Below, one piece after another: positions 1-64,000 of a stretch of DNA of 64,000 bases. This DNA comes from Pedobacter helvus (GTDB lineage: Bacteria; Bacteroidota; Bacteroidia; Sphingobacteriales; Sphingobacteriaceae): NCBI RefSeq assembly GCF_005925325.1, contig NZ_SRMP01000001.1, positions 992,001-1,056,000 on the forward strand, written 5' to 3'. Positions within the stretch are counted from its first letter, which is position 1; the number at the start of each line of letters is the position of its first letter. The notes under the pieces are model-generated. The model did not search any database, had not been told where the DNA came from, and worked only from the letters and a program-made list of their open reading frames with translations. The position numbers were made by a program, and so were the translations under genes.

Positions 1-461
1 GCTACAATGGCGACAATACACCTAAAGCAGATTTCGTATTGAACGATCCTACTTACAGCGGAAAGATATTGGTTGCAGGTAAGAACTTTGGTTGCGGTAG
101 TAGTCGTGAGCACGCGGCTTGGGCCATTCAAGATGCTGGCTTTGATGTAGTCATAAGCAGTTTCTTTGCAGATATCTTTAAAGGGAATGCTCTAAATAAC
201 GGCTTGTTACCAATTCAAGTGAGTGATGAATTTTTAGCGGCCATTTTTGCGCAAGTAGCTAAAGATCCAAAAGCTACATTAACAGTAAACTTAGAAGAGC
301 AAACGGTAACCATCGAGGCTACTGGTGCTCAGGAAAGCTTTGAGATCAATCCTTATAAAAAATCATGTTTGATTAACGGTTACGATGATATCGATTTCGT
401 TCGCAGCCAAACTGATTTGATTGAAGAATTTGAGAAAAACAAAGTTTTTAAATTCTACTAA
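1..461 (+). CDS. leuD: 3-isopropylmalate dehydratase small subunit (5' truncated by window edge)
   Basis: Small (swivel-domain) subunit of isopropylmalate isomerase, which with the [4Fe-4S] LeuC subunit converts 2- to 3-isopropylmalate in leucine synthesis. The frame is open from base 3, so the true start lies before the window. The motif [16 protein letters not shown] is diagnostic of LeuD/aconitase swivel domains, and [10 protein letters not shown] follows as in the family. An internal TTG at 39 is not the start. It is the first visible gene of a leu-ilv operon; leuC probably lies just upstream, outside the window. Confidence 0.95.
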
Positions 462-542
462 TAACAATACATAGGGTTAAAGCCAATCGCAACATTACAA
501 CACGCTTTTGACTTTTGACTTTAAACTTTTGACTTTAACAAA

Positions 543-2030
543 ATGAGTAATCCAATAGTTCAAATCTCTAACTTCAATTTAAAATACGGCAATACAACCG
601 TGTTAAGGGATTTGGAATGGACTATCCAAGCCGGAGAAAATTGGCTTTTATCTGGCGCTAGCGGAAGCGGAAAAACTGCATTATTAAAGGCTATCGCTGG
701 TTTAGAAAAAGCTACGGAAGAGATTGTCGTCAGCTTTGATAAACAAAGCAATGCCAAACCCGTATGTCAATATATCGCCCAATGGTATCAATTCAAAAAC
801 AAAGAAGGTGTAGCAAATTTTTATTACCAACAGCGCTACAACGTACAACAAGTACAAGATACCTTAACCGTTAATGCCGAATTAGCGCATTACGCAAAAG
901 AAAACAATCTCAATTTAACCCAAGCAGAACCGATTTTAGAAGCACTAGGTTTTGCAGCCCTTAAAAATGCTCAATTGATAGAGCTATCAAGTGGCGAACA
1001 TAAAAAGTTGCAATTGGTGAAAGCCTTATGGTTAAAACCGCAGCTTTTATTGCTAGACCAGCCTTACACTGGTTTAGATATCCAATCCCGTCAAAATTTA
1101 AATAACTTATTAGATGAAGTCACCAATGATGGCGTTCAAATCATCTTGGTAAGTAACGAAACTGAAATTCCAGCTTGCATCAATAGGTTTGGCGAAATCG
1201 TAGATGGACAATTAGTAGAGCATTTCACTTTTTGCACCAAAAATGCAATTGTCATTGAAGAAAGAAACATTCCTGAGTTTTTGCACGAAGCGCCACCATC
1301 AAGTAGTGACGTGTTGATTAAAATGTTGGATGTGAACATAAGCTATGGCGAAAAGCAAGTGCTTAAGAATGTAAATTGGGAAATTAAAGCAGGCGAAAAA
1401 TGGTTATTGCAAGGCCACAACGGTTCTGGGAAATCAACTTTGTTAAGTTTGGTTAACGGCGACCACCCACAAGCTTATGCCAATGAGATTTATCTTTTTG
1501 GCAACAAACGCGGTTCAGGCGAGAGCATTTGGGACATCAAGCAACACATCGGCTTGATCTCTCCAGAGCTACATTGGTACTTTGATTTTAATACGACGGT
1601 TTGGCAAAGTATCGCCTCTGGCTTTTTCGATAGCATTGGCTTATACAAAGAAATTGGCTGGCACAAACGTACTCAGGTTGACGAACTGATCGAATATTTC
1701 GGCTTAACGGCAAATAAAAACGATTTGTTAGCGCACTTGCCATTGGGTAAACAACGCTTAGTTTTATTAGCTAGAACAGTGATTAAAAACCCAGAGTTGT
1801 TGGTACTGGATGAACCTTGCCAAGGTTTAGATGCACACCAAACCCTTCAGTTCAATACATTAATTGATGGTTTGTGCACTACCAACAGAACATTGATTTA
1901 TGTATCGCATAATGACGACCAACTACCAAGAAATTTAACGCATCAATTATTATTGAGCAAAGGCGAGGTAATACACAATGATATTTATAAACAAAAAACG
2001 TACAAAGAAGAATTAGAAAGTGTGATTTAG
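543..2030 (+). CDS. Twin ATP-binding ABC protein (ModF/PhrA-like)
   Basis: Soluble protein of 495 aa with two fused ABC ATPase domains and no membrane segment. Domain 1: Walker A GASGSGKT (38-45), signature LSSGE (148-152), Walker B ending D172-Q173 where Glu is expected, and Asn205 in the H-switch position. Domain 2: Walker A GHNGSGKS (291-298), degenerate signature LPLGK (399-403), normal D423-E424, H-switch His456. One composite ATP site therefore looks degenerate and the other canonical. The layout resembles E. coli ModF, whose role is unclear. It sits between leuD and leuB, probably co-transcribed. A transport role is doubtful because no permease is nearby. Confidence 0.85.
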   Translation: MSNPIVQISNFNLKYGNTTVLRDLEWTIQAGENWLLSGASGSGKTALLKAIAGLEKATEEIVVSFDKQSNAKPVCQYIAQWYQFKNKEGVANFYYQQRYNVQQVQDTLTVNAELAHYAKENNLNLTQAEPILEALGFAALKNAQLIELSSGEHKKLQLVKALWLKPQLLLLDQPYTGLDIQSRQNLNNLLDEVTNDGVQIILVSNETEIPACINRFGEIVDGQLVEHFTFCTKNAIVIEERNIPEFLHEAPPSSSDVLIKMLDVNISYGEKQVLKNVNWEIKAGEKWLLQGHNGSGKSTLLSLVNGDHPQAYANEIYLFGNKRGSGESIWDIKQHIGLISPELHWYFDFNTTVWQSIASGFFDSIGLYKEIGWHKRTQVDELIEYFGLTANKNDLLAHLPLGKQRLVLLARTVIKNPELLVLDEPCQGLDAHQTLQFNTLIDGLCTTNRTLIYVSHNDDQLPRNLTHQLLLSKGEVIHNDIYKQKTYKEELESVI

Positions 2031-2051
2031 AATAACCTAATGAAAAAGGTA

Positions 2052-2148
2052 AGCCCGCAGATAACGCTGGTTATCCGCAGATAGGAAAACTCAATGTTTC
2101 TGCAAAAATCAGCGGTTTCAATCTGTTAAATCTGCGGGAGTTTTAAAT
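2052..2148. repeat. Imperfect inverted repeat, CCCGCAGAT type
   Basis: The spacer between the twin ABC gene and leuB carries CCCGCAGAT at 2054-2062 and its reverse complement ATCTGCGGG at 2140-2148, with AACGCTGG and CAGCGGTT sub-arms inside. It looks like one of the short palindromic intergenic elements common in Pedobacter-type genomes. There is no T-tract, so it is not a clear terminator. Confidence 0.6.
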
Positions 2149-2169
2149 CAAAATATATTGAAAAGACAA

Positions 2170-3243
2170 ATGAAGAAGAACATTTTAGTAATACCTGGCG
2201 ATGGCATTGGACAAGAAGTTACCCAATGGGGAAAAGCTGCTTTAGAACAAATCGCAAAGAACTTTGGTCACGAATTTACTTTTGATGAAGCGCTAATGGG
2301 ACATGCTGCCATTGAAGTTACGGGCAATCCGTTACCTGATGAGACTCTAGAAAAAGCTCGCAGAAGCGATGCGATTTTATTCGGCGCTATCGGTCATGCC
2401 ATGTACGACAACGATCCTTCTTTAAAAGTTAGACCAGAGCAAGGTTTATTAAAAATCAGAAAGGAATTAGGCTTGTATGCTAACCTACGTCCTATTTTGT
2501 TATTCGATGAATTGTTGGAAGCTTCAAGCATCAAAGCACATATATTAAAAGGCACTGATATTTTATTCTTCAGAGAATTAACAGGAGACGTTTATTTCGG
2601 AGAAAAATCTCGATCCGAGGATAGAAATACCGCTTCGGATTTGATGATTTACCACAGATACGAAGTAGAACGTATTGCACACAAAGCTTACCAAGCAGCG
2701 CAACAACGTAGCAAAAGACTATGTTCTGTAGATAAAGCAAACGTTTTGGAAAGTTCTCGTTTATGGCGTGAAACAGTGCAAGAAATTGCCAAACAATATC
2801 CTGATGTAGAAACAGAACACATGTTTATCGATAATGCTGCAATGCAGTTGATTAAAAATCCGAAGAAATTTGATGTGGTATTAACTGCCAATCTTTTTGG
2901 AGATATCCTAACTGACGAAGCATCACAGATTGCAGGTTCAATGGGTATGTTAGCTTCGGCTTCTGTGGGCGATGGAGTAGGTTTCTACGAGCCTATCCAC
3001 GGTTCGGCGCACGACATTGCTGGCAAAAACTTGGCAAATCCTTTGGCTTCTATCCTATCTGCTGCGCTAATGTTAGAAATCAGTATCGGATTAAAAGAAG
3101 AAGCTACCGTCTTAGTAAACGCAGTTGATAAAGCACTAAAAGACGGCTATAGAACTGGCGATATCGCCGACCAAAATACCAACGCTGCCAAAGTGTTGGG
3201 CACCCAGGAAATGGGAAGTAAAGTATTGAGTTTAATAAAGTAA
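2170..3243 (+). CDS. leuB: 3-isopropylmalate dehydrogenase
   Basis: NAD-dependent oxidative decarboxylase turning 3-isopropylmalate into 2-oxoisocaproate. The N-terminus ILVIPGDGIGQEV, the substrate segment LGLYANLRP, the ELTGDVYFG motif, the metal-binding GDILTDEASQIAGS and the NAD-binding IHGSAHDIAGKNLANP are all present in order. The frame opens at a TTG (2158); I prefer ATG at 2170, giving MKKNILVIPGDG, the usual family start. It is about 357 aa, normal length. It lies between the twin ABC gene and leuA. Confidence 0.95.
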   Translation: MKKNILVIPGDGIGQEVTQWGKAALEQIAKNFGHEFTFDEALMGHAAIEVTGNPLPDETLEKARRSDAILFGAIGHAMYDNDPSLKVRPEQGLLKIRKELGLYANLRPILLFDELLEASSIKAHILKGTDILFFRELTGDVYFGEKSRSEDRNTASDLMIYHRYEVERIAHKAYQAAQQRSKRLCSVDKANVLESSRLWRETVQEIAKQYPDVETEHMFIDNAAMQLIKNPKKFDVVLTANLFGDILTDEASQIAGSMGMLASASVGDGVGFYEPIHGSAHDIAGKNLANPLASILSAALMLEISIGLKEEATVLVNAVDKALKDGYRTGDIADQNTNAAKVLGTQEMGSKVLSLIK

Positions 3244-3365
3244 AAAGGTAAAAGTAAAAACCGAGTTTGCGAGCTCATCGAAGATAATTAAAAAAGTTAG
3301 ACACCTAGAGTAAAAAAGTAAGCAGGCTTTTGCCTTTTGAATTTTTACTTTTTAATTGAATTATT

Positions 3366-4544
3366 ATGTTACACGACCCAAATAGAGTACACATTTTCGA
3401 CACCACTTTACGTGATGGCGAGCAGGTGCCAGGGTGCCAATTGAGCACACCTCAAAAAATCGAAATTGCAAAATCGTTGGAACTACTAGGCGTAGATGTT
3501 ATTGAGGCAGGTTTCCCTGTTTCGAGCCCTGGCGATTTTAATAGCGTAATTGAGCTTTCTAAAGCAGTTAATGACCCTATTATTTGCGCTCTAACCAGAG
3601 CAAACAAAAATGATATTGACGTAGCTGCTGATGCCTTGCGTTATGCAAAAAGACCTCGTATTCACACAGGTATTGGTTCTTCTGATATGCACATCAAAAC
3701 TAAATTCAACAGTACGAGAGAAGAAATTCTGGAACGTGCAGTTGAAGCAGTGAAATACGCAAAGAAATATGTAGAAGACGTTGAGTTTTATGCAGAAGAT
3801 GCCGGTAGAGCAGACATCGAGTACTTAGCTAAAATGATTGAAGCCGTAATTGCTGCTGGCGCTACGGTAGTAAATATTCCAGATACGAATGGTTATTGCC
3901 TACCAGATCAATACGGTTCGAAAATCCTTTACCTAAAAGAGAATGTAAAAAATATTGATAAAGCAATTATCTCTTGCCACTGCCATAACGATTTAGGATT
4001 GGCTACGGCTAACTCTATTGCTGGTTTACAAAACGGCGCCCGTCAGGTAGAATGTACCATTAACGGCATTGGCGAACGTGCTGGTAATACCTCAATGGAA
4101 GAAGTGGTAATGATCCTAAAAACTCATAAAACATTAGGACTTTACACCAACATCAATACCCAAGGTATTTACGAAATCAGTCACCAAGTGCGTAACCAAA
4201 TGAATATGCCGGTGCAGCCTAACAAAGCTATTGTTGGAGCCAACGCATTTGCGCACAGTTCGGGCATTCACCAAGATGGTTTCTTGAAAAACCGTGAAAA
4301 CTACGAAATTATTAGACCAGAAGATGTAGGTTTCCCTGATGCAACTATTGTTTTGACTGCTAGAAGCGGAAGACATGCCTTGAAACATCACTTAGATAGA
4401 TTAGGGCATAACTTAGACAAAGAGCAGTTAGCGGTAGTTTATACTGCTTTCTTAGATTTAGCAGATAAGAAACAAGGTATTAATGATGATGATTTGAATG
4501 AATTAGTAGTAGTTCATTTAACCCCAACCCCTAAAGGGGCTTAG
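3366..4544 (+). CDS. leuA: 2-isopropylmalate synthase, short form without regulatory domain
   Basis: First committed step of leucine synthesis: condenses acetyl-CoA with 2-oxoisovalerate. [15 protein letters not shown] near the N-terminus and the metal-binding HCHNDLG motif identify the DRE-TIM catalytic barrel; [12 protein letters not shown] and HSSGIHQDG follow. At 392 aa it lacks the roughly 120-residue C-terminal allosteric domain of E. coli-type LeuA, so leucine feedback through that domain is not expected. The last residues (LTPTPKGA) are encoded by one arm of an intergenic palindromic repeat. A related acyl-synthase specificity, such as citramalate or homocitrate, is less likely given the leuDBA context. 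Confidence 0.9.
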
Positions 4545-4609
4545 AAAAGTGGGTAAATATATAATAAAATAAAAAGAACAAAACAGAAGCCCCTTTAGGG
4601 GTTTGGGGT
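4519..4609. repeat. Paired palindromic repeat overlapping the leuA stop
   Basis: CCCCAACCCCTAAAGGGGCTT (from 4522) is mirrored by the complement of AAGCCCCTTTAGGGGTTTGGGG (4588-4608), differing by one A. Each arm also contains the mini-palindrome CCCCTAAAGGGG. The left arm supplies the end of the leuA reading frame and the right arm ends one base before the ilvA ATG region. It is a dispersed-element type rather than a terminator, as no T-tract follows. Confidence 0.75.
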
Positions 4610-5860
4610 ATGGAAACAACAACAGATTATACTTTCGACTTTGAACAGGCATTCGCAACCTTACAAGGGGTTGTGAAAAGAACTCCACTAGAGTTCAACG
4701 CAGGACTTTCTTTGAAGTACAATGCCAATATTTATTTGAAGCGAGAGGATTTACAGATTGTACGTTCTTATAAATTACGTGGTGCTTACAACAAAATTAG
4801 CGGTTTAAGTGCCGAACAACTGAAAAATGGCGTAGTATGCGCAAGTGCTGGTAACCATGCACAGGGCGTGGCTTATTCTTGCAAAAAATTAGACATTAAA
4901 GGGGTGATTTTCATGCCTGAAATAACGCCGAAGCAAAAAATCAAACAGGTAAATATGTTTGGTGGGGATAACATCGAAGTGGTCTTAGTTGGCGATACTT
5001 TCGATGATTGTTTAAAAGAAGCTTTAGCTTACTGCGAAGAAAAATCGGCGACCTTCATCCCTCCTTTTGATGATGAAAAAGTGATCGAAGGCCAGGCGAC
5101 CGTAATGATGGAGATCTATCAAGATCTGCCTGATTTAGATGCTATCGTGGTTCCTATTGGCGGCGGTGGTTTAGCTTCAGGCGTTACTGCGTACTTGCAA
5201 ACTGTAAAGCCAGGTGTTAAAGTTTTCGGGGTTGAGCCTATGGGAGCACCATCGTTAACCGAGGCACTTAAAAATGGCAGCCCTGTAACCGTAGAAAATA
5301 TTGAGCGTTTTGTAGATGGTGCTGCCGTAAAAAGAATGGGTTGGATTACCTACAAATATTGCAGCGATTTGTTGAGTTCTACGTACCTAATCCCAGAAGG
5401 ACAAATTTGTACAACCATTTTAAAATTGTACAACGAAGATGCAATTGTGGTAGAACCTGCTGGAGCTTTGTCGGTAGCTGCGTTAGAGCAGGTAAAAGAC
5501 CAAATTGTAGGTAAAACCGTAGTTTGTATAGTTAGCGGTGGTAACAATGATATCGAGCGAATGCAGGAAATCAAAGAGAAGTCGTTACTTTTCGAAGGAT
5601 TGAAACATTACTTTATTGTGCGGTTCCCGCAGCGACCAGGAGCCTTAAAGCTTTTTGTAAACGAAGTTTTAGGCCCACAAGATGATATTACCCGTTTCGA
5701 GTTCATTAAAAAAACCAACCGTGAAAATGGACCAGCTTTAGTAGGTATAGAGTTAGCCAAGAAGGAAGACTACGCAGGTATTTTAGAACGGTTAAAGGAA
5801 TTCAAGTTTGATGTAATTGAGCTGAACCAAGACGCTACTTTGTTTGAATATTTGGTTTAA
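4610..5860 (+). CDS. ilvA: Threonine ammonia-lyase (threonine deaminase)
   Basis: PLP enzyme making 2-oxobutyrate from threonine, the entry to isoleucine. The PLP lysine motif is in RSYKLRGAYNKI; NHAQGVAY and the phosphate-binding glycine loop PIGGGGLASG follow, with SGGNND later. An ACT-like regulatory domain occupies about residues 330-416 (HYFIVRFPQRPGALKLF). At 416 aa it is the single-ACT form rather than the 514-aa E. coli form with two. It is the last gene of the leu-ilv operon, followed by a repeat and a strong terminator. Confidence 0.93.
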   Translation: METTTDYTFDFEQAFATLQGVVKRTPLEFNAGLSLKYNANIYLKREDLQIVRSYKLRGAYNKISGLSAEQLKNGVVCASAGNHAQGVAYSCKKLDIKGVIFMPEITPKQKIKQVNMFGGDNIEVVLVGDTFDDCLKEALAYCEEKSATFIPPFDDEKVIEGQATVMMEIYQDLPDLDAIVVPIGGGGLASGVTAYLQTVKPGVKVFGVEPMGAPSLTEALKNGSPVTVENIERFVDGAAVKRMGWITYKYCSDLLSSTYLIPEGQICTTILKLYNEDAIVVEPAGALSVAALEQVKDQIVGKTVVCIVSGGNNDIERMQEIKEKSLLFEGLKHYFIVRFPQRPGALKLFVNEVLGPQDDITRFEFIKKTNRENGPALVGIELAKKEDYAGILERLKEFKFDVIELNQDATLFEYLV

Positions 5861-5996
5861 CCTCACCCTAACCCTCTCCTTAAAAAGTAGAGGGGATTGT
5901 CAGGGCAAAAGAACTTCTGAGTTGACAAGGACATTTGTAGACTGCTACTCTCTCCTTTTCAGGGAGAGATGTCCGCAGGACAGAGAGGGTTAAAGA
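5861..5996. repeat. Intergenic palindromic repeat, CCCTAACCCTCTCC type
   Basis: CCTCACCCTAACCCTCTCCT begins right after the ilvA stop and is answered by AGAGAGGGTTAAAG near 5980-5993. Smaller hairpins (CTCTCC with GGAGAG) lie between. It resembles an element scattered through Bacteroidota intergenic regions. No gene is seen. Confidence 0.6.
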
Positions 5997-6026
5997 AACT
6001 TTTCCATACTTTATATAAATGTAGGC

Positions 6027-6055
6027 AGGAGACAAGAAATTGTCTCCTATTTTTA
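6027..6055 (+). terminator. Rho-independent terminator of the leu-ilv operon
   Basis: A perfect 9-bp stem (AGGAGACAA at 6027-6035, TTGTCTCCT at 6040-6048) with a GAAA tetraloop is followed by ATTTTTATT. It lies 166 bases after ilvA, beyond the repeat element. Confidence 0.85.
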
Positions 6056-6356
6056 TTAAAGTATTCTCCAAAAAACTATCCATCCAAGTACTTAGCTATC
6101 TAAATATCCAAAAAACAGCAGCCTATTTTTTTGTTACAAAATTTTAAAAACACCCTCAAATAGCTAAAAACAATGAATATATTCTTTTGTTGATGATTTT
6201 TTCATTTAATGAACAACATTTTCATTTTTTTGGCAATGGTTTTGATATATACTAAACAACACACCTGCCTGCGGTAGGCAGGCAAATGAAACCTGAATTT
6301 GAAATATCCTCTTTAACACAGCAGGAGTTTCGCTAACCAATTAACAAACACACAAC
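6056..6356. other. Non-coding gap upstream of the small lipoprotein gene
   Basis: AT-rich, with no credible ORF. It holds a sigma-54-like sequence (6230-6246) and a perfect hairpin element CCTGCCT-GCGGT-AGGCAGG (about 6265-6283) that would fall in the 5' leader of the downstream gene. That hairpin is another dispersed repeat type of this phylum. Confidence 0.6.
6230..6246 (+). promoter_or_regulatory. Sigma-54-like -24/-12 sequence
   Basis: TTGGCA, six bases, then TTG matches the spacing of the sigma-54 consensus (TGGCACGnnnnTTGCW), with the -12 GC degraded. It would start transcription near 6256, about 100 bases before the lipoprotein ATG. No activator site was identified, so this is a candidate only. 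Confidence 0.35.
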
Positions 6357-6797
6357 ATGAAAAAATTAGTTTTACTCCTACTCTGCTTTACCACACTAGG
6401 TTTGGTATCATGTCAGAAAGACACAATCGTTAACCAAACTACGCCTAACAAAACAATTACTGTTGATGTTTTGCCAAGCGATTGGGTATTGTCTGCTGAT
6501 AGAAATACTTATTCCGTTGACTTAGATAAAATAGTTAATTTAGCAGAAATAGATAGAGCCCATTTAGATAATGACGGGACTATTGTTGCTATTTCATATC
6601 CTAATTCTGCTGGAAATTTCACAAGCTATTCTGCCCTACCTTTTGTTTATAACTTACAATCTTATAGCTTCACAGCTTACGAAGGTGGTATTGTTATAGA
6701 AGTACAGAACTCCGATACGGACACAGTTGATCCAATAAAACCAAGCACTAGAGTAAGAGTTAAAATCACTTTGGTTTTCGCTGAAAACGTAACTTAA
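6357..6797 (+). CDS. Small lipoprotein of unknown function
   Basis: A 146-aa secreted protein with a type II signal peptide: KK, a hydrophobic stretch LVLLLLCFTTLG, then lipobox LVSC with Cys20 as the acylation site. The mature part is predicted soluble, beta-rich and ends in RVRVKITLVFAENVT. I recognise no domain. It is monocistronic, with its own possible sigma-54-type promoter and a terminator just after the stop. Surface or periplasmic location is inferred from the lipobox. Confidence 0.75.
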   Translation: MKKLVLLLLCFTTLGLVSCQKDTIVNQTTPNKTITVDVLPSDWVLSADRNTYSVDLDKIVNLAEIDRAHLDNDGTIVAISYPNSAGNFTSYSALPFVYNLQSYSFTAYEGGIVIEVQNSDTDTVDPIKPSTRVRVKITLVFAENVT

Positions 6798-6803
6798 TAG
6801 TTT

Positions 6804-7796
6804 TTAAAACTCTAGAAAACGACCAATGTTCACATACACTTGGTCGTTTTTTTTATGCTCGCCGCTATTCAACTGCAATGCTCTGATGTGTACACCGTTT
6901 CTTTCCAGTAACAATTCGTCATAAAAACCTTTGTAGTAAATATCACGTACATTAAATTTCTTCGCCGACCAACTTGCTTTCAATTCTACCCATTCTGGAT
7001 AAAAACAAACTTGTTCTCCAGTAACCTTTAGCTCTAATTGCTGTGCTTCTCTTTTTGATAGCACTACTGCATTGCCCAACATTTTAGCCGTATAAGTATT
7101 AGTAGGATAATTATAAACTTCTCTCGGTTTGCCTTCTTGCAACAATTGCCCCTCCTTCAAGATCACTAAACGGTCTGCCATAAACAAACCATCTGTTGCA
7201 TCGTGAGAAACCATAATTATCGTTAAACCAGTTTCTTTGGCTAAGCGTTTAATGTCTGCACGTAACTGGTTCTTTAAGATAGCATCCACTTGCGAAAAAG
7301 GCTCATCTAACAACAAAACTTTGGTATCACTAACTAAGGCTTTTGCAATAGCCACACGCTGTTGTTCACCACCACTTAAAGCGATAATCTTTTTATCTTT
7401 CAGTGCTGTGATTCGTAGATGTTCCATTACCTCTATGGTCTTTTGCTGTTTCAATGCCACATTGGTATTCGAAAGTTGCGAAGCGATATTATCGTAAACC
7501 TTTGCGTAGATGTTCAGCGAGAAATCTTGCGTCACCATCTTCATCTCAGCATGTCCAGGAATTAGCTGTTCATCTGGTCCTTTTACACGTTTGCCGTTGA
7601 AAATGATTTCACCTTCATCAACCTTCAATAATCCGTAAATAGATTTTAACAAAGTTGATTTGCCACTACCACTTTCGCCAATAATCGCTACTATTTCTCC
7701 TTTATTGATATTGAAATTAACATTGGAGATACCTGATAGTTGCTCAGCCTGATGTTGCTTGGTTAAATTCTGGATGCTTAAGATTTGTTCACTCAC
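6804..7796 (-). CDS. Orphan ABC transporter ATP-binding protein (PotA/FbpC-like)
   Basis: A 330-aa ABC ATPase: Walker A GESGSGKST at about 37-45, signature LSGGEQQRVAIAKAL, Walker B LLLDEPFSQVD, H-switch VSHD. Residues from about 240 form a TOBE-like C-terminal extension, as in the polyamine, Fe(III), molybdate and sulfate importer ATPases. No permease or binding protein is adjacent, so the substrate is unknown. Its stop region overlaps the terminator of the convergent lipoprotein gene. Confidence 0.85.
   Translation of the reverse strand: MSEQILSIQNLTKQHQAEQLSGISNVNFNINKGEIVAIIGESGSGKSTLLKSIYGLLKVDEGEIIFNGKRVKGPDEQLIPGHAEMKMVTQDFSLNIYAKVYDNIASQLSNTNVALKQQKTIEVMEHLRITALKDKKIIALSGGEQQRVAIAKALVSDTKVLLLDEPFSQVDAILKNQLRADIKRLAKETGLTIIMVSHDATDGLFMADRLVILKEGQLLQEGKPREVYNYPTNTYTAKMLGNAVVLSKREAQQLELKVTGEQVCFYPEWVELKASWSAKKFNVRDIYYKGFYDELLLERNGVHIRALQLNSGEHKKNDQVYVNIGRFLEF
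6816..6850 (+). terminator. Rho-independent terminator lying inside the convergent ABC gene
   Basis: AAAACGACCAA (6816-6826) pairs with TTGGTCGTTTT (6840-6850), followed by four more T. It ends the lipoprotein transcript but lies within the last codons of the opposite-strand ABC ATPase gene, whose stop is at 6804-6806. Confidence 0.8.
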
Positions 7797-8077
7797 GGCA
7801 TAAAGATAAAGAAAGTCCGGAAGTTATAAGGTCCGAAAGTCGGGAAAGTCCGAAAGATAGAAAACTAACAAGTTAGTCTAGGTAAGGTATTAATTGGTCA
7901 TTTGGTCTTGCGGACTAAAAACTTTTCCGACTTTCGGATATAAAACAAAAAATCCCGTCTCTAAAAAAGAAACAGGATTGGTTTTATTTGTGTGTATTTA
8001 TTGTTCATTAGTCATTGGTTCATTCGTTTGCGCTAAAAGGTTACGGACTTACCCGGCTTTTCCAACTTTCGGACTAA
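7797..8077. repeat. Spacer with dispersed GTCCGAAAGT / ACTTTCGGAC units
   Basis: Several copies of a 10-12 base unit occur in both orientations: GTCCGAAAGTCGGGAAAGTCCGAAAG around 7831-7857, CCGACTTTCGGA near 7927-7938, and ACTTTCGGAC near 8068. Similar copies lie at 22456-22486, 33650-33660 and 42542-42555. Apart from the terminator at 7942-7979, no other function is visible. Confidence 0.6.
7942..7979 (-). terminator. Rho-independent terminator downstream of the barrel protein gene
   Basis: On the minus strand AATCCTGTTTC pairs with GAGACGGGATT (11 bp with two G-T wobbles) around a T/A-rich loop, followed by TTTTGTTTT. It lies about 100 bases past the stop of the gene at 8078. Confidence 0.75.
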
Positions 8078-8896
8078 TTAGTTCAATCCAAAAGTTAAAC
8101 CAAACGACATCGTTTTCAAGCCTTTTTGGGCGTCAGTATCGAATAAATCGCTAGCACTATATTTAGCAAATAAGCCTAAACCTCCGTAGCCAATTCTAGC
8201 TGTACCTCCGTAACGGAAAGGCGTAAAATGATAATCATCGTTAACTTTTACTTTACCACGCTCCGGACTAACTTGCTTTACTTTTCCGTCTAACAAGAAA
8301 GCTACTTCTGGGCCAATTACAAATCTGAAACGTTTGCCTCTATCATTCTCTTTTGTTCTAAACTCGAAGTTCAAAGGAAAATGAACATAACTAGCCGAGA
8401 AACGATTTTTGCTGAAAGTAGCATCTGTAGTTACATCATATTCTAAAGCAGGCGCATCTTTTCTAATGGTGATATTTCTATCTAAACGGATGTGTGTCCA
8501 ATCAAAACCTCCAGCAATATAAACCTTAAAGTGGTTGTTAAATCTGTATCCCATCTGTAAAACATCGAACGATATAGTGCTAGTTTTCCAAGGTTTGTAG
8601 TCTAAGAAATCATTAGTTGGCGATAAAGAGAAGCTACCGTTGTCAATCAATTTTGTCAAACCAATATCTAAGCGAGTGAAAGTAATACCACCAACAAAAC
8701 GACCTTTGTTTTGGTCTACCTTACCGGTACTGTCTTTTTTCTCACCAATGGTAATACCTACACCATAGTTAATCTCAAACTTCTTGCGTTTAACGCTATC
8801 TTTTACTTCTTTAGTTTCTTCTTGAGCTTTTAAGCTTCCAGCTGCCAGAAAAGTAAGTCCACTTACCAATACTGCTTTTAAAATTAGATGTTTCAT
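8078..8896 (-). CDS. Outer-membrane beta-barrel protein, function unknown
   Basis: A 272-aa protein with a Sec signal peptide ending near LKAQE (about residue 25). Alternating hydrophobic/polar strands suggest a PorT/OmpW-like barrel of about ten strands, and the C-terminus MSFGLTFGLN ends in a barrel-type strand. It lies 136 bases downstream of the sigma-factor/membrane-partner pair on the same strand, so it may be part of that unit or a target of it. The exact family was not recognised. Confidence 0.7.
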   Translation of the reverse strand: MKHLILKAVLVSGLTFLAAGSLKAQEETKEVKDSVKRKKFEINYGVGITIGEKKDSTGKVDQNKGRFVGGITFTRLDIGLTKLIDNGSFSLSPTNDFLDYKPWKTSTISFDVLQMGYRFNNHFKVYIAGGFDWTHIRLDRNITIRKDAPALEYDVTTDATFSKNRFSASYVHFPLNFEFRTKENDRGKRFRFVIGPEVAFLLDGKVKQVSPERGKVKVNDDYHFTPFRYGGTARIGYGGLGLFAKYSASDLFDTDAQKGLKTMSFGLTFGLN

Positions 8897-9032
8897 TTGT
8901 GTGTTTGTGTTTAATATTGTTGTAAAGTTGGAAGGTTGAAAGTTGTAATGTTATCCTATCAATCCTCCAACCCAATTGTATTTTAAGGTTAGAAAGTTGA
9001 AAGTCAATTCTGCAAATTCTAAAATCCTGATC

Positions 9033-9773
9033 CTATTTGTTATTTTTCTTATTTAATTTCAAGAACCCAATGTTCAATCCTATGATTGATGAGTTATCGT
9101 CATCATCAGTATCAAACTTGATGATTTTCTTATCTCTCTTATCCACTTTATCTACCACATAGTTAATCAAATCTCCCACATTGCGTATTCCTTTTTTGTT
9201 ATTATCGCTTTCATCAGCCTGCTCAAAGTAATCAACCGGTTTAGTATCAGCCTGAGCATGCATGGCTTGATTTTCTATTGTATTGCTCACCGTTGGCGTA
9301 ACATCTAAAGGTTTCACTTCCCCTCTCTTAATAACTAGATGTTCATTCTTTTCAGATGGTTGCACGGTTACAAAACTTTTTTCTTGAACGTCTTCAATTG
9401 TAGCAGTTTTAATTTTTGATACGGCAGTTCTCACCAAACGGCGGTTACTTACGGCAGCATCAGATAAAACTACCTCATTAACAGTTGTTTCTTCGGTAGC
9501 TACCACAGGTACCACCTGTGTTGCCTCCGGAACGTTTACCGTAGCAACTTCTGTCGCCGCACCTTGTAGGTAAACCTTATCTCCACCTTGTGTAAAAAGC
9601 AATACCGAAGCTACCACTACCACACTAGCAGCCGCTACCCATAAAATAGGGAACGAACGTTTTTTCTTAGGTTCCAATTGCTGGGAAATATTGCCCCATA
9701 AATCTGCAGATGGTTCAATTTCTGCATCCATAAAACTGTCTTTAAACAGCTTGTCAAAATCTTTATCCGGCAT
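9033..9773 (-). CDS. Single-pass membrane protein, probable anti-sigma-like partner
   Basis: About 246 aa. The N-terminal cytosolic part (DKDFDKLFKDSFMDAEIEPS, then WGNISQQLEPKKK) is followed by one membrane helix (ILWVAAASVVVVASVLLF, about 46-63) and a Val/Thr-rich periplasmic domain ending in a KDKR/Asp-rich tail. It overlaps the ECF sigma gene by 11 bases, the standard arrangement for a sigma/anti-sigma pair, but no zinc-type anti-sigma motif (HxxxCxxC) is present. The frame opens further upstream at a TTG; ATG at 9773 is preferred, ATG 9782 is possible. Confidence 0.7.
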   Translation of the reverse strand: MPDKDFDKLFKDSFMDAEIEPSADLWGNISQQLEPKKKRSFPILWVAAASVVVVASVLLFTQGGDKVYLQGAATEVATVNVPEATQVVPVVATEETTVNEVVLSDAAVSNRRLVRTAVSKIKTATIEDVQEKSFVTVQPSEKNEHLVIKRGEVKPLDVTPTVSNTIENQAMHAQADTKPVDYFEQADESDNNKKGIRNVGDLINYVVDKVDKRDKKIIKFDTDDDDNSSIIGLNIGFLKLNKKNNK

Positions 9774-10332
9774 GTGTTGCATAACCAAAGCCCTCCAATT
9801 TTAAAATTTCCTGTTGTAAAATAGCTCTCGCTCTCGAAAGCTGCGATTTGCTCGCTCCTTCTGTAATTCTTAACGTTTCAGCAATCTCTTTGTGCGAATA
9901 CCCTTCAATAACATACATATTGAACACTATTCTATAGCCATCGGCCAGTTTTTGTATTACCTTCATTAAATCTTGCATGCCCAGACTACTAAAATCGAAA
10001 CCGTTCGAAGGTTGCTCGTAAGCATCCTCAATTGGCACTACATTTAAAGTGCGCAGGTTCTTTCTATAGCTCTCGATTGCAGTATTTACCATAATCCTAC
10101 GGATCCAACCCTCAAAAGACCCTTCACCCTTAAACTCCTCCACCTTTTGAAAAATCTTTACGTAGCCCATCTGCAATACATCTTCGGCTTCCATTCTATC
10201 TTTGGCATATCGCATACAAACCGCCAACATTTTCGATGCAGTTTGCCTATACAGCATCTCCTGCATCTGCCTGTTGCCAGCCTTACAGCCTTCCATCAGC
10301 TCATCTAACGTATATGTTTTTGCCACCTTCAT
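9763..10332 (-). CDS. ECF-family RNA polymerase sigma factor
   Basis: A 189-aa sigma-70 family protein with only regions 2 and 4. Region 2 includes AEDVLQMGYVKIFQKVEEFKG and FEGWIRRIMVNTAIESYRK (core and -10 binding). Region 4 holds the helix-turn-helix YSHKEIAETLRITEGASKSQLSRAR. It probably drives a small envelope-related regulon together with the overlapping membrane protein gene. Its target promoters cannot be named from this window. Confidence 0.9.
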   Translation of the reverse strand: MKVAKTYTLDELMEGCKAGNRQMQEMLYRQTASKMLAVCMRYAKDRMEAEDVLQMGYVKIFQKVEEFKGEGSFEGWIRRIMVNTAIESYRKNLRTLNVVPIEDAYEQPSNGFDFSSLGMQDLMKVIQKLADGYRIVFNMYVIEGYSHKEIAETLRITEGASKSQLSRARAILQQEILKLEGFGYATHAG

Positions 10333-10639
10333 TGTCTGCTTGTATTAGGGTAGATGCACAATCTTACCCAAAGGTTGCAAGCCTCTTTAAATATTTTTTA
10401 TATTTTTTTTTCGAAAAGCAAAAGTAGTAGTTCTTCGGATATTTTCGGCCCTGCTATTTGTTACTCCTATGGAACCTATGAAACAAACAAGCATACAATA
10501 AAATATAAAGACAGATGCTTAAATCCGTATACACTCCTATCAGGTTTAGAAAACAAAAAACTGTGCAAAAGCTCCAAATTTCTCATTGCATTTTAATCTT
10601 CCTTTTACTTAACTTTAAGTAAATCAAAAAACTAAGAAG
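10333..10639. other. Divergent regulatory gap between the sigma gene and the DoxX gene
   Basis: This gap must hold promoters for both directions. On the minus side a near-consensus TAAGATTG lies about 30 bases before the sigma ATG. On the plus side a better candidate is at 10586-10617. Short open frames here have no coding character and were left out. Confidence 0.5.
10586..10617 (+). promoter_or_regulatory. Candidate promoter for the DoxX-YegP pair
   Basis: TTG, 21 bases, then TAACTTTA, which differs from the Bacteroidota -7 consensus TAnnTTTG only in the last base. Transcription would begin about 15-20 bases before the ATG at 10640. Confidence 0.4.
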
Positions 10640-11011
10640 ATGAAAATTGTAAAAACAATCTTATCTGTCCTTTTTGGACTGATGTTTATCAATGCAGGGC
10701 TCGACAAGTTTCTACATTACATGCCCGTACCTCCCATGGAAGGAGAAATGTTAAAAGTAGGAATGGCTTTTGGTACAATTAAATGGTTAATGCCCTTAGT
10801 TGGCGCTATAGAAATATTAGGCGGATTACTTTTCGCAATCCCGAAAACCCGTGCTTTAGGTGCCATCGTAATTTTCCCTTTAATGGTGGGCATCATGTTA
10901 CACAATGCAGCCTACGCACCAGAAGGCTTGCCTATTGCGGGCGCATTCTTTATCATTAACCTATGGATGATTTTTGACAATTGGGATAAATACAAGCCAA
11001 TGGTTTCTTAA
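10640..11011 (+). CDS. DoxX-family integral membrane protein
   Basis: A 123-aa protein with about four membrane helices: ILSVLFGLMFINAGLDKF, WLMPLVGAIEILGGLLFAIP, ALGAIVIFPLMVGIMLHN and AGAFFIINLWMIFDNW. The N-terminal GLMFINAGLDKF pattern and the central GAIEILGGL are typical of DoxX/DoxD-like proteins, whose function is mostly unknown. It is followed 32 bases later by the YegP-like gene and is probably co-transcribed with it. Confidence 0.75.
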   Translation: MKIVKTILSVLFGLMFINAGLDKFLHYMPVPPMEGEMLKVGMAFGTIKWLMPLVGAIEILGGLLFAIPKTRALGAIVIFPLMVGIMLHNAAYAPEGLPIAGAFFIINLWMIFDNWDKYKPMVS

Positions 11012-11043
11012 TGCAAATTAATTAAATAAATATATCTACTATC

Positions 11044-11370
11044 ATGAGCAAATTTGTAATCAGTAAAAGAACAAATGGAGAATTTCAGTTTAACTTAAAA
11101 GCTGGAAATGGACAAGTAATTTTAACAAGCGAGGGCTATGCCTCAAAAGCTAACTGCGAAAATGGCATTGCATCTGTGCGCAAAAACTCACAAGACGACA
11201 GCAAATTCGAGAAAAAGACTGCTTCGAACGGAAAGTTCTTTTTCAACCTAAAAGCCACTAACGGACAAGTAATTGGCAGCAGCCAAATGTACGAAGCAGA
11301 GGCAGGACGAGACAACGGAATTGCATCTGTTAAAACCAATGCTCCCGAAGCTACAGTGGTTGAAGAGTAA
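11044..11370 (+). CDS. YegP-like protein with two DUF1508 repeats
   Basis: A 108-aa soluble protein made of two tandem units of about 50 residues. Unit 1 has FVISKRTNGEFQFNLKAGNGQVI ending in NGIASVRKN; unit 2 has KFFFNLKATNGQVIGSS ending in NGIASVKTN. This is the YegP/DUF1508 fold. The biochemical function is unknown; some members are stress induced. A hairpin repeat follows the stop. Confidence 0.88.
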   Translation: MSKFVISKRTNGEFQFNLKAGNGQVILTSEGYASKANCENGIASVRKNSQDDSKFEKKTASNGKFFFNLKATNGQVIGSSQMYEAEAGRDNGIASVKTNAPEATVVEE

Positions 11371-11392
11371 TTTTGACAGAAAGTTAAATTTA

Positions 11393-11425
11393 AGACTTAC
11401 GAGGTTTTAAAAACTTCGTAAGTCT
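11393..11425. terminator. Hairpin between convergent genes (possible bidirectional terminator)
   Basis: AGACTTACGA (11393-11402) is the exact complement of TCGTAAGTCT (11416-11425); the inner GGTTT/AAACT extends the stem to about 15 bp. There is no T-tract on either side, so it may be an intergenic repeat rather than an efficient terminator. Confidence 0.5.
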
Positions 11426-11448
11426 CCTGAATATAAGAATAACGTCAC

Positions 11449-13329
11449 TTACTCTATATTAACTGGCCTATTCTTCGGATACTTTACCTGATATTTCATA
11501 TCAACTTTCTTTTGCTCATTAGGCTGTAACAAAAACTGCCAAGTTAACTTTCCAGTAGTTTCATCCAACTTAGCTTTTGATAGTTCTTGCTTTTCTACCG
11601 TGATATCGCTGTTGGTGGCTACAGGCAGTTGGTCTTCAATCGTTAAGTTTACCGCCTGACTTTTCCTATTCTTCACATCAATTACAAAATGGCGTGTATC
11701 TTTTTGAGACGAACCAATAAGCTGTCTTTCTGTAAAACCTTTTTGTTTTTCACGTTTCACCAACACATTTTTATCTACGCCTAACGAAATCGTTAGCGTA
11801 TCTGAGTTCTGGATGTCTAACAACGACTTACCTAGGTAGGTTCCTTCAAAGAAAATACTGGCTTCGCCGCTAATAAAATTCACGTCGTTAAAATCGCTAA
11901 TCTTAGCCGTTAAAAAAGCTTCTGGAGTTACTTTTGGCACTGCATAATATTGATAATCTGCTTTAAAATCATAATTACCAATATCAACCGCAGCCTGTTT
12001 GCCATCACTTAATATCGTGTATGGCATTGCGATTTCGAAGGTAACATTAGTTTGCTTCTCTACATTTTTAACTTCTAGCGGAACTGAAGTCAAAGAACTA
12101 ATACCTCTAATTGTCGCAACGGAAGCCGTTACCGCCCTTTTTTGTACTGGCCCCTCACCGGCAGGAGCAATCATTACTTCATTTAGTGCGTTGGTAGACT
12201 CGTTTAACCTCACATTCAATTGTCGGCCAGGCGAAGCTACCAACTCTTGACGCTCAAAACCAACGGCATTGAACTCCAATGTACTTGAACCGACTGGCAA
12301 CTGTATAGAATAATTTCCATCAGCATCGGTAACTGTAGCTATAGATGAGTTTTTAACCCTAATTGATACGCCCGGTAAAGCTGAATTATCAATTGCACCA
12401 ACTACTTTGCCTTTAACTACATTTGAGGTAGCTGTAACTGGATTGAAAAACGAATATCCCGCACTTAAATAACCTAATTGATAAGTTGGCAAGGTTGGCT
12501 TTTCATTATTATTCGAAGGATTACCAGAAGATAAAATCAACTTTACGTTCTTCCAATCTTCTCCAGAATTCTGGCTTACGTTTGCTTTGTAAACTAATTG
12601 AATTGGACTTGCTACGTCCTTTGCTCTAATATCATAAGTTGGATACCAGCTTGCATTTTTTACCAAATAAGTTAAAAGAAACCTCCCTTTTGTAGCTGTC
12701 TTACTAGATACTTTAACTACTACGTCACTTGAATTTCCAATAGGTTTTCCATCTACCTCTGCTACTTGCCTATTGATCTTATTATTTTCTTCAATCAACT
12801 TATCAATATCTTTCTGTAGAAAAGCTTGTTTGCTTTTAGCTTCTATCAAACGCTGTTTTTGAAAATCTAAGGCGGCTTTAAGCTTCGCTAGATCATAATT
12901 CACATTAGGTCCCATTACGGCTTGATTTTTACCTAACATCTCCTCTTCTGATTTATAAACAGCTATTTCATTCCTTAGGTTAGTAATTTTGTCAACAATA
13001 TCTTCCGATTTTGCTTGCAAAGCCAGTTTTTGGTCAGACTTTTTTTTATCTAATAGGAAATTATTTTGTTTGGCTACAGATAGAATAGTGATATTGCCTT
13101 CACCTTTAGCCTGTAAACTTTGTGTTTCGATACTAGAAGAAAGTCCAGAAAAAATAAGCAAACTTACTCCCTGTGGTACGTCTATTTGCTCTGATTGACG
13201 TTGTATCTGAGCACCGTTCATGAACACGGTGACTCCGGAGATTTTCGAAACTACGTTAATTTGGTTGTCTTGGGCAAAAGCAGCAATGCTTACAAAAAGC
13301 AGCAGTGCAGAAAGTACGTGTCTATTCAT
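11449..13329 (-). CDS. MuiA-family protein (DUF4140/DUF4139) with an inserted carboxypeptidase-like beta-sandwich
   Basis: About 626 aa. Start at ATG 13329 gives a Sec signal peptide (HVLSALLLFVSIAAFAQ); the longer frame begins without one. Residues about 20-115 (VTVFMNGAQIQRQ onward) match the DUF4140 N-terminal domain, followed by a helical, probably coiled-coil region (about 85-195). The DUF4139 part (YLVKNASWYPTYDIRA and the C-terminal QLPVATNSDITV) is split by a CarboxypepD_reg-like module at about 305-390 (VVGAIDNSALPGVSIRVKNS, DADGNYSIQLPVG). Function unknown; periplasmic or outer-membrane associated. Confidence 0.82.
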   Translation of the reverse strand: MNRHVLSALLLFVSIAAFAQDNQINVVSKISGVTVFMNGAQIQRQSEQIDVPQGVSLLIFSGLSSSIETQSLQAKGEGNITILSVAKQNNFLLDKKKSDQKLALQAKSEDIVDKITNLRNEIAVYKSEEEMLGKNQAVMGPNVNYDLAKLKAALDFQKQRLIEAKSKQAFLQKDIDKLIEENNKINRQVAEVDGKPIGNSSDVVVKVSSKTATKGRFLLTYLVKNASWYPTYDIRAKDVASPIQLVYKANVSQNSGEDWKNVKLILSSGNPSNNNEKPTLPTYQLGYLSAGYSFFNPVTATSNVVKGKVVGAIDNSALPGVSIRVKNSSIATVTDADGNYSIQLPVGSSTLEFNAVGFERQELVASPGRQLNVRLNESTNALNEVMIAPAGEGPVQKRAVTASVATIRGISSLTSVPLEVKNVEKQTNVTFEIAMPYTILSDGKQAAVDIGNYDFKADYQYYAVPKVTPEAFLTAKISDFNDVNFISGEASIFFEGTYLGKSLLDIQNSDTLTISLGVDKNVLVKREKQKGFTERQLIGSSQKDTRHFVIDVKNRKSQAVNLTIEDQLPVATNSDITVEKQELSKAKLDETTGKLTWQFLLQPNEQKKVDMKYQVKYPKNRPVNIE

Positions 13330-13385
13330 ATTGATTTGAATTATATCAACATGATGCAAAACCATTCCATTTTACATAAAGCTCA

Positions 13386-13415
13386 AATAAAAAAACATCA
13401 CTTTTTGAATGATGC
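13386..13415 (-). terminator. Rho-independent terminator of the par-dapB-lepB operon
   Basis: On the minus strand GCATCATT pairs with AGTGATGT around CAAAA-type loop bases, followed by TTTTTTTATTT. It lies between the lepB stop (13481) and the start of the MuiA-family gene. Confidence 0.75.
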
Positions 13416-13480
13416 TTTTTCAGTATTCATATAAAATAAAGATTTATGAAGTTTCGAAACTTTGCAAATCTATTGTATTG

Positions 13481-14674
13481 TTAATGTATACCTTTAAAAA
13501 TTCGGCTCCAACGTATTTTACTGAAGAACGAACCTTCGCTATCTACGCTCAACCAAATAAATAAGGCTTTACCCACAATGTGATCTTCTGGTACAAAGCC
13601 CCAATAGCGTGAATCGGCCGATGCATGACGGTTATCGCCCATCATCCAATAGTAATCCATTTTAAAGGTGTAAGTAGTTGCCTTTTTACCATTCAAGATC
13701 CAGTCGTTACCTACTTTTTCAAGTTTATTTCCTTCATAAATACGGATGCTTCTCTCGTAAAGAGGCATAGTTAAACTATCTAAGGTAACTGTCCAACCTT
13801 TTTTAGGAACCACAAACGGACCATAGTTATCCAAATTCCATCGTCTGTTTTTATCATGAGGAAAAATCAAGATATCCTGCTCATCGGCTGGAGTTAAATC
13901 TTCGGTAACTGATTTTACATATGGAGATTTTTTCAATTCTTTGATCAAATCTGGTGTACCTTCAAATCTATAGGTTGTTGGAAGAGCTGTAGGACCAATT
14001 TTAAAGCCCATATCTTCAAAAAGTTTCAGATTTACATCGGCTGTAGTAAATTCTACATTGTATCCGAAACCTCCTGTGCCTACCAAAGGCTCAGGTTTTC
14101 CATTTACTATGGCTAAACCATTTCTCATACTGATGGTGTCTCCAGCAATGGCAATACAACGTTTAATAAAATTTTCGCGTTTGTCTACTGGTCTACTCAC
14201 TACACTATATCCAGACCATATCGACTCCCTGCTTTCACCACGCAACTGCATTTGGTAATAATTATCGTCTTGGCGCTCCAAAACAACGGTATCTCCTTCC
14301 GGGAAATTGAAAACTACTACATCATTACGTTTGATGTCTTGCAATCCTGGCAATCTTCTATATTTCCACTGCACACCATCCCAATAAGCTTTTGTACCAG
14401 TTAACGGCATGGTATGATGCGCAAAAGGGAATGCCACTGGTGTCATCGGGATACGGGCTCCATAATTCACTTTACTCACAAAAAGGAAATCACCAACTAA
14501 AAGTGAGCGCTCCATTGAACCCGAAGGAATGGTATAAGCCTCGATAAAAAAAACACGGATGATGGTTGCCGCTACTACCGCAAAAACGATGGCATCTACC
14601 CATTCTCTAGTTTTAGTTTTTTTCTTTTTTGGCTTATCAGAATTTGTTTTCTTTTGCCAGAATTTCCAATTCAT
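13481..14674 (-). CDS. lepB: Signal peptidase I, long Bacteroidota form
   Basis: Membrane serine protease that removes Sec signal peptides on the periplasmic face. One N-terminal membrane helix (WVDAIVFAVVAATIIRVFFI) precedes the catalytic Ser box IPSGSMERSLLVGDFLFV. The Lys general base is in RENFIKRCIAIAGDTI, and box E is MGDNRHASADSRYWGFVP. At 397 aa it carries an insert of roughly 150 residues between the Lys and GDNR boxes, usual in this phylum. Its start lies two bases from the dapB stop, so translation is probably coupled. Confidence 0.95.
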   Translation of the reverse strand: MNWKFWQKKTNSDKPKKKKTKTREWVDAIVFAVVAATIIRVFFIEAYTIPSGSMERSLLVGDFLFVSKVNYGARIPMTPVAFPFAHHTMPLTGTKAYWDGVQWKYRRLPGLQDIKRNDVVVFNFPEGDTVVLERQDDNYYQMQLRGESRESIWSGYSVVSRPVDKRENFIKRCIAIAGDTISMRNGLAIVNGKPEPLVGTGGFGYNVEFTTADVNLKLFEDMGFKIGPTALPTTYRFEGTPDLIKELKKSPYVKSVTEDLTPADEQDILIFPHDKNRRWNLDNYGPFVVPKKGWTVTLDSLTMPLYERSIRIYEGNKLEKVGNDWILNGKKATTYTFKMDYYWMMGDNRHASADSRYWGFVPEDHIVGKALFIWLSVDSEGSFFSKIRWSRIFKGIH

Positions 14675-14675
14675 A

Positions 14676-15419
14676 TTAATCTTTAAAATTAAAAATATCA
14701 GCTATGCTGTAAAAACCTCTTTTATTTTGTAACCACTCCGCAGCTACTACCGCACCTAAAGCAAAACCTGCCCTGCTGTGTGCCGTATGTTTAATTTCGA
14801 TATCGTCAACCTCAGAACTATACACTACGGTATGCGTTCCAGGTACGTTTTCTATCCTCAGTGATTCTATAAGTAATTGATCGCTTTTCAACTTCTCAGT
14901 AATGGGCGTTCCTTCCAACTCGTTTATCCATTCCTTTTTACCATCAATTTGATCGATAATACCTTCCGCAATGGTCATTGCTGTACCACTTGGCGCATCC
15001 AATTTTTGTGTATGGTGAATTTCTTCTACCTGTACGTCGTAAGCTGGATAGTTGTTCATCAGCTTTGCTAATACTTTGTTTAAATGAAAGAAGATGTTAA
15101 CGCCAATGCTAAAATTAGAGCCATAAAGCAAGGTATTGTTACTTGCTTCACAATCATTTTTGATTTTTTGCAGCTCTCCATACCAGCCTGTTGTACCAAC
15201 TACTACTGGAACCTTTGCTTCAAAACACTTATAAATGTTATCCACAGCGGCATCTGGTGCACTAAAATCAATAGCTACATCAGCCCTTTTTAAATTCTCG
15301 ACAGTAAAATCATTTAAATTTTCTATTCCAATTTTCAATACGATTTCGTGACCACGATCGATAGCGAACCGTTCTATAATTTGGCCCATTTTGCCGTAGC
15401 CTAAAAGAGCTATATTCAT
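14676..15419 (-). CDS. dapB: 4-hydroxy-tetrahydrodipicolinate reductase
   Basis: NAD(P)H-dependent step of the diaminopimelate/lysine pathway. The nucleotide-binding GYGKMG is at the N-terminus, VGTTGWYG and SNFSIGVNIF follow, and the catalytic His/Lys motif HHTQKLDAPSGTA is intact. Length 247 aa is normal. Its place between DUF5683 and lepB is a conserved Bacteroidota operon order. Confidence 0.95.
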   Translation of the reverse strand: MNIALLGYGKMGQIIERFAIDRGHEIVLKIGIENLNDFTVENLKRADVAIDFSAPDAAVDNIYKCFEAKVPVVVGTTGWYGELQKIKNDCEASNNTLLYGSNFSIGVNIFFHLNKVLAKLMNNYPAYDVQVEEIHHTQKLDAPSGTAMTIAEGIIDQIDGKKEWINELEGTPITEKLKSDQLLIESLRIENVPGTHTVVYSSEVDDIEIKHTAHSRAGFALGAVVAAEWLQNKRGFYSIADIFNFKD

Positions 15420-15463
15420 GTGTTTAGTTTTTATGGTTATGTGCGAAAGGTTTTAACTTTCTT

Positions 15464-16132
15464 CTATAATTTGAGTGTTAATTTTAATGCTGGTGTAACG
15501 TTACTAAAGCCGTACATGGTATTAGAGTTAATGAGCGATGGCGATAATTTTAGCGATAAAGTTTCATCTACGTTGAAAAATTTTAAACGGGCAGTGACAT
15601 AAGCATCAAGCACATTTAAGCCATACAAACCCAATAGCGAAATAATTACCACTTCCCTATTACGCTTGTAAATATTTTTGGCGATGGTAAGCCCGTTCGT
15701 ATCGTACTGACTTAGCCCATTATTTGGATCTGGAGCATTGTTATTTAACTTGCGATATTGAAGCTCTCTCAAAAACAGGTTGTAGTTATTGTTATTATCT
15801 ATAAAAGACATCACCAACATGGTACCACCAGCATAAATAGCACCAATTTTGCCTATGATATATATTTTTTGGCCTACTCGCTTACCTTGGGTTCTGCCTG
15901 CTTTTACATCATCAACTACTAAACCATAGTTATAGATTTGGCCCAAACCCGGGAAAATAAGTGAACGATAAACTGCCTTTTTCCCTGCAATTTTGCCCTG
16001 ATTGATATACTTAGGGGATTCGAGCGTGTCTAATTTTACTGTAGTATCTGGTTTTAAAGAGCCCACAGGAGTTTGAGCTTTTACAGCAGTAAAAACGATA
16101 CAAAGTATTACAGAAAGCAAAAATGCCCGCAT
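15464..16132 (-). CDS. DUF5683 membrane/envelope protein
   Basis: About 222 aa with a signal peptide (MRAFLLSVILCIVFTAVKAQ). The central segment VYRSLIFPGLGQIYN is the DUF5683 hallmark, followed by membrane-like stretches (KIYIIGKIGAIYAGGTMLVMSF and VVIISLLGLYGLNVLDAYV). The frame opens at a TTG; ATG at 16132 fits the signal peptide and overlaps the parB stop by one base. The family is conserved next to parB in Bacteroidota. Function unknown; a role in envelope biogenesis is only suggested by context. Confidence 0.85.
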   Translation of the reverse strand: MRAFLLSVILCIVFTAVKAQTPVGSLKPDTTVKLDTLESPKYINQGKIAGKKAVYRSLIFPGLGQIYNYGLVVDDVKAGRTQGKRVGQKIYIIGKIGAIYAGGTMLVMSFIDNNNNYNLFLRELQYRKLNNNAPDPNNGLSQYDTNGLTIAKNIYKRNREVVIISLLGLYGLNVLDAYVTARLKFFNVDETLSLKLSPSLINSNTMYGFSNVTPALKLTLKL

Positions 16133-17028
16133 TACCAATCTAATAGTTCTAAAATACGATTAAGATCTTCGTTGTTTACGAATGGAATTTCTATCGCACC
16201 TTTTCCATTGTCTTTCACCTTCAATTTCACCTTTGTAGCAAATTTAGAAGCTAGATCATTTTGCAATTTCTGATATTCGAAAGATACTGCTTCTTGCTTA
16301 ACAGGAGCTTTTACCTGTACAAGATTGATACCGCGAACCAATTCTTCAACTTTACGTACTGAAAGTCCTTTATCTAAAATTTCTTGATGAATAAATAACT
16401 GTTTACTTTCATCTTCTACAGAAATTAAAGCACGGGCATGTCCCATCGAAATCTTATTATCGCGGATAGATGCTTGAATTACTGGCGGAAGTTTCAACAA
16501 TCGTAAGTAGTTAGCTACTGTAGTTCTGTTTTTACCTACACGCTCACCTAGTTGTTCTGCCTTTAAATTACATTCATCGATCATTTGTTGGAAACTTAGC
16601 GCTACCTCAATAGCATTTAAGTTTTCACGCTGAATATTTTCGATCAACGCCATCTCCAACATTTGTTGGTTATCGGCAGTACGAATGTAAGCTGGAATTT
16701 CTGTAAGGCCCGCCAATTTAGAAGCTCTAAACCTACGCTCTCCAGAAATCAATTGGTATTTATTTCCGTTTTTACGAACAGTAATAGGTTGGATCAAACC
16801 TTGCACTTTAATCGACTCTGATAATTCGTCGAGTGCAACCTGATCAAACTCGGTACGTGGTTGGTATGGGTTGGTTTCTATATCAGCAATGCTGATAGCG
16901 CTGATACTGCCAACTGGTGGAGTTACATCAACATTTTCTACGGCAGGCTTAGCGGAATTAACCGATTCGTTATCATCTAAAAGTGCACTTAATCCTTTAC
17001 CTAATCCGGTCTTTCTTTGAAAAGTCAT
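16132..17028 (-). CDS. parB: Chromosome partitioning protein ParB
   Basis: Sequence-specific parS-binding CTPase that spreads on DNA and works with ParA in origin segregation. ETNPYQPR and the CTP-binding GERRFRASKLAG are present at about residues 52-125. ENIQRENLNAIEVA leads into the helix-turn-helix (AEQLGERVGKNRTTVANYLRLL). The C-terminal dimer domain is about 245-298. Nine bases separate it from parA. No canonical parS (TGTTTCACGTGAAACA type) was seen in the window. Confidence 0.95.
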   Translation of the reverse strand: MTFQRKTGLGKGLSALLDDNESVNSAKPAVENVDVTPPVGSISAISIADIETNPYQPRTEFDQVALDELSESIKVQGLIQPITVRKNGNKYQLISGERRFRASKLAGLTEIPAYIRTADNQQMLEMALIENIQRENLNAIEVALSFQQMIDECNLKAEQLGERVGKNRTTVANYLRLLKLPPVIQASIRDNKISMGHARALISVEDESKQLFIHQEILDKGLSVRKVEELVRGINLVQVKAPVKQEAVSFEYQKLQNDLASKFATKVKLKVKDNGKGAIEIPFVNNEDLNRILELLDW

Positions 17029-17036
17029 TATATATC

Positions 17037-17840
17037 TTAAATAGTTGCTGTGTTTTCTTCTTGCTCTTCTGTAAGCAATCCGTTTTTACGAACAATTTCT
17101 CTTGCTAAATTTAAATAGTTGATAGCACCTTTACTGTTGGCATCATGCATGATTACAGAAATACCATAGCTTGGAGCTTCACTTAAACGGGTGTTACGCT
17201 GAATAATAGTTTCGAACACTAAATCTTGGAAGTGTGTTCTCACCTCTTCTACCACTTGGTTTGATAAACGTAACCTTACGTCGTACATCGTTAACAAAAT
17301 ACCCTCGATTTCTAAAGCAGGGTTTAACCTGTTCTGTACAATTTTGATAGTATTTAACAACTTGCCCAAACCTTCTAATGCAAAATATTCGCATTGTACC
17401 GGAATGATCACAGAGTCTGCAGCAGTTAAAGAGTTGATGGTAATTAAACCTAAAGATGGCGAACAATCAATAATGATGAAATCGTATTGGTCTTTTACTT
17501 TCTCCAATACTGCTTTCATTTTGTATTCTCGATTTGCCAAATTGATCATCTCGATCTCGGCACCTACCAAATCAATGTGGGCAGGCAGCAAATCCAAATT
17601 CGGTGTGTCCGTTTTCACGATGGCATCCGTAGGTTCTACATCATTGATAATGCATTCGTAAATGCTATTTTTGATGTTCCTTGGATCGAAACCAATCCCC
17701 GAAGTAGAGTTGGCCTGAGGGTCTGCATCAACCAAAAGCGTCCTATATTCTAAAACGGCTAAGCTAGCTGCTAAATTAATAGATGAGGTGGTTTTACCAA
17801 CTCCTCCTTTTTGGTTTGCTAAAGCAATAATCTTACTCAT
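17037..17840 (-). CDS. parA: Chromosome partitioning ATPase ParA (Soj)
   Basis: Deviant Walker ATPase that moves ParB-bound origins. KGGVGKTTSSINLAA is the deviant Walker A, LLVDADPQANSTSG follows, then FIIIDCSPSLGLITINSLTAAD as Walker B. Length 267 aa is typical. It heads the operon. An AAGGAG Shine-Dalgarno sits just upstream of the ATG, unusual in this phylum, and a TAAATTTG -7 box is at 17862-17869. Confidence 0.96.
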   Translation of the reverse strand: MSKIIALANQKGGVGKTTSSINLAASLAVLEYRTLLVDADPQANSTSGIGFDPRNIKNSIYECIINDVEPTDAIVKTDTPNLDLLPAHIDLVGAEIEMINLANREYKMKAVLEKVKDQYDFIIIDCSPSLGLITINSLTAADSVIIPVQCEYFALEGLGKLLNTIKIVQNRLNPALEIEGILLTMYDVRLRLSNQVVEEVRTHFQDLVFETIIQRNTRLSEAPSYGISVIMHDANSKGAINYLNLAREIVRKNGLLTEEQEENTATI

Positions 17841-17869
17841 TTATTCTCCTTGAAAACGCCACAAATTTA
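17841..17869 (-). promoter_or_regulatory. parA -7 box and strong Shine-Dalgarno
   Basis: On the minus strand TAAATTTG (17862-17869) matches the TAnnTTTG -7 consensus perfectly. It is followed by CAAGGAGAATAA before the ATG. The -33 element is weak. A full AAGGAG is rare among genes in this window. Confidence 0.55.
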
Positions 17870-18017
17870 ATGGGCTTAATTTTAAACTAAAAATCTTTAA
17901 AAAATGCTATTTTTGCGATGTATAGGCATATTTTAACAATTAGCTAAGATACGAACTAAAACGTAATATTAGTATCCCCATTAGTCGTGTTTTACACATC
18001 TTATTAACAATTTTTGC

Positions 18018-18539
18018 ATGATCACTATTATAGCCGGAACCAACAGACCTAATAGCAATACGCTAAAAGTTGCTAAATATTATCAAAATCAGCTGGCGGA
18101 AAAGGGCTTACAAACTAAGCTATTTGATTTACAGGATTTACCGAGCAATTTTGTTGCAGATAACTTATATGGAAAAAAAACTGAAGCCTTCGACAAAATA
18201 CAAGAATTGATCACCAACACGAGCAAGTTTTTATTCATTATTCCAGAGTACAATGGCAGCTATCCGGGAGTTTTAAAAACCTTGATTGATGCCTGCGCTT
18301 TTCCTGAAAGTTTCTATGACAAGAAAGCTTGCTTAGTCGGTATTTCTTCTGGCAAATATGGCAATATCAGAGGAATAGAGCATTTTAATGGCGTTTGTGC
18401 TTACTTGCACTTACATGTGATGCCCTTAAGGCTACACATTCCAAATATCAAACAAGAGCTAAACGAAAATGGCGAATTTTTCATGCAAGATACTTTAAAG
18501 TTCACCAATCAACAGATGGATAAGTTTGTGGCTTATTAG
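18018..18539 (+). CDS. NAD(P)H-dependent FMN reductase
   Basis: A 173-aa flavodoxin-fold oxidoreductase. The FMN phosphate loop is IAGTNRPNSNTLKVA; PEYNGSYPGVLKTLIDAC contacts the flavin ring; and LVGISSGKYGNIRG is the second FMN loop. Members reduce FMN, quinones or azo compounds; the substrate here is unknown. It is a single gene, divergent from parA. The ATG follows TTTTTGC directly, suggesting a very short leader. Confidence 0.88.
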   Translation: MITIIAGTNRPNSNTLKVAKYYQNQLAEKGLQTKLFDLQDLPSNFVADNLYGKKTEAFDKIQELITNTSKFLFIIPEYNGSYPGVLKTLIDACAFPESFYDKKACLVGISSGKYGNIRGIEHFNGVCAYLHLHVMPLRLHIPNIKQELNENGEFFMQDTLKFTNQQMDKFVAY

Positions 18540-18643
18540 TCGGAAAGTTGATTATCAGAAAGCCGAAGTATAATTGATTAATTGTTTAATCGGTTAACTG
18601 ATAGTAACTGATCCCTGTTACCTGTCTCCTAGTCCCTGACCAC
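18540..18643. repeat. Low-complexity spacer with GTCAGGGATTAG-type units
   Basis: CCTAGTCCCTGACCACT (about 18627-18643) recurs as the reverse complement GTGGTCAGGGATTAGTAG at 31107-31124, and as CCTGACTACTAATCCCTAG at 19741-19759. A GGAAAGTTGA-type unit starts the spacer. It is a dispersed intergenic repeat with no gene. Confidence 0.5.
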
Positions 18644-19708
18644 TTATTGTGCTAAAGCATAAACCGCGAAAGAAGCCAACCAATGATCACCGCCGTAGTT
18701 GCCTTTAAAAATTAAGGGCAATGCGTTTGCCAAGAAATGATCTGCCGTAGTTTCAAAATGCTTTTTCAAAGGATGATTTTTCGGCAGTTGCGAAGAAACA
18801 CCTTTCATACACCAAGCTCTGGTAAAAGAAAGTCCAACGAGGTGAACTGTCTGATAGTCGTTTAAATCACTCACTACAGGCATATCGCTAATTCTTTTAA
18901 TACTTCTTTCTTCGTAAAAGCTATCTAGCCATTTCACAAAATCATCTTTTGCCAGAACCCTTCTCATCAAATCAGCAATCTCTAAGCTTGGAGAGAAAAA
19001 ATCAGCACCATCTGGCTCCATATAAGCTGGTGTTTTTTGATTGTCTAGATAAAAAGTTCTAGCCTTATCAATCAGTTGCACTTCAAAAGTTTTATCATGA
19101 TTTGCTCTAGCCCAATCCAGTGCAAAAACCAAAGCGAAAGCTGTATTTCCATGCACACCAGTACGGTTAGGATAGGTTTGTTTTGGCAAATAAGCTTTCC
19201 ACAACTCTAAAATCTGCTTGGTTAAAGGCTGCAAAGCGGCATGCCATTTTTTTGCTTGCGGATCATTCCACTCCAACAATTCCTGATCTAACTTTAACAA
19301 CCATGCCCAACCATAGGTACGTTCAAAAATCTTCGCCAGCTCATATTTTTTAAAGTAATCGGCCTCGGCCTGCATATTTTGGGCAGTGAACGTTCGGTTT
19401 AGCTTGGCAATAATCTCCTCCTTGTTTTTGATATCAGGAAAGGTTTTTAACAAATGAACCAACATCCAATGTCCATGCACAGAGCTGTGCCAGTCGAAAC
19501 AACCATAAAAACCTGGATGTAATTGAGATGGCGTTAGCTTCGCATCGGTTTCCGAATTAATGGTATGCGCTGTCTTGTTAGGATATTCTTTATCCATACA
19601 ATGTAGCGGAAGTTGGGATAATTTCTCAGCTATATCTTTGTCTAACTTTGGAGTTTGAGCAAAAGCCAAAGAAGAAATCATCAATAAGAGCAGTACTATT
19701 TTTTTCAT
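18644..19708 (-). CDS. DUF2891 family secreted protein
   Basis: About 354 aa with a signal peptide (KKIVLLLLMISSLAFAQ). LHPGFYGCFDWHSSVHGHWML is the family hallmark; later conserved pieces are YPNRTGVHGNTAFAL, EPDGADFFSPSLEIADLM and the C-terminal NYGGDHWLASFAVYAL. The all-helical, Trp/His-rich pattern resembles alpha/alpha-toroid glycoside hydrolase folds, but no activity is established. ATG 19708 is chosen over ATG 19714. It is probably independent of its neighbours. Confidence 0.88.
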   Translation of the reverse strand: MKKIVLLLLMISSLAFAQTPKLDKDIAEKLSQLPLHCMDKEYPNKTAHTINSETDAKLTPSQLHPGFYGCFDWHSSVHGHWMLVHLLKTFPDIKNKEEIIAKLNRTFTAQNMQAEADYFKKYELAKIFERTYGWAWLLKLDQELLEWNDPQAKKWHAALQPLTKQILELWKAYLPKQTYPNRTGVHGNTAFALVFALDWARANHDKTFEVQLIDKARTFYLDNQKTPAYMEPDGADFFSPSLEIADLMRRVLAKDDFVKWLDSFYEERSIKRISDMPVVSDLNDYQTVHLVGLSFTRAWCMKGVSSQLPKNHPLKKHFETTADHFLANALPLIFKGNYGGDHWLASFAVYALAQ

Positions 19709-19755
19709 GTTCATGAATTCGTTAATTGCTTAAACCGATACCTGACTACTAATCC

Positions 19756-20208
19756 CTAGACAGTAAACCTGATCCACTTATCGCCTTCAAAACCGAAGAT
19801 AAAATGCCCTGGATGTATCATCTCGGCAATATCTTCTACTAAAGCCACCGCTTCCTCAGGATTTGATAAGCGGTAATCGTCTGCCAAAAGACAAACCCTA
19901 CTAAATTTTACAGAAGGCCAATTCTCATCAAGCAATACTGGCACCTTGCGCATTAAATCATCTAAAAACTTCGTTTCCTCATGAAAGATTACATACACAG
20001 CATCCATAGGCTGGGTAGTAATTGATGCACCGCCAAGCGCTGCGATAGTAGAAAGTGCTAAATTTGGATAGCCTTCAGAATCTAAAAAACACACTGGAAC
20101 TTTATCAATGAACTTGATTTTATGTTCAACAATGGCTAAACGTTCAAATAGTTCCTCACGCAGTTCTGCATTGTTTTCGGTATTTATAAGCTCATTTAAA
20201 GAAGACAT
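19756..20208 (-). CDS. Small protein resembling the C-terminal lobe of cobalamin-binding (BtuF-type) receptors
   Basis: A 150-aa protein with no signal peptide. KVPVCFLD at about residue 37, the GGASIT turn and the end NPEEAVALVEDIAEMIHPGHF followed by GDKWIRF resemble the C-terminal half of BtuF/FecB-type binding proteins (the RPG-LVDGLELLAEILHP region). The N-terminal lobe and export signal are missing. It could be a cytosolic metal- or corrinoid-binding domain, a decayed gene or an unrelated family; the assignment is tentative. It is divergent from the peptide-type SBP gene, 48 bases away. Confidence 0.5.
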   Translation of the reverse strand: MSSLNELINTENNAELREELFERLAIVEHKIKFIDKVPVCFLDSEGYPNLALSTIAALGGASITTQPMDAVYVIFHEETKFLDDLMRKVPVLLDENWPSVKFSRVCLLADDYRLSNPEEAVALVEDIAEMIHPGHFIFGFEGDKWIRFTV

Positions 20209-20256
20209 CTGAATAATTTTATTAATTTGTACACAAAAATAGTATTTCCACTTTCG

Positions 20257-21894
20257 ATGCGTACCATTAAGCTCAATATATTTTGTTTTTGCTGTATCAT
20301 TATTATTCTTTTTTCTTGCAAAAGCAATCAGAATAGCGATAAAAAAGTATTCAATATCAATTTAGATCAGAACCTTACGTCACTAGATCCGGCTTTTGCT
20401 CGTAACCAAAATGCCATTTGGATGATCAACCAAATCTTCAATGGCTTAGTACAAGTAGATAAAAACTTGAACACCGTTCCGTGTATCGCAAAATCTTGGC
20501 AGGTTTCTGCAGATGGTCTTAGCTATACCTTCAATTTACGCAACGATGTTTTCTTCCAAGATGATACGCTATTTAAAAATGGAAAAGGGAGAAAAGTGGT
20601 TGCACAAGATTTTGCTTATAGTTTTTATCGCTTAATAGATCCAAAAGTAGCTTCTTCTGGCGGTTGGATTTTTAGCGACAAGGTAAAAGATGCCAGCAGC
20701 TTTATAGCTTTAAACGATAGCACTTTCCAAATTAAACTGGTAAAACCCTTCCCTGCTTTCATTAATTTACTTACGGCACAATATTGCTCGGTAGTTCCGA
20801 AAGAAGTGGTTGAGCATTACGGTAAAGATTTTAGGAACCATCCAGTAGGTACTGGCCCCTTTAAATTCAAATATTGGAAAGAAGATGAAGTTTTGGTCTT
20901 GTTAAAGAACGAGAATTATTTCGAGAAAGATAGCACCGGCAAACAAATGCCCTTCTTAGATGCGGTGAAAGCCACTTTCATTAACGATAAACAAAGTGCT
21001 TTTATGAACTTTCTTAAAAAGGATCTTGATTTCTTTTACAGCGTTGATGGCAGTTATAGAGACGATATATTAACAAAAAGCGGTCAGATGACGAGCAAAT
21101 ACAAAGGCGAGTTTCAGTTGATTAAAGGCCCGTATCTGTGTACAGAGTATGTAGGCATTTTAGTAGATCCTGATAAGGATATCGTTAAAAACTCTCCCTT
21201 ACGTTTTAAGAAAGTTAGGCAGGCCATCAACTATGCCATCGATAGAAAAAAACTGATTAAATACCTACGCAATAGCATTGGTAAGCCGGCAACTTCAGGT
21301 TTTATCCCCAAAGGGATGCCTGGTTTCGACAGCACAAGGGTTAAAGGTTACGACTACAATCCCGTATTGGCGGCTAAATTACTTGCCGAGGCTGGTTTTC
21401 CGAATGGCAAAGGAATGCCCGAAATAAAATTAAGTACTTCCACTACTTATAGAGATTTGATTGAATTTATACAAGGTGAACTGGGAAATCTAGGCATCAA
21501 GGTGAAAGTAGATGTTAGTCCAAGCGCTAGTTTAAGAGACCTGATGTCTAAAAATGAAGTTGTTTTTTTCAGAGGTTCTTGGATTGCAGATTATCCTGAC
21601 GGTGAAAATTACTTATCAGTGTTCTACTCAAAAAACAAAGTCCCATTTGGCCCTAACTACACAGGTTATTTCAATAAAGCATTCGACAAATTGTTTGAGC
21701 AGAGTTATTATGAGAACGATCCTCAGAAACGTTTTGAGCTTTATCATAAAATGGATAACATGGTACTGGAACATGCTTCTGTAGTCCCAATTTTATACGA
21801 CCAGTCGGTAGTGATGTTACAGAACAACATTAGTGGCTACAACATCAACCCATTGAGCTTAATGATTTTGAAGGAAGTGAAAAAGGTAAACTAG
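20257..21894 (+). CDS. Peptide/nickel-type ABC substrate-binding lipoprotein (SBP_bac_5)
   Basis: About 545 aa. The longer frame begins at a TTG (20227); ATG 20257 gives a hydrophobic segment ending in the lipobox IILFSC. Family 5 features follow: NLTSLDPAFARNQNAIWMINQIFNGLVQ, AKSWQVSADGLSYTFNLR, HPVGTGPFKF, and the late AGFPNGKGMPEIKL and GSWIADYPDGENYL motifs. It binds oligopeptides or similar ligands in the periplasm as a lipoprotein. No permease genes are adjacent. Length is normal. Confidence 0.9.
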   Translation: MRTIKLNIFCFCCIIIILFSCKSNQNSDKKVFNINLDQNLTSLDPAFARNQNAIWMINQIFNGLVQVDKNLNTVPCIAKSWQVSADGLSYTFNLRNDVFFQDDTLFKNGKGRKVVAQDFAYSFYRLIDPKVASSGGWIFSDKVKDASSFIALNDSTFQIKLVKPFPAFINLLTAQYCSVVPKEVVEHYGKDFRNHPVGTGPFKFKYWKEDEVLVLLKNENYFEKDSTGKQMPFLDAVKATFINDKQSAFMNFLKKDLDFFYSVDGSYRDDILTKSGQMTSKYKGEFQLIKGPYLCTEYVGILVDPDKDIVKNSPLRFKKVRQAINYAIDRKKLIKYLRNSIGKPATSGFIPKGMPGFDSTRVKGYDYNPVLAAKLLAEAGFPNGKGMPEIKLSTSTTYRDLIEFIQGELGNLGIKVKVDVSPSASLRDLMSKNEVVFFRGSWIADYPDGENYLSVFYSKNKVPFGPNYTGYFNKAFDKLFEQSYYENDPQKRFELYHKMDNMVLEHASVVPILYDQSVVMLQNNISGYNINPLSLMILKEVKKVN

Positions 21895-22044
21895 TTTACA
21901 GTCTTCAATTGTAAGTTTTCAGGGATTAAGCGACAAACGTACCTTTTCGCCATCTCTACGATAGAAGAAATTACTGTTTTACAATGGTTTGAGCTTCTCA
22001 TCGTCTTTCTCATCGAAAGGATGGCTTAAGATCCAAAACTTAGA

Positions 22045-22266
22045 TTAAATACCGATTTCTTCCCGATACTCCTGCTGTAGCTCCATTAAGCATTTGGCGC
22101 ACAAGCAACCGTCATACAATTCACTAACGTACTGCACTTCGTTAATGCTTAACTGAACCACACTGCACTGGCATTTAGTATAAGCATTTGCCTTACACTC
22201 AATAGCAGTACCGCATCGCTCGCAGGCAATAATTTCGTGTTTGCTATGGATGAATGATTTGTTCAT
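22045..22266 (-). CDS. Cysteine-rich CWC-like small protein
   Basis: A 73-aa protein with seven Cys. CERCGTAIECKANAYTKCQC matches the Cys_rich_CWC pattern (CxxCG, then FxCxA, then CxC), with CQC instead of CWC, and a second CLCAKCL follows. Probably a small zinc-binding protein; function unknown. It lies downstream of the nrd terminator on the same strand. Confidence 0.7.
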   Translation of the reverse strand: MNKSFIHSKHEIIACERCGTAIECKANAYTKCQCSVVQLSINEVQYVSELYDGCLCAKCLMELQQEYREEIGI

Positions 22267-22362
22267 TAGTTCATTGTGTTCATTAGTTCATCTCGAATCG
22301 GCAATTAAAAACTAATCAACCGATGGCCAATGAACTAGTGAACTAAAAGCAAAAGTACGGAC

Positions 22363-22399
22363 AAAAAATAAGGTTCTGGACATAAAGTTCAGAACCTTA
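22363..22399 (-). terminator. Rho-independent terminator of nrdBA
   Basis: On the minus strand TAAGGTTCTG (from 22399) pairs with CAGAACCTTA around an 11-base loop, followed by TTTTTTG. It lies 90 bases past the nrdA stop. Confidence 0.85.
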
Positions 22400-22410
22400 A
22401 ATAATATTGC

Positions 22411-22489
22411 TTTAAGATTGCTTCGTACCTCACAATGACGACAAGGCGAGCATCTTTCCGACTTTCGGACTAATTAACTTTCGGACTAA
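22411..22489. repeat. Dispersed repeats: ATTGCTTCGT..CACAATGACG and ACTTTCGGAC
   Basis: GATTGCTTCGTACCTCACAATGACG (in two parts, 22416-22440) resembles a widespread Bacteroidota intergenic repeat. Directly after it come two copies of ACTTTCGGACTAA (from about 22459 and 22474), running up to the nrdA stop. Confidence 0.55.
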
Positions 22490-24874
22490 CTATCCAGAAC
22501 AGCTAATGCAACCCTCTTCCATTGAACAAACTGGTCCGTCTACAATTTCTTCTGCAACTTGTGATTGCGACATTTCAGCAGGAATTACAGCTTCAATTGC
22601 TTTACCGCCTTGGTTTTCAACTGTGAATTTAACCGCTTGCGAAGCTGCTTGTGTACGTAGGTAATACATACCTGTTTTCAAACCTTTTTTCCAAGCGTAG
22701 AAGTGCATTGAAGTTAGTTTTGAAGTATTTGGTGCATTGATAAACAAGTTCAACGATTGAGATTGGCAAATGTATGCACCTCTATCGGCCGACATATCAA
22801 TGATGTTCTTCATTTTGATCTCCCAAACTGTTTTGTATAGTTCTTTGATATAATCAGGAATTTCTGCGATGTCTTGGATCGATCCGTTAGCTAAGATAAT
22901 TCTATCTTTCATTTGTGGAGACCACAAACCTAAAGCAACTAAGTCTTTTAACAGATGTTTGTTTACCACAATGAACTCACCACTCAATACACGACGAGTA
23001 TAGATATTCGAAGTATACGGTTCGAAACATTCGTTGTTACCCAAAATTTGAGAAGTTGAAGCCGTAGGCATTGGTGCCACTAACAATGAATTGTACACAC
23101 CTTTTTTCACCACACGCTTTCTCAAGCTTTCCCAATCCCAACGGTTGCTATCTGGAGTTACATTCCATAAATCGAACTGGAATTTACCTTGAGAAAGTGG
23201 AGATCCCTTGAAAGTTTTGTAAGCACCATGTTTCTCTGCTAAATCAGCCGAAGCAGTCATTGCAGCAAAATAGATGGTTTCGAAAATCTCTTTGTTCAAC
23301 TGCTTAGCTGCATCACTTTCGAATGGATAACGCATCAAGATAAATGCATCAGCCAAACCTTGTACACCTAAACCAATTGGACGGTGGCGCAAGTTCGAGT
23401 TTTCAGCTTCTTTTACCGGATAGTAGTTATGGTCGATGATTTTATTCAAGTTTAACGCAGCTTGATAAGTCACATCGTATAATTTTTGGTGATCAAACTC
23501 ACCGTTGATTACGAAACGAGGTAATGCCAACGAAGCTAAGTTACAAACCGCAACTTCGTCTTTAGAAGTATACTCGATAATCTCAGTACATAAGTTCGAT
23601 GACTTAATGGTACCTAGGTTTTGTTGGTTTGATTTAGCGTTAGCCGCATCTTTGTACAACAGATAAGGAGTACCTGTTTCAATTTGTGAATCTAAGATTG
23701 CAAACCAAAGCTCTTGCGCTTTTACTACTTTACGAGCTCTACCTTCTTGCTCATATTTCACATAAAGCTTGTTAAATTCTTCGCTGTGGCAATCTGCTAA
23801 ACCTGGTGCTTCGTCTGGAGAGAATAAGCTCCAATCACCATTTTCTTCCACACGTTGCATGAACAAATCGTTGATCCAAAGTGCGTAGAACAAATCACGG
23901 GCACGCATTTCTTCTTTACCGTGGTTTTTGCGCAGGTCTAAGAATTCGAAAACATCAGCATGCCAAGGCTCTAAATAAATTGCGAAAGCACCTTTACGCT
24001 TACCACCACCTTGATCCACGTAACGAGCTGTATCATTGAATACACGTAACATCGGCACAATACCGTTACTTGTACCGTTAGTACCGCCAATGTAAGCTCC
24101 CGTAGCACGGATGTTATGGATACTTAAACCAATACCACCAGCACTTTGAGAAATCTTGGCAGTTTGCTTTAGGGTATCGTAAATACCTTCAATGCTGTCA
24201 TCTTGCATCGTTAACAAGAAACACGACGACATTTGAGGCTTAGGTGTAGCTGCATTGAATAAGGTTGGTGTAGCATGTGTAAACCAACGCTCGCTCATTA
24301 AGTTGTAAGTTGCAATTGCACTTTCGATATCTTCTTTATGGATACCAACAGCAACACGCATAAATAAGTGCTGAGGACGCTCAACAATTACACCGTTAAC
24401 TTTCAATAAGTACGATTTTTCTAATGTTTTGAAACCGAAGTAATCAAAGCCAAAATCTCTATCATAAATAATGGTACTGTCTAAAATATCAGCATTATCT
24501 TGAATTACTTTCCAAATATCATCAGCAATTAACGCAGAATCTTTTCCAGTTTTTGGATCGATGTAGTTATACAACAACTCCATAGTTTTAGAAAAAGATT
24601 TCAAAGTATTTTTGTGCAAGTTAGACACGGCAATACGTGAAGCTAACAAAGCATAATCTGGATGTTTTGTAGTTAACGAAGCTGCTGTTTCTGCTGCCAA
24701 ATTATCTAATTCTGATGTAGTTACACCATCATACAATCCTTCGATTACTTTTCTAGCAACATCAATAGGATCTACTAATTCAGCATTAAAACCATAGCAC
24801 AGCTTCTCAATACGAGCTGTAATCTTGTCAAATTTTACCGGTTCTTTACGGCCATCTCTTTTTATTACAAACAT
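22490..24874 (-). CDS. nrdA: Ribonucleoside-diphosphate reductase alpha subunit, class Ia
   Basis: Catalytic subunit (794 aa) converting NDPs to dNDPs with the NrdB radical. The N-terminal ATP-cone ([20 protein letters not shown]) predicts dATP overall regulation. Active-site segments [25 protein letters not shown] and [16 protein letters not shown] are present, and PTASTSQI is intact. The C-terminus ends in the redox pair motif GCISCSG, served by thioredoxin or glutaredoxin. It is downstream of nrdB, separated by a 146-base AT-rich spacer. Confidence 0.96.
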
Positions 24875-25020
24875 CCTTTACAAAATTTTATGGTGCATAT
24901 TTTCACAGCGGCACCTGGTTTCAAATTATTTCAATTTTAAATGAGTAAATTTTGAATGATTGAGTATTAGCAACTTGTCTTGCTCATTTCTCACTTAATC
25001 ATTTACTCAATTAATCATTC
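24875..25020. repeat. AT-rich nrdB-nrdA spacer with TGATTGAGT-type repeats
   Basis: AATGATTGAGT (about 24954-24964) is mirrored by ACTCAATTAATCATT (25006-25020), and related ACTTAATCATTTACTC and AATGAGTAAA units lie in between. It is low-complexity dispersed sequence. No promoter or terminator is evident, so nrdA is probably co-transcribed with nrdB. Confidence 0.45.
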
Positions 25021-25992
25021 TTAAAAATCTTCGTCTAGTGAAAAAGCTTGCGCTTTATCTTCAGAAGAAGTTAACACGCCACTTTTTTGGTAATCGCCCA
25101 CACGTTTTTCGAAGAAATTGGTTTTGCCCTGTAGCGAAATCATTTCCATAAAATCGAATGGATTGGTAGCGTTATAAACTTTTGAGTAACCAAGTTCGCC
25201 CAACCATCTGTCGGCAACAAACTCGATATATTGCTTCATCAAATCTGCGTTCATACCAATTAATTTCACTGGTAAGGCATCAGTAATGAAATCTTTCTCA
25301 ATTTCCACTGCATCTTTGATGATTTTGTGCACCTGCTCTTCGCTCAACTTGTTTTGTAACATGCTGTATAGCAAACAAGCAAATTCGCAGTGCGAACCTT
25401 CGTCTCTTGAGATCAACTCGTTACTGAAAGTTAACCCTGGCATTAAACCGCGTTTCTTTAGCCAGAAAATAGAGCAGAAACTACCACTAAAGAAAATACC
25501 TTCAACCGCAGCAAAAGCTACTAAACGCTCCGCAAAAGTTCCGTTATCAATCCAACGCAATGCCCACTCTGCTTTTTTCTTTACCGCAGGTACAGTTTCA
25601 ATGGCATGGAATAATCTATCTTTTTCTTCAGGGTCTTTAACGTAAGTATCTATTAATAAAGCATAAGTTTCCGAATGGATATTTTCCATCATGATCTGGA
25701 AACCGTAGTAGCAACGTGCTTCAGGAATTTGAACTTCGCTCATGAAGTTTACTGCTAAGTTTTCGTTCACGATACCATCACTTGCCGCAAAGAAAGCAAG
25801 GATATGAGAGATGAAGTGACGTTCGCCACTGTTCAAATTCTCCCAGTGTTTGATATCATCAGACAAGTCAATTTCTTCTGCAGTCCAAAAGCTTGCTTCA
25901 GCTTTTTTATACATTTCCCAAATTGCAGGAAACTTAATAGGCAAAAGCACAAATCGATCTTTATTTTCCCTTAGTAATAATTCATCTTCCAT
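25021..25992 (-). CDS. nrdB: Ribonucleoside-diphosphate reductase beta subunit
   Basis: Diiron-tyrosyl radical subunit (323 aa). Ferritin-like ligand motifs are visible: [54 protein letters not shown] (the EnxH ligand pair), [10 protein letters not shown] and the second [11 protein letters not shown] pair. The C-terminal tail FSLDEDF is the NrdA-docking peptide. First gene of the nrdBA operon. A -7 box on the minus strand at 26187-26194 may be its promoter. Confidence 0.95.
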
Positions 25993-26369
25993 AATCTCTT
26001 TTTTAGATTCTTAAATACGGTTACAGCAAACACATTATCAGTTCTTCTTTTTTGGATTTAACAGCCCAAGAAACCTTACTTAGTTTATAATTTAAAGAAG
26101 TTGAAAAAACTATCTCTTTTTAACAAACTAAATAGCAATTAGTTAAACAATAATTTGGGTGCTTTCTATTAAAGAACTTCGTATAACAAATATAAAAGTT
26201 AGGGCTTTTTTTATGTTACAAAGTTGTTAACATGCCTGTGTTTTTATGGGGATTCCCAATCAGATTTTTGTCAGAAACACGGAGAAAAAAAGCTAATTAT
26301 TTCTTTTTAAGCACTTAGGGAATCAAAGTGAGTGTTAATAATTTTAAAAAGACTCTAAATCACAGGGTT
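25993..26369. other. Non-coding region upstream of nrdB
   Basis: No ORF. On the minus strand TATATTTG (26187-26194) is a perfect -7 box with TTTG (26219-26222) 24 bases further up; an overlapping TAACTTTT at N17 is an alternative. Further upstream, CAGATTTTTGTCA (26261-26273) is shared exactly with the region before dnaK. No clear NrdR box (ACACwATATATwGTGT type) was seen. Confidence 0.5.
26187..26222 (-). promoter_or_regulatory. Candidate nrdB promoter
   Basis: TTTG, 24 bases, TATATTTG on the minus strand. The -7 box is perfect; the spacing is slightly longer than the usual 17-23. It implies a leader of about 190 bases. Confidence 0.4.
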
Positions 26370-26741
26370 TTATTTCAACACGTAAGAGATTTCTACCTTG
26401 GCATATCCTAAGCGATAAATACCTATCGCTTTTGCCGCAGCTTTAGAAATATCCAATGAAAATTTCTTACTAAAAGGACCTCTGTCATTTACTCTCACAT
26501 CAACCGTTTTGCCTGTATGAAGATTTTTAACTGTTATGATAGTACCAAAAGGAAGCGTACGATGGGCAGCAGTAAACTTGGCCGCCCGGTAGCGTTCGCC
26601 ACTGGTAGTTTTTCTGCCTTCGAATTTTTTAGCGTAATAAGTAGTATAGATAATTTTCTTAGTGGTATCTGTGGCTTTAGCTACCACATCTTGCGATTTG
26701 GCGCCGAATGCAACTAAGCATAGGAACAACAACAATCTCAT
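26370..26741 (-). CDS. RlpA-like septal/lytic transglycosylase-family protein
   Basis: About 123 aa. ATG 26741 gives a signal peptide (RLLLFLCLVAFGAKSQ); the longer frame begins at a GTG. The double-psi beta-barrel follows: YYAKKFEGRKTTSGERYR, LPFGTIITVKNLHTGKTV, VRVNDRGPF with the catalytic Asp, and LDISKAAAKAIG. It is a short RlpA without a SPOR domain, so a general peptidoglycan role rather than septal targeting is likely. Confidence 0.88.
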   Translation of the reverse strand: MRLLLFLCLVAFGAKSQDVVAKATDTTKKIIYTTYYAKKFEGRKTTSGERYRAAKFTAAHRTLPFGTIITVKNLHTGKTVDVRVNDRGPFSKKFSLDISKAAAKAIGIYRLGYAKVEISYVLK

Positions 26742-26846
26742 TGGTTTACGATATCTTATAAAATATTCCACTCGAATTGCTTTTTCTATTGATAGATGGA
26801 TAACAAATATAAGGAAAGCCTAATTATTTAAAACACAGGCCCTCTA

Positions 26847-26880
26847 TAAAAAAAAAGCCCCGAGATATCTCTCGGGGCTT
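26847..26880 (-). terminator. Rho-independent terminator of rpsF-rpsR-rplI
   Basis: AAGCCCCGAGA (26855-26865) pairs perfectly with TCTCGGGGCTT (26870-26880) around a four-base loop, with a run of A on the plus strand giving a U-tract on the minus transcript. Confidence 0.92.
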
Positions 26881-26898
26881 CAAATTCTGTAGTTAAGA

Positions 26899-27342
26899 TT
26901 ATTCAGCTACTACTTCGAAAGCAACTTTTACTTTAACTTCTTTATGTAAGTTTAAGTTAGCTACATATTCACCTAAAGTTTTAGGCTCAGTTTCGAAAGT
27001 AATACGACGACGATCAACTTCAAAACCTTTAGCTTTTAATGCGTCAGCCACTTGGATTGTGTTAACAGCACCAAAGATTTTACCAGTTTCACCTGCTTTA
27101 GCACCGATGCTTAATTTAACATCAGCTAATTGAGCAGCTACGCCTTCAGCATCTTTCTTAATTTTATCTTGTTTAAAAGCAGCTTGTTTTAAGTTTTCTG
27201 CTAATACTTTTTTTGCAGAAGGAGTTGCTAAAATTGCAAAACCTTGTGGAATTAAGTAGTTACGACCAAAACCAGGTTTTACCGTAACGATATCATCTTT
27301 CTCACCTAGTGATTTGATATCTTGCTTTAAAATAATTTCCAT
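26899..27342 (-). CDS. rplI: 50S ribosomal protein L9
   Basis: 147 aa. The N-terminal domain has EIILKQDIKSLGEKDDIVTVKPGFGRNYLIPQG (split here for reference), then a connecting helix and the C-terminal domain (GKIFGAVNTIQVADAL, RRITFE). Last gene of the rpsF-rpsR-rplI operon, ten bases after rpsR and followed by a strong terminator. Confidence 0.97.
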   Translation of the reverse strand: MEIILKQDIKSLGEKDDIVTVKPGFGRNYLIPQGFAILATPSAKKVLAENLKQAAFKQDKIKKDAEGVAAQLADVKLSIGAKAGETGKIFGAVNTIQVADALKAKGFEVDRRRITFETEPKTLGEYVANLNLHKEVKVKVAFEVVAE

Positions 27343-27352
27343 TGCTCAGTTC

Positions 27353-27616
27353 CTATTTTAATTGGTCAGTAACGAAAGGCAACAAACCGATGTGACGAGC
27401 ACGTTTTACTGCTTGAGCCACTTTACGTTGAAACTTCAAAGAAGTACCAGTTAAACGACGAGGTAAAATTTTACCTTGCTCATTAACAAATTTCAACAAA
27501 AAGTTTGCGTCTTTGTAATCAATATATTTAATACCATTTTTCTTGAAACGGCAATATTTTTTTCTGTTATCCTCCACTTTTGGAGCAGTAACATATTGGA
27601 TTTGATCTCTTGCCAT
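27353..27616 (-). CDS. rpsR: 30S ribosomal protein S18
   Basis: 87 aa. [19 protein letters not shown] and the C-terminal [29 protein letters not shown] are classic S18. It binds S6 on the platform of the 30S subunit. It starts on the last base of the rpsF stop, suggesting translational coupling. No ssb gene is inserted between S6 and S18, unlike in Firmicutes. Confidence 0.97.
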
Positions 27617-27978
27617 TACGCTGAAGCCTCCTCTTTCTTAGGTTTTTTGTTAAAAGCACCACTGCGTTTTTTCTCGCTATATGCAATTGCATGACGATCT
27701 AACTTAACAGTTAAGAAACGTAAAACACGCTCATCACGTTTCAATTCTAGCTCTAACTTGTTTATTAATTCACCACCAGACTTGTATTCTGTAAGATGAA
27801 AGAATCCGTTTCCTTTCTTGTCGATTGGATACGCTAATTTTCTCAAACCCCAATTATCTTCTGCGATAATTTCGGCTCCGCCATCAGTAATGACGCTTGT
27901 AAATTTAGCAATTGCCTCTTTTGCAGCATCTTCTGACAACAACGGGGTAAGAACGATAACAGTTTCGTACTGATTCAT
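27616..27978 (-). CDS. rpsF: 30S ribosomal protein S6
   Basis: 120 aa. [20 protein letters not shown] begins the ferredoxin-like fold; [18 protein letters not shown] and the end of the core [13 protein letters not shown] are typical, followed by a Lys/Glu tail. It heads its operon, with a perfect promoter at 28028-28058 and a small leader hairpin. Confidence 0.96.
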
Positions 27979-28010
27979 TGTTGTATTTAATTAATTTTTT
28001 AATTTATGTC

Positions 28011-28058
28011 CGTTCTAAAACGGGCTGCAAATGTAACAATATATTTCTATAAATCAAA
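28011..28058 (-). promoter_or_regulatory. rpsF promoter and leader hairpin
   Basis: On the minus strand TTTG (28055-28058), 19 bases, TACATTTG (28028-28035): a perfect Bacteroidota promoter. The predicted start is near 28021, and CCGTT-TTAG-AACGG (28011-28024) forms a hairpin at or near the 5' end of the leader, which could be an S6:S18 autoregulatory site. Confidence 0.75.
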
Positions 28059-28102
28059 GCGTTGTTTTGAAAAGAGTTACGAGCATTTGCGAACGTTCAA
28101 CA

Positions 28103-29344
28103 CTAAAATCTATAGTTTATCCCTAACTTAAGCTTGTTTAGCTTAATTCCATAGGCAACATAGTTATCGCTAATGGTGCTAGGCAAAACATAAGTGAACG
28201 AGGCATCAAGCTTTTTAAAGAGAATTACACCAGCAGATATTGGTATTTGGAGACTTATCTTTTTGAAATCAAGTCCTGGCGATTCATTGTACATAGACGA
28301 GTAACGGAACGTCTTGATATTATCCTTCGTATCAGCATACCTCATTGCAATCCCTAAGCCTAGATATACTTTTTGTTTATCCGAGCTGTAGAGATTACGC
28401 AACAGGCTTACTGATAAAGTTCCGGAAAACTGTTTAAAATCATGCTTATTTTCAGTAATCACGGGAGTAGTTTCTTTATTTTCAATTGAATGTTCTGAGT
28501 TTAAAACACCAACCTCTGCATCTATCCTGAAAAAAGTTCTTGCATAAGCTGGGTTAATATAGATATCCATTCCAACATTTACGAAAGGCACTACTGCATT
28601 TTTAGAAGTAGCCGTACTCTTTGCAAGCGCATGTTCACCATCATATTTAGTTGCTAAACTAGAGACACCTCCGCCTACATAAAAAGTAAAGGGCCTATAT
28701 TTTGATTTTTCCTTGCGATAATCGTTGATCAAACTCACCACCTTTACTATATCATTCTCATTGTACAAGACTCTCTCCAGCTTAAACTCTTCTATTTGGG
28801 CACCGTATTTTCTAGACAACAGCAACAACTGTGTTTGGTATTTTGGATTATTAATGATTTGGGAGCCATTATTAACATCATAAAAACTATAGAACATCAG
28901 TTCTACTGGTTCTTTTTCATTTTCTTCTTTGACGTAAAAACGAGGCTTTATATTATCTACGTAAGTATATAACTTTAGATTTTTACCGTTCTGTAAAACT
29001 CTTAAAAAGACAGTCACTCGCTTACTGGTGGTATCGATACCTGTCGACAACTTCCCTAAATTAACTTCACCCTGGCTAACATTAACAGTATGACGTTCGT
29101 AACTATCTCTATCGTACAAACCAAAAGCAATACAATCTTCTACAGAAAACCGTTGTACAGCGGCATTTGTATTTGATTTAAACTGCACTTGGCTAAGCGT
29201 ACTGCCAATTTCCTTGCCTAATATATAACCTACTAGCGTGTCGCCATTAAGTTTCACCATATAACCTTTAAAGAAATCGTTTTGAGAAAAAGATAGAAAA
29301 GGACATAGAATTAATCCGAAGATTAAAAAGCGTAATTTGAGCAT
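28103..29344 (-). CDS. Probable outer-membrane beta-barrel protein, function unknown
   Basis: 413 aa with a signal peptide (LRFLIFGLILCPFLSFSQ). The N-terminal half (GYMVKLNGDTLVGYI onward) resembles a small beta domain seen in Bacteroidota envelope proteins; the C-terminal half (TFYVGGGVSSLATKY to LGINYRF) has alternating strands of an outer-membrane barrel, ending in an aromatic residue. Promoter at 29366-29398. The specific family was not recognised. Confidence 0.7.
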   Translation of the reverse strand: MLKLRFLIFGLILCPFLSFSQNDFFKGYMVKLNGDTLVGYILGKEIGSTLSQVQFKSNTNAAVQRFSVEDCIAFGLYDRDSYERHTVNVSQGEVNLGKLSTGIDTTSKRVTVFLRVLQNGKNLKLYTYVDNIKPRFYVKEENEKEPVELMFYSFYDVNNGSQIINNPKYQTQLLLLSRKYGAQIEEFKLERVLYNENDIVKVVSLINDYRKEKSKYRPFTFYVGGGVSSLATKYDGEHALAKSTATSKNAVVPFVNVGMDIYINPAYARTFFRIDAEVGVLNSEHSIENKETTPVITENKHDFKQFSGTLSVSLLRNLYSSDKQKVYLGLGIAMRYADTKDNIKTFRYSSMYNESPGLDFKKISLQIPISAGVILFKKLDASFTYVLPSTISDNYVAYGIKLNKLKLGINYRF

Positions 29345-29365
29345 ATAGATAATAATAGATTAGCA

Positions 29366-29398
29366 CAAATATATGTAAATGAGTTAAATATGCATCAA
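29366..29398 (-). promoter_or_regulatory. Candidate promoter of the barrel gene at 28103
   Basis: On the minus strand TTG (29396-29398), 22 bases, TATATTTG (29366-29373). The start would lie about 15 bases before the ATG. Confidence 0.55.
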
Positions 29399-29401
29399 CA
29401 C

Positions 29402-29430
29402 AAAAAAGCACCGCCAATGGCAGTGCTTTT
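29402..29430 (-). terminator. Rho-independent terminator
   Basis: On the minus strand AAAAGCACTGCC pairs with GGCGGTGCTTTT around ATT, followed by TT. It ends transcription of the gene at 29458-30048. Confidence 0.88.
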
Positions 29431-29457
29431 ACTCTCTCTTATATATATGTTGCTAAA

Positions 29458-30048
29458 CTAAAGCTTGATTGTTTCAGAATACTCCTGACCTGCAGATCTA
29501 ACTACGAAAGTTAATTCTTTAGACAATGTTTTACTCACATCAAATTTCTTAGCTACTTTAGAATCGTTGCTGTAAACATCATCGTGAAGTTTCTCATTAT
29601 ATTCATTGTAGATTACCAGTTCAACTTCTCCGGAGCAAACACCGTTTAAATCTAAAGTTACCATATTGTTTTCTTTAATAAACACTGGTCTTTTGATTTC
29701 TGTAACAACCGGCTGTGAAAGGACCGCATTGTCTGTCTTGATCTCTATTTGATAAGTAATTAACTTAGAGTTGGATTCCATTTTAAGTTTATAAGATCCT
29801 TCTGGTAAAGAACTTAAATCATAAGTCTGAAATTTATTACCAATCGTTTTAACGCGATCTTGGTAAAGCACATCGTCATTGGCAGTATATAGGGTCACAT
29901 CAAACTGCTTTGAATCGTTAGTAATAAAGCTCACCCATTTGCTATTTTCTTTGGCTACTTTAACCAAAAGCTCCATATCGTCTGCCTTAGCAACATTTGC
30001 CATAAACACGGTAAGGATAACTAAACTAAAATTGAATAACTTTTTCAT
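29458..30048 (-). CDS. Secreted protein with Ig-like repeats, function unknown
   Basis: 196 aa with a signal peptide (FNFSLVILTVFMANVAKA). Two beta-sandwich-like segments are suggested by similar patterns: VTLYTANDDVLYQDRVK then YDLSSLPEGSYKLKM, and VELVIYNEYNEKLHDDVY then FDVSKTLSKELTFVV. This resembles DUF3244-type proteins. Probably periplasmic or surface exposed. Own -7 box at 30088-30095 and own terminator. Confidence 0.7.
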   Translation of the reverse strand: MKKLFNFSLVILTVFMANVAKADDMELLVKVAKENSKWVSFITNDSKQFDVTLYTANDDVLYQDRVKTIGNKFQTYDLSSLPEGSYKLKMESNSKLITYQIEIKTDNAVLSQPVVTEIKRPVFIKENNMVTLDLNGVCSGEVELVIYNEYNEKLHDDVYSNDSKVAKKFDVSKTLSKELTFVVRSAGQEYSETIKL

Positions 30049-30087
30049 TGTGATTTGCCTTAATTGTTAATACTTATTTAACAATAG

Positions 30088-30095
30088 CAAAGTTA
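30088..30095 (-). promoter_or_regulatory. -7 box TAACTTTG
   Basis: Perfect TAnnTTTG on the minus strand 40 bases before the ATG of the Ig-like protein gene. No good -33 element at the expected distance. Confidence 0.4.
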
Positions 30096-30221
30096 GGCAG
30101 TAATTACATCGTTATTATATCCCATATTCGCTAATATATATGCTATTTTAACCACATTAAAACAGATTAAACACAAAACAATCAAAAACACATATCTTTT
30201 TGTTAATTTAGCATCATTAAC

Positions 30222-31091
30222 ATGAAAAAGATAAAACCCAGTTTTGAGATTGTTGAACCTTCATTCGGAAGTTCATTCTATTACTCTAAATACCAACAAA
30301 ACGCTAACAACAAAGCGCATTTGTGGCACTATCATCCAGAAATAGAGATGGTATTTGTTAATGGCGGAACAGGAAAGCGCCAAATAGGTAGCCATATTTC
30401 TTACTATACTGATGGAGATTTGATTTTAATTGGCAGCAATTTGCCACACTGCGGATTTACCGACGAAACCACGGGGAATACTAACGAAGTTGTGATACAA
30501 ATGAAACCTGATTTTTTAGGAACTGACTTTTTGACCCTGAAAGAAACAAAAGGTATTGCCAACTTATTTGAAAAAGCAAAATACGGTATTGCCTTTGGCG
30601 AAGACACGAAGAAGCTGGTTGGCCCTATTTTAGATAAAATGAATACGCTGTGGCCTTTCGAAAAGCTACTGGCACTTTTAGGCGTACTCAGGGAACTGGA
30701 ACAGGCATCGGATTACAAACTGCTAAACGCACAAAATTTCTCCTTAGAAATGCAAGCGCAAGACAATGACAGGATCAACATGGTTTTCAATTATGTTAAA
30801 GATCATTTTACCGAAGAGATTAGCTTAGATCAAGTTGCCGAAATGACCAGCATGACAGTTCCGGCTTTTTGTAGGTACTTTAAAAAGATGACCAAAAAGA
30901 CCTTCACTAAGTTTGTGAACGAATATAGAGTGGTACACGCCTCGAAACTTTTAGCCGAAAAACCAACTAGTATTGCTAATATCAGCTACGAAAGTGGCTT
31001 TCATAATTTTAGTCACTTTAATAAGATTTTTAAGGAATTTACAGGGAAGAGCGCATCGCAGTATAGAAAGGAGTTGAAGTCGATTATATAA
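30222..31091 (+). CDS. AraC-family transcriptional regulator with cupin domain
   Basis: 289 aa. An N-terminal cupin sensor (HLWHYHPEIEMVFVNGGTGKRQIG, in part) includes metal/sugar-type His residues. Two C-terminal helix-turn-helix motifs follow: ISLDQVAEMTSMTVPAFCRYFKK and PTSIANISYESGFHNFSHFNKIFKEFTG. Such regulators often control carbohydrate use, but no sugar genes lie next to it and its target is unknown. Confidence 0.9.
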   Translation: MKKIKPSFEIVEPSFGSSFYYSKYQQNANNKAHLWHYHPEIEMVFVNGGTGKRQIGSHISYYTDGDLILIGSNLPHCGFTDETTGNTNEVVIQMKPDFLGTDFLTLKETKGIANLFEKAKYGIAFGEDTKKLVGPILDKMNTLWPFEKLLALLGVLRELEQASDYKLLNAQNFSLEMQAQDNDRINMVFNYVKDHFTEEISLDQVAEMTSMTVPAFCRYFKKMTKKTFTKFVNEYRVVHASKLLAEKPTSIANISYESGFHNFSHFNKIFKEFTGKSASQYRKELKSII

Positions 31092-31268
31092 GTGATCAGG
31101 AAACAGTGGTCAGGGATTAGTAGCTAGAGGTTAGGAATTAGTCATGGGAAACAATTAGCCAGTTAACCATTGATTAGATATTAGCGCCTGATCAAAACCA
31201 ACACCCTTCTGCGATTTTTCAACATTCCAAAATTCAACATTTCAACTCCATAAAAAATCCCTATTTTC
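31092..31268. repeat. Low-complexity spacer before dnaX
   Basis: It contains AGTGGTCAGGGATTAGTAG (about 31106-31124), shared with 18625-18643 and 19741-19759, and a duplicated ATTCAACATT / TTTCAAC stretch. Near the end TTTC, 18 bases, TATTTTCG (31262-31269) is a weak promoter candidate that would make the dnaX message nearly leaderless. Confidence 0.45.
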
Positions 31269-31274
31269 GTGCCA

Positions 31275-33098
31275 ATGGAAAATTTTATTGTTTCTGCCCG
31301 TAAATATCGCCCAGCCACGTTTGAAACCGTAGTTGGTCAGCAGCATATTACCGGAACTTTAAAAAACGCCATTAAAAACAACCAGCTGGCGCAAGCTTTT
31401 CTATTTTGCGGACCTCGTGGTGTAGGTAAAACAACCTGTGCCCGTATCTTAGCGAAAACCATTAACTGTACTAGTTTAACTGCCGAGCAAGAAGCCTGTG
31501 GTACTTGCGAAAGCTGCCAATCTTTCCAATCTGGACATTCTTTTAACTTTCATGAGCTAGATGCTGCATCTAATAACTCTGTAGATGATATCAGAAGTTT
31601 GATTGAGCAAGTAAGAATACCGCCACAAGCAGGAAAATACAAAATCTATATTATAGATGAGGTTCATATGTTATCTACAAGTGCGTTTAACGCATTTTTG
31701 AAGACATTGGAAGAACCACCATCTTATGCCATATTTATTTTAGCTACCACAGAGAAGCATAAAATATTGCCAACCATTTTATCTCGTTGTCAGATTTTTG
31801 ATTTCAACAGGATACAAGTTGATGATATTTCTAATCACCTAGCTAAAATTGCCGAAAGGGAAAGCATTTCTACCGATAATGACGGTCTACACATCATCGC
31901 TCAAAAAGCGGATGGCGGTTTGCGTGATGCGCTTTCAATGTTTGACCAGATTGTTAGTTACACCAATAGAAATGTAACTTATAAGGCGGTAATTGCCAAT
32001 CTGAACATTTTAGATTACGACTACTATTTTAAGCTAACCGATTTTTTAACCAGCGGTGATGTGAGTAATACGCTCCTACTTTTCAATGAGATATTGAATA
32101 ACGGATTTGATGGTAACAACTTTATCAACGGTTTAGCTGGTCACTTCAGAAATTTATTGGTTGGAAAAGACAATCAGACTATCCAACTTTTAGAAGTAAG
32201 CGAAAATATTAAACAGAAATATCTGGCACAAAGTAATGGCGCTAATTTAGGCTTCATTTTAACGGCACTGAATTTAGCTAACCAATGCGACCTTAATTAC
32301 AAGAATAGTAAAAATCAACGGCTGCAGGTTGAGCTGGCACTCATTAAAATGTGCCACATTCCATCCGTAATACAACTCGCCAACACAGCAACTGACCAAG
32401 ATCAGGATAAAAAAAAAACTTTAGTTAGTTCTGGGCAAACGCAAAGCACAAGGCCGAAAGACCAAAACGAAACAGTAACTGAAACTCCTAAACCTACCGC
32501 TCCAGCATCCGTAGAAAAAAAGGAAGAACCTGCAGTTCCAAAAATAGCACAGACGGTTCCTCCAAAAACAGAGGCGCCAAAAGTGAGCGCAGCACCTACT
32601 TCTCCTATCAAAATACAACCTTTAGCTAAAAATACTGGTGGATCAATGATCCCATCGTTAACAGATTTTAGTAGTGGAAATAATTTAGAGGGAGAAGATA
32701 AAGGACCACAGTATGTTAGTGGGAGTGATACGCAAGCTTTTACCCAAGATCAATTTATGGCAGTTTGGAAACAATGTATTCAAAAGGCGAATGCCGAAGA
32801 CAAAATACATTTGTTTACTTTGCTTAGCAGTAATGAGCCTATTATAGATGGAACAGATATTATCGTTTCCATTGAAAACATAGCACTTGAAAGCACTTTA
32901 CAAGATGAAAAAATTGAGTTGCTTAACTTTATCAGATCGCAACTCAAAAATTTCGATATTCAAATAGTTACTAAACGGATAGAACCGAAACAGAGTAACA
33001 GAATTTACAGCAATAAAGATAAATACGCTTACCTAGTTGAGAAAAATCCGCAATTAGAGGAAATGCGTAAGCGCTTTAATCTAGACCTGTTGCCTTAG
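31275..33098 (+). CDS. dnaX: DNA polymerase III subunit gamma/tau
   Basis: Clamp-loader ATPase, 607 aa from ATG 31275; the longer frame opens at GTG 31269. Walker A GPRGVGKT (46-53), a zinc module (the CGTCESCQSF region), Walker B IYIIDEVHML, sensor ILATTEKHKILPTILSRCQ and the SRC arginine finger are intact. Domain III ends near residue 375, followed by a Lys/Pro/Thr-rich linker (about 380-470) and a tau C-terminal domain. Ten A at 32409-32418 encode Lys379-381 plus the next base; a slip either way meets a stop within a few codons. See findings. Confidence 0.95.
   Translation: MENFIVSARKYRPATFETVVGQQHITGTLKNAIKNNQLAQAFLFCGPRGVGKTTCARILAKTINCTSLTAEQEACGTCESCQSFQSGHSFNFHELDAASNNSVDDIRSLIEQVRIPPQAGKYKIYIIDEVHMLSTSAFNAFLKTLEEPPSYAIFILATTEKHKILPTILSRCQIFDFNRIQVDDISNHLAKIAERESISTDNDGLHIIAQKADGGLRDALSMFDQIVSYTNRNVTYKAVIANLNILDYDYYFKLTDFLTSGDVSNTLLLFNEILNNGFDGNNFINGLAGHFRNLLVGKDNQTIQLLEVSENIKQKYLAQSNGANLGFILTALNLANQCDLNYKNSKNQRLQVELALIKMCHIPSVIQLANTATDQDQDKKKTLVSSGQTQSTRPKDQNETVTETPKPTAPASVEKKEEPAVPKIAQTVPPKTEAPKVSAAPTSPIKIQPLAKNTGGSMIPSLTDFSSGNNLEGEDKGPQYVSGSDTQAFTQDQFMAVWKQCIQKANAEDKIHLFTLLSSNEPIIDGTDIIVSIENIALESTLQDEKIELLNFIRSQLKNFDIQIVTKRIEPKQSNRIYSNKDKYAYLVEKNPQLEEMRKRFNLDLLP
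32409..32418 (+). promoter_or_regulatory. A10 slippery run in dnaX (candidate gamma-forming site)
   Basis: Ten consecutive A follow GAT and precede CTTTAG. One base fewer gives three Lys, Leu, then TAG; one more gives three Lys, Asn, Phe, Ser, then TAG. Either product would be about 382-384 aa: domains I-III without the tau part. This matches the logic of the Thermus thermophilus dnaX transcriptional slippage site. No strong downstream hairpin was seen, favouring polymerase slippage over ribosomal shifting. Confidence 0.6.
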
Positions 33099-33493
33099 CT
33101 CGGTCTGTCGTTTTTTGGATAGCCCTCTTCGTCCAAGTCATCTCTAAAATCTTCTTCTGTTTGTGCCAACAACTTGTCTGCCGGATCTAGTAAAACACTG
33201 TCGCCTGTTTCGTCGATATGCATGCCATTTCCGTCAATCTGCTCATCTACTTGTCCATCTTCGTCATATTCGTTACCTACGTATGGATTGGCCTCATCAT
33301 AGGTACTGTCATCGTTTACCGCTCCAGTAGAAATGGTATCGTAAGGTAATGGATGATCATAGTCCTTTTCTTCGCCTTTTACATCGTATTCAAAACTGTT
33401 CTTATCCTTGTTGTATGAGAGTTCATTAAAATCTTTGGTTTCGCCAAGATCGCTTGAATGAAGTCTATCATTGGCTGGTTTTTGATTTTCCAT
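33095..33493 (-). CDS. Acidic, probably disordered small protein
   Basis: 132 aa, very rich in Asp, Glu and Asn (for example EYDEDGQVDEQIDGNG and FRDDLDEEGYPKN), with no signal peptide, membrane helix or Cys. Its stop overlaps the dnaX stop by three bases in opposite orientation. A perfect 10-copy 7-bp tandem repeat begins 7 bases upstream of the ATG. I recognise no family. Confidence 0.65.
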   Translation of the reverse strand: MENQKPANDRLHSSDLGETKDFNELSYNKDKNSFEYDVKGEEKDYDHPLPYDTISTGAVNDDSTYDEANPYVGNEYDEDGQVDEQIDGNGMHIDETGDSVLLDPADKLLAQTEEDFRDDLDEEGYPKNDRPS

Positions 33494-33500
33494 GGTTATA

Positions 33501-33571
33501 GTATTTAGTATTTAGTATTTAGTATTTAGTATTTAGTATTTAGTATTTAGTATTTAGTATTTAGTATTTAG
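33501..33571. repeat. Tandem repeat (GTATTTA) x10
   Basis: Ten perfect 7-bp units fill 33501-33570, immediately upstream of the acidic-protein gene (start 33493, minus strand), where its leader and possibly promoter should be. Perfect short tandem repeats are prone to copy-number change; seven is not a multiple of three but is outside the coding region, so any effect would be on expression. Confidence 0.95.
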
Positions 33572-33922
33572 AGAAACCTACACCGCTTTGCATTTGTTTT
33601 TTAAAGCGCTTATTTTTTTATTTTGAAGAGCAATTTTCTGCTAGTATGTTCCGAAAGTCCCGCTTTACATTCTTTCGAATAAAGCTTGTGGGTTAATAAA
33701 GCTAACCATTTTTTTTAAAATCGAGATACATTGCAACCGGTTCTATTTTACTAAGTTAGTGAAATGAATGTTCAACTTTCTAGTCCTCCGCATACTATTT
33801 CTTTCTGCACTTCCCAAGCTAAAAGTGATAAAATACCTCGGCATTTTTAATCATTTGGGCTAAAGCCTTTATTATATATTGCGAACCATCAGCTGAAACA
33901 TGGTTATGAATTTTCATTTTTA
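33572..33922. other. Non-coding gap, no gene recognised
   Basis: AT-rich, with one GTTCCGAAAGTCCCG unit (near 33648) of the dispersed ACTTTCGGAC family. No ORF with coding character, no tRNA and no clear terminator was seen. Confidence 0.5.
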
Positions 33923-33953
33923 TTTGTATTAAATCTAAATAATATTAATTTTG
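33923..33953 (+). promoter_or_regulatory. Perfect Bacteroidota promoter
   Basis: TTTG (33923-33926), 19 bases, TAATTTTG (33946-33953). The predicted start near 33960 leaves a leader of about 13 bases before GTG 33973. Confidence 0.75.
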
Positions 33954-33972
33954 CATTAACAATTAATTTACT

Positions 33973-34344
33973 GTGCAAAAGACTAAAGAATTATCATTTC
34001 CTGTTGCAACATTTGAAGAAGTATTCGCTACCGCAAGCGGTGCTATTTTTCAATCAGATTCAGAGAAATGTTGGTACATAGACTTTGCCGGGAAGTTAGC
34101 TCGTTTCGATTACAGAAATCTTTTAAAGCTTAAAAAAGCAGTCTACAACATCAATATTGAAGAAAAGTTATTAAGCAGTGACAAAACTGCGGATGTAGAA
34201 ATCATCTTCATTTGCGCTTGTGACCATTCTTATGTGGTTACCTTGTTAGAATTGATCAAACTAAAAGAAATCTTGCAAGGCACCTTCGTAATGTTGGAAC
34301 TCAACCACATCATCCACGATCGTCTGTTTCGTGTCATCGCTTAA
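33973..34344 (+). CDS. Hypothetical protein upstream of ferritin
   Basis: 123 aa, mixed alpha/beta, no signal peptide or membrane helix. The start is a GTG, supported by the perfect promoter 20 bases upstream; there is no in-frame ATG near the start. Segments KCWYIDFAGKLARFDYRNLLKLKKAV and VEIIFICACDHSYVVTLLELIKLKEIL are the most distinctive, with a CAC and an H-rich end (HIIHD). No family recognised. It points the same way as ferritin, but each gene has its own promoter. Confidence 0.65.
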   Translation: MQKTKELSFPVATFEEVFATASGAIFQSDSEKCWYIDFAGKLARFDYRNLLKLKKAVYNINIEEKLLSSDKTADVEIIFICACDHSYVVTLLELIKLKEILQGTFVMLELNHIIHDRLFRVIA

Positions 34345-34380
34345 ACTAAGACTTAGACTCGTTCCGAATTATTAATAATT

Positions 34381-34413
34381 TCTTTCACAGAACATTATCG
34401 CTGTAACTTTGTA
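34381..34413 (+). promoter_or_regulatory. Candidate ferritin promoter
   Basis: TTTC (34385-34388), 17 bases, TAACTTTG (34406-34413); the -7 box is perfect, the -33 off by one. It leaves a leader of about 100 bases before the ferritin ATG. Confidence 0.5.
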
Positions 34414-34518
34414 GTGTTCTAACAAAGAAATCAGAGATGAATTGTTATGATTTTAAATCCAACTGAACAAAGGATAATCATAATGGTTTATTAATAATTA
34501 ACAATAAAATCTCGCAAA

Positions 34519-35049
34519 ATGAAAGATATCATGAGAATTAAAAGTTTGCTATCGGAAGAGATAGAAACTTTGATCAACCAACAAATAAAAAAAGAAGCAC
34601 ATTCATCTTCAATATACTTATCTATGGCATCTTGGTGCAATAGAAACGGGTACGATTTTTCTGCTGATTATTTCTTTAAACAAGCAGAAGAAGAAAGACA
34701 ACACCAATTAAAATTCTTCAAATATGTGTTAGATATGGGTGGAAATGCAATTTCTCCAGATGTAAACAACATTAAACAAGAATACAACTCTTTCCGCGAA
34801 GTATTTGAAGAGGCTTTAGAACAAGAAGTTAGTGTGACACAATCTATCAAAAACATTGCTGCTCGTTGTCACAAAGAGCAAGACTATGTTACTTTAGAAT
34901 TTTTAAACTGGTTCTTTAGAGAGCAACGTGAAGAAGAATATAAAGCACGTAGAGCTTTGGAATTGTTCGAGGTAATTGGCGAAGAAGGTACTGGCAGATG
35001 GCAAATCGACAAGCATGTTGGCCAGATTTCTTACGACAGCGAAGCGTAA
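34519..35049 (+). CDS. ftnA: Ferritin
   Basis: Iron-storage protein of 176 aa, bacterial non-heme type. Ferroxidase ligands are visible in EAHSSSIYLSMASWC and EEERQHQLKFFKY (the ExxH motif), then WFFREQREEE. KYVLDMGGNA follows as in the family. ATG 34519 is kept; ATG 34531 (MRIKSLLSEEI) is an alternative. It is a single gene with its own terminator. Its -7 box differs from iron-box regulation, and no Fur site was recognised. Confidence 0.93.
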   Translation: MKDIMRIKSLLSEEIETLINQQIKKEAHSSSIYLSMASWCNRNGYDFSADYFFKQAEEERQHQLKFFKYVLDMGGNAISPDVNNIKQEYNSFREVFEEALEQEVSVTQSIKNIAARCHKEQDYVTLEFLNWFFREQREEEYKARRALELFEVIGEEGTGRWQIDKHVGQISYDSEA

Positions 35050-35151
35050 TTTAAGTTAAAAGTAAAAAGTCGAAAATTAAAACCTGACCAACAGGAATTA
35101 AAAAATTCAACAGTTTCCCAAAAACGAAACAACAAAACAAAACAATAATTG

Positions 35152-35182
35152 AAGGTGTGTACAACAAGTACGCACCTTTTTT
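35152..35182 (+). terminator. Rho-independent terminator of ferritin
   Basis: AAGGTGTGTAC pairs with GTACGCACCTT (one G-T wobble) around AACAA, followed by TTTT. It lies about 100 bases after the ferritin stop. Confidence 0.88.
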
Positions 35183-35255
35183 GTTTAATTTTGAGTTATA
35201 TACTTGCTACAGCATCTATTAACAAATCGTAATTGTGAGGTACGAATAAAAGCCT

Positions 35256-35375
35256 ATGTCTAAAAAGGATAAAAAGAAAAAAGGGTCGAAGCAGGATAAA
35301 AAAGACAAGAAAAAGAAAAACTGTTGCGAAAAATACCTAAGGGGCAAACGTTGTAAAAGCTGCCCATTTGGATAA
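35256..35375 (+). CDS. 39-aa lysine- and cysteine-rich mini-protein
   Basis: ATG 35256 to TAA 35375 encodes a protein whose first 22 residues are mostly Lys/Asp (MSKKDKKKKGSKQDKKDKK), followed by NCCEKYLRGKRCKSCPFG. The four Cys (CC, then CxxC) suggest a small zinc knuckle; the basic tail suggests nucleic-acid or phosphate binding. I believe similar short CCEKY..CKSCP proteins exist in Bacteroidota, but I cannot confirm it here. It is too short for usual ORF cut-offs. A palindromic repeat follows directly. Confidence 0.6.
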   Translation: MSKKDKKKKGSKQDKKDKKKKNCCEKYLRGKRCKSCPFG

Positions 35376-35410
35376 AGTCCCTCTAAATCTCCCCCGAGGG
35401 GAGACTTATG
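35376..35410. repeat. Palindromic repeat, CCCTCTAAATCTCCCC type
   Basis: AGTCCCTCTAAATCTCCCC followed by CGAGGGGAGACTT: CTCCCC pairs with GGGGAG. It is a third variant of the C-rich intergenic element seen at 4519-4609 and 5861-5996. Confidence 0.6.
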
Positions 35411-35427
35411 GCTTATTGTCTAATAAT

Positions 35428-38370
35428 TTACTTCAATGCCTCCCACAAAATCTCAACTGGATGTTTCGCAAGTCTCTCCGTTCCATCTTTAATTTGGTGT
35501 CTACAACTTGTTCCTGCCGCTGCAATAATCGTATCTGCTGCCGCATTTCTCACTTCTGGAAGCAAAACCAACTCCCCCACCTGCATTGAAACTTCGTAAT
35601 GCTCTTTCTCGTACCCGAAAGAACCGGCCATACCGCAACAACCCGACGGGATCATTTCTACTTTATAGTTAGCTGGCATTCCTAAGATTTTCTCAGTTGG
35701 AGTAAGCGCATTCAATGATTTTTGATAGCAATGTCCATGTAGTTTTACCAACTGGTAATCTGATGTGAATTGGTCGGTACTGATTTTATTAGCTTCAAAC
35801 TCCTGTAATAAAAACTCTTCAATTAAGAAAGCGTTTTGAGCCAGATGTTTTGCTTTTTGAACCAAATGAGCATCCACCAACTCAGGGTATTCGTCTCTAA
35901 ACGTGAGCAATGCTGATGGCTCTATACCCAATAATGGTGCATCTACATTTACCAAATCAGCTAACAAAGTCACATTTTTATTTGCTAATGCTTTGGCATC
36001 ACGAAGTAAACCTTTAGATAAATAAGTCCTGCCACTTTCCTCATGCTGAGGAATAACGACTTCGTAACCTAGTTTCTCTAACAACTTAATAGCAGTGATA
36101 CCAACTTCTACATCATTGTAATTAGTGAACTCATCACAGAATAGATAAACTTTCTTGTCGCTAGCTTTTATAAGCTGCTTTTTATCATGTTGTTTTTTCC
36201 AACTACGTAAAGTCGTTTTACCAACTTTTGGCAGAGATCGATCTGGCGCAAAGCCAATGACCTTCTTAATTAACTTGCTTGTGAAGTTATTAGCAATTAA
36301 AGCATTGTAAATAGTAGGTACAAGAGCTCCCAAGGCCTGCGATTTAGTAAAATTAGCAATTACCTTGGTGCGGAAAGGAACACCATTTGCATCATAGTAA
36401 TGCTGTAAAAACTCTGCTTTCATCTTCGCTACATCCACACTAGAAGGACATTCTGATTTACAAGCTTTACAACTCAGGCACAAGTCCATCACTTCCTTAA
36501 TCTCTTTGTGATTGAAAGGATTATCGCCCTGCGAATTGGTTAAAAACTGGCGTAAAATATTTGCCCTCGCTCTAGTAGTATCTTTCTCTTGGCGGGTTGC
36601 CATATACGATGGGCACATGGTACCACCAGCAATGTGGGTTCTTCTACAATCACCCGAACCAGAACACTTTTCAGCTAATCTTAAAATGCTTTCGTTCTTC
36701 GAAAAATCGAAAATGGTTTTAATTGGTTTAATCTCTTTATCCGCATCGTAACGTAAAAACTCGTTCATCGGCGGCGTATCAACAATCTTATTCGCATTAA
36801 AAACACCCAGAGGATCAAACAATTGTTTCACCTCTTTTAGTAGTTCATAAACCTCTGCACCTAAAACATCCTTTATAAATTCCCCTCTTAAACGACCATC
36901 GCCATGCTCACCACTCAAAGATCCTTGATGTTTCTTCACTAACGCTGCTGTTTCCTTTAAAACAGTTCTGAAAAGTTCCTTCCCTTCAGAAGTTTTGAGG
37001 TTAATCATTGGTTCGACGTGCAACTCGCCTGCACCAGCATGTGCATAATACGAGGCTTTTAAGTTGTGCCTATCTAACAAGTGCTGCAATTCCTCAATGT
37101 AAGCTGGCAAATCTTCCGGCGCTACTGCACAATCTTCAATTAAGTTAACAGGCTGATTATCTCCCGGCAAGTTTCTAATTAATCCTAAACCAGCTTTACG
37201 AACATCCCAAGCCAATTTAGTTTGTGGGCCATACACTACCGGATAAGCGTATCCCAAGCCAGCCAATTTTAAATCTGCTATCAAAGCTGATGTTTTGAAA
37301 TCTAGTTCTTGTTGTGTCTCCGCAAAAAACTCTACCATCAGCAATGCGTCTGGTTCACCTTCGATAAAAAAGCGGTTATGCTGATAAACTGGATGCCCCT
37401 TGGTAAAGTCCATGATGTATTTATCCACCAACTCCGAGGCCATCGGTTGATGTTTCAAGATAACGATATTAGCTAAAAGCGACTCTGCCAATGAGTTGAA
37501 ATGCACACAAACTAAAGCATCCTTTTTAGGAGGTAACGGCAATAATTTCAGCTTAGCTTCAGTTACAAAAACCAAGGTGCCCTCGGACCCAGCCACCAGT
37601 TCGCACATGTTAAAACGCTCTTTTCCCTCTTCTGGAATAAGAAAATCTAATGCATATCCGGTATTTCTTCTAGTTAACGATTTTTTGGGATAGCCTTTTT
37701 GTATAGCATCGATATTATCTGGATTGTTTACCATTTCGGAAACTCCTTTGTAAATCACGCCTTCTAAGCTATTTAACTGAGCTTTTTGTGCCACTTCAGC
37801 AAATGATAGAGATTTGAATTCAACTTCATTTCCATTACTCAAATAGCCTTTTAGTTCCAAAAGGTTTTCCCTTGTGTCGCCCCAAACTATAGAGTGCAAA
37901 CCGCAAGAGTTATTACCAATCATCCCCCCTATCATAGCCCTGTTGGCGGTGGAAGTTTCTGGACCAAACATCAATCCAAAAGGACGGAGTGCCACATTTA
38001 AATCATCCCTAATTACGCCAGGCTGTACCCGAACATATTTTTCTTCTTGGTTAATCTCTAAAATCTGATTAAAATATTTAGAAATATCAACAATAAGTCC
38101 GTTACCTACCACTTGGCCAGCTAAAGAAGTTCCAGCTGCCCTAGGAATAAGCGTTAAGCGATGTTCGTTAGCAAAAGCGATAAGCTTGGTAATATCTTCT
38201 TTTGTTTTAGGCACCGCAACTGCCAATGGCTTTTCTTGGTAAACTGAGGCATCGGTAGAATAAACTAATTTCTGCGCTTCGTGAGTTGCAGAGTTATCGA
38301 AAAATAGTTCTCCGTTAAAGCTAGCATTTAGCTTTTCGAAAAAGGCAATTAGGTTGATATGATTTGACAC
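35428..38370 (-). CDS. FAD-linked oxidase with Fe-S and CCG domains (GlcD/YdiJ-like, 980 aa)
   Basis: A flavo-iron-sulfur dehydrogenase for a 2-hydroxyacid, fused in one chain. The FAD_binding_4 domain (about 45-190; LIPRAAGTSLAGQVVG, GGMIGNNSCGLHS) is followed by the FAD-oxidase C domain (to about 540, with the HAGAGELHVEP and SGEHGDGRLRGEF motifs). An Fe-S region has CSGSGDCRR and CLSCKACKSECP. The C-terminal part ends with the CCG-type IPSGCCGMAGSFGYE. It resembles E. coli YdiJ (D-2-hydroxyglutarate dehydrogenase); the substrate is inferred. Monocistronic. Confidence 0.9.
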   Translation of the reverse strand: MSNHINLIAFFEKLNASFNGELFFDNSATHEAQKLVYSTDASVYQEKPLAVAVPKTKEDITKLIAFANEHRLTLIPRAAGTSLAGQVVGNGLIVDISKYFNQILEINQEEKYVRVQPGVIRDDLNVALRPFGLMFGPETSTANRAMIGGMIGNNSCGLHSIVWGDTRENLLELKGYLSNGNEVEFKSLSFAEVAQKAQLNSLEGVIYKGVSEMVNNPDNIDAIQKGYPKKSLTRRNTGYALDFLIPEEGKERFNMCELVAGSEGTLVFVTEAKLKLLPLPPKKDALVCVHFNSLAESLLANIVILKHQPMASELVDKYIMDFTKGHPVYQHNRFFIEGEPDALLMVEFFAETQQELDFKTSALIADLKLAGLGYAYPVVYGPQTKLAWDVRKAGLGLIRNLPGDNQPVNLIEDCAVAPEDLPAYIEELQHLLDRHNLKASYYAHAGAGELHVEPMINLKTSEGKELFRTVLKETAALVKKHQGSLSGEHGDGRLRGEFIKDVLGAEVYELLKEVKQLFDPLGVFNANKIVDTPPMNEFLRYDADKEIKPIKTIFDFSKNESILRLAEKCSGSGDCRRTHIAGGTMCPSYMATRQEKDTTRARANILRQFLTNSQGDNPFNHKEIKEVMDLCLSCKACKSECPSSVDVAKMKAEFLQHYYDANGVPFRTKVIANFTKSQALGALVPTIYNALIANNFTSKLIKKVIGFAPDRSLPKVGKTTLRSWKKQHDKKQLIKASDKKVYLFCDEFTNYNDVEVGITAIKLLEKLGYEVVIPQHEESGRTYLSKGLLRDAKALANKNVTLLADLVNVDAPLLGIEPSALLTFRDEYPELVDAHLVQKAKHLAQNAFLIEEFLLQEFEANKISTDQFTSDYQLVKLHGHCYQKSLNALTPTEKILGMPANYKVEMIPSGCCGMAGSFGYEKEHYEVSMQVGELVLLPEVRNAAADTIIAAAGTSCRHQIKDGTERLAKHPVEILWEALK

Positions 38371-38514
38371 ATGGTAAATTTAGGCATTTTACTTGCGTTT
38401 TTTAAAAACAAAAGCAGCAAAAAACAGCACAACACCGAAATTGCTTTTATCAGCAAATAAATAAAGTGTTAATAGTGAAAATAGTTTGCTAATTTAACCA
38501 TCAAATTATGCACT

Positions 38515-40095
38515 ATGAGTAACAACAAGATTTCTTTTATAGAAAAAATGAGAGCTTCATATGCTCCATCAGGCGCTTCGATTTACCTAGGCGCAGGAAT
38601 ATTAGATGGAGAAACTATCGCAGAAGCGGAAGTGAACCTTCCTCTAAAAATGATGAACAGGCACGGACTGATTGCTGGCGCCACTGGAACTGGCAAAACC
38701 CGAACGCTACAGCTACTGGCAGAACAATTATCAGATGCTGGCGTGCCAGTTTTTATGCTCGATGTTAAAGGGGATCTTTCGGGACTTTATCAAGCTGGCA
38801 CCACCAACGCAAAAATTGAAGAAAGAGCGCAACAATTAAATAAGCCATTTACACCTAGCGGATTTCCAGTAGAACTCTATTCGTTAAGCGGTAAATTAGG
38901 TGCACAAATGCGAGCCACCGTTACTGAGTTTGGCCCGGTACTTCTATCTAAAATATTAGAACTTAATGATACACAATCTGGTGTTTTAGCTGTCATTTTC
39001 AAATATGCCGACGATAATAAAATGCCAGTAGTTGATCTCAATGATTTGAAAAAATTGTTGGGTTATCTATCAGAAGGAGATGGCGCCAAAGAAATTAAAT
39101 CTACTTATGGTTCTATTTCTACAGCTACTTCTAGTACAATTTTAAGAAAAATAGTAGCCATAGAACAACAAGGACTAGGCGGTATTTTCGGAGAAACATC
39201 TTATGAAATCGAAGATCTATTCAATAGAATTGATGGTAAGGGCGTAATCAGTTTATTAAACATTGCAGACGTTCAAAGTCAGCCTGTGTTATACTCTACA
39301 TTTTTGTTAAGTCTTTTGGCAGAAATTTACCAAACCATGCCAGAGGCCGGAGATTTGGATAAACCGAAGCTGGTCTTCTTCTTCGATGAAGCACATTTGC
39401 TATTTAACGATGCTCCAAAGGCATTCTTAGAGCAAATCAATACCATTATTAGATTAATCCGTTCTAAAGGAATTGGCGTATTTTTTTGTACACAATCTCC
39501 AATGGATATCCCAGAGAGTGTATTATCTCAATTGGGTAACAGAGTACAGCATGCGCTAAGAGCTTTTACGCCAAACGATGTAGATGCTTTGAAAAAAACA
39601 GTAAATACTTATCCAAGATCTGACTTTTATACTATCGACAAAGTATTGACTTCTTTGGGAACTGGACAAGCTTTAATTACTGTATTAAACGAAAAGGGAA
39701 TTCCAACAGAAGTTGCCGCAACCTTACTTACGCCACCAAGGGCTATTATGGGACCAATGGCAGCCATAGATTGCGAAAAATTGATGCAAGCAAGTCCATT
39801 ATATACTAAATATAAAGAAACTAAAGATCCGATTAGCGCATATGAGATGCTAACCGATAGGATCAATGATAAATTGGCTAGCGAGCATCAAATAAAAGCC
39901 GAAGAAGAGGAAAAGAAAAGAATTGAGCAAGAAAGCAAACCAAAACCGGGTGAAAAGAGTTTAGTTGAAGAGATTATGGGAGCAACCATTACCCGTCAAA
40001 TAGGAAAAGAGATTGTACGAGGTATTTTTGGGATGCTAACTGGGAAAAAAAGTCGCACAACTAAATCAAAAGGCGGTGGGCTTTTTGGATTCTAA
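38515..40095 (+). CDS. HerA-like ATPase (DUF853 family)
   Basis: 526 aa. The P-loop is GATGTGKTRTLQLLAEQL, followed by FMLDVKGDLSGL, and Walker B is LVFFFDEAHLLF; the sensor segment GVFFCTQSPMDIPESVLSQLGNRVQHALRAFTP fits HerA/FtsK-type ATPases. A charged coiled-coil C-terminus and GIFGMLTGKKSRTTKSKGGGLFGF-like tail complete the DUF853 architecture. The cellular role is unknown. It precedes the nucleotidyltransferase by 48 bases on the same strand. Confidence 0.88.
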   Translation: MSNNKISFIEKMRASYAPSGASIYLGAGILDGETIAEAEVNLPLKMMNRHGLIAGATGTGKTRTLQLLAEQLSDAGVPVFMLDVKGDLSGLYQAGTTNAKIEERAQQLNKPFTPSGFPVELYSLSGKLGAQMRATVTEFGPVLLSKILELNDTQSGVLAVIFKYADDNKMPVVDLNDLKKLLGYLSEGDGAKEIKSTYGSISTATSSTILRKIVAIEQQGLGGIFGETSYEIEDLFNRIDGKGVISLLNIADVQSQPVLYSTFLLSLLAEIYQTMPEAGDLDKPKLVFFFDEAHLLFNDAPKAFLEQINTIIRLIRSKGIGVFFCTQSPMDIPESVLSQLGNRVQHALRAFTPNDVDALKKTVNTYPRSDFYTIDKVLTSLGTGQALITVLNEKGIPTEVAATLLTPPRAIMGPMAAIDCEKLMQASPLYTKYKETKDPISAYEMLTDRINDKLASEHQIKAEEEEKKRIEQESKPKPGEKSLVEEIMGATITRQIGKEIVRGIFGMLTGKKSRTTKSKGGGLFGF

Positions 40096-40143
40096 AACTT
40101 AACTTTGGCAACAACTAATATTCATTTAAAAACTAAATAGTTA

Positions 40144-41043
40144 ATGAAACCAACCTTATTGATTTTGGCCGCCGGGATGGCAAGCCGCTATGGTAGCATG
40201 AAACAAATTGACGGTTTTGGCCCTAATGGGGAAACCATTATCGATTACTCTATATATGACGCAATTAAAGCTGGATTTGGAAAAGTAGTATTCATCATCA
40301 AAGAAGAATTTGCTGAAAACTTCAGCGCTATTTTTGACGAGAAGTTGAAGGGTAAAATAGAAGTAGACTACGTTTACCAAAACTTCGACTTAAAGCAATT
40401 CGGTATCGAGGAAGAGATTTACAGAGAGAAGCCTTGGGGTACTGCGCATGCAATGCTTTCTGGTAGAGATATCGTTAAAGAACCATTCTGTATCATCAAC
40501 GCCGACGATTTTTATGGTTATGATGCCTTCAAAAAAATGGCTGACTTTCTAACAACAGATGTTACAGATAGCCAGTACTCTATTGTTGGTTATAAGATTG
40601 GTAAAACGTTATCAGATTTTGGAGCAGTTTCTAGAGGTGTTTGCGATGTTGATGATACTGGTAATATCACAGCTATTAACGAACGCACGAAAGTTTATAG
40701 TAAAGATGGAGCAGTAGTCTACGAGGAAGATGGCAAAGAATATCCGCTATCTTTCGATAATCCTGTTTCGATGAATTTCTGGGGCTTTACGCCTGCCGTG
40801 TTCAAAATTACTGAACAGGAATTTGTAAAATTTGCATTATCTCATAAAGACCAACCTAAAGCGGAATTCTTTATTCCTTTAATTGCTGATATATTAATTA
40901 AAAATGGAAGTGCCGATTTCAGAAGTATTCCTACTGACAATACTTGGTTTGGTGTTACCTATAAGGAGGATAAACCAGTTGTTCAAGCAAGTATTGATGA
41001 GTTAATCAAAAATGGCAACTATCCAGAAAAATTATGGAATTAA
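40144..41043 (+). CDS. Sugar-phosphate nucleotidyltransferase
   Basis: 299 aa. The nucleotide-binding signature LILAAGMASRYGSMKQ begins the protein; INADDFYGYDAF is the metal-binding Asp loop, and KPWGTAHAML-like residues (EKPWGTAHAMLSG) contact the base. It probably makes a UDP- or TTP-activated sugar from a sugar 1-phosphate. The next gene, a kinase, overlaps by ten bases, suggesting a salvage pair (sugar, then sugar-1-P, then NDP-sugar). Confidence 0.85.
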   Translation: MKPTLLILAAGMASRYGSMKQIDGFGPNGETIIDYSIYDAIKAGFGKVVFIIKEEFAENFSAIFDEKLKGKIEVDYVYQNFDLKQFGIEEEIYREKPWGTAHAMLSGRDIVKEPFCIINADDFYGYDAFKKMADFLTTDVTDSQYSIVGYKIGKTLSDFGAVSRGVCDVDDTGNITAINERTKVYSKDGAVVYEEDGKEYPLSFDNPVSMNFWGFTPAVFKITEQEFVKFALSHKDQPKAEFFIPLIADILIKNGSADFRSIPTDNTWFGVTYKEDKPVVQASIDELIKNGNYPEKLWN

Positions 41044-42122
41044 CGATTGATAAAAATATCCTTAAAGCTTATGGCTTAACAGGAGAAAACATCAATATAC
41101 AACAAATAGGTTCCGGTTTAATTAACGGAACCTATTTGTTAACCGACCTATCTAACGGTAAGAAATTTGTATTACAGCATATTAACACAAATGTTTTTAC
41201 AAACCCTGAGGCAATTGCCGATAACATTGCAGCTGTAGCAGATTTTCTTCAAACTAATTTTCCATCTTATCTTTTCCCTGCACCATTAGTAACGAACGCT
41301 AACCAACGAATGTACTTACACGAAGGTAAGTATTGGCGATTAATGCCTTTTGTAGAGGGTACAATTGCTTTGGATACTTTAAGTACTCCCAAACAAGCTT
41401 TTGAGGCCGCAAAACAATTCGGTAAATTAAGCAGGTTATTAAACAAATTCGACAGCAATAAACTTCAGCCTACTATTGTTGGATTTCATGATTTAGCACT
41501 TCGTTTCGAACAATTCAAAAAGGCTTTAAGCAAAGCATCGACAGCAGCAAAAGATAAAGCAGTTAGAGAAATCGAAACCGCTTTTGTATTTGAAACTATC
41601 CTCATTCAGTATTTGCAATTGAATAGCAATGCTGATTTCCCTAATAGGGTAATGCACCATGATACTAAAATTAGCAACGCATTACTTGATAAAGATACCT
41701 TTGAAGGTGTTTGTGTAATCGATTTAGACACCTTGATGCCCGGGAAATTCATTTCTGATTTGGGAGACATGATGCGTACTTATCTTTGTGAATTTTCAGA
41801 GAACGAAAAAGATTTGTCAAAAATTACGATTCGTGTAGCCTATTTTGCTGCCATGATTGAAGGTTACCTTTCTGAAATGGGTGAAATATTAACTGCTACA
41901 GAAAAAGAGCTGATTTTGTTTAGTGGAAAGTACATCATTTACATGCAAGCACTTCGTTTTCTAACAGATTTTTTGAACGAGAATATCTACTATGCTACAA
42001 CTTATCCTGAGCAGAACTTAGATAGAGCGAAAAATCAATTTAAATTACTAGAGGAACTGATTAGAAATGAAGATCAGTTGCAGCAGTTGATAGATGCAAA
42101 TCTAGTTAGGAAACAGCAGTAG
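41034..42122 (+). CDS. Aminoglycoside-phosphotransferase-fold kinase (N-acetylhexosamine 1-kinase-like)
   Basis: 362 aa. GSGLINGTYLL and KKFVLQHINTNVF form the ATP loop and Lys region; the catalytic Brenner motif is MHHDTKISNALLD, and VIDLDTLMPGKFISDLGDMMR supplies the metal-binding Asp. The pattern fits anomeric sugar kinases such as NahK rather than antibiotic kinases. Translation is coupled to the nucleotidyltransferase by a 10-base overlap. The sugar is inferred, not shown. Confidence 0.82.
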   Translation: MELTIDKNILKAYGLTGENINIQQIGSGLINGTYLLTDLSNGKKFVLQHINTNVFTNPEAIADNIAAVADFLQTNFPSYLFPAPLVTNANQRMYLHEGKYWRLMPFVEGTIALDTLSTPKQAFEAAKQFGKLSRLLNKFDSNKLQPTIVGFHDLALRFEQFKKALSKASTAAKDKAVREIETAFVFETILIQYLQLNSNADFPNRVMHHDTKISNALLDKDTFEGVCVIDLDTLMPGKFISDLGDMMRTYLCEFSENEKDLSKITIRVAYFAAMIEGYLSEMGEILTATEKELILFSGKYIIYMQALRFLTDFLNENIYYATTYPEQNLDRAKNQFKLLEELIRNEDQLQQLIDANLVRKQQ

Positions 42123-42233
42123 TAATTCTCTTTTTATTCATTGCAATTTACTTTTGGCCTTAGCCACACTGGCTAATAGCTGTACAGGTTCTTGGTTAAT
42201 TAAACCCGACAGAAGCGGATTATCCTATTTGTT

Positions 42234-42320
42234 ACGTCATTTCGAAGGAGGTACGACTGAGAAATCTGTAAGGTAGAAAAGCATAGGTTTGAGATTTCTC
42301 ACATGCGTTCGAAATGACGT
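42234..42320. repeat. Large inverted repeat, ACGTCATTTCGAA/GAGAAATCT family
   Basis: Outer arms ACGTCATTTCGAA (42234-42246) and TTCGAAATGACGT (42308-42320) are exact complements; inner arms GAGAAATCT (42259-42267) and AGATTTCTC (42292-42300) are also exact. It is the GTCATTTCGA...GAGAAATCT element common between Bacteroidota genes. It would form a long hairpin in RNA. Confidence 0.9.
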
Positions 42321-42478
42321 GGAAAGGCAAAAAAAAGATAGCAGCGTTGGCGGGGCTGGAATTGCCATAAAATGAGGGCATTTGTTTTCAAAAACAGTAT
42401 AAGGCATGTTAGTAACATAAAAGCTTACATTCTTATATGGTCAAAATATTAACGTTTTGCACTGAGGAAATACATAAC

Positions 42479-42515
42479 AAAAAAAGCGTCACTGAAATTA
42501 ATCAGCAACGCTTTG
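42479..42515 (-). terminator. Rho-independent terminator of dnaK
   Basis: On the minus strand AAAGCGT pairs with ACGCTTT (42483-42489 and 42508-42514) with further inner pairing, followed by TTTTGTT. It lies about 60 bases after the dnaK stop. Confidence 0.82.
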
Positions 42516-42575
42516 TATTTTAATTCAGTACCAAAAATCTTTCAGACTTTCGGCTTTAAACTTTTCGACTAAAAA

Positions 42576-44483
42576 TTATTTCTTCTCGTCGTCTTTTACT
42601 TCTTCGTAATCAACATCAGTTACGGTATCGCCACCTTGTTGTGGTTCAGCTTGCGCTCCACCATCTTGTGGTTGGCCATCCTGACCTGCTTTGTACATTT
42701 CTTCAGAAGCAGCATTCCAAGCATTTTGCAACTCAGCTTGCGCAGCGTCGATATCAGCGAAGTTACGAGCAGCGTGCGCATCTTTCAGTTTTTTCAAACC
42801 ATCTTCAATTGGAGCCTTTTTATCGGCAGATAATTTATCGCCAAACTCTTTCAATTGTTTCTCGGTTGAGAAAATCAATGCATCAGCACTGTTAATTTTA
42901 TCAGCTTCTTCTTTTGCTTTAGCATCAGCTTCCGCATTAGCTTCCGCCTCTTGCTTCATTTTTTGGATTTCAGCATCAGTTAAACCAGATGAAGCCTCGA
43001 TACGGATTTTTTGCTCTTTACCAGTAGCTTTATCTTTAGCACTTACGTGTAAAATACCGTTCGCATCAATATCAAAAGCAACTTCAATTTGAGGTACACC
43101 ACGTGGCGCCGGCGGAATTCCATCTAACATGAAACGACCAATTGTACGGTTTTGATTAGCCATTGGACGCTCACCTTGTAAGATATGGATTTCTACTGAT
43201 GGTTGGTTATCAGCCGCAGTAGAGAAAGTTTCCGTTTTCTTAGAAGGAATGGTTGTGTTAGCTTCAATTAATTTAGTCATTACACCGCCCATAGTTTCAA
43301 TACCTAAAGAAAGTGGCGTAACATCTAATAACAATACATCTTTAACCTCACCAGTTAATACACCACCTTGAATAGCAGCACCAATTGCTACCACCTCATC
43401 AGGGTTTACACCTTTAGAAGGCTCTTTTCCAAAGAAAGCTTTTACTGCATCCTGAATAGCAGGGATACGAGTAGAACCACCTACCAAGATAATTTCGTCG
43501 ATATCACCAACTGATAAACCAGCATTTTTCAAAGCAGATTTACAAGGGTCGATAGTACGTTTAATCAAATCAGCAGCTAATTGCTCAAATTTAGCACGGC
43601 TTAAAGTACGTACCAAGTGTTTAGGGCCGCTCGCATCTGCAGTAATGTAAGGCAAGTTTATTTCTGTAGAAGTAGTGCTCGAAAGCTCAATTTTAGCTTT
43701 TTCAGCAGCTTCTTTTAAACGTTGCAACGCCATTGGATCTTTATGCAAGTCCATACCGTTCTCGTTTTTGAACTCTTCTGCCAACCACTCAATTAATACG
43801 TGGTCAAAGTCGTCACCACCTAAATGTGTATCACCGTCAGTAGATTTTACTTCAAATACACCATCACCAAGTTCTAATACAGAAACGTCATGCGTACCAC
43901 CACCACAGTCAAACACCACAATTTTCATGTCTTTGTGCGCTTTGTCTAAACCGTAAGCTAAAGCAGCAGCAGTAGGCTCGTTAATGATACGTTTTACTTG
44001 TAAACCAGCAATTTCACCAGCTTCTTTAGTAGCCTGACGTTGCGCATCGTTAAAGTAAGCAGGAACTGTAATTACAGCTTCTGTAACCTCTTGACCTAAG
44101 AAATCTTCAGCAGTTTTTTTCATTTTCTGTAAAACCATTGCCGAAATTTCTTGTGGCGTATATTTTCTATCGTCAATCTCAACACGTGGTGTGTTGTTAT
44201 CGCCTTTTACCACTTTATAAGGTACTCTTCCAACTTCTTTATCCACCTCGCCAAAGCTGCTCCCCATAAAGCGTTTAATAGAGTAGATTGTTTTTGTTGG
44301 GTTTGTGATTGCCTGACGTTTTGCAGGCTCGCCTACTTTGCGCTCGCCGTTTTCCGTAAAAGCAACAATAGATGGCGTAGTACGTTTACCCTCGCTGTTA
44401 GCAATAACCACAGGCTCGTTACCCTCCATTACGGCCACACAAGAGTTCGTAGTTCCTAAGTCTATACCAATTATTTTTCCCAT
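42576..44483 (-). CDS. dnaK: Molecular chaperone DnaK (Hsp70)
   Basis: 635 aa. The ATPase domain starts [20 protein letters not shown]; phosphate loops [17 protein letters not shown] and [13 protein letters not shown] are intact (Cys in place of the usual Leu in DLGGGT). The linker [19 protein letters not shown] leads to the peptide-binding domain, ending with a Gln/Gly tail and [11 protein letters not shown]. No dnaJ or grpE is adjacent. A sigma-54-like promoter lies upstream (44528-44544). Confidence 0.97.
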
Positions 44484-44915
44484 TTTATTATATATTTCTT
44501 TTGTTATTTTTAGTTCTACTTCTTAGTAACAAGTGATGTGCCAATAGAGTTTTGGCAGATTTTTGTCAAAAAAAGCTGTTAAAATGTAAAAGAAAACTGA
44601 GATTAGTGCTGACAGCTTGGCAGAATTGAAGGAGAAGGAAGACGGGTAAAGGATAAAGACCGACGCGAGGTCAGATGATTTGAAAATGGATTACAGTAAT
44701 ACTTACGCTAATCCTGCTGTCCACTGCTTTTCCCGATAAAATCGAGATATCTTTACTATCAGGTTTACTGAACAGAGGCCAATAGCCGGCCCTACCTGCA
44801 ATAACATCCTGCTTTACCATTTGTTAATCTGCTACGTCTTTATTAGATCGAAATTGTAATTTCAATTACTCTCAAGCTCATTAAACAATGAAAGCAGCTT
44901 TGAATTAACTTAGAA
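44484..44915. other. Non-coding region upstream of dnaK
   Basis: It holds the candidate sigma-54-type promoter (44528-44544) and the TGACA/TGCCA repeat (44554-44569). From about 44640 onward, decayed C/G-rich repeat remnants (TTTTCCCGATAAAATCGAG, then CCGGCCCTACCTGCAATAACATCCTGC, quoted in part) resemble the family at 42202. No gene. Confidence 0.55.
44528..44569 (-). promoter_or_regulatory. Sigma-54-like dnaK promoter with upstream TGACA/TGCCA element
   Basis: On the minus strand TTGGCAC, five bases, TTGTT matches -24/-12 (TGGCAC-N5-TTGC) except for the final C, and starts about 35 bases before the dnaK ATG. Just upstream, TGACAAAAATCTGCCA could be an activator site. Its first 13 bases recur exactly at 26261-26273. 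Confidence 0.45.
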
Positions 44916-46124
44916 TCAAAGTTCTAGCAGCTTTTCTAGATGATGATAACCAATACCAAAATAGGCTTTTGTGTCTTTTATTTTCTGTAGAATCTCTTTT
45001 TGGTCCTTACTCACTACATCCAAGTTTTCACTTTTTACCTTTAACTTTTTACTTTTTATTCCTACCACCAACACATTTTTAGGCGTATGCACATCAGAAA
45101 CAAACTCGAACACCTTGGTTTTATAACCGAAATATTCTAACATTAAAGCACGTAAACCATCGGTCACCATTTCCGCCTGACGCTCTAAGAATATGCCGTG
45201 TTTGGTCAAGAAGTTTAGCTCGTTCTTAGCTTTGCCCTTTTCTATTTCCCTACGAATTTGTTTATGGCAACACGGAGCAACAACGATTAGTTCTGCGTCA
45301 GCTTTTATACCTTTGTAAATAGCGTCGTCAGTAGCGGTATCACATGCGTGTAAGGCAATCAGTAGGTTGATTTTGTCATTGTTGTAGCTATCAATGGTTC
45401 CTTCCACAAAAGAAAGTTGATCGAAATTGGCTTTAGCTGCGATGCTATTACATAAATCCACCATATCCTTTCTAAATTCAACCCCAACTACGTTTGCTTT
45501 CTGCTGATGGTTCAATAAATAATCGTACAACGCAAAAGTCAGGTATCCTTTTCCGGAGCCCATATCTACCACGTTATTAATTGTACCGACGGGAAATTCT
45601 TTAATCAAGGAGCTTAAAATTTCAATGTACTGATTAATCTGTTTGTATTTATCCTGGCCATTTTTGAACACCATACCGTCTGCACCTGTCAACCCCAGTT
45701 CTCGCAAATACACATTGTCTTTGGCTAAAATCAAACGTTTCTTTTCTTTATTGTGGTTCAGGATAACGGCTTTCTTTTCGGCCAATTCCTTAATACGTAA
45801 TCGGAATATGCCTTTGCTATTTTTTTCTAGAATAGCTTCTTGGGTAGTGGTAAATAACGTTGCGATATTAAATCCATTAGCTAGATAATCGTTAACTAAA
45901 CTGATACCTTCCTGTTCAGGAAAGTTTTTAAAAATATCTCTGGTTTGATAGCGATAGTTAAAAGCCAACATGTGGTTATTCTTAATCATGACAGGTTTAA
46001 TATACAATTGCTTCAACGCCTCTTCACTCCCTTTGTAATTACCTAACGCCAATTTCACAAAAGTTTTGCTCCTCAAGCTTTCTTCCAGTTGTTGTACAAA
46101 TAATATATCGCTCTGCTTATCCAT
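44916..46124 (-). CDS. Class I SAM-dependent methyltransferase (Methyltransf_32-like)
   Basis: 402 aa. The SAM motif NNVVDMGSGKGYLTFALYDYLL is at about 188-209; VVGVEFRKDMVDLCN is motif II, LLIALHACDTATDDAI follows, and VAPCCHKQIRREI is the Methyltransf_32 signature. The C-terminal part contains KSKKLKVKSENLDVVSKDQK, encoded by the AAAGT-rich repeat that elsewhere lies in intergenic spacers. The substrate is unknown; relatives include METTL25-like proteins. Confidence 0.8.
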   Translation of the reverse strand: MDKQSDILFVQQLEESLRSKTFVKLALGNYKGSEEALKQLYIKPVMIKNNHMLAFNYRYQTRDIFKNFPEQEGISLVNDYLANGFNIATLFTTTQEAILEKNSKGIFRLRIKELAEKKAVILNHNKEKKRLILAKDNVYLRELGLTGADGMVFKNGQDKYKQINQYIEILSSLIKEFPVGTINNVVDMGSGKGYLTFALYDYLLNHQQKANVVGVEFRKDMVDLCNSIAAKANFDQLSFVEGTIDSYNNDKINLLIALHACDTATDDAIYKGIKADAELIVVAPCCHKQIRREIEKGKAKNELNFLTKHGIFLERQAEMVTDGLRALMLEYFGYKTKVFEFVSDVHTPKNVLVVGIKSKKLKVKSENLDVVSKDQKEILQKIKDTKAYFGIGYHHLEKLLEL

Positions 46125-46147
46125 GATGATGTCCGATTTATAAGCTA

Positions 46148-46155
46148 CAAAAATA
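46148..46155 (-). promoter_or_regulatory. -7 box TATTTTTG
   Basis: Perfect TAnnTTTG on the minus strand 24 bases before the methyltransferase ATG; no good -33 element was seen. Confidence 0.4.
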
Positions 46156-46199
46156 ACATACTAAAATTTAATAACCTTGATTAAAAACCAGCTAAACAG

Positions 46200-46224
46200 A
46201 TGCTGAAATAAGTTCAGCATGACG
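46200..46224. repeat. Palindromic repeat ATGCTGAA-N5-TTCAGCAT
   Basis: A perfect 8-bp stem (46200-46207, 46213-46220) followed by GACGG. GCTGAA..TTCAGCATGACG is another recurrent intergenic element type of this phylum. The rest of the gap (46125-46381) shows no gene. Confidence 0.65.
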
Positions 46225-46349
46225 GACCTTTATTTCAACGTCGACCTAAATTTATTTCATGGTCTGCCAATTATTCCAAAATATATCATTAAACTAAGTT
46301 TTCGAGCTTATTATATCTTACTTATGATCCTTTTTTTAATAACACCTCC

Positions 46350-46357
46350 TATATTTG
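46350..46357 (+). promoter_or_regulatory. pepE -7 box TATATTTG
   Basis: Perfect TAnnTTTG ending 24 bases before ATG 46382. It overlaps the upstream TTG that opens the longer frame, which argues against that start. The -33 element is poor. Confidence 0.5.
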
Positions 46358-46381
46358 AATTCTATACAAATTAGTTTCGTT

Positions 46382-47074
46382 ATGAACATTATACTAGCTT
46401 CAACCTCTACCCTATTTAGCGAACAATACCTAGTGTATCTAAAATCCGAAATCATCGTCCTGTTTAAAGGAGTTGATGAAATTATCTTCATCCCTTTCGC
46501 AAGGCCGGGAGGAATATCTCACGACAATTACACTAAGAAAGCAGCTGAGTTCTTCGCATCCATCAACATCAATGTAAAAGGACTTCATGAATTTGAGGAT
46601 AAAGCAACTGCGATATCAAACGCAAAAGGTTTTTTTACGGGCGGAGGAAATACCTTTTTGTTAGTTAAAACACTACATGAATTAAGTTTGATGAATGTTC
46701 TTAAAACAACCATCGAAAAAGGCACTCCCTATTTAGGATGCAGTGCTGGCAGCAACATTGGCGGTATCAATATGAAAACCACTAACGATATGCCAATTGT
46801 TTATCCACCAAGTTTCGATTGCATGGGTTTGGTACCTTTCAATATCAACCCACATTATTTAGATCCACAACCAGAGCTTCATCACAATGGAGAAACTAGG
46901 GAAACCAGGATATTAGAGTTTCTAACTCAAAATGATATCAAAGTAGTTGGACTTAGGGAAGGCAACTGGATCAGGAGAATTGGCGATCAAATTACTGTAG
47001 AAGGAACACAGCCGACAAGGATATTTGAACGAGGCAAAATGCCTTATGAGATAGCGCCACAATCCTCTCTATAA
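46382..47074 (+). CDS. pepE: Peptidase E (S51 family)
   Basis: 230 aa from ATG 46382; an earlier in-frame TTG lies inside the promoter. It cleaves Asp-X dipeptides. IFFIPFARPG-like start (IIFIPFARPGGISH), GGGNTFLLVKTL, the nucleophile elbow LGCSAGSNIGG (Ser in GxSAG) and INPHYLDPQ with the catalytic His are conserved. Length is normal. Fifteen bases separate it from the GNAT gene, probably an operon. Confidence 0.9.
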   Translation: MNIILASTSTLFSEQYLVYLKSEIIVLFKGVDEIIFIPFARPGGISHDNYTKKAAEFFASININVKGLHEFEDKATAISNAKGFFTGGGNTFLLVKTLHELSLMNVLKTTIEKGTPYLGCSAGSNIGGINMKTTNDMPIVYPPSFDCMGLVPFNINPHYLDPQPELHHNGETRETRILEFLTQNDIKVVGLREGNWIRRIGDQITVEGTQPTRIFERGKMPYEIAPQSSL

Positions 47075-47088
47075 AACAATCTCTAAAA

Positions 47089-47658
47089 ATGCTACCGAAT
47101 ATATCAATTAGAAAAGCAAAACGTGAAGAAGCTCAAATCATAGCGCCTTTTTTACTTTTAGCTATGGAAGACATTGTCTATGAATTTATAGGCGAAAAAT
47201 CTTCGGAAAAAGCTAAACATTTTTTAACGAGCTTAATTGACGAGCCTAAAAATCAATACTCCTATGAAAATTGTTGGGTGGCCGAACTAGCTCATAAAAT
47301 TGTTGGTGTAGCCTTGGTTTACGACGGCGGACAGCTAAATGAACTTAGAGCGCCTGTTTTACAAAAAATAGCTTCGTCCTATCATAGAAAGTTGAAGCCT
47401 GAAGACGAAACCGCGGAGGGCGAATATTATATAGACTGTGTGGGTGTAGATACGAGCTTACAGGGACAAGGCATCGGCTCTCGAATACTGCATTTCTTAA
47501 TAGATGAGTATGTAACAAAGGCTGGTCGTACGTTAGGTTTATTGGTTGATAAAGAAAATCCGAACGCTGAAAAACTGTATCTTAAGTTAGGATTCGAGAT
47601 TGTAGGTGAAAAAACGCTTGTCGGTAAAAAGCTCAATCACCTTCAATATAAGATATAA
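47089..47658 (+). CDS. GNAT-family N-acetyltransferase
   Basis: 189 aa. The acetyl-CoA binding motif A is YIDCVGVDTSLQGQGIGSRIL (quoted in part as VDTSLQGQGIGSRIL), followed by NPNAEKLYLKLGFEIVG (motif B). The N-terminal IRKAKREEAQIIAPFLL is typical of the family. The acceptor substrate is unknown. Probably co-transcribed with pepE. Confidence 0.86.
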   Translation: MLPNISIRKAKREEAQIIAPFLLLAMEDIVYEFIGEKSSEKAKHFLTSLIDEPKNQYSYENCWVAELAHKIVGVALVYDGGQLNELRAPVLQKIASSYHRKLKPEDETAEGEYYIDCVGVDTSLQGQGIGSRILHFLIDEYVTKAGRTLGLLVDKENPNAEKLYLKLGFEIVGEKTLVGKKLNHLQYKI

Positions 47659-47718
47659 CAGCTAAGGTAACATGAATTCAATATTGATCCACGCGTGCAT
47701 CATCTAACTTTTTGAAAT

Positions 47719-47748
47719 AAAAAAACCCTTTAGGAAATCCTAAAGGGT
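47719..47748 (-). terminator. Rho-independent terminator of the ribosomal operon
   Basis: ACCCTTTAGGA (47725-47735) pairs perfectly with TCCTAAAGGGT (47738-47748); the plus-strand A-run before it gives a U-tract on the minus transcript. It closes the long rplC-rplQ array. Confidence 0.92.
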
Positions 47749-47772
47749 CGTAAGCATAATAAGTTAGTTAGA

Positions 47773-48345
47773 TTACGCTTTTTGCTCTTCTGCATCATCA
47801 GCAGCTGGCGCCTCAGGAGCAGTTTCTTCAGCAGCTGGTGCTTCTGCAACTTCTTCTTTAGCTTCAGCAACTGGAGCTGCTTCTTCTTTTACTTCTGCAG
47901 CAGGAGCGTCAGCTTTTTTAGCAGCTTTGCTTCTTCCTCTACGAGTAGTTTTCTTTTCAGCAGCAGCTGCATCTTTTCCGTAAACCTCGTTATAATCTAC
48001 TAATTCGATTAAAGCCATCTCAGCATTATCACCTAAACGATTGTTTAATTTGATAATACGAGTGTAACCACCTGGACGGTTAGCAACTTTAGCTGCTACA
48101 TCGCGGAATAACTCTGTTACTACCTCTTTGTTTTGTAAGTAAGCAAATACTGTACGACGTGAATGAGTAGTATCGTTTTTAGATTTAGTGATGATTGGCT
48201 CTACATAAACTCTTAAAGCTTTTGCTTTAGCTAATGTAGTGGTGATTCTCTTGTGAGTAATCAAAGAAGAAGCCATATTTGCCAACATCGCTTTTCTGTG
48301 CGAAGTAGTTCTTCCTAAGTGGTTGTGTTTTTTACCGTGTCTCAT
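47773..48345 (-). CDS. rplQ: 50S ribosomal protein L17 with long acidic tail
   Basis: 190 aa. [20 protein letters not shown] and [25 protein letters not shown] form the normal L17 core of about 117 residues. Residues about 118-190 are an Ala/Glu/Pro-rich extension ([19 protein letters not shown]) that is probably disordered. Such tails occur in Bacteroidota L17. Last gene of the array. Confidence 0.96.
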
Positions 48346-48456
48346 TTTTTTGTTTATAAAGTGTGTACCGTCTCTTTGAACTTAATCTGAGGGAATTACA
48401 CACAGTGAATATTTATTCTATTCCACGCTTATCGCTAAGCGTTTAGCGCTAGGCGC
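48346..48456. repeat. rpoA-rplQ spacer with GCGCTAAGCG-type repeat
   Basis: CGCTTATCGCTAAGCGTTTAGCG and CTAGGCGCTTA (about 48427-48460) form overlapping small hairpins (CGCTAA with TTAGCG) reaching to the rpoA stop. Low-complexity repeat inside the operon. Confidence 0.5.
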
Positions 48457-49449
48457 TTATTCTTCGTCTAACTTGAATTTAGAAAGGTTCATTCCAAACG
48501 ATAATTGTTTAGATTTCACCAATTCTTGAATTTCAGTTAATGATTTCTTACCGAAGTTTCTGAATTTTAACATATCAGCAACATCGTAAGAAACTAGATC
48601 AGCTAAAGTACGGATATCAGCTGCTTTTAAGCAGTTTAACGCACGTACAGATAAATCTAAATCAACTAATTCTGTTTTAAGGATTTTACGCATGTGTAAG
48701 ATTTCCTCGTCAACTTCTTTAGTTTCTTCTTTAGCTTGAGATTCCAATACCAAGTTTTCATCAGAGAATAACATGAAGTGTTGGATCAAAATCTTAGCTG
48801 CTTCTTTCAAAGCTTCTTCTGGGTGGATAGAACCATCAGTAGAAATATCCAAGATTAATTTCTCGTAATCTGTTTTTTGCTCAACACGATAATTTTCAAT
48901 CGTGTATTTTACATTTTTCATTGGAGTAAAAATCGAATCGATTGCAATTACACCAACTACGCTATCAGAAACTTTATTTTCTTCTGCAGGAACATAACCA
49001 CGTCCTTTGTTTACGGTTAACTCAACCTCCAAAGTAACTGATTTCTCCATGTTACAGATCACTAACTCCGGGTTTAAAACCTCGAAATTGTTAGAGAATT
49101 TAGTAACATCTCCTGCTAAGAATTGATCTTGACCATTTATAATGATAAAGATTTTTTCAGAATCGCCAGATTCTCCTACTTTCTTGAAACGTACTTGTTT
49201 CAAGTTAAGGATGATTTCTGTTAAATCTTCAACTACACCTTTGATAGTAGAAAACTCATGAGAAACGCCTGAAAAACGAATGCTGGTAATAGCAAAGCCT
49301 TCTAATGAAGAAAGTAAAATTCTTCTTAGGGCGTTACCAATTGTTACACCGAAACCGGGCTCTAAAGGACGAAATTCAAATTGACCATCGAAATCCGTTG
49401 ATTTCTGCATGATTACCTTATCTGGTTTCTGAAATGCTAAAATTGCCAT
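48457..49449 (-). CDS. rpoA: RNA polymerase alpha subunit
   Basis: 330 aa. The N-terminal dimerisation domain has [31 protein letters not shown]; the C-terminal domain (about 250-330), which contacts DNA and activators, has [25 protein letters not shown] and [13 protein letters not shown]. Normal length and position between rpsD and rplQ. Confidence 0.98.
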
Positions 49450-49527
49450 TTATTAATGTTTTTAGATCGTTTATTAATGTTGTGTAACATAAAAAAGTTA
49501 AAGCCACTAGGGCTTTAACCGTTATGA

Positions 49528-50136
49528 TTACTTCGAGTATAACTCGACTATAAGGTTTTCCTTAATGTTCTCAGGAATTTCGTCACGATTTGGGTATGAC
49601 AAAAATTTACCTGATAATTCTTTAGCGTTCCAATCTAACCAAGAAAACTTGTTGATTGCTCTGCCAGCTACTGAGTTTGAAATCGCTTCAAGAGATTTTG
49701 ATTTCTCTCTTACCGCTACTACATCACCAGCTCTTAATTGGTATGAAGGAATATTAACTATCTCACCGTTTACAGTGATGTGCTTGTGGCTAACTAATTG
49801 ACGAGCACCTGAACGGGTTGGAGCAATACCTAATCTATATACTGTATTATCTAAACGTGCCTCTAGTAATTGCAACAAGTTATCACCAGTGATACCTTGA
49901 CGCGAAGAAGCTTTTGTAAATAAGTTACGGAATTGTTTTTCTAACACACCATAAGTGTATTTTACTTTTTGTTTTTCCATTAACTGTACTGCGTACTCAG
50001 ATTGCTTTCCTCTTCTTTTTGAAGCACCGTGTTGGCCTGGAGGATAGTTTTTTCTGTCTAGTACTTTATCAGGGCCGAAAATTGGCTCTCTGAATTTACG
50101 GGCGATTTTGGACTTTGGTCCGGTATATCTTGCCAT
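49528..50136 (-). CDS. rpsD: 30S ribosomal protein S4
   Basis: 202 aa from ATG 50136 ([18 protein letters not shown]); the frame extends 27 bases upstream but S4 begins here. The S4 domain ([31 protein letters not shown]) is intact and the zinc Cys motif is absent, the C-minus form. Assembly initiator of the 30S body. Confidence 0.97.
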
Positions 50137-50201
50137 TTTTTGTGATTTTAAAGTATCATGCAACCTGAAGCTGCAGACTCTTAGCTTTAAAAATTAATTG
50201 A

Positions 50202-50591
50202 TTAAACTCTTCTTTTCTTTGGAGGACGACAACCATTGTGAGGAAGCGGAGTGATGTCTTTGATAGACAATACTTCGATACCTGCTACTTGTAAAGTTCT
50301 GATAGCCGACTCACGACCTGAACCAGGACCTTTAACGAATACGTCTACTTTACGTAAACCTAAATCGAAAGCAACTTTACCACAATCTGAAGCAGCTTGA
50401 CCTGCAGCATATGGTGTGTTCTTTTTAGAACCTTTGAAACCCATTTTACCAGCAGATGACCATGAAATGGTCTGACCGTTAGTGTTTGTTAAGGTAACAA
50501 TGATGTTGTTGAACGTAGCATTGATGTGAGCTTGGCCTACTGGCTCAATCACAACAAGACGTTTTTTGGTAACTTTTTTACTCTTAGCCAT
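50202..50591 (-). CDS. rpsK: 30S ribosomal protein S11
   Basis: 129 aa. [37 protein letters not shown] (in part) and the C-terminal [15 protein letters not shown] are diagnostic. Platform protein near the mRNA exit. Confidence 0.98.
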
Positions 50592-50741
50592 TTTTTCTTT
50601 TAGATTTTTAGATGTGAGACTTGAGATATGAATTCTCTATATCCCGGCACTCTGCATCTTAATTTCATCTTCTATTCCAGATCGAGTTGAGTAAAAAGTG
50701 TGCATTTGCACATCTCTAGTCTCAATACTCAAATCTATCTA
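50592..50741. repeat. rpsM-rpsK spacer with low-complexity repeats
   Basis: GTGCATTTGCAC forms a small hairpin (about 50698-50711). Flanking units such as GATGTGAGACTTGAGATATGA and TAGTCTCAATACTCAAATC (each quoted in part) belong to the GAGTATTGAGAC-like dispersed repeat. At 150 bases the gap is wide for this operon. Confidence 0.45.
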
Positions 50742-51119
50742 CTATTTAGATGCTTTTTTCTTGTTAGCAACTGTTTTTCTCTTTCCTTTACGAGTACGAG
50801 AGTTGTTTTTAGTACGTTGACCACGAACAGGTAAACCTTTTCTGTGACGAAGACCTCTGTAGCAACCGATATCCATTAAACGTTTGATGTTTAACTGAAC
50901 CTCAGAACGTAAAGCACCTTCTACTTTAATCTCATCGTTAATCATTGTACGAATAGCTGATAATTCATCATCAGACCAATCTTGTACTTTTTTGTTAAGA
51001 TCGATACCTGCAGTATTCAAAATACGTTGTGCAGTAGTTCTACCAATACCATAGATATAAGTTAAACCAATCTCTCCTCTTTTGTTTCTTGGTAAATCAA
51101 TACCTGAAATCCTTGCCAT
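50742..51119 (-). CDS. rpsM: 30S ribosomal protein S13
   Basis: 125 aa. [25 protein letters not shown] at the N-terminus, then [27 protein letters not shown] (in part). Head protein contacting the P-site tRNA and 50S bridge. Follows rpmJ after a structured spacer. Confidence 0.98.
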
Positions 51120-51139
51120 ATTTCTATTTGTGTTTTAAT

Positions 51140-51181
51140 GAACGACCGAACGGCGGGCCACCGTTGTACGGAACTCGTTCC
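51140..51181 (-). ncRNA. Nested hairpin between rpmJ and rpsM
   Basis: On the minus strand three stems nest in order: GAACGA with TCGTTC, CCG with CGG and AACGG with CCGTT, with GTT and TAC bulges on one side and a TGGCCCG loop. The GC-rich, ordered structure contrasts with the AT-rich surroundings. It could be an RNA-level control or processing element; it has no T-tract, so it is not a standard terminator. Confidence 0.55.
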
Positions 51182-51192
51182 AATGTTTTTAA

Positions 51193-51309
51193 TTATCCCT
51201 GACGTTGCTTGAATTTAGGATTCTTCTTGTTGATTACGTAAAGTTTTCCTTTACGGCGAATAATCTTACAATCAGCGCTACGTTTTTTAATTGATGATCT
51301 AACTTTCAT
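51193..51309 (-). CDS. rpmJ: 50S ribosomal protein L36
   Basis: 38 aa, too short for common ORF cut-offs. ATG 51309 begins [20 protein letters not shown] and it ends NPKFKQRQG. Only one Cys is present, so this is the zinc-free (C-minus) form. Position between infA and rpsM is the standard order. Confidence 0.95.
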
Positions 51310-51392
51310 TGCTTTATTTATTTCTCTCTTTGGTAATGAAGTTACCACAAGCAATTTGAAGACTGAAGACGGTCGCTTGTGATGGTCTCATT

Positions 51393-51611
51393 TTATTTGT
51401 ATCTATAAGTGATTCTACCTTTCGTTAAATCGTAAGGCGACATCTCTAATTTTACTTTATCTCCAGGTAAAATTTTGATGTAGTGCATCCTCATCTTACC
51501 CGATATGTGTGCAATAATCTCATGTCCATTTTCAAGTTCTACCCTAAACATGGCATTAGATAATGCTTCTCTTATTACTCCGTCTTGCTCAATTGAGGCT
51601 TGTTTAGCCAT
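51393..51611 (-). CDS. infA: Translation initiation factor IF-1
   Basis: 72 aa OB-fold protein. [26 protein letters not shown], then [24 protein letters not shown]: typical IF-1 blocking the A-site during initiation. It sits between map and rpmJ. Confidence 0.98.
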
Positions 51612-51683
51612 ATACTATTGATTTTTACTTAATTAGCTGTCTATTAAACAGGGTTGCAAAATTAAATATTATTTTTCAAATTT

Positions 51684-52469
51684 TTAACTTTTTTCTTTTA
51701 AAACTTCTTCTATTACAGAAAAAGTGCTTAAAACATCTGCTTTGCCCTTTTTAATTGCAACAGTGTGCTCAAAATGTGCTGATGGTTTATTGTCTTTGGT
51801 GGTTACCGTCCATCCGTCCGACCAGAATTTAACTGCAGCTGTTCCGGCATTGATCATTGGCTCTATTGCCAACACCATTCCTTCTTCTAACTTAATACCG
51901 CTGCCACGTTTTCCGTAGTTTGGAACTTCTGGTTTTTCGTGCAACTTAACGCCAACACCATGACCAACCAATTCTCTTACTACCCCAAAACCATTAGATT
52001 CTGCATGAAACTGTACTGCATGTGCGATATCGCCAATACGCATTCCAACTACCGCTTTCTCTATGGCTAAAGCTAAACACTCTTGGGTTACCTTTACTAG
52101 TTTCTTTTGCTCTTCACTAGTTTCTCCGATAGAAAAAGTGTAAGCAGAGTCTCCAAAATAATTGTTTTTGATTACGCCACAATCTACAGAGATCAAATCT
52201 CCTTCTTGGATCACGTAATCGTTAGGGAAACCATGTACAACTTGTTCATTGGGAGAAATACAAAGAGAATTAGGGAAACCACCATAGTTAAGAAAAGCTG
52301 GCACCGCACCGTTATCTCTAATAAAGTCATGTGCCAGCTTATCTAATGATAATGTTGTAATACCTGGTTTAATCACTTTGGCAACTTCTGCCAAGGTTTT
52401 CGAAACCAGTAATGAGCTTTCTCTAATTAACTCAATCTCTTCGAGAGATTTGTAGTGGATCTTAGACAT
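51684..52469 (-). CDS. map: Methionine aminopeptidase, type I
   Basis: 261 aa. Removes the initiator Met. The metal ligands appear in order: VHGFPND His, ISVDCGVIKNNYFGDSAYTF (two Asp), GHGVGVKLHEKPEVPNYG His, AIEPMI Glu and the final HFEHTVAI Glu. Its start overlaps the secY stop by one base. Confidence 0.97.
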   Translation of the reverse strand: MSKIHYKSLEEIELIRESSLLVSKTLAEVAKVIKPGITTLSLDKLAHDFIRDNGAVPAFLNYGGFPNSLCISPNEQVVHGFPNDYVIQEGDLISVDCGVIKNNYFGDSAYTFSIGETSEEQKKLVKVTQECLALAIEKAVVGMRIGDIAHAVQFHAESNGFGVVRELVGHGVGVKLHEKPEVPNYGKRGSGIKLEEGMVLAIEPMINAGTAAVKFWSDGWTVTTKDNKPSAHFEHTVAIKKGKADVLSTFSVIEEVLKEKS

Positions 52470-53809
52470 TATAATGCGGCTCCGCTGGTAGTTGTAGCAG
52501 CTGGAATACCCGAACGACCGGTTACTCTACCTGTTTTCATTAAACCATCGTAGTGACGCATTAACAAATAGCTTTCAATTTGTTGTAATGTATCTAACAC
52601 AACACCTACCAAAATCAACAATGAAGTACCACCAAAGAAGTGAGCAAATTCTTGCTGAATTCCAACTTTAACGGCTAACGATGGAAGGATGGCGATAACT
52701 GCTAAGAATAACGATCCAGGGAAAGTGATCTTAGAAATTACGTCATCAATAAAAGATGAAGTTGACAAGCCTGGTTTTACACCTGGGATAAAGCCACCAT
52801 TCTTTTTCATGTCGTCAGACATTTGAGTTGGGTTAACGGTAATTGCCGTATAGAAGAATGTGAATGCAATAATCAGGAATGCAAACGTTAAGCTATATGT
52901 TAACGAAGTGATATCCGAATATTGGTGCAACCAACTTTCTTGCAAATTAGGGAACAAACCAATTAAAGCGCTTGGCACAAACATTAATGCTTGAGCGAAG
53001 ATGATAGGCATTACACCCGCTGCATTTACTTTCAACGGAATATACTGTCTAACACCACCAACTTGCTTGTTACCTACAATTCTCTTAGCATATTGTACAG
53101 GCACCTTACGTACACCTTGTACAATTAAAATAGTAAACATGATGATCGCATATAAAGCTACGATCTCTAATACCAATCTAATCAAACCGCCATCGCTACC
53201 AGCAAATACAGAACTTACTTCTTGACTAAGTGCAATTGGTAAACGAGCGATAATACCTACCATGATGATTAAAGACGTACCGTTACCGATACCTTTGTCG
53301 GTGATTTTCTCACCTAACCACATCACGAAAAGCGTACCTGCTGTTAATACCACGGCAGACAAGAAATAGAAAAGGGTATGGCTAATTACAATTGCCTCTT
53401 GAGGAACTTGTGTTTTAACATATCCAATTGCTTGTACTATGGTAATAGCTACTGTTAGGTAACGAGTGTATTGCGTTAATTTTTTACGGCCGCTCTCTCC
53501 TTCTTTTTGCATTTTTTGGAAAGTAGGAACTGCAATACCTAATAACTGCACCACGATAGACGCAGAAATATAAGGCATTACACCTAACGCAACAATTGAT
53601 GCTTTAGAGAAAGCACCGCCTGCAAACATATCTAACAAACCTAATAAACCTGATTTTTGTGCATTTGATAATTGCGTAGGATCTACACCTGGCAACACCA
53701 CCTGACAAACAAGTCTATAGATAATAAGAATCATGAGCGTAAATAAAATACGCTCTTTTAATTCTTGGATTTTCCAAATATTACTTAAAGTAGTAAATAG
53801 CTTCTTCAT
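52469..53809 (-). CDS. secY: Preprotein translocase subunit SecY
   Basis: 446 aa, ten membrane helices. The plug and pore region GLLDMFAGGAFSKASIVALGVMPYISASIVVQLL, and the MRHYDGLMKTGRVTGR C-terminal cytosolic loop are conserved. Central channel of the Sec system. Two bases from rplO. Confidence 0.98.
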   Translation of the reverse strand: MKKLFTTLSNIWKIQELKERILFTLMILIIYRLVCQVVLPGVDPTQLSNAQKSGLLGLLDMFAGGAFSKASIVALGVMPYISASIVVQLLGIAVPTFQKMQKEGESGRKKLTQYTRYLTVAITIVQAIGYVKTQVPQEAIVISHTLFYFLSAVVLTAGTLFVMWLGEKITDKGIGNGTSLIIMVGIIARLPIALSQEVSSVFAGSDGGLIRLVLEIVALYAIIMFTILIVQGVRKVPVQYAKRIVGNKQVGGVRQYIPLKVNAAGVMPIIFAQALMFVPSALIGLFPNLQESWLHQYSDITSLTYSLTFAFLIIAFTFFYTAITVNPTQMSDDMKKNGGFIPGVKPGLSTSSFIDDVISKITFPGSLFLAVIAILPSLAVKVGIQQEFAHFFGGTSLLILVGVVLDTLQQIESYLLMRHYDGLMKTGRVTGRSGIPAATTTSGAAL

Positions 53810-53810
53810 T

Positions 53811-54257
53811 TTACAATTTTACGATTGAGCCTCCAGCAGCTTCAATTGCTTTTTGTGCACTTGCAGAAAAAGCATGAGCTGTAACTTCTAATTTAGCTTT
53901 AACTTCACCACGACCTAAGATTTTTACTAGGTCATTTTTTGAAGCTAAACCATGTTCTTGCAATGTAGCAAAATTTACGGTAGTTAAGCTAAATTTCTCA
54001 GCTAATCCTTGTAAAACATCTAAGTTTACACCTACGTACTCTGTACGGTTAATTGGTTTGAAACCAACTTTAGGTACACGACGTTGTAAAGGCATTTGAC
54101 CACCTTCGAAACCAACTTTTGTAGAGTGACCAGAACGTGAGCCAGCACCTTTGTGTCCACGTGTTGATGTACCACCACGACCAGAACCTTGACCACGACC
54201 AATTCTCTTACTTGTTTTTACAGCACCTTTTGCAGGTTTTAAATTACTTAAGTTCAT
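53811..54257 (-). CDS. rplO: 50S ribosomal protein L15
   Basis: 148 aa from ATG 54257 ([18 protein letters not shown]); the longer frame adds 11 non-homologous residues. [19 protein letters not shown] and [17 protein letters not shown] identify L15. A terminator-like hairpin lies between it and rpmD. Confidence 0.97.
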
Positions 54258-54313
54258 TAATAAACTATTGTGTTGCCCCTTCGCTTTCACTAATCAGGAA
54301 ACAACGATTAAAC

Positions 54314-54350
54314 AAAAAAAATTTGCCTAAGATATAAATCTTAAGCAAAT
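54314..54350 (-). terminator. Internal terminator-like hairpin between rpmD and rplO
   Basis: On the minus strand ATTTGCTTAAGAT pairs with ATCTTAGGCAAAT over 13 bp (one G-T wobble) around a TTAT loop, then a run of eight T. Structurally a full intrinsic terminator, but located mid-operon, so probably an attenuator or processing site. Confidence 0.7.
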
Positions 54351-54363
54351 CTTGATAATAATA

Positions 54364-54543
54364 TTATATAGCTTCGATAGCTATTAAGTGATTAACTTTT
54401 CTAACCATACCGATGATTGCAGCGTTTGCTTCAACCTCAACACTTTGGTTTAATTTAGATAAACCTAAAGCCTTCATGGTTCTCTTTTGGCGCTCGCTTC
54501 TGTCGATAACGCTTTTTACTTGAGTGATTTTAATTTTCGCCAT
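54364..54543 (-). CDS. rpmD: 50S ribosomal protein L30
   Basis: 59 aa, below common ORF cut-offs. ATG 54543: MAKIKITQVKSVIDRSERQK, then MKALGLSKLNQSVEVE and MVRKVNHLIAIEAI. Between rpsE and rplO, as expected. Confidence 0.96.
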   Translation of the reverse strand: MAKIKITQVKSVIDRSERQKRTMKALGLSKLNQSVEVEANAAIIGMVRKVNHLIAIEAI

Positions 54544-54547
54544 GATC

Positions 54548-55066
54548 TTATCCGTTAAAAACTTTGTTTAAATCTACACCGCGAGTTTGAGCTACTGTAT
54601 AAGCGTCACGCATTTTAGTTAACGCATCAACTGTAGCTTTTACCACGTTGTGAGGATTTGATGAACCTTTTGATTTAGCCAATACGTTGTGGATACCAGC
54701 ACTTTCTAGTACAGCACGCATCGCACCACCAGCAATTACTCCAGTACCTACAGCAGCAGGCTTAATTAATACAAAACCTCCAGAATATTTACCGATTTGC
54801 TCGTGAGGCACAGTACCGTTTAACAAAGGAACTTTTACCAAGTTTTTCTTTGCATCGTCTACACCTTTAGCGATAGCCTCAGTAACCTCTTTAGCTTTGC
54901 CTAAACCGTAACCTACAACGCCGTTCTCATCACCTACAACTACGATAGCTGAAAAGCTGAAAGTACGACCACCTTTGGTTACTTTAGCAACACGTTGGAT
55001 GCTCACTAAACGATCTTTTAATTCAATCTCGCTAGTTTTTACTCTTTTTATATTGATAGTTGACAT
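54548..55066 (-). CDS. rpsE: 30S ribosomal protein S5
   Basis: 172 aa. [28 protein letters not shown] and the [10 protein letters not shown] loop, with [14 protein letters not shown] and [14 protein letters not shown] downstream. Decoding-fidelity protein. Confidence 0.98.
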
Positions 55067-55083
55067 TATCTCTTATTTAATGA

Positions 55084-55437
55084 TTAAAATACTAGACCAC
55101 CTTCGCGGGCACCATCTGCCAACGATTTAACACGTCCATGGTATAAATAACCATTTCTGTCGAAAACAACTTCTTTAACACCTGCTGCAATCGCTTTTTC
55201 AGCAACTAATTTGCCTACTGCAATTGATTGCTCAGATTTGCTTCCCGAAGCATTGAAATCTTTAGATAAAGATGATGCTGCAACTATAGTTTTACCAGTT
55301 TCATCGTTAATGATTTGAGCATAAATCCCTTTATTGCTTCTATAAACTGATAAACGTGGACGGCTCTCAGATCCAGTAAGTCTTTTTCTGATACCTTTTT
55401 TAATACGCTCTCTGCGTGATAATTTTTTTCCTGCCAT
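55084..55437 (-). CDS. rplR: 50S ribosomal protein L18
   Basis: 117 aa. [39 protein letters not shown] and the end [26 protein letters not shown] are standard. Binds 5S rRNA. Confidence 0.98.
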
Positions 55438-55442
55438 TTTAA

Positions 55443-56000
55443 TTATTTTTTAGAAGCTGATTTACCTGCTTTTCTTCTTAACACTTCACCAACAAACTTG
55501 ATACCTTTACCTTTGTAAGGTTCTGGAGCACGTAACGAACGGATTTTCGCTGCTACCTGACCAATTAATTGTTTGTCGATACTCTCTAAAATGATTTTAG
55601 GAGTTTGACCTTTTTCAGATGTGGTAGTTACTTTAATTTCTGCTGGTAACTGGAACACATAGTGGTGAGAATAACCTAAAACTAAATCTAGCGTATTGCC
55701 TTGGTTGCTAGCACGGTAACCCACACCAACTAATTCTTGCTCTAATTTATAACCTTCTGTAACACCTACAACCATGTTGTTGATCAATGAACGGTATAAA
55801 CCGTGTAAAGCTCTGTGTCTTTTTTGATCTGTTGGGCGAGTTACAGTTAATACACCATCCTCTTGAGAAATAGTGATATCTGCATCTACAGCTTGTACTA
55901 ATTCACCTTTAGGACCTTTTACAGTTACTAAATTATCTTTACCTACTGTAACGGTTACTCCTGCTGGTACGTTAATTGGGGCTTTTCCTATTCTTGACAT
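55443..56000 (-). CDS. rplF: 50S ribosomal protein L6
   Basis: 185 aa, two L6 repeats. [16 protein letters not shown], then [24 protein letters not shown], ending [25 protein letters not shown]. Normal length. Confidence 0.98.
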
Positions 56001-56018
56001 TGTACTGATCTCCTTTAA

Positions 56019-56417
56019 TTAATAAACGTGACACAATACCTCACCACCAATATTCAATTTGGCTGCTTCTTTATCAGTCATTACACCTTTAGAAGTAGAT
56101 AAGATTGCGATACCTAAACCATTTAATACTCTTGGCATGTTTTCAACGCCTGCATACTGTCTCAAACCTGGTTTACTAATACGAGTTAACGTACGGATTG
56201 CAGGGATTTTAGAGATAGCGTTATATTTTAACGCAATTTTGATCACTCCTTGAGCAGTTGTGTCTTCAAACTTGTAGTTTGCAATGTAACCTTTGTCAAA
56301 AAGAACTTTAGTAATTTCTTTTTTAAGGTTAGAAGCTGGAATTTCTACAATCCTGTGATTTGCTTTGATAGCATTTCTTAATCTTGTAAGATAATCCGCT
56401 ATTGGATCTGTATTCAT
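56019..56417 (-). CDS. rpsH: 30S ribosomal protein S8
   Basis: 132 aa. TDPIADYLTRLRNAIKANHR at the N-terminus, LTRISKPGLRQYAG, and the end STSKGVMTDKEAAKLNIGGEVLCHVY. Binds 16S helix 21; spc-operon repressor in E. coli, status here unknown. Confidence 0.98.
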   Translation of the reverse strand: MNTDPIADYLTRLRNAIKANHRIVEIPASNLKKEITKVLFDKGYIANYKFEDTTAQGVIKIALKYNAISKIPAIRTLTRISKPGLRQYAGVENMPRVLNGLGIAILSTSKGVMTDKEAAKLNIGGEVLCHVY

Positions 56418-56584
56418 TATTATGAAATTGTGATACTGGTTTCCGTACGCGTCACCCGACTTCCGGACCTAATATCGGTTAATATTCTGTTAAACAGCTT
56501 ATACGCTAATGAGCCATAAGCTGTAAGGGCTGCAAAAATACAACTTACAACTTATAACTCAAAAACTTATATAACTTTTTCTAA
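56418..56584. repeat. rpsN-rpsH spacer with a perfect hairpin and low-complexity repeats
   Basis: ACAGCTTAT (56494-56502) and ATAAGCTGT (56516-56524) form a 9-bp stem with GCT/AGC pairing inside. AACTTACAACTTATAACTC-like units follow to the rpsN stop. It is a 167-base gap in an otherwise tight operon. Confidence 0.55.
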
Positions 56585-56854
56585 TTACCAGCTAGCTTTT
56601 CTAACTCCTGGTATCTTACCATCTAAAGCCATTTCACGGAATGTTACCCTTGAGATACCAAAGGTACGCATGTAACCACGAGGACGACCAGTTAACTTAC
56701 AACGGTTGTGCAAACGCACTGCCGAAGAGTTTTTAGGTAATTTGTCTAATGCTTCGTAATCGCCAGCTGCTTTCAATGCTGCACGTTTCTCAGCATATTT
56801 AGCTACTAATTTTTGGCGTTTAATTTCGCGAGCTTTTACACCTTCTCTTGCCAT
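56585..56854 (-). CDS. rpsN: 30S ribosomal protein S14, zinc-free form
   Basis: 89 aa. [31 protein letters not shown] is conserved, ending IPGVRKASW. The length and single Cys identify the C-minus type, needing no zinc. Its start meets the rplE stop. Confidence 0.98.
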
Positions 56855-57420
56855 TATTCTGCAGTTTTTTGATTTTTAAATGGTAATCCAAATTGTTTTA
56901 AAAGTTCCAATGCTTCAACATCAGTGGTAGCAGTAGTTACGAAAGTAATGTCCATACCTAAAATCTTGTTGATTTTATCGATGTTGATCTCTGGGAAAAT
57001 GATTTGCTCAGTAACACCTAAAGTGTAGTTACCTTTTCCATCAAATCCTTTATCATTGATACCTTTGAAATCACGGATACGAGGCAAAGCTACTGAAATT
57101 AATCTATCTAAGAACTCGAACATGTTGTTATCACGCAAAGTTACTCTTACACCTACTGGCATACCTTTACGTAATTTAAAGTTTGAGATATCTTTTTTAG
57201 ATTTAGCAGCTACAGCTTGTTGACCAGAAATAGTAGATAATTCTAAGATAGAGCTATCGATGATTTTCTTATCAGCTACCGAGTAACGACCAACACCTTG
57301 GTTGATTGAAATTTTCAACAACTTAGGAACTTGCATTACGCTGCTGTATTGGAATTTATCCTTTAGAGCACCAACAATTTCCTCTTTATATTTGCTTTTT
57401 AATCTTGGTACGTATGCCAT
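56854..57420 (-). CDS. rplE: 50S ribosomal protein L5
   Basis: 188 aa. [40 protein letters not shown] and [14 protein letters not shown] are typical. 5S rRNA binding. It shares its first base with the rplX stop. Confidence 0.98.
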
Positions 57421-57761
57421 TATTTGATTTCCTCCCCTGAAATTTTAGCAACTCTAACTAATTTTCCGTCGGCGTTTAATTTACGACCAACACGAGTAGT
57501 TTTACCAGATTTTGGATCAACCAACTGTACGTTTGAAATATGAAGAGCAGCCTCTTTTTTAATTATACCACCGTTAGGTGTAGCAGCACTTGGCTTAGTG
57601 TGTTTAGAGATAAGGTTTACACCTTCTACTACCACTCTGTTCTTAGCAACAAGTACTTCTTGTACTTTACCTTGTTGACCTTTTGAGTCGCCAGCGATAA
57701 CCTTTACTAAATCTCCTTTACGGATTTTTAACTTAGCTGGTTTGTTAACTTTGTTTCCCAT
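57420..57761 (-). CDS. rplX: 50S ribosomal protein L24
   Basis: 113 aa with a KOW motif ([21 protein letters not shown]), then [14 protein letters not shown] and [20 protein letters not shown]. Early assembly protein of the 50S. Confidence 0.98.
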
Positions 57762-57762
57762 T

Positions 57763-58131
57763 TTATAATACCTCCGGTGCTAATGATACAATCTTCATGA
57801 ATTGTTTTTCACGCAGTTCTCTCGCTACCGGGCCAAAGATACGTGTACCGCGTGGCTCGTCTTGAGCATTTAATAATACTGCTGCATTGTCGTCAAAACG
57901 GATATAAGAACCATCTTTACGACGGATTTCTTTTTTAGTTCTAACTACTACTGCTTTAGAAACAGTACCTTTTTTGATATTGCCTGAAGGCAAAGCACTT
58001 TTAACTGTTACTACAATTTTATCGCCAATTGATGCATAACGTTTACCAGTACCACCAAGTACACGGATAACCAATACTTGTTTTGCGCCGCTATTATCGG
58101 CTACGTTTAATCTTGATTCCTGTTGTACCAT
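57763..58131 (-). CDS. rplN: 50S ribosomal protein L14
   Basis: 122 aa. [26 protein letters not shown] and [28 protein letters not shown] are the standard ends. Starts two bases from the rpsQ stop. Confidence 0.98.
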
Positions 58132-58132
58132 C

Positions 58133-58387
58133 TTATTTAGCTTTTTCTAAAATTTGTACCAATCTCCAGTTCTTGTTTTTACTCAATGGACGAGTTTCCA
58201 TGATTTCTACAGTATCACCGATACCGCACTCGTTTTTCTCGTCATGAGCCATAAATTTGGTAGTTGTTTTAACGAACTTACCATAGATTGGGTGCTTCAC
58301 TTTACGCTCCACCGCAACTACAACAGATTTATCCATTTTGTTGCTTACTACCAACCCGATTCTTGTTTTTCTTAAATTTCTTTCCAT
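58133..58387 (-). CDS. rpsQ: 30S ribosomal protein S17
   Basis: 84 aa OB-fold. [30 protein letters not shown] and [20 protein letters not shown] identify it. Primary 16S binder. Confidence 0.98.
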
Positions 58388-58399
58388 TGGGCTCTAAAA

Positions 58400-58612
58400 T
58401 TATTTAGTTTCTGTAGCTACTGCCGCTTTTTTAACAGCAGACAATTCAGTGTTTAAACGGGCTATTGTTTTTCTAGCCGTAGTAATACGGTTAGGATTTT
58501 CGATAGCCGAAATTGTATGCGCAAATTTCAACTTTACTAAGTTTTGTTTTTCTTCCGCAATCTTAGCTACTAATTCTTCTTGAGAAAGCCCTTTGATTTC
58601 TGAGTTTTTCAT
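58400..58612 (-). CDS. rpmC: 50S ribosomal protein L29
   Basis: 70 aa helical hairpin. EIKGLSQEELVAKIAEEKQNLVKLKFAH, then NPNRITTARKTIARLNTEL. Near the tunnel exit. Confidence 0.97.
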   Translation of the reverse strand: MKNSEIKGLSQEELVAKIAEEKQNLVKLKFAHTISAIENPNRITTARKTIARLNTELSAVKKAAVATETK

Positions 58613-58686
58613 TTTACTTATTTTAATGCAGTGGGTCTAGCGGTTATAATAACAAGTTACTTACAACATTGATCCCACTTGGCTTT

Positions 58687-59109
58687 TTATGCTTCTACGT
58701 AATCTCTACGTACTACAAATTTTGTTTGAACAGGTAATTTCTGTGCTGCAAGTCTTAAAGCTTCTTTAGCAATTTCCATTGGTACACCTTCTGCTTCGAA
58801 AAGGATACGACCTGGTCTTACTACTGCTACCCAATACTCAGGAGCACCCTTACCTTTACCCATACGTACCTCAGCTGGCTTTTTAGTTACCGGTTTATCC
58901 GGGAAAATTCTAATCCAAACCTGACCTTCACGTTTCATGTAACGAGTTACTGCGATACGGGCTGCTTCTATCTGACGACTTGTGATCCAAGTTGCCTCTA
59001 GAGATTTAATCCCGAAAGATCCGAATGATAATTCAGCACCACGAGTTGCTAAACCTTTCATTCTGCCTTTTTGCATCTTTCTGAACTTCGTTCTTTTTGG
59101 CTGTAACAT
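58687..59109 (-). CDS. rplP: 50S ribosomal protein L16
   Basis: 140 aa. [56 protein letters not shown] (in part) and [23 protein letters not shown] identify it. Lies near the A-site. A 74-base spacer precedes rpmC. Confidence 0.98.
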
Positions 59110-59143
59110 TTTATTTTAATATTATCGTTAAACGATCTGTTGA

Positions 59144-59980
59144 CTATTTGCGTGGGCCTCTGTTAGCACCACCACCTCTGTTATCTCTTCCGCCTTGGCC
59201 ACCTGGACGATTTCCGCCACCGCGTTTATCGTTTCTTCTGTCGCCACCGCCTCTGTTATCTCTTCCGCCATCGCGACCGCCGAAGTTACCTTCTGGTCTG
59301 CCACCTTTACCTGGTGCATTGTTTGCTGCGCCGATGTTTGGAGAAAGATCACGTTTGCCATAAACTTCACCTTTACAGATCCATACTTTGATACCGATTT
59401 TACCATAAGTAGTCAAAGCTTCTGCTAAAGCGTAGTCAATGTCAGCACGGAAAGTATGCAAAGGAATTCTTCCTTCTTTATACTGCTCGCTACGAGCCAT
59501 CTCAGCACCACCTAAACGACCTGAAGTCATAATTTTGATGCCTTCTGCACCCATACGCATTGTTGAGGCGATAGATGATTTCATAGCTCTACGGAACGAG
59601 ATTCTAGCTTCTAGTTGTTTTGCAACACCTTCTGCTACTAGTTGTGCATCTAATTCAGGGCGTTTAATTTCAAAGATGTTAATTTGAATTTCCTTTTTAG
59701 TCAATTTCTTTAACTCTTCTTTGATTTTATCAACCTCTTGTCCTGCTTTACCGATTACAATTCCTGGACGTGCTGTGTGGATAGTAACAGTGATGCGTTT
59801 CAATGTACGCTCAATTACTACTTTAGAAACACCGCCTTTTGCAATACGAGCTGAAAGGTATTTTCTGATTTTTTCGTCTTCAACTAATTTATCAGCATAG
59901 TTGTTGCCTCCGAACCAATTAGAATCCCATCCTCTGATGATCCCTAATCTGGCGCCTATTGGATTTGCTTTTTGTCCCAT
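59144..59980 (-). CDS. rpsC: 30S ribosomal protein S3 with an RGG-like C-terminal tail
   Basis: 278 aa. The core (about 1-214) has [22 protein letters not shown], the KH domain [19 protein letters not shown] and the C-terminal [19 protein letters not shown]. Residues about 215-278 form a Gly/Arg/Asp/Asn-rich tail with repeated GGRDNRGGG units, absent from most bacterial S3. The tail may add RNA contacts at the mRNA entry site. Confidence 0.96.
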
Positions 59981-59985
59981 TTCTG

Positions 59986-60348
59986 TTAATTAGTTTTAGA
60001 TTCAACGTTTATACTATCTACTACTATAGTTACGTGATTCGAACGTTTACGAATTCTGTAACCACGACCTTGAGGTGCTGGTCTTAATCTTTTTAACTGA
60101 CGACCACCGCCAACCATAATCGACTTAACGACTAATTGACTTTCTTCAGGGCGAGAACCACTGTTTTTTTGCTCCCAGTTATTGATGGCTGACAATAAAA
60201 GTTTCTCAACTCTTTCAGCGGCATCTTTATTAGTGAACTTCAAAATGTGTAATGCTTTCTCAACACGCTCACCTCTGATAAGATCCACAACTAAACGCAT
60301 CTTACGCGGTGAAGTTGGGCAATTGTTTAATTTCGCTACTGCTTCCAT
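59986..60348 (-). CDS. rplV: 50S ribosomal protein L22
   Basis: 120 aa. [22 protein letters not shown] and the beta-hairpin region [24 protein letters not shown] are typical. Lines the exit tunnel. Confidence 0.98.
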
Positions 60349-60355
60349 CTTTTAA

Positions 60356-60622
60356 TTATTTTTTCTTTTCAGAGTGGCCTCTAAAGGTTCTAGTTGGAGC
60401 GAACTCCCCTAATTTGTGGCCAACCATGTTTTCTGTTACGTATACTGGTATAAATTTATTGCCGTTGTGTACAGCAAATGTGTGACCAACGAAATCTGGT
60501 GAGATCATTGATCTACGAGACCAAGTTTTGATTACAGTCCTTTTGCCTGAATCATTCATAGAGTTTACTTTCTTCTCTACGTTATGGTCAATATAAGGTC
60601 CTTTTTTAATTGAACGAGCCAT
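60356..60622 (-). CDS. rpsS: 30S ribosomal protein S19
   Basis: 88 aa. [40 protein letters not shown] and [16 protein letters not shown] are diagnostic. Its start touches the rplB stop. Confidence 0.98.
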
Positions 60623-61446
60623 TATTTCTTCCTTTTCTCTATGATGAAACGATTTGAGTATTTTTTAAGTGAACGAGTTTTGTAGCCTTTAGCTAAAACG
60701 CCGTTTCTTGAACGAGGGTGACCACCTGATGATCTACCTTCACCACCACCCATTGGGTGATCTACCGGGTTCATCGCTACCGGACGTGTACGAGGACGAC
60801 GACCAACCCAACGACTACGACCTGCTTTACCCAATACTTCATTTGCATGATCAGAGTTAGAAACTGTACCAATAGTGGCTAAACAAGTAACTAAGATAGA
60901 TCTTACCTCACCTGAAGGTAACTTGATAGTAGCATATTTACCGTCTCTCGCAGCTAATTGTGCGTAAGAACCAGCACTACGTGCCAACTGAGCACCTTTA
61001 CCAGGGTGAAGCTCTAAATTGTGGATAATAGAACCTAGAGGGATGTTAGCTAATTTCAAAGTATTACCTACCTCTGGAGTAGCTTTATCACCCGAAAGCA
61101 ATGTTTGTCCAACTTGCAATCCTTCTGGAGCAATGATATAACGCTTCTCACCATCTGCATAGTTTAACAATGCGATACGTGCTGTACGGTTCGGATCGTA
61201 CTCAATTGAAGCCACAACAGCAGGAATATCAAACTTATCACGTTTAAAATCAATTAAACGGTAAGATTTTTTGTGACCACCACCAATGTAGCGCATAGTC
61301 ATCTTTCCTGTATTGTTACGACCTCCCGATTTCTTAGAAGATACAACCAATGATTTTTCGGGCTTGGTTGCTGTAATCTCCGTAAAACTAGCACCAACTC
61401 TAAAGCGGGTACCCGGAGTAACTGGTTTAAATTTTCTTAAGCCCAT
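60622..61446 (-). CDS. rplB: 50S ribosomal protein L2
   Basis: 274 aa. [29 protein letters not shown] and the peptidyl-transferase-near [24 protein letters not shown], with His in MNPVDHP, are conserved. Normal length. Confidence 0.98.
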
Positions 61447-61471
61447 AGTTATAAATTATTCAATTTTGATA

Positions 61472-61762
61472 TTAAATATTCGCGTAATAATCTATTGTTT
61501 CGCCATCTTTCAATGTCACAATAGCTTTTTTGTATTTAGGGCTACGGCCAGTTACTAAACCTGCTTTAGTATTTCTAGACTTTGCCTTACCTTGAACAAC
61601 CATTGTGTTTAACGCAACGATGTTAACACCGTACATTTGCTCAATAGCTGATTTAATCTGCAACTTATTAGCTCTGTGATCTACTCTGAAAGTAAAACGG
61701 TTAGACTTTTCAGTTAATGCAGATGCTTTTTCGGTTAAAATTGGTCTTTGTAAGATTTCCAT
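61472..61762 (-). CDS. rplW: 50S ribosomal protein L23
   Basis: 96 aa from ATG 61762 (MEILQRPILTEKASALTEK); the longer frame begins at a TTG inside rplD. ANKLQIKSAIEQMYGVNIVALNT follows. The start lies one base after the rplD stop. Confidence 0.97.
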   Translation of the reverse strand: MEILQRPILTEKASALTEKSNRFTFRVDHRANKLQIKSAIEQMYGVNIVALNTMVVQGKAKSRNTKAGLVTGRSPKYKKAIVTLKDGETIDYYANI

Positions 61763-61763
61763 A

Positions 61764-62393
61764 TTACTTGGCAAATGCCTCCTCCAATGTTTTAAGCGAA
61801 TTAGCAGTTAACAAAAGTTTACCAGCGTTTAATACGTCATAAGTATTTAAGTCGCTTGCGGTAATTACTTTAGCTTTCTGGATATTTCTGCTTGATAAAT
61901 AAATATTGTTGTTTTGCTCTGGTAACACTAACAAGGTTTTTTCACCTGATAAGTTTAATGCGTTTACCAAATTGATATAGTTTTTAGTTTTGATGCTATC
62001 AAAATTGAAATCTTCTAAAACTACAATGCTGTTATCTTGCGCTTTATAAGCTAAAGCTGATTTACGAGCTAATGATTTTAGTTTTTTGTTCAATTTAAAA
62101 CTATAGTCTCTAGGTTGAGGACCAAAAACACGACCACCACCATTGAATAATGGAGATTTAATGCTTCCGGCACGTGCACCACCAGTACCTTTTTGTTTGT
62201 ATAATTTACGGGTAGAACCAGCAATTTCGTTACGTTGCTTAGATTTGTGAGTACCTTGACGTTGGTTAGCCAAATACTGTTTTACATCTAAATAAATCGC
62301 GTGGTCGTTTGGAGTTACACCAAATACCGACTCAGGAAGTTGCACCTTGGCACCTGTCTCTTTTCCTGAAATGTTTACTACTTTAACTTCCAT
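61764..62393 (-). CDS. rplD: 50S ribosomal protein L4
   Basis: 209 aa. [26 protein letters not shown] and [31 protein letters not shown] (in part) identify it. In E. coli L4 represses the S10 operon; the leader at 63017-63093 could be a target, but this is not shown. Confidence 0.98.
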
Positions 62394-62398
62394 CTTGC

Positions 62399-63016
62399 TT
62401 ACTTATCTAAGATTACGTAAGAACCTTTAGCTCCTGGTACGGAACCACTAACTACTACTAGGTTTTGCTCAGCGTAAACTTTCAACACTTGTAAGTTTTG
62501 AACTTTCACTCTATCACCACCTGTTCTACCTGCCATGCGCATTCCTTTGAATACACGCGAAGGCCACGAAGACGCTCCTAATGATCCTGGTGCACGCATC
62601 CTGTTGTGCTGACCGTGAGTTTGACCACCCACACCACCAAAACCGTGACGTTTTACCACACCTTGGAAACCTTTACCCTTAGAAGTTCCCACAACATCAA
62701 CATAGTCACCTTCAGCGAAGATGTCTACTGTAACTGTGTCGCCCAAGCTTAAAGTTGCTTCAAACTCGCCGAACTCTACCAATTTACGTTTTGGAGTTGT
62801 GTTTGCTTTAGCGTAATGGCCTTTCAATGGCTGCGTTACGTTTTTTTCTTTAGCTTCATCATATCCTAGCTGAATAGATGAATAACCGTCTTTTTCTTCG
62901 GTCTTAACTTGTGTTACCACACAAGGCCCAGCTTCGATTACAGTACAAGGAATGTTTCTTCCTTCTGCATCGAAAATACTGGTCATTCCTACTTTTTTTC
63001 CAATAATTCCTGACAT
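62399..63016 (-). CDS. rplC: 50S ribosomal protein L3
   Basis: 205 aa from ATG 63016 ([15 protein letters not shown]); the upstream in-frame extension is leader sequence. [21 protein letters not shown] and [22 protein letters not shown] surround the glutamine-methylation site of the family. It is the first gene of the array; rpsJ, usually just upstream, is not here. Confidence 0.97.
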
Positions 63017-63124
63017 TTCTTTAATTAAGTTAACACCCATCGAAGCAGTAGGGCTTCGTTCAAGGTGGATATACAATCCCCGTTAAGGGACGGCAAAGAT
63101 AGACAAGAATTATTAATTTTCAAA
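63017..63124 (-). promoter_or_regulatory. Promoter and structured leader of the ribosomal array
   Basis: On the minus strand TTTG (63121-63124), 19 bases, TATCTTTG (63094-63101): a perfect promoter with a predicted start near 63087. The leader of about 70 bases has CCC-TTAAC-GGG and CGAAGC-CCTACT-GCTTCG (63041-63058) hairpins before the rplC ATG, a possible ribosomal-protein feedback site. Confidence 0.75.
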
Positions 63125-63385
63125 TAGTTAGCTAAAAAATTTTTAAGGTTTTATCAACAACTATCAACCGCCGAAAGAAGCTGTTAGATTTTAAGGATCC
63201 AAAAAACTCATTAAAATCGCAACAAACTGAATAATAAGAGATTATATTTTTAGAAATTTTTATTGAAAAGCAGTTACAGAAGCACTATTAAAATCCAGCC
63301 CCTCTTTTCGCTTTACTTCCCCAAGCTACGCTTTGGCTCGTGCTCGCTACAATAGGGTTTATTTAACACAGGCTCGCACACCAAA
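63125..63385. other. Rest of the non-coding gap between rplC and the DUF1634 gene
   Basis: AT-rich with a GC-richer patch near 63300-63360 containing AGCTACGCTTTGGCT. GCACAC/GTGTGC forms a hairpin over the stop of the DUF1634 gene. No rpsJ, tRNA or other gene is present. Confidence 0.55.
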
Positions 63386-63775
63386 CTAGTGTGCAAAACC
63401 TCCACTTAAGCTTGCCATGATAATAGCTAGAACGATCAAACCGATCAATACATAAAGGTAATCTTTTTCTAAGAAGAAACTTACTACCGCCATCAACACC
63501 CTGGCAATTGGAGTAAAAATGAGCATCAACAAACCAAACTGCACAATAGCAGCACCTTTAAACGTGAGCACTTCAGAAAAGATAGTCGCAACGGTTTTTA
63601 GTGAAACCTTATTGAAATCAAATGCTGCATAATCTATTTTCTCTGCAGAATGGTCGAAGAGATAGATGATGCCGCCAATAATTACAATACCCATAGAGAT
63701 ATACACACCCGCCCTAAGCAGATTACCCACTAAACTCTGAATATCTTTATCGTTTATGTTTTTAGCTTGCTCCAT
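63386..63775 (-). CDS. DUF1634 membrane protein
   Basis: 129 aa with three membrane helices: VYISMGIVIIGGIIYLF, GAAIVQFGLLMLIFTPIARVLMAVVSFF and YVLIGLIVLAIIMASLSGG. The family commonly follows a TauE/SafE transporter, and here its start shares a base with that gene's stop. Probably an accessory subunit; function unknown. Confidence 0.85.
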   Translation of the reverse strand: MEQAKNINDKDIQSLVGNLLRAGVYISMGIVIIGGIIYLFDHSAEKIDYAAFDFNKVSLKTVATIFSEVLTFKGAAIVQFGLLMLIFTPIARVLMAVVSFFLEKDYLYVLIGLIVLAIIMASLSGGFAH

Positions 63776-64000
63776 TAGAAACCTCCCGTCAATCCTTTAT
63801 AAATCATTTGCACCGCCAAAATGGTTACCACCACAGCGAATACTATTTTCAACTTATCTGTCTTAGCTTTTACCAAAACTTTAGCACCAACGGTTGCACC
63901 AATCAATACCCCGATACAAACTGGCATGGCAATTCCCGGATCTATTTGTCCGCGGTGTAAATAAACCACTGCACTAGCAGCAGCCGTAACACCCATCATG
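63775..64000 (-). CDS. TauE/SafE-family sulfite exporter-like permease (truncated by window edge)
   Basis: The last 74 residues are visible: AASAVVYLHRGQIDPGIAMPVCIGVLIGATVGAKVLVKAK (in part) and the final helix IVFAVVVTILAVQMIYKG. This is the C-terminal half repeat of TauE/SafE anion permeases. The 5' part lies beyond the window. Substrate unknown; paired with DUF1634. Confidence 0.82.
   Translation of the reverse strand, partial: MMGVTAAASAVVYLHRGQIDPGIAMPVCIGVLIGATVGAKVLVKAKTDKLKIVFAVVVTILAVQMIYKGLTGGF

Follow-up and report, generated by a model that had tools for sequence, protein, structure and literature searches.

The dnaX gene of Pedobacter helvus carries an uninterrupted run of ten A's (A10) just downstream of the part that encodes the clamp-loader domains, and the sequence comparisons described below suggest, with a probability of roughly three in four, that this run is a programmed transcriptional slippage site by which one gene would give both a gamma-like and a tau form of DnaX. 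In the proposed mechanism, the RNA polymerase copying the T10 template would lose or gain A's, resulting in a pool of dnaX mRNAs with several run lengths and in all three frames. The mRNAs with 10 + 3n A's would be translated into tau, and the others would lead to a stop within a few codons, yielding a gamma-like clamp-loader subunit of 382–384 aa that is devoid of the tau tail. A short nascent-RNA hairpin that ends 0–3 nt before the run probably raises slippage in many Bacteroidia.

The dnaX gene of the window and its predicted products

The window, i.e. the whole stretch of DNA that was analyzed, comprises 64,000 nt of contig NZ_SRMP01000001.1, and the features relevant to the proposal are as follows (coordinates of the window).

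31275..33098, + strand: dnaX, DNA polymerase III gamma/tau, 607 aa in the tau form as the DNA reads (NF011531 and Pfam matches)
31275..32369, + strand: clamp-loader domains I–III, residues 1–365, present in tau and in the predicted gamma-like form (match to DNA_pol3_gamma3 up to residue 365)
32392..32405, + strand: inverted repeat CTGA-N6-TCAG upstream of the A10 run and 3 nt away from it, a candidate hairpin of the nascent RNA (class-wide hairpin excess at the same position)
32409..32418, + strand: A10 run, predicted slippage site, codons 379–381 (run of at least nine in 339 of 381 distinct junctions)
32422..32424, + strand: TAG of the frame entered when the run has one A fewer or two more, ...KKKL-stop
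32426..32428, + strand: TAG of the frame entered when the run has one A more or two fewer, or by a −1 ribosomal shift, ...KKKNFS-stop
32419..33095, + strand: linker and C-terminal tau-specific part, made only if the frame is kept (NF011531 covers residues 1–605)

In a profile search, NF011531 matched residues 1–605 of the product with 871.6 bits against a curated cut-off of 685, identifying it as a full-length DnaX gamma/tau, and Pfam matches were found to AAA+, the lid and domain III, the last of these (DNA_pol3_gamma3) spanning residues 246–365. The end of this match agrees with the initial annotation, which had placed the run where clamp-loader domains I–III end. Downstream of domain III, the DNA consists of GATCAGGAT, the ten A's and CTTTAGTTAGT, with GAT directly 5' of the run; counted from the ATG at 31275, the ten A's occupy codons 379–381, as had been claimed, together with the first base of codon 382. 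The two truncated endings that the initial annotation had derived, KKKL upon loss of one A and KKKNFS upon gain of one, are indeed those dictated by the two TAG codons, and the corresponding products are computed at 382 aa and 42.6 kDa and at 384 aa and 42.9 kDa, respectively, the tau form being 67.6 kDa. It had also been stated that no other coding run in the window reaches ten A's, which is correct, and that the next has about eight, which is not, as the runner-up is an A9 at 26848–26856, located between predicted ORFs. Next to the ORF that is convergent with dnaX, positions 33499–33571 form a perfect tandem repeat, (TAGTATT)x10.4.

The whole 4.62 Mb genome contains 12 runs of exactly ten A or T (only exact tens were counted), and the one in dnaX is alone in lying well inside a long open frame and away from its start. 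Of the remaining eleven, eight are in no ORF of 100 aa or more, and three are found at codon 2 (504-aa ORF), around codon 5 (348-aa ORF) and close to the end of a 137-aa ORF that is itself doubtful, respectively. The one at codon 2 (L458, C5:96605) is an A10 right after the ATG of its open frame, where slippage would turn the gene off or make a different start necessary. A9 words are matched four times in the window, compared with 16.8 expected from shuffles. The other open frames of at least 150 aa in 172 fetched loci, 474 kb in total, contain a single A run of at least ten on the coding strand and three A9, together with seven T runs of at least ten and six of nine; the rest of dnaX (304 kb) holds three A runs of at least ten and three A9.

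Conservation of the run, its flanking stops and the frame of tau

The comparison is based on 386 dnaX junctions, 381 of them distinct. Apart from the genome itself, the sources are the genus (109 of the 118 relatives searched), other genera of the family (54 of 57 genomes), other families of the class (109 junctions) and the deeper phylum (31 junctions), the last two with only part of the matched genomes, as well as 77 distinct named Bacteroidota genomes taken from the best 80 of at least 593 matches. Within the genus, G021, G036 and G104 had no usable match and G005, G025, G041, G051, G052 and G058 were left out of the reading; G127, G159 and G174 of the family likewise had no usable match, and three loci (L293, L307 and L310) were dropped because of an unusable N-terminal alignment. 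DnaX-like matches on viral contigs and plasmids, all below 60% identity, were not used. The run was sought between −21 and +210 nt around residue 362, with L010, in which an A10 lies about 300 nt further on, being counted as lacking it.

A run of at least nine A's is present in 339 of the 381 distinct junctions, and in 280 it is exactly ten. In addition to the genome itself, these are all 109 same-genus relatives, all 54 genomes from other genera of the family, 95 of 109 in the class, 17 of 31 in the deeper phylum and 63 of 77 named genomes, whereas the 42 junctions lacking the run are distributed as 14 in the deeper phylum, 14 in the class and 14 named (12 of them Bacteroidales). Over all 386 junctions, the run measures ten in 285, nine in 37, eleven in 19, thirteen in two and twelve in one (344 in total with nine or more), compared with four runs of seven, 38 shorter than seven and none of eight. 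The same-genus relatives have 108 A10 and one A11 (L115). The run, which according to the initial annotation was expected to be kept in close Pedobacter relatives along with the near stops, is thus retained in 109 of 109 genomes read, and the stops on both sides are conserved far beyond the genus. No AAG-containing version of the run was found among the close relatives read, although AAG accounts for 25% of the Lys codons in the same genes. In one relative (L117, from G009), the A10 is present and the tau frame is broken about 66 codons downstream, through either a sequence error or a real lesion.

After reduction to 90% protein redundancy (230 rows), 33, 101 and 55 genes have a run beginning in codon phase 0, 1 and 2, respectively, and with all three phases in use, conservation does not extend to the codon frame. 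At the same redundancy, stops within six codons are found in both non-tau frames in 145 of 182 genes, compared with 12.7% of control positions in the linkers. Taken separately, such a stop is present in 94% of cases in the frame with one extra A and in 85% in the frame with one lost A, against 40% and 33%, respectively, at control positions of the same linkers, and the closer of the two is the one in the frame that a −1 shift would enter (median 1–2 codons vs 4). Other runs of six or more A's in the open frames of the same loci have stops on both sides in only 106 of 792 cases, and in 21.7% of the 60 A8 among them. A −1 ribosomal shift needs only the stop in the one-extra-A frame, and the one that is needless for it, in the one-lost-A frame, is enriched as well; stops in both frames are what slippage in both directions needs.

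The frame of tau relative to the run is itself variable. Among the 339 distinct genes with a run, tau is in frame in the DNA in 274, out of frame in 62, ambiguous in two and broken downstream in one, and 57 of the split genes need one more A and five one fewer. On a FastTree tree of 229 rows, 181 of which have a clear state (134 in frame, 47 out), this state changes at least 28 times. When the count is limited to split genes backed by a nearest relative of like state (30 out of frame), there are at least 16 changes, compared with 28 on average for shuffled labels, which indicates that the state is partly inherited. The split state is common to whole clades (e.g. L248, L249, L276, L277, L280 and L281), so that sequence error is not the explanation throughout. 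It has to be noted that a nearest relative in the same state is lacking for 21 of 59 split genes, including the five with one A too many (A11 in three of them), and some of the 21 may be sequence errors. Such drift of the frame would be easy to understand if slippage, as we infer, is efficient enough for usable amounts of both tau and gamma to be made from either DNA frame.

Folding around the run and competing explanations

The 30 nt directly 5' of the run fold 1.8–1.9 kcal/mol better than dinucleotide shuffles, the corresponding values for segments further 5' and for three segments 3' of the run being 0.1–0.6 kcal/mol. Over synonymous-codon shuffles the 5' excess is 1.4–1.6 kcal/mol (0.2–0.9 in neighboring segments), and with the 3' arm held fixed it is 1.9–2.0 kcal/mol (0.7 in the control segment); as it survives both procedures, it does not merely reflect a Shine–Dalgarno (SD)-like purine stretch. 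The best hairpin has its 3' end 0–3 nt from the run in 103 of 137 genes, compared with 45 of 137 after shuffling, and in a wider fold, pairing is raised above that of shuffles at the three bases that follow the run. On its own, the 5' hairpin is significant in about 27% of non-redundant genes, vs 7–12% in other segments. The excess is present in the genus, family, class and named sets, and there is next to none in the 17 genes of the deeper phylum (−3.4 vs −3.2 kcal/mol shuffled, 12%).

The window's own CTGA-N6-TCAG hairpin (−2.9 kcal/mol, z −0.42) is no better than chance. CTGA and TCAG occupy the same places in 104 of the 109 genus loci with A10, the window's own included, and the codons involved are biased, with CAG used for Gln in 109 of 109 and ACT for Thr in 106 of 109, compared with 56% and 24%, respectively, in other parts of these genes. 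The stem hardly varies within the genus and offers no covariation there. At codon −5 before the run, Asp is written as GAC in 93 of 106 genus loci, compared with 24% of Asp codons in the same genes; GAT at this place would lengthen the stem, which may thus be held short. In the flavobacterial set (n = 23), the full stem with all eight pairs is found in 12 and is missing in some rows (L233, L236, L246 and L051), and two-sided changes that keep a pair are few, with at most two rows at any pair. Given the weak hairpin of the window and the species without one, the hairpin is treated here as a common helper and not as a defining part of the site.

On the 3' side, no excess folding indicative of a stem-loop stimulator was detected in the 30-nt segments, and in the window the 72-nt fold has a z of +0.67; in a 75-nt fold of the window, one pairing bridges the run. 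Anti-SD pairing 5' of the run is near that of shuffles (p ≤ 0.05 in 4–6%) with no conserved SD-like element, and SD-like words occur in 58 of 189 non-redundant genes and in 64 of the 109 genus loci with A10, the window itself having AGGA at 32404–32407.

A minimum of nine A's in any phase, stops on both sides and the lack of 3' folding excess in the 30-nt segments favor transcriptional slippage over a −1 ribosomal shift. The latter model, in which the polymerase is faithful and gamma is made by programmed −1 frameshifting, or by sliding of the ribosome on AAA codons, at A_AAA_AAA, draws on the availability of this heptamer in all three phases of A10, which makes a ribosomal contribution possible, on the closer stop being the one in the −1-shift frame, on the AGGA of the window and on the split genes, 57 of 62 of which have tau in the −1-shift frame, the other five being without a nearest relative in the same state. 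The slippery heptamer A_AAA_AAR is, however, contained in any A9 or A10 run and does not discriminate between the mechanisms; moreover, it needs only seven A's and tolerates AAG, and yet A7 is found in four of the 386 junctions and A8 in none. The conserved stop in the +1 frame is likewise not accounted for, and among the 109 genus loci with A10 the SD-like words (64) are far less constant than the CTGA/TCAG pair (106). A minimum run length of nine, stops in both other frames and the lack of a 3' stimulator in the segments folded count against ribosomal shifting as the main route, which is considered rather unlikely.

Three further explanations dispense with recoding by polymerase or ribosome, and each has a very low probability. 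The run could be seen as encoding a useful Lys patch of the linker, as it supplies about three Lys codons in any phase, with no recoding role for the A's themselves; this is hardly credible given that the run is unbroken by AAG in all 109 genus relatives read, that the stops in both frames are left unexplained and that 62 of the 339 genes would be unable to make tau without a change of frame. An equally slight chance is assigned to a DNA-level contingency tract, in which replication slippage would toggle tau in a form of phase variation. Homopolymers do mutate in this manner, and the single A11 of the genus would fit, but the length is otherwise constant among the 109 relatives, the split states are shared by whole clades and loss of tau should be harmful. 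Finally, gamma could arise by proteolysis, as has been reported for Caulobacter (PMC5009743), or not be made at all, the run being a relic. Some Bacteroidota lack the run and could use another route or have no gamma. This explanation is granted marginally more weight and is still highly improbable, since 339 of 381 junctions have retained the run, most of them together with both stops, and a protease site requires neither AAA codons nor out-of-frame stops.

Relation to known systems and junctions without the run

In the dnaX of Thermus thermophilus, as reported by Larsen et al. (2000; via PMC1088944 and PMC5009743), transcriptional slippage takes place on nine A's, and this type is further marked by mRNAs of heterogeneous run length and a gamma:tau ratio close to 1:1. 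The features of this type of slippage, a coding-strand run of at least nine A's at the gamma/tau junction and near stops in both non-tau frames, are found in the gene studied here, which is also a single ORF and in which gamma is similarly predicted to come from mRNAs whose run length breaks the frame. It differs from that of Thermus in its A10, its phylum, the use of all three phases, the lineages with tau split in the DNA and the class-enriched 5' hairpin, and in that slippage is in this case a prediction. GeneTack (PMC3711429) predicted transcriptional realignment for 12 of 17 dnaX genes that are split in the DNA, nine of which have ten A's, with Chlorobium and Chloroherpeton being named; some of the nine may be Bacteroidota. 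The poly-A at the gamma/tau junction is common to both sets. The GeneTack cluster is, however, described as holding split genes only, whereas tau is in frame in the window and in most of the distinct genes of the present sample, where the site is revealed only by the conservation of run and stops.

In E. coli dnaX, a programmed −1 ribosomal frameshift takes place at A_AAA_AAG with the aid of an upstream SD-like element and a 3' stem-loop (PMC3711429, PMC5009743). The outcome, gamma plus tau, would be the same here and at about the same position of the protein, but the present sites have runs of nine or more, 3' segments without excess folding and two-sided stops. The Roseiflexus insertion element (Penno et al. 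2015; PMC5009743) slips at U5C5 with one-base deletions only and requires a 5' hairpin of the nascent RNA. An inverted repeat immediately 5' of the slippery run would be common to both, although in the present case it is significant over the class and not in the deeper phylum or for the window alone. The two differ in that A10 is predicted to slip in both directions and in that the hairpin in Bacteroidota is common but far from universal. A literature search, which covered little of the subscription literature, found no description of an in-frame A10 in Bacteroidota dnaX, of stops on both sides of it or of a 5' hairpin.

Slippage leading to a truncated product, as in Thermus dnaX, has been described as hard to recognize by comparative analysis (PMC1088944), a difficulty that is overcome by sampling hundreds of genomes, as run length, freedom of phase and two-sided stops jointly mark the site. 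If the proposal is correct, untemplated bases are present in the mRNAs that give part of the replicase in many members of a large phylum, and the 62 split genes of the sample need slippage to make tau at all; annotation may label such genes as frameshifted or truncated. The genus of the window would offer a system in which the need for gamma can be tested by synonymous edits, changing the run to AAGAAGAAG.

A different arrangement is seen in two of the junctions lacking the A run (L043 and L060, uncultured Bacteroidales), where an in-frame TAG stands just after domain III and tau continues in the same frame. In the genus around them, exactly one internal TAG was found in dnaX in 34 of 39 genomes with a match (41 searched), and 31 loci were read (L043, L060 and L411–L439). 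In 28 of these (L060, L043, L412–L427, L429–L433 and L435–L439), the context is TAG-AT(T/A)-GCN-AG(A/G) followed by a short possible hairpin, a pattern that was written after the loci had been seen. GCA is the Ala codon of this context in 26 of the 28 (15% in other parts of these genes), and all 28 with Ile-Ala-Arg at this place use AGR for the Arg, although AGR makes up 8% of Arg codons. Tau runs on for 188–255 codons past the TAG. Of the 225 open frames with at least 150 codons in the loci of this genus, dnaX included, 87 end in TAG, which thus is a normal stop there. A search for the pattern with two mismatches in 20 genomes of the genus returned dnaX in 15 and four other places, with none for the reversed control, and in a 295-genome sample of the order only G430 itself matched, so that the element looks confined to its group. 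The literature search found nothing on this element, and Rfam gave nothing credible at the junction in five loci of the genus. Its likeliest interpretation is programmed UAG readthrough or in-frame bypass, in which termination would give gamma and continuation tau, and it provides a separate hint that both DnaX products are wanted. Within the same genus, L428 and L434 have a different arrangement (CATAGGCTTAGCTAG) with tau apparently in another frame, and L411 (G757) has two dnaX matches, one of them full-length and without an internal stop.

In a broader model, for and against which the odds are about even, a short and a long DnaX are under selection across Bacteroidota and are provided by exchangeable recoding modules at one junction. 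According to it, the module would mostly be A10 slippage, often with a 5' hairpin and so efficient that the frame of tau drifts, and where the run has been lost other signals would take over, above all the conserved in-frame UAG (UAG-AUW-GCA-AGR plus a short 3' hairpin) that would be read through or bypassed in the one uncultured Bacteroidales genus.

Seven other junctions without the A run (L018, L022, L037, L071, L072, L321 and L322, from Bacteroidales and the class) have a GGGC-N3/4-GCCC inverted repeat within about 50 nt after domain III, in L037 with one G-T pair. The residues that it encodes vary, and the repeat could serve as a further RNA signal or belong to a protein motif. In L070, which also lacks the run, a TAA closes the 0 frame about 20 codons past residue 362, with tau being in the +1 frame (GAG TGC TAA AAA), making it a candidate for either a +1 frameshift or a broken gene.
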